Assembly (NCBI GenBank): GCA_003222835.1
Contig: QHXE01000102.1
Coordinates: 1 to 9,085 of the forward strand
Source: Acidobacteriota bacterium
GTDB lineage: Bacteria > Acidobacteriota > Blastocatellia > Pyrinomonadales > Pyrinomonadaceae
Length of the DNA stretch: 9,085 nt
Reading direction: 5' to 3'
The position numbers and the translations under genes are program-made. Under the pieces are notes generated by a model. That model was not told the DNA's origin, made no database searches, and saw only the letters and a list, made by a program, of their open reading frames with translations. Positions 1 to 9,085 of this stretch are shown one piece after another. Every line of letters starts with the position of its first letter. Position 1 is the stretch's first letter.

Positions 1-18
1 CCAATGTTCGATTCATGG

Positions 19-1968
19 CTAGAATTTGCTCTCCTCAATGCGCACCAGCCCGTTGTCCGTGCCCACGTAGATGTATCCGTTGCCTTCGGCAAGCGCTGTC
101 ACATTCGCGGAAGGCAAACCGTCCGTAACCACCGTCCAGCGCTCTTTCTCGCGGTCGTAAACGTAGAGTCCTTGATCCAGGCTTCCCGCGAAAACGTGGT
201 CCTTGGTTACCAGCATCGCGTTGGGATTAATCTCGGTCGCAGTGGTCACATTTTGGTACGCGTGGAACTTTCCCGTGCTGTCGAGTCCCATCACGCCGCT
301 CCCATAAGTTCCAATCATCCATTCGTCGCCCACCCGCGCGACCGCAGTAATCCAGTTCTGCTTCAATCCGGAATTCCCTGCCGTGAAATTTGCTCTTACG
401 AATCCCTTTTCGACTGCGGAAAGTCCACCCAGCGTCCCCACCAACAGATCGTCGCCCGCCACTGCCAGCGCGTAGACATGGTTGTTCACGAGTCCATGAA
501 AGCTGTACATGCTGCGGGCGCCTTCAGCGTCCAGAAACGTGATGCCCGCGGGAGTCGCAATGGCTAATCCGTCGTGGTAAGGCACCACGTCCGTGACGTG
601 CTCGGCTATCAAGCCGTCCGCTGTTCCTAAAACCTGCTCCGGCTTCCCACTTGCTCCGAAGCGCACCAAACCGTTCGCGGTCGCTACTTCCACCGCGCCG
701 CTCTTCGTATCCGGCCAAATGCGATTGACGCAAAAAACGTGCTCATTCTCGATGTGCGCCGGGCGCGCCGGTCCGTCCGGCAGAACGTCGAGGCCGTGGT
801 CGAAGTAGCCAACCCACAGTTGGCCATTGGCGTCGCCCGCCAAAGCGGATATGTTGCGGTCGCTCAGAACCGCGGGTCGCGGCTTGAGCACTTCCTGCCA
901 CCCAAAGCCATTCGCCTTGACCTGGAAAATACCATTGCGCGTGAGGACCATTACTCCTTGCTCAGTTCCCTGGATTTGCCGGACCTCCTCTGCACCCATG
1001 CCGACGCCGTCCCGAGACGCGGAATGCCGAAGATTCGAGGCAAGCGGCGCGCGAACGACGCCTTGATCCTCCGAACCAATCCACAACTCGTTGCCCTCAA
1101 CATGGAGGCAGGTCACCAGGACACCGTTGGCCAACACGCCTGAAAAGCGGCCCCCATCAAACTCCGCTACACCCAGCGGCGTTCCGACATAAGCCTTATC
1201 CCCTGCCAACGTGATGGCTTGCACCTGCCGATCCGGGAGCCCCTGTTCCTCCGCAAACACATCCGTCGTTCCGGCATGCCAGTGCCGGACTCCCCCATCC
1301 AGCGTTCCAACCCACAAATCCACGTCGGAGCCCGCCAGCGCCTGGACATACAAATGGCCCAGCGTGGGATGCAATTCCTGAATGGTCTTTCCGTCATAGA
1401 CCAATACCCCGCGTTTTTTCGTGCCAATGAGCAGGTGTCCGCTCGTAACCGGCAGGATCGTGGTCACCGCGCGCACCTCCGCGTCCGCGGAATAGATTTG
1501 CCGGAACTTCTGTCCGTCGAACAGCAGAATGCCTTGGCCTGCGGTGGCCAGGATTAATTCGGGCTGCGTTGCTCCTGCGACTTGTCCAACCGCAGCTGCC
1601 ACTAAAGGCGAGGCTGGCAAGTCCCGCCCGGCGGAGAATTCACGCACAAGATTGCCGCGCAAGTCGTATTGCAGCAGACCTGCAGGTCCTGCGACGTACA
1701 AGCTGTCCTGGAAGTGCGCTACCTGCGCGAAAACTTCCGGCGAACGCACCGACTCAAAATTAAGGTTTTGCTTGGGAGAAAATGGCCGCACCGCAAAGGC
1801 CAACTCGCGCTCCGCTCGAAGTTCCTGCTTCGAAAGCTTGAGTGCCCGCGAAACCTGCCACAGGACAACGCCGCCCAAAAAACCAGCGGCCACTATCGCC
1901 AATCCGCCTATCCACCACCATCGCCGCCCGCCGAGAGAGACCATGATTCCTCTTCGAGTTACCAACAC
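19..1968 (-). CDS. membrane-anchored Reg_prop-type beta-propeller sensor protein
   Basis: The 649-aa protein starts at GTG 1968; an in-frame ATG at 1944 is the alternative, with AGAGGA only 3 nt upstream. One hydrophobic segment (about residues 18-38, WWWIGG through VVLW) follows a short basic N-terminus, indicating a signal anchor with the rest outside the cytoplasm. From about residue 90 to the end the chain is a series of beta-propeller repeats of the form 'LWVGT.dgGV': LLIGTKKRGVLVYDG, DLWVGTLDGGV, ELWIGSEDQGV, LWVGYFDHGL, LLVGTLGGL, VFAGSLDQGLYVY and IYVGTDNGL. A 'GLPSANVTALAEG' linker is typical of the Reg_prop family, found in sensor domains of hybrid two-component regulators. No histidine kinase, GGDEF or DNA-binding domain follows; the protein ends at the last repeat. 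It may be a stand-alone extracytoplasmic ligand or protein-interaction module. The ligand cannot be predicted. Base composition is more GC-rich than the element to the right, consistent with core chromosome. Confidence 0.85.
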   Translation of the reverse strand: MLVTRRGIMVSLGGRRWWWIGGLAIVAAGFLGGVVLWQVSRALKLSKQELRAERELAFAVRPFSPKQNLNFESVRSPEVFAQVAHFQDSLYVAGPAGLLQYDLRGNLVREFSAGRDLPASPLVAAAVGQVAGATQPELILATAGQGILLFDGQKFRQIYSADAEVRAVTTILPVTSGHLLIGTKKRGVLVYDGKTIQELHPTLGHLYVQALAGSDVDLWVGTLDGGVRHWHAGTTDVFAEEQGLPDRQVQAITLAGDKAYVGTPLGVAEFDGGRFSGVLANGVLVTCLHVEGNELWIGSEDQGVVRAPLASNLRHSASRDGVGMGAEEVRQIQGTEQGVMVLTRNGIFQVKANGFGWQEVLKPRPAVLSDRNISALAGDANGQLWVGYFDHGLDVLPDGPARPAHIENEHVFCVNRIWPDTKSGAVEVATANGLVRFGASGKPEQVLGTADGLIAEHVTDVVPYHDGLAIATPAGITFLDAEGARSMYSFHGLVNNHVYALAVAGDDLLVGTLGGLSAVEKGFVRANFTAGNSGLKQNWITAVARVGDEWMIGTYGSGVMGLDSTGKFHAYQNVTTATEINPNAMLVTKDHVFAGSLDQGLYVYDREKERWTVVTDGLPSANVTALAEGNGYIYVGTDNGLVRIEESKF

Positions 1969-2763
1969 TGGAACGCCGATTCCGACACAAATCTTGCAGG
2001 AAGAGTTCCATCTGCTTTCTTCGAGGTTTGACTACATCTTGCTTGAATCTTAGGCGGGCTGTCGTGTTCGCGAAGAAACGCTGTGTCCTAAATCTTACAC
2101 AATTAACCGGAATGCCTATGGGTCGAGAGTCCGTCGAGGCTCGCGCGCGGCAGGCACTGCAAGAAGCGATGTATCGGTCGAGAACATTCAGAGCTTCATG
2201 AAAAACGCGGCCCGTTCGCTCTTTCGATCTGGCGACCGAGGCTCAACGAACTGGCAGATGATTGTTGGCAACATCGGCTGGCGAATTCGCCGACGTACTT
2301 CCTGAACTACCTTTGGCAATGATAGACAGCATTGTCGTAACCCTTCCGCCGGGAGTGCAGACCAATGAGAGTCGGAATGTGAGATGTGCTGCCTCGCGAT
2401 CCTCTGGTGCAATGCCAAGAAGTCACTCGAATAGCGCCGGTCCTCGAAGGGCTGCAACGGTTTCCTAGACCGTTGCACGGGAGAAACAGCGGTCAGCACG
2501 AAGCGTGGGTTTGAATCGCCGACCTCGTGGTTCAATGCAGGAGATATCCAATGCCGAATCCTACATCTGAAGCCTCGCGGGCTTCTGATCTTGACGACGA
2601 TCAGGGATCGAATCTTCGAAGTATCTGCTTAAGTCGCTTGTTTGCAACGCTTACGAGATTTCGACCGGTGACGCGCGACCGACATTTCTCGAAAAAAAGG
2701 CACGGATTTGGGTGGATCTGGAAAAAATGGAAAATTAAGCCGCGGCCTAAGTGCTTTGTTTTC
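1969..2763. other. intergenic region without a convincing gene
   Basis: About 800 bases between the propeller gene and the tRNA-Gly scar. Short open frames exist on both strands, but none reads like a protein family. The best-placed one starts at ATG 2551 behind AGGAG with 7-nt spacing, but it runs straight through the tRNA fragment. The promoter of the propeller gene must lie at the left end of this region (reading leftward), but I see no strong -35/-10 pair. One perfect hairpin lies at 2453-2477. Otherwise I see nothing. Confidence 0.5.
2453..2477. repeat. perfect 9-bp inverted repeat with 7-nt loop
   Basis: TGCAACGGT (2453-2461) pairs perfectly with ACCGTTGCA (2469-2477) across the 7-nt loop TTCCTAG. 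The loop and the inner five base pairs resemble the anticodon arm of a tRNA-Arg(CCU). The flanking sequence does not form a credible D arm, T arm or acceptor stem, so this is not called as a tRNA. No T-run follows, so it is not a typical intrinsic terminator. It could be a decayed tRNA arm or a protein-binding palindrome. Confidence 0.5.
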
Positions 2764-2789
2764 TGGAGCGGGCGATGGGAATCGAACCC
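2764..2789 (-). repeat. 3' end of tRNA-Gly gene; probable island attachment-site remnant
   Basis: Read on the minus strand, this 26-nt piece contains GGG, the T-loop TTCGATT, CCCAT, the acceptor 3' strand CGCCCGC, discriminator T and encoded CCA. T73 with a GCGGGCG-type acceptor fits bacterial tRNA-Gly. The match stops abruptly upstream: the next bases (TA, where AT would be needed) break the T stem, and no anticodon arm or 5' half follows. Tyrosine-recombinase islands typically leave such 3' tRNA copies. The orientation puts old chromosome to the left and the island to the right, with the intact tRNA expected beyond the right end of the window. Confidence 0.7.
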
Positions 2790-2834
2790 TACGCCCCAAG
2801 TGATAACACGTAACTTATTGATTCTAAAAAGAGC

Positions 2835-2850
2835 ATAAGGAACACAAGGT
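2835..2850 (+). repeat. left terminal inverted repeat
   Basis: ATAAGGAACACAAGGT here corresponds to ATAAGGATCACAAGGT on the opposite strand at 8650-8665, with one mismatch. The outer TA (2836-2837) would be the duplicated target dinucleotide, leaving AGGA..CACAAGGT as the repeat proper. Confidence 0.7.
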
Positions 2851-2889
2851 GCATAAAGTGCAGGATCGTAGCACAAATTTAGCACGAAA
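2849..2889. repeat. subterminal GTGC-box cluster at the left end
   Basis: Just inside the left terminal repeat are two direct GTGCA boxes (2849-2853, 2858-2862). Two TAGCAC boxes follow, with GTGC inverted (starting at 2869 and 2880, period 11, TAGCACAAA against TAGCACGAA). Four copies of one core within about 40 bp suggest binding sites for the transposase or a regulator. The right end does not show an equally clear cluster. Confidence 0.4.
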
Positions 2890-3077
2890 CATGGAGTCGG
2901 AGTGCATCGAACGAATTGAACGGCTCGAGTTCGGAAGAGTCGTGCCGGATCCGATTGTGGCCCGGCATCTCTCTCGTAAGGGTGATCACACGCTGTCCGC
3001 CGTTCACCCTCGGGCATCCGAGACTACCGATTCAGGTCGCACGATTAGCGGCAAACCGTGCCAACCGCGAGGTACAG

Positions 3078-4595
3078 ATGCTCGACAAACAAACGCGTGG
3101 CGCCATTCTTGTGCTCCGGAGGAAAGGGCACAGTCTGCGTCTCATCTCACGCCTTCTCTCTTTGAGCCGCCAAACCGTAAAGAAAGTCATAAAAATCGGT
3201 TCGGACGTGCCTCCAGTCATCCATCGTCTAGGTAAACTCGACGCCCACCATGAACGAATCGCGCAGATGCTGGCGGAATTTGACGGAAGCGTTGTCAAAG
3301 TACGTCGGGAACTGGCCGATGCCGGTATGAGCGTCGGATACTCAACACTAACTCGTTTCTGCCGGAAGAATTACCTGTTGGACGGTTTCCGAGCTCCCAG
3401 ACGCTCCGTCGAGGCGACACGACAATGGTTGCTGGAGCTGGTACACGGAGCATATGGCGGGGAACGCTTTCACTCCCGGCTTCCTTGTACTGCTGATCTC
3501 CAATTCCTGCTTTCCAAACTGAAACATGGCCGATCCCGAGATCGTAAGAAAGCGGCTACCATTCTCGCCAGAAAACGAGGCATTTCGAATTTCCTGATCG
3601 CAGAGGCACTTCGGTCTTCACGCAAAACTACACGGCGATACTACAAGATGTATCTTGAAGCCGGGCCGGAAAAGCTGTTCGCCTGGAATACGACTCGGCA
3701 CATCGGTATCGAAGCCCGGTATTGCGAGCGAACAAAACGCATCTTCGAAATCTTCCACCATAAGCCAACCGCCTTCGGCATCAACCGCACGAATTGGACG
3801 CACTCCGCACTCCTTAAAGCCTATGAGAAGTCATATGGCGAGGTTATCTCCCGATGCACTCTTGTCAGAATACTGCGGCGTGCTGGTTTCAAGTGGAGAA
3901 AGGCGCGACGAGTGCTTACCAGCCCGGATCCTCGTTACCACGAAAAGCTCGAGCTGTTGTTGAACACATTGCACCACCTTGGTGCGAATGAAATGTTTTT
4001 CTTCCTCGATGAGTGGGGGCCGACACAAGTCAGGAAGCGGGGAGGAAAGGCATATCGGAACGAGCATGTAACGATTCCTCGTCACCAAGTTTCTCGCGGC
4101 AATGTGTCGTTGGTTGCCGCGCTGAGCGCCACAACAAATCAGGTAACATGGCACTTTCTCGAATCAAAGGATTCACATGCCATGATGGACATGATCGAAG
4201 TCTTGTACAACCAGTACCACACAAAAGCGAAGCTCTATATCACATGGGACGCCGTCGTATGGCACAATTCCGGTCCGCTCCTTGAAGCGTTGGATCAGTT
4301 CAACGATGAAACCAAAGCGTTTTCGGTTGGGCCGACTATCGAACTGGTGCCGCTTCCGACATCCGCACAGTTTCTCAATGTGATTGAGGGAGTTTTGAGC
4401 GGAATGACGCGAGCCGTCATCAATAACTCCGACTACTCTGACGCAGCTGAAATGAAGCAGGCGATCTCAAGGCACCTTGTGGAGAGGAATGAGCATTTCA
4501 GAGACAACCCCAGGCGAGCCGGCAAGAAAATCTGGGAACTTGATTTCTTTGAAGATTTCGATGCACTTCGAGCCGGGAACTACAAGGAGAGGTAG
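3078..4595 (+). CDS. IS630-type DDE transposase with IstA-like N-terminal HTH
   Basis: I chose the ATG at 3078 because GAGGT lies 4 nt upstream and the recognisable HTH begins at once. The frame is open back to a TTG at 2916, but that stretch does not look protein-like. The 505-aa product has an N-terminal helix-turn-helix (residues 5-45, LRRKGHSLRLISRLLSLSRQTV) like that of IS21 IstA, then an IS630-style HTH region (about 140-205). The DDE core follows: D311 in FFFLDEWGP, D391 in LYITWDAVVW and E437 in FLNVIEGVL. All three acidic residues are present, so the enzyme may be active. The D391-E437 spacing (45 intervening residues) is longer than the 34 or so usual in this superfamily. At about 505 aa it is longer than ordinary IS630 transposases (about 340-360 aa). 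The C-terminal third is clearly related to the minus-strand copy at 6902-7315, well over half identical by eye, but the N-termini differ. It converges on the Pol I-like gene. Confidence 0.85.
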   Translation: MLDKQTRGAILVLRRKGHSLRLISRLLSLSRQTVKKVIKIGSDVPPVIHRLGKLDAHHERIAQMLAEFDGSVVKVRRELADAGMSVGYSTLTRFCRKNYLLDGFRAPRRSVEATRQWLLELVHGAYGGERFHSRLPCTADLQFLLSKLKHGRSRDRKKAATILARKRGISNFLIAEALRSSRKTTRRYYKMYLEAGPEKLFAWNTTRHIGIEARYCERTKRIFEIFHHKPTAFGINRTNWTHSALLKAYEKSYGEVISRCTLVRILRRAGFKWRKARRVLTSPDPRYHEKLELLLNTLHHLGANEMFFFLDEWGPTQVRKRGGKAYRNEHVTIPRHQVSRGNVSLVAALSATTNQVTWHFLESKDSHAMMDMIEVLYNQYHTKAKLYITWDAVVWHNSGPLLEALDQFNDETKAFSVGPTIELVPLPTSAQFLNVIEGVLSGMTRAVINNSDYSDAAEMKQAISRHLVERNEHFRDNPRRAGKKIWELDFFEDFDALRAGNYKER

Positions 4596-4630
4596 ACACT
4601 CCAAGGCGATACTTCAACGCGTAACAGCTC

Positions 4631-6895
4631 TCAATAACGCACAAGCCATCCGATGGCAGACCTCGTCGCCATGTTCTTTTTTTCGATGTCGGAGCTCCGA
4701 AGGCCCGCGAGGTATATCCGCTGGCCATCATGTTCCGCGTAACCTCGTGCGATGGACTCCTGTCGAAAACGATCAAGCCATTCGAAGAGGACCGGGTACC
4801 GGACCTGCAAACTTGCCCTAATTCTCATCGCCCTTTCAGGACTGATAAGGAAACGGCGGCACATGGCCGCATTCGGAAGGCCAATAGCAATGGAGAGCAG
4901 CACCTCCCCATGTTCCATGCCTTCGAGCGATGGCTCCCCGGAACACCGGAAATCGGATCGCGCGCAACGGGTTAGTTCCGTGCGCAGAGCTTCATCTTTC
5001 GTGATCTCCTGCAACCTTCGCAATGCCTGCTTGGTGTTCGGATAGTCTTGGCTTAAGAGTGCGTCCTTTACCGCATTAGCTCGCAATGCTTCGTCGAGAT
5101 TTGGGCTCGCCGAGGTTGCACTCATGTGCGGTACACGCAGCTGACTAAACAGCGAAAAAACCCTTCCTCTTCTCGCTGCATTCTGAATTGCCTCGAGTTC
5201 ACGCAGGCGCTTACGAACTCTCTTGTACTTTACAATCTGCTCGATGAGCCGATGACGCCACGCAAGCTGTTCCATCTCGGACTGCGTTAGCGATCGAGAC
5301 GTTATCCATTCCCGTAAGGCTTCAACCCTTCTCAGGGCATCCGAAGTCACCTTCCGGGAATCCAGATCGAATTCGCAGCCTGCCGCCTCCTCCAGAAGCG
5401 GATTTATCGCTATCCCGATCTTCTTTACATCTATTCGGACACCCTCAAATTCCATTTCCGCAAGCTTCGCCAACACCTGCATTCTGACCCTTAGGAAGTT
5501 GTCTTCCAACTGACGATTCCGAAGCTCTACGTTCAAACGATGGAATAACCGCAGCGACATATCGGCGTCGGTGCACGCATGTTCGACGAGATCTTTGAAC
5601 GGAACGTCGAGGAATGTCTGCTCTTTTTCGATGATTTCGCTGTACCGTTTGATCTTTGTTCCTAATAACCTCCGAGAGACATCACCAAGGTTAAAAAAGT
5701 CCCAGTCGCCGAAGCAGTCGCCAGCCGCCAACATCGTGTCGAAATGGATGTTTCGCAGGCGCATTCCGTGTTTCCGCAAAATCAGGTAGTCAAACTTGAT
5801 GTTGTGTCCAACAAATTTTGTCTTGACCCTGAATAGTTTATTGAGCCGAGTTCGAACTTCGTCTTGAGATACCCGATCTAGATCCGACTGAATGAGGGGT
5901 ACATAAACGGCCTGCCTCTCCCTGACAGAGAACGCAACGCCGTAGAGCACCGCATTCCTCGGATCTCTGTCGCTGGCCTCAGTGTCCAAAGCGCATATCT
6001 CTGCGGCCTTGACCATGTTCTGGAGTTCATCCAATTCCGCCGGCGTGCGGGCAGCCCTGTAATCCGGCCGTGTAGGATTCTCTTCGGCTCTCACCAGCTC
6101 CTGCTCGGGCAAAGGGAGAAGGCGAATCAGCGACCAGAATCCATACTCCTTCAAGGCGGAAGCGGCAGATTCCACATCTTCGATAAAGTTCGTTTCCCCA
6201 TACCTGCCTTTCAGGTCCCCAAGAGATGGCAACCTGAATTGGAGTTCACGGCAGCGTTCACGGATGGCATCACCCCTCATAGCCAGCTTGCGCCCAACTT
6301 GTCCGAGATCTCCCGCTGCGGCTTTGGTCAAAACAGTTTCGAGAGTCCCGTGTACTTCGAGGATGCGCACAGCCTGTCTTTGTGTGAGCACCGGATCGCG
6401 TCCGTTCTTCTCGATCAACGCGAGCAAAAATGGCACTTGACTAGGGCTGACGCCGAGCTGGTCTTTTATAGAGGTCATTGTCACGACATCCAGCTCACCG
6501 CCCTTCTTCGGAAGAATGACACCACACCGATGAGTGATGAGCTGAAACATCGCTTTGTTCCCTGTTATGATCCAGGCGCAGTGCGCCGCCAGAGCAGCAC
6601 AGAGATCTCCCACTCGCACACCATTCGTGTACAGGACCGGCACGCGAAGCCGCTTCAACAAATCTACGGTGTCAGAAACAAGCGGCCCAGGCACGCAAGA
6701 TCCAGTATCGCCGATGACGATGAGAGCCTTTCGCATGCCAAGTTGCTTGCGCAAGCGCATCAAGTCACGAACAAATCCAAATAGCATTGTCGTGTCACGG
6801 CCACCCGAATCGTACAAAAGTGGAGCGCCATGAAAGGTATTGTGGCTCGTCTCGAGTAGAAATGTGGAGTCTATGACGAACAGGCTGTCGGCCAT
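4631..6895 (-). CDS. Pol I-like protein: 3'-5' exonuclease intact, 5' nuclease and polymerase degenerate
   Basis: This 754-aa homologue of family A DNA polymerases starts at ATG 6895, 6 nt after the transposase stop. There is no clear Shine-Dalgarno, so coupled translation is likely. Residues 1-225 resemble the Pol I 5' nuclease, but most metal ligands are changed: D9 is kept, GVEADD has become GVRVGD (92-97), and TGDKD has become TGNKA (111-115). Residues 280-460 form a DnaQ-like exonuclease with D304 and E306 (LDTEA), D369 (GHNIKFD) and D443 all present. The usual YxxxD of exo III is HACTD, so Tyr is His. Residues 465-580 look like the thumb. Around 594-600 SASPNL matches the SSTDPNLQ region, and D617-Y618 may be what remains of motif A. 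Motif B (about 662-675) lacks the catalytic Lys. The RYPVLFEWLDRF..GYAE segment (699-720) matches the stretch before motif C, but the protein ends at 754 without motif C. A processive polymerase is unlikely; an exonuclease or DNA-end-binding role is inferred. Confidence 0.8.
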   Translation of the reverse strand: MADSLFVIDSTFLLETSHNTFHGAPLLYDSGGRDTTMLFGFVRDLMRLRKQLGMRKALIVIGDTGSCVPGPLVSDTVDLLKRLRVPVLYTNGVRVGDLCAALAAHCAWIITGNKAMFQLITHRCGVILPKKGGELDVVTMTSIKDQLGVSPSQVPFLLALIEKNGRDPVLTQRQAVRILEVHGTLETVLTKAAAGDLGQVGRKLAMRGDAIRERCRELQFRLPSLGDLKGRYGETNFIEDVESAASALKEYGFWSLIRLLPLPEQELVRAEENPTRPDYRAARTPAELDELQNMVKAAEICALDTEASDRDPRNAVLYGVAFSVRERQAVYVPLIQSDLDRVSQDEVRTRLNKLFRVKTKFVGHNIKFDYLILRKHGMRLRNIHFDTMLAAGDCFGDWDFFNLGDVSRRLLGTKIKRYSEIIEKEQTFLDVPFKDLVEHACTDADMSLRLFHRLNVELRNRQLEDNFLRVRMQVLAKLAEMEFEGVRIDVKKIGIAINPLLEEAAGCEFDLDSRKVTSDALRRVEALREWITSRSLTQSEMEQLAWRHRLIEQIVKYKRVRKRLRELEAIQNAARRGRVFSLFSQLRVPHMSATSASPNLDEALRANAVKDALLSQDYPNTKQALRRLQEITKDEALRTELTRCARSDFRCSGEPSLEGMEHGEVLLSIAIGLPNAAMCRRFLISPERAMRIRASLQVRYPVLFEWLDRFRQESIARGYAEHDGQRIYLAGLRSSDIEKKNMATRSAIGWLVRY

Positions 6896-6901
6896 AGCGC
6901 A

Positions 6902-7315
6902 TTACCATTCACGATAGTTTCCGGAGTTCAGGTTCTCCATGTCCTGAAAGAAATCGATCTCCCAAATCTTTTTCCCGGCGCGCTTCGGATTGTCACGGAA
7001 ATAATCATTGCGCTCGACGAAGTGTCTTGAAATGGCTGTCTTCATTTCATCTTCAGATTGATAATCTGAATGATGGATCACGGCTTTCTTCATCCCGCTG
7101 AACACCGCCTCGATTACATCCAAGAACTGAGAGGACGTTGGGAGCGGAACGAGATGAATAGTAGGACCGAAACCTGACGAGGTGGTTTCGACGTTAAACG
7201 CATCGAGCCACTCCACAAGCAATCCTGATTTGTGCCAGGAAGCGGCATCCCAGGTCAAATAGATCCGGATCGTGAACGGATACCGATTGAACAGAATCTC
7301 AATTAGATCGATCAT
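6902..7315 (-). CDS. C-terminal part of split IS630-type transposase (catalytic D2 and E)
   Basis: The 137-aa product carries the second half of a DDE domain: D23 in IYLTWDAASW and E69 in FLDVIEAVF, with the same 45-residue spacing as the plus-strand homologue. It ends in the same ERN..FRDNP.RAGKKIWE..FF block. The first catalytic Asp lies in the upstream frame (7312-8646), so this piece alone cannot be a transposase. Its ATG overlaps the upstream stop as ATGA (7315-7312). It could be translated by reinitiation, joined to the upstream frame by a -1 ribosomal shift, or be the remnant of a frameshift mutation. The in-frame sequence just before the ATG (..FHSTAKDTQA) still aligns with the homologue's HFLESKDSHA. 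This shows that the homologous reading crosses from one frame to the other about 12-40 nt upstream of this ATG. Confidence 0.8.
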   Translation of the reverse strand: MIDLIEILFNRYPFTIRIYLTWDAASWHKSGLLVEWLDAFNVETTSSGFGPTIHLVPLPTSSQFLDVIEAVFSGMKKAVIHHSDYQSEDEMKTAISRHFVERNDYFRDNPKRAGKKIWEIDFFQDMENLNSGNYREW

Positions 7316-7347
7316 CGCCTGCGTATCTTTTGCGGTGGAATGGAATA
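7312..7347 (-). other. frame junction: possible -1 frameshift site or 2-bp insertion, with ATGA overlap
   Basis: Upstream-frame codons read CCG CAA AAG ATA and end at TGA (7314-7312). Slippage by -1 on AAG gives AAA followed by GAT, entering the frame KDTQAM, which matches KDSHAM of the plus-strand homologue. A-AAG is a known, rather weak -1 slip motif in insertion sequences. Alternatively, removing two bases near 7340-7343 restores W-LFHSTA-KD, closer in length to the homologue's W-HFLES-KD, so a 2-bp insertion is also plausible. The ATGA overlap would additionally allow reinitiation. Confidence 0.5.
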
Positions 7348-8646
7348 GAGCCAGCTCACCTGGTTCGTCGTCGCGTTCAACGCTCCTGACATGATCACCG
7401 AGCCCTTGTTCGGTTGTTCCTGTGGGACGGTGTGTACGTCCCTCTCGTGAACAATCCCACGACCGCCGTATTTCTTCACTCTCAGCGGACCCAGTTCATC
7501 AATGAAGAAGAAGAGCTCGTTTGGCTGAAGATTTCGAAGAGTGGTCAGAACTAGATCTACCTTTTCTCGATACTCGGGATCAGGGCTGGAGAGCACTCGA
7601 CGTGCTTTCTTGATCTTGTAGCCAGCTTTCTGGAGGATGCGACCGACAGTGGCTTTTGAAATCGTCTCTTCGTAACACTGCTTGTACGCGGTTGCCAAAG
7701 AAGCATGATTCCAACTGGCCCGGTTGATTCCGTAAGCTTGAGGCCGGCTGTGAATCAGACCAAGAACCCTCACTCTCTTTCGTTCAAGGGCAACCCCCTT
7801 TTTTCCTGGAGATCTCTTTTTCCGCGGACGATTGAGCCCCGCCAATCCTTGATGGTTGTAGATCGTTATCCACTCTCGGATCGCATCAACCGGCAACTCT
7901 ACCTTCTTGGCTATTTCTTCGAGGATAAGGCTGCGGTTATCCAGAATGGTGACGGCCTTTTGCCAGAGACGCTTATCGTTGGATTCTCGCCACTTAACAA
8001 GTTGCAGCTTGTCTTCTTGACGCACGAAGCGAATGCGCCATCGATCTTTCGGGCGTCCTGGGGAATCTACTGTAGGTAGCCGACTCCGAGCAGCGGAGGC
8101 AGCGTGTCTCGAAAAAACCCCAGGATATTGAAGGATGTTCTTGCCTCGGTAGGAAAGGGCGCGGGGTGCTGAAGAACACTTCCAGGTAATGGAATATATT
8201 GCGATGACGGCAAGGCGAAACGTATACAATTCGCCGAAGTCAAAGATGAATTCGAATGAATCCCCTCTGGTGAGATCGATCAGGTGCATTGGGATCGCGC
8301 AGGAAACGCACGGCTCCTTCGCGTCAACAATGTAATCGTCATCATTGCCAAAATTCACGTAGCAGCAATTCTTGATCTTGAATTCATACAGGTGATCCTC
8401 GGACCAGCCCAGGATCTCTAGTATTATCGCGGCAAGTTGTTCGAGGGTTGTCTTGTCCGCGATCTCAAAGTCTCGATACCAATTCGGATGTAGGAATTCG
8501 GGATCTCTCGGGCATTGACCTCTGTATTGTATGCGGAGTTTGAGGATCTGTGAGGTGCGCCATTTCCGCTTTCTCGATTTTCCTTCGACGTGAATCGGCC
8601 CGTTCGATTGTACATCGGTGCCCATGTTCGGCAGCCTGGGAAGCAT
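7312..8646 (-). CDS. pRiA4b ORF-3-like domain fused to N-terminal part of IS630-type transposase
   Basis: A 444-aa product from ATG 8646 (CACAAGG 4 nt upstream); ATG 8625 is an alternative. Residues 33-176 match the plasmid pRiA4b ORF-3 / IS1096 TnpR family: a 'TTLEQLAAIILEILGW' helix (66-81), HLYEF (85-89), an IFDFG turn (134-138), and RGKNILQYPG (167-176) as in the 'GKAPPQYPD' ending of that family. A CVSC pair is at 113-116. Residues 210-280 are an IS630 helix-turn-helix (EIAKKVELPVDAIREWI, then NRPRKKR). The DDE fold begins with D383 in FFFIDELGP. The frame stops at QKIRRR before D2, which is encoded in the overlapping frame 6902-7315. A -1 shift on the AAG codon at 7329-7327 would give a 581-aa fusion; without it the protein is catalytically incomplete. 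The start codon lies only 3 bp inside the right terminal repeat, so the element end probably carries the translation signals. Confidence 0.8.
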   Translation of the reverse strand: MLPRLPNMGTDVQSNGPIHVEGKSRKRKWRTSQILKLRIQYRGQCPRDPEFLHPNWYRDFEIADKTTLEQLAAIILEILGWSEDHLYEFKIKNCCYVNFGNDDDYIVDAKEPCVSCAIPMHLIDLTRGDSFEFIFDFGELYTFRLAVIAIYSITWKCSSAPRALSYRGKNILQYPGVFSRHAASAARSRLPTVDSPGRPKDRWRIRFVRQEDKLQLVKWRESNDKRLWQKAVTILDNRSLILEEIAKKVELPVDAIREWITIYNHQGLAGLNRPRKKRSPGKKGVALERKRVRVLGLIHSRPQAYGINRASWNHASLATAYKQCYEETISKATVGRILQKAGYKIKKARRVLSSPDPEYREKVDLVLTTLRNLQPNELFFFIDELGPLRVKKYGGRGIVHERDVHTVPQEQPNKGSVIMSGALNATTNQVSWLYSIPPQKIRRR

Positions 8647-8649
8647 CGA

Positions 8650-8665
8650 ACCTTGTGATCCTTAT
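8650..8665 (-). repeat. right terminal inverted repeat
   Basis: On the minus strand it reads ATAAGGATCACAAGGT, 15/16 identical to the left repeat at 2835-2850. The match continues weakly for two more bases (one of two identical) toward the transposase ATG at 8646. The AAGG inside the repeat is the best ribosome binding site for that gene. The outer TA is the presumed target duplication. Confidence 0.7.
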
Positions 8666-8762
8666 AATAGTGACAGAAAGCAGAGGGTTGCTATGTCATC
8701 TCGCACGATTCTGCGCCGCCGACTTGAATTCGTCAATTGTTGAATCCCGAGAAGGACTCACA

Positions 8763-8975
8763 ATGCTGCGCCGAGTCGAAACGGTCGGCGCCACGCAAGG
8801 CTTACCTTTTCTGCGCCGGCTATCGGCGAAGGCGCGGGTCCTTCTCCCCCGAACACAGGAAATCAAGTTGGCGGCCAGACGCCACCTGGTTCCCTTCAGA
8901 TCCTCCGGTGGCGGCCAAACCGCTCGCCGGCTGCCCGGAGCCAACACTTTGTGGGGCATTTTAGAAACGCATTGA
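8763..8975 (+). CDS. doubtful 70-aa hypothetical ORF outside the element
   Basis: ATG 8763 is preceded by GAGAAGGA with 6-nt spacing, a good ribosome binding site. The product (MLRRVETVGATQGLPF at the start) is rich in Arg and Ala, has no recognisable domain, and overlaps open frames of similar length in the other frames, so the frame may be accidental. It lies 98 nt outside the right terminal repeat and 20 nt before the next possible start. The stretch 8869-8920 inside it contains a 12-nt direct repeat (11/12), which fits a non-coding leader at least as well. Confidence 0.25.
   Translation: MLRRVETVGATQGLPFLRRLSAKARVLLPRTQEIKLAARRHLVPFRSSGGGQTARRLPGANTLWGILETH
8869..8920. repeat. short direct repeat with nested hairpin
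   Basis: TGGCGGCCAGAC (8869-8880) recurs as TGGCGGCCAAAC (8909-8920), 40 bp apart, with one difference. Within it CGCCACC (8880-8886) can pair with GGTGGCG (8907-8913). No function is evident; it could be leader RNA structure for the gene starting at 8996. Confidence 0.4.
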
Positions 8976-8995
8976 ACAGATCAGAGGAAATTCTC

Positions 8996-9085
8996 ATGGA
9001 AGGAGGTATGCCTTTCTTTCAATTCTGTGCCTCGAATCCTCGGCGGGAAGCTGGCTGTAGCCTTGTGTGGGATCAGCGAGTCGGA
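8996..9085 (+). CDS. 5' end of a gene running off the window (unknown product)
   Basis: ATG 8996 lies 7 nt after AGAGGA and opens a frame that reads to the window end without a stop (30 codons, starting MEGGMPFFQFCASNPRRE). A second in-frame ATG at 9008 follows an AGGAGG directly, but too close to serve as its own binding site. The same frame is open back to about 8744, though that stretch does not look protein-like. The fragment is too short to assign. Its position inside the presumed island suggests an accessory gene. Confidence 0.4.
   Translation, partial: MEGGMPFFQFCASNPRREAGCSLVWDQRVG

Follow-up and report, generated by a model that had tools for sequence, protein, structure and literature searches.

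A candidate mobile operon of IS630-related transposases and a polymerase-dead relative of DNA polymerase I, found partly decayed in an Acidobacteriota contig

The window analysed here is a stretch of 9,085 nt from the Acidobacteriota contig QHXE01000102.1 (GCA_003222835.1, positions 1 to 9,085). Judged from sequence comparisons, it may well hold a mobile operon, partly decayed in this copy, that comprises one or more DDE transposases and a polymerase-dead, predicted 3'-trimming paralogue of DNA polymerase I (Pol I); we put the probability of this reading at roughly 50%. The coupling of the two kinds of genes was shown not to be accidental: an IS630-type transposase gene or a remnant of it is found directly upstream of the Pol I-like gene and on the same strand in 13 of the 14 loci for which upstream DNA is available (the window and L283 included). 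Finding a transposase and a polymerase-dead, exonuclease-retaining Pol I relative in one operon suggests that part of a repair enzyme was captured by a transposon.

Results

The plus strand of the window encodes TnpA (3078..4595), a 505-aa IS630-type DDE transposase with an extra N-terminal HTH and intact catalytic residues, whose start is the ATG at 3078, where the 505-aa homologues begin, and not the upstream TTG. The minus strand carries the Pol I-like gene (4631..6895) and a second transposase, TnpB, in two pieces. The 5' piece (7312..8646) contains an N-terminal PRiA4_ORF3 domain, an HTH and the first half of the DDE domain, the 3' piece (6902..7315) the second half, and its stop is separated from the Pol start codon by 6 nt; Pol and TnpA are 35 nt apart. 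An initial annotation had described two IS630-type transposases in inverted orientation with a Pol I-like gene between them at just these distances, and the coordinates agree with it. Both transposases matched the IS630 family model NF033545: TnpA with an E-value of 8.7e-38 and 130.4 bits (cut-off 100), the TnpB pieces with E-values of 5.9e-21 and 5.2e-11, both under the cut-off because TnpB is split. The two TnpB frames overlap, with the break at about 7312-7345. A programmed frameshift was considered: the closest full-length relatives, in the Acidobacteria contig L003 and in P0241 (579 aa, 90 member sequences), have TnpB in one unbroken frame, and decay or a sequencing error is therefore likelier. 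The Pol I-like protein of the window lacks 10 aa relative to P0001, with which it shares 99% identity. P0001, P0121 and P0241 occur on metagenome contigs and comprise 37, 61 and 90 member sequences, respectively. With its split TnpB and the 10-aa gap in Pol, the window copy looks damaged; broken copies were also found in L003, where TnpA is spread over two ORFs, and in L004, L008, L009, L012 and L283, whereas the three-gene tandem operon of L005 is an example of an undamaged copy. A structure model of TnpB (pLDDT 67.7) was too uncertain for use.

The Pol I-like gene belongs to a conserved family of ~764 aa with a Pol I fold, which is under purifying selection. Almost the entire three-domain architecture of Pol I is retained, with two active sites gone. 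None of the 35 aligned members has polymerase residue D705, D882 or E883, motifs A, B and C are present in none of the 120 members listed, which are the best 120 of 363 matches (some of the remaining 243 may be ordinary Pol I), and the C terminus is absent past Klenow residue 850. Of the 5'-nuclease ligands, E113 and D115 are kept in 0/35, D138 in 1/35, D140 in 2/35 and D116 in 22/35 members. The residues of the 3'-5' exonuclease are preserved (D355 and D424 in 34/35, E357 and D501 in 35/35), and the exonuclease tyrosine is replaced by histidine in all 35; the window gene follows this pattern, with the polymerase and 5'-nuclease dead and the exonuclease residues intact. The protein should thus be a Pol I paralogue unable to copy DNA or to cut flaps, for which removal of nucleotides from 3' ends is predicted. 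Considered earlier as a replication protein, it is, to judge by the missing polymerase residues, not one. Ten of the 66 lower-ranked loci (L017-L082) were checked and rejected as family members, having polymerase motifs A and C intact; the other 56 were set aside by rank and identity alone. As regards the rarity of the family, the initial search caught members at 42-46% identity and returned no ordinary Pol I, so remote members may be missed. Phage, plasmid and viral collections gave weak matches only (<32% identity), which we attribute to ordinary Pol I or to exonuclease domains.

The association of IS630-type transposase and Pol I-like gene in distant genomes, which the initial annotation had named as its main test, was indeed found, in 13 loci besides the window and in several bacterial phyla. 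In the 14th of the loci with upstream DNA, the interrupted L004, the usual upstream transposase is displaced by another transposase; L004 is the sole family member with upstream DNA seen to lack the usual neighbour. Seven loci show an overlap of 7 nt between the transposase and Pol genes; since the transposase frame thus ends within the start of the exonuclease gene, the two proteins are probably made together and may form one complex. Among the 13 host genomes searched, 20 out of 20 TnpA-like matches sit at Pol loci, and the distances of transposases and Pol-like proteins co-vary. A fixed design of two transposases in conserved order, as proposed earlier, was not borne out: extra transposases of the same clade are present in 8/14 loci in variable order, L012, L013 and L016 have one only (with 6-10 kb of flank on either side) and L007 has three.

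The Pol-linked transposases are 423-721 aa long, with added N-terminal domains, and the DDE triad is conserved across them. They belong to a distinct IS630-related clade, in which 45 residues separate the second D from the E (88/90 and 106/107 sequences measured). Solitary relatives of the transposases, which had been named beforehand as evidence against a joint element, do exist but are distant: four alphaproteobacterial plasmid genes, at 38-39% identity to TnpA, stand without a Pol in the 17 kb read around each of them and split from the 14 Pol-linked transposases with a branch support of 100/100.

The near-identical terminal repeats of the initial annotation exist as a 15/16 match between 2835..2850 (plus strand) and 8650..8665 (minus strand), reached by 0 of 300 mononucleotide shuffles of zones of that size, picked after the fact; as element ends they were rejected. 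Blastn aligned 2991..8867 of the window with L003 at 94% identity, in a different context there. The left copy lies about 140 bp beyond this shared segment, the right copy about 200 bp within it, directly upstream of TnpB (4-19 nt before the start codon). Nor is the start at TA supported: that of the right copy is made by 5 adjacent nt that are missing in L003. Another inverted pair (16/17) is present at 1026-1042 and 9028-9044. The segment 2991..8867 is the best-supported approximation to the unit in the window; L003 and a TnpA relic in G874 are similar 94 bp beyond the left edge in the window, and the true left end may therefore be farther out than 2991.

No inverted repeat near the ends of 11 relatives beat shuffled sequences: 10 to 100 of 100 shuffles reached the best match, the lowest counts being 10/100 for L008 and 13/100 for L004. 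Direct repeats surround the Tnp-Pol unit in L012 (90 bp, 99%) and L013 (103 bp, 78%). The L013 repeat is a promoter-leader that occurs at 11 other places in the same genome, at 10 of them ahead of an ORF of at least 239 aa, and the idea of flanking repeats as ends was therefore dropped; positions 12357-12568 of L013 are dispersed in relatives too. The L012 repeat is likewise dispersed. Should both repeats belong to the host, the unit in L012 and L013 would extend no farther than about 110 nt beyond the transposase on the upstream side and 60 nt beyond Pol on the downstream side. The end motif of the leader was not found upstream of the transposases at most other loci, and a search against Rfam gave nothing but one tRNA, in L012. 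In sum, true ends, terminal repeats or a target duplication could be defined neither in the window nor in the relatives examined.

At the L012 locus, the flanking genes are only 12-2451 nt apart in 13 of 14 relatives read, which means that the unit is absent there; the L012 insert contains other foreign DNA as well. Up to position 3963, L003 is matched by the genomes G974 and G929, which continue alike for about 30 bp past the point where L003 departs; therefore, something entered L003 at this point. The second junction in L003 was not found. For L006, the right flank was present in G421 and G469 with the left flank not adjoining, for L016 the flanks were on different contigs and for L013 they were not joined, so the empty-site searches at these five loci gave no exact insertion point. 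Neighbouring genes differ from locus to locus. At the level of gene context, the unit is shown to have been gained at variable places, and its mobility is supported, not proven. As 10 of 11 hosts carry just one element, the copy number is low for an active transposon.

Discussion

The best reading of these data is a rare, patchily spread family of DDE elements with a dedicated polymerase-dead exonuclease. In the mechanism we propose, one or more DDE transposases would be co-produced with the Pol I paralogue, whose retained fold may bind broken or gapped DNA that arises in transposition and trim 3' ends there. The most likely substrate would be the short 3' overhangs that excision leaves behind in the donor, alternatively the ends at the joined target, and the donor would be cleared or repaired to the advantage of the element. 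We thus infer a role of the Pol-like protein in transposition. That the family is a new class of bacterial DDE transposons, in which a stripped family A polymerase is an obligatory exonuclease subunit, translationally locked to one to three transposases and co-inherited with them across phyla, is a more tentative proposal.

Casposons and Polintons, likewise mobile elements that carry a polymerase-related gene, use family B polymerases, whereas the fold found here is of family A and the polymerase residues are lost. The protein shares with PolA the three-domain fold and the 3'-5' exonuclease residues but differs in the loss of the polymerase residues, most 5'-nuclease ligands and the C terminus and in the Tyr-to-His exchange. 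Transposition of IS630/Tc1-mariner elements is a standard one-protein cut-and-paste reaction. The transposases resemble those of this group in the DDE_3 catalytic domain and parts of HTH_23/32/33, with TnpA above the family cut-off. In contrast, the spacing of 45 lies outside the 34-41 given for Tc1/mariner in PMC8533490, N-terminal domains are added, an extra Pol-derived gene accompanies one to three transposases where a single transposase gene otherwise stands alone, and terminal repeats or a TA duplication were not found in the window and 11 relatives. According to PMC2170065, the IS630 relative ISY100 needs only its transposase; the known mechanism therefore does not require a nuclease partner, which counts against our proposal. 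A DDE transposase paired with an exonuclease-domain gene is also known from the eukaryotic ISL2EU, where the role of the second ORF is described as unknown in PMC4482050, but there the transposase superfamily is another one, the nuclease is of the YqaJ type, the hosts are eukaryotes, and terminal repeats and AT duplications are known.

A different function for the Pol-derived protein within a mobile operon is conceivable, though rather unlikely: it may serve chiefly in target selection or assembly, as a Pol I mimic that locates 3' termini in gaps or along the lagging strand and recruits the transposase to them, nuclease activity being secondary. Retention of nearly the full Pol I architecture despite the loss of two active sites would fit this, as would a possible parallel in the Tn7 pathway, whose accessory protein TnsE finds 3' ends, binding recessed-3'-end DNA and the clamp (PMC5371812); the window gene set has no Tn7 proteins, and the parallel would be one of function. 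However, the exonuclease residues are kept almost everywhere, which is hard to explain if catalysis is irrelevant. It is less probable still that the Pol-like gene is a passenger serving the host or upkeep of the element with no part in transposition. The more distant solitary transposases without Pol would allow for this, but the position of the gene is strict, it overlaps the upstream transposase, the distances co-vary and the same transposase neighbour is seen in every member with upstream DNA, bar the interrupted L004.

Between these two in probability, and improbable in our view, stands a domesticated or defence-like module in which proteins derived from transposases, together with a nuclease, guard the DNA of the host or rearrange it and spread horizontally without transposition of their own. 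The single copy in most hosts, the lack of ends in 11 relatives and toxin-antitoxin or nuclease genes (AbiEi/AbiEii) near the L007 unit speak for it; the retained DDE residues, the varying neighbours and several copies in decay, as with inserted elements, speak against it. In PADLOC, the Pol-like protein has only a generic DEDDh match (E 2.9e-4), and TnpA and TnpB have no match. A chance composite of two separate IS630 elements around a degenerate polA fragment would accommodate the inverted transposases of the window and some broken frames but is already refuted, because these genes are found together again in 13 more loci from several phyla; moreover, the Pol gene belongs to a conserved family on which selection acts.

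The literature search, which covered listings of papers, returned no description of a pairing of an IS630-type transposase with a polymerase-dead Pol I. The family is a natural experiment in the dismantling of a polymerase, in which each of the 35 aligned members has been deprived of the same active sites and retains the same remaining one. If this exonuclease branch of several phyla is real, its nuclease descends from the main gap-repair polymerase of the cell, and it would become testable how IS630/Tc1-mariner elements handle a broken donor and a gapped target, and whether a transposon can co-opt repair via the trimming part of Pol I alone.

Gene content and host background of the window

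The two transposases of the window, TnpA (3078-4595, plus strand) and TnpB (8646-6902, minus strand, split over two frames), each have an IS630-type catalytic domain and lie on either side of the Pol I-like gene (4631-6895, minus strand). The left part of the window carries a host gene for a propeller protein (19-1968, minus strand), and DNA alignment with the nearest genome compared, G001, gave 96% identity across positions 1-2490. The Pol gene had no match in G001 by a search that is insensitive to remote relatives, since it also missed the ordinary Pol I of that genome. A 40-bp stretch (2761-2800) matches, at 90% identity, the terminal part of the tRNA-Gly(CCC) gene region in G001; a complete tRNA is absent from the window, and the stretch could be the remnant of an attachment-site duplication from a tRNA-targeting island with no relation to the transposases. 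The 220 nt preceding TnpB contain CTGCGCCG in three direct copies as well as the inverted pair GTCCTTCTC/GAGAAGGAC (8711-8818 and 8749-8847), which are possible candidates for regulatory or transposase-binding sites.

Linkage of the Pol-like gene to IS630-type transposases

Genome contigs were scanned for Pol-like loci and, from the best 80 among the matches listed, 14 (L003-L016) were assigned to the Pol-like family by identity (29-89%); ten of the other 66 were examined and all ten were ordinary Pol I. In L011 and L015 the contig edge lies inside Pol, so upstream DNA is missing and 12 loci were usable. An IS630-type transposase was located directly upstream of Pol and on the same strand in 11 of these, in L009 as a remnant only; with the window and L283 (genome G590) added, the count is 13/14. 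At L004, a different transposase (rve_3) occupies this position. Because of this, because an additional rve_3 transposase stretch (97% identical) lies 6 kb away and because the DNA match to the window stops inside TnpB, 58 nt before Pol begins, we read L004, from its sequence, as an interrupted unit. With starts called at the first ATG, the Pol gene and the end of the transposase gene share 7 nt in L005-L010 and L014. Further transposases were present at 8/14 loci: the window, L003 and L004 have them in convergent orientation, L005 and L007 in tandem upstream, and L006, L008 and L009 downstream; L012, L013 and L016 have a single transposase, and in L010, L014 and L283 the contig end is too near to judge. 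Judged from record titles and tree labels, the hosts belong to Acidobacteriota, Pseudomonadota, Myxococcota, Nitrospirota, Planctomycetota and Bacteroidota. Nearly all loci come from metagenome-assembled contigs, in which single copies may contain assembly errors, but the gene arrangement is repeated in independent assemblies. In L007, a serine resolvase gene (3486-4037) upstream and an AbiEi/AbiEii toxin-antitoxin pair (12419-14618) downstream of the three-transposase unit are possibly cargo of a larger element.

TnpA relatives (E <= 1e-20) were found in 11 of the 13 genomes holding Pol loci, and comparison of contig coordinates placed all 20 matches in these genomes at Pol loci. In the protein database, the Pol list had longest source contigs of exactly equal size in common with the TnpB list 18 times and with the TnpA list 8 times, with a chance expectation of about 1. 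Pol distances track those of the upstream transposase (10 loci, three partial), with r 0.70 for the C-terminal 330 residues (1/5000 permutations) and r 0.47 for whole proteins (66/5000). Values of dN/dS were 0.06-0.52 in eight comparisons.

Properties of the transposases

TnpB and several relatives have a PRiA4_ORF3 domain at the N terminus, and TnpA-type proteins have an extra HTH. The catalytic triad is kept across the aligned transposases except in L007, where the second D is missing from the second of the three proteins. Among the best 120 matches listed for each protein, all three catalytic motifs were detected in 90 (TnpA) and 107 (TnpB), and the triad spacing was 45 in 88/90 and 106/107, respectively. 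A midpoint-rooted tree of 18 catalytic domains separated 14 Pol-linked transposases from four solitary plasmid relatives with a split support of 100/100. The latter (L204-L207) are long IS630-type transposases of alphaproteobacterial plasmids, one of which adjoins a tyrosine recombinase gene; terminal repeats were looked for at these four loci and none were detectable.

Mobility and ends of the unit

The unit was detected in 1/396 genomes of the phylum and in 2/399 genomes of the class, the latter including the L003 genome itself, and in one genome (G398) two elements that differ strongly, L004 and L008, occur together. In each of the 14 listed relatives that were read, the genes flanking L012 lie next to each other; the distance between them is 12-2451 nt in 13 relatives and 8552 nt in the other one, compared with ~5.8 kb in the host of the unit, where the insert contains other foreign DNA besides the unit. 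Two relatives align with L003 as far as position 3963 and then agree for ~30 bp with each other but not with L003. At the level of sequence alignment, both comparisons show that DNA was acquired at differing sites, but neither gives an exact end. The terminal inverted repeat (2835-2850/8650-8665) proposed in the initial annotation was not borne out as an element end.

Repeats were also seen around two units. In L012, a 99% direct repeat (8294-8383/12611-12700) flanks the Tnp-Pol unit; it is dispersed, occurs several times in this genome and in relatives, and has a constant 3' end (CCTATCACT) and a variable 5' extent. In L013, a promoter-leader of ~100 bp that ends near CCTATCAGT (8282-8399/12624-12730) precedes the transposase of the unit and, at 10/11 other places in one Phycisphaerae genome, unrelated ORFs.

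Proposed role of the Pol-like protein

In eukaryotic ISL2EU elements, too, a DDE transposase is accompanied by a protein with an exonuclease domain, whose role is not known (PMC4482050). In the literature listings searched, which cover few subscription papers and preprints, IS630-type transposases accompanied by a gene derived from Pol I were not described. Transposase cutting would give the donor short 3' overhangs, and gaps remain at the target after insertion. By analogy with TnsE (PMC5371812), the Pol-like protein might locate 3' ends, which is the main rival explanation. Since donor overhangs and target gaps would both suit a Pol I-like 3'-5' exonuclease as natural substrates, its likeliest role would be to trim 3' ends at these two places.
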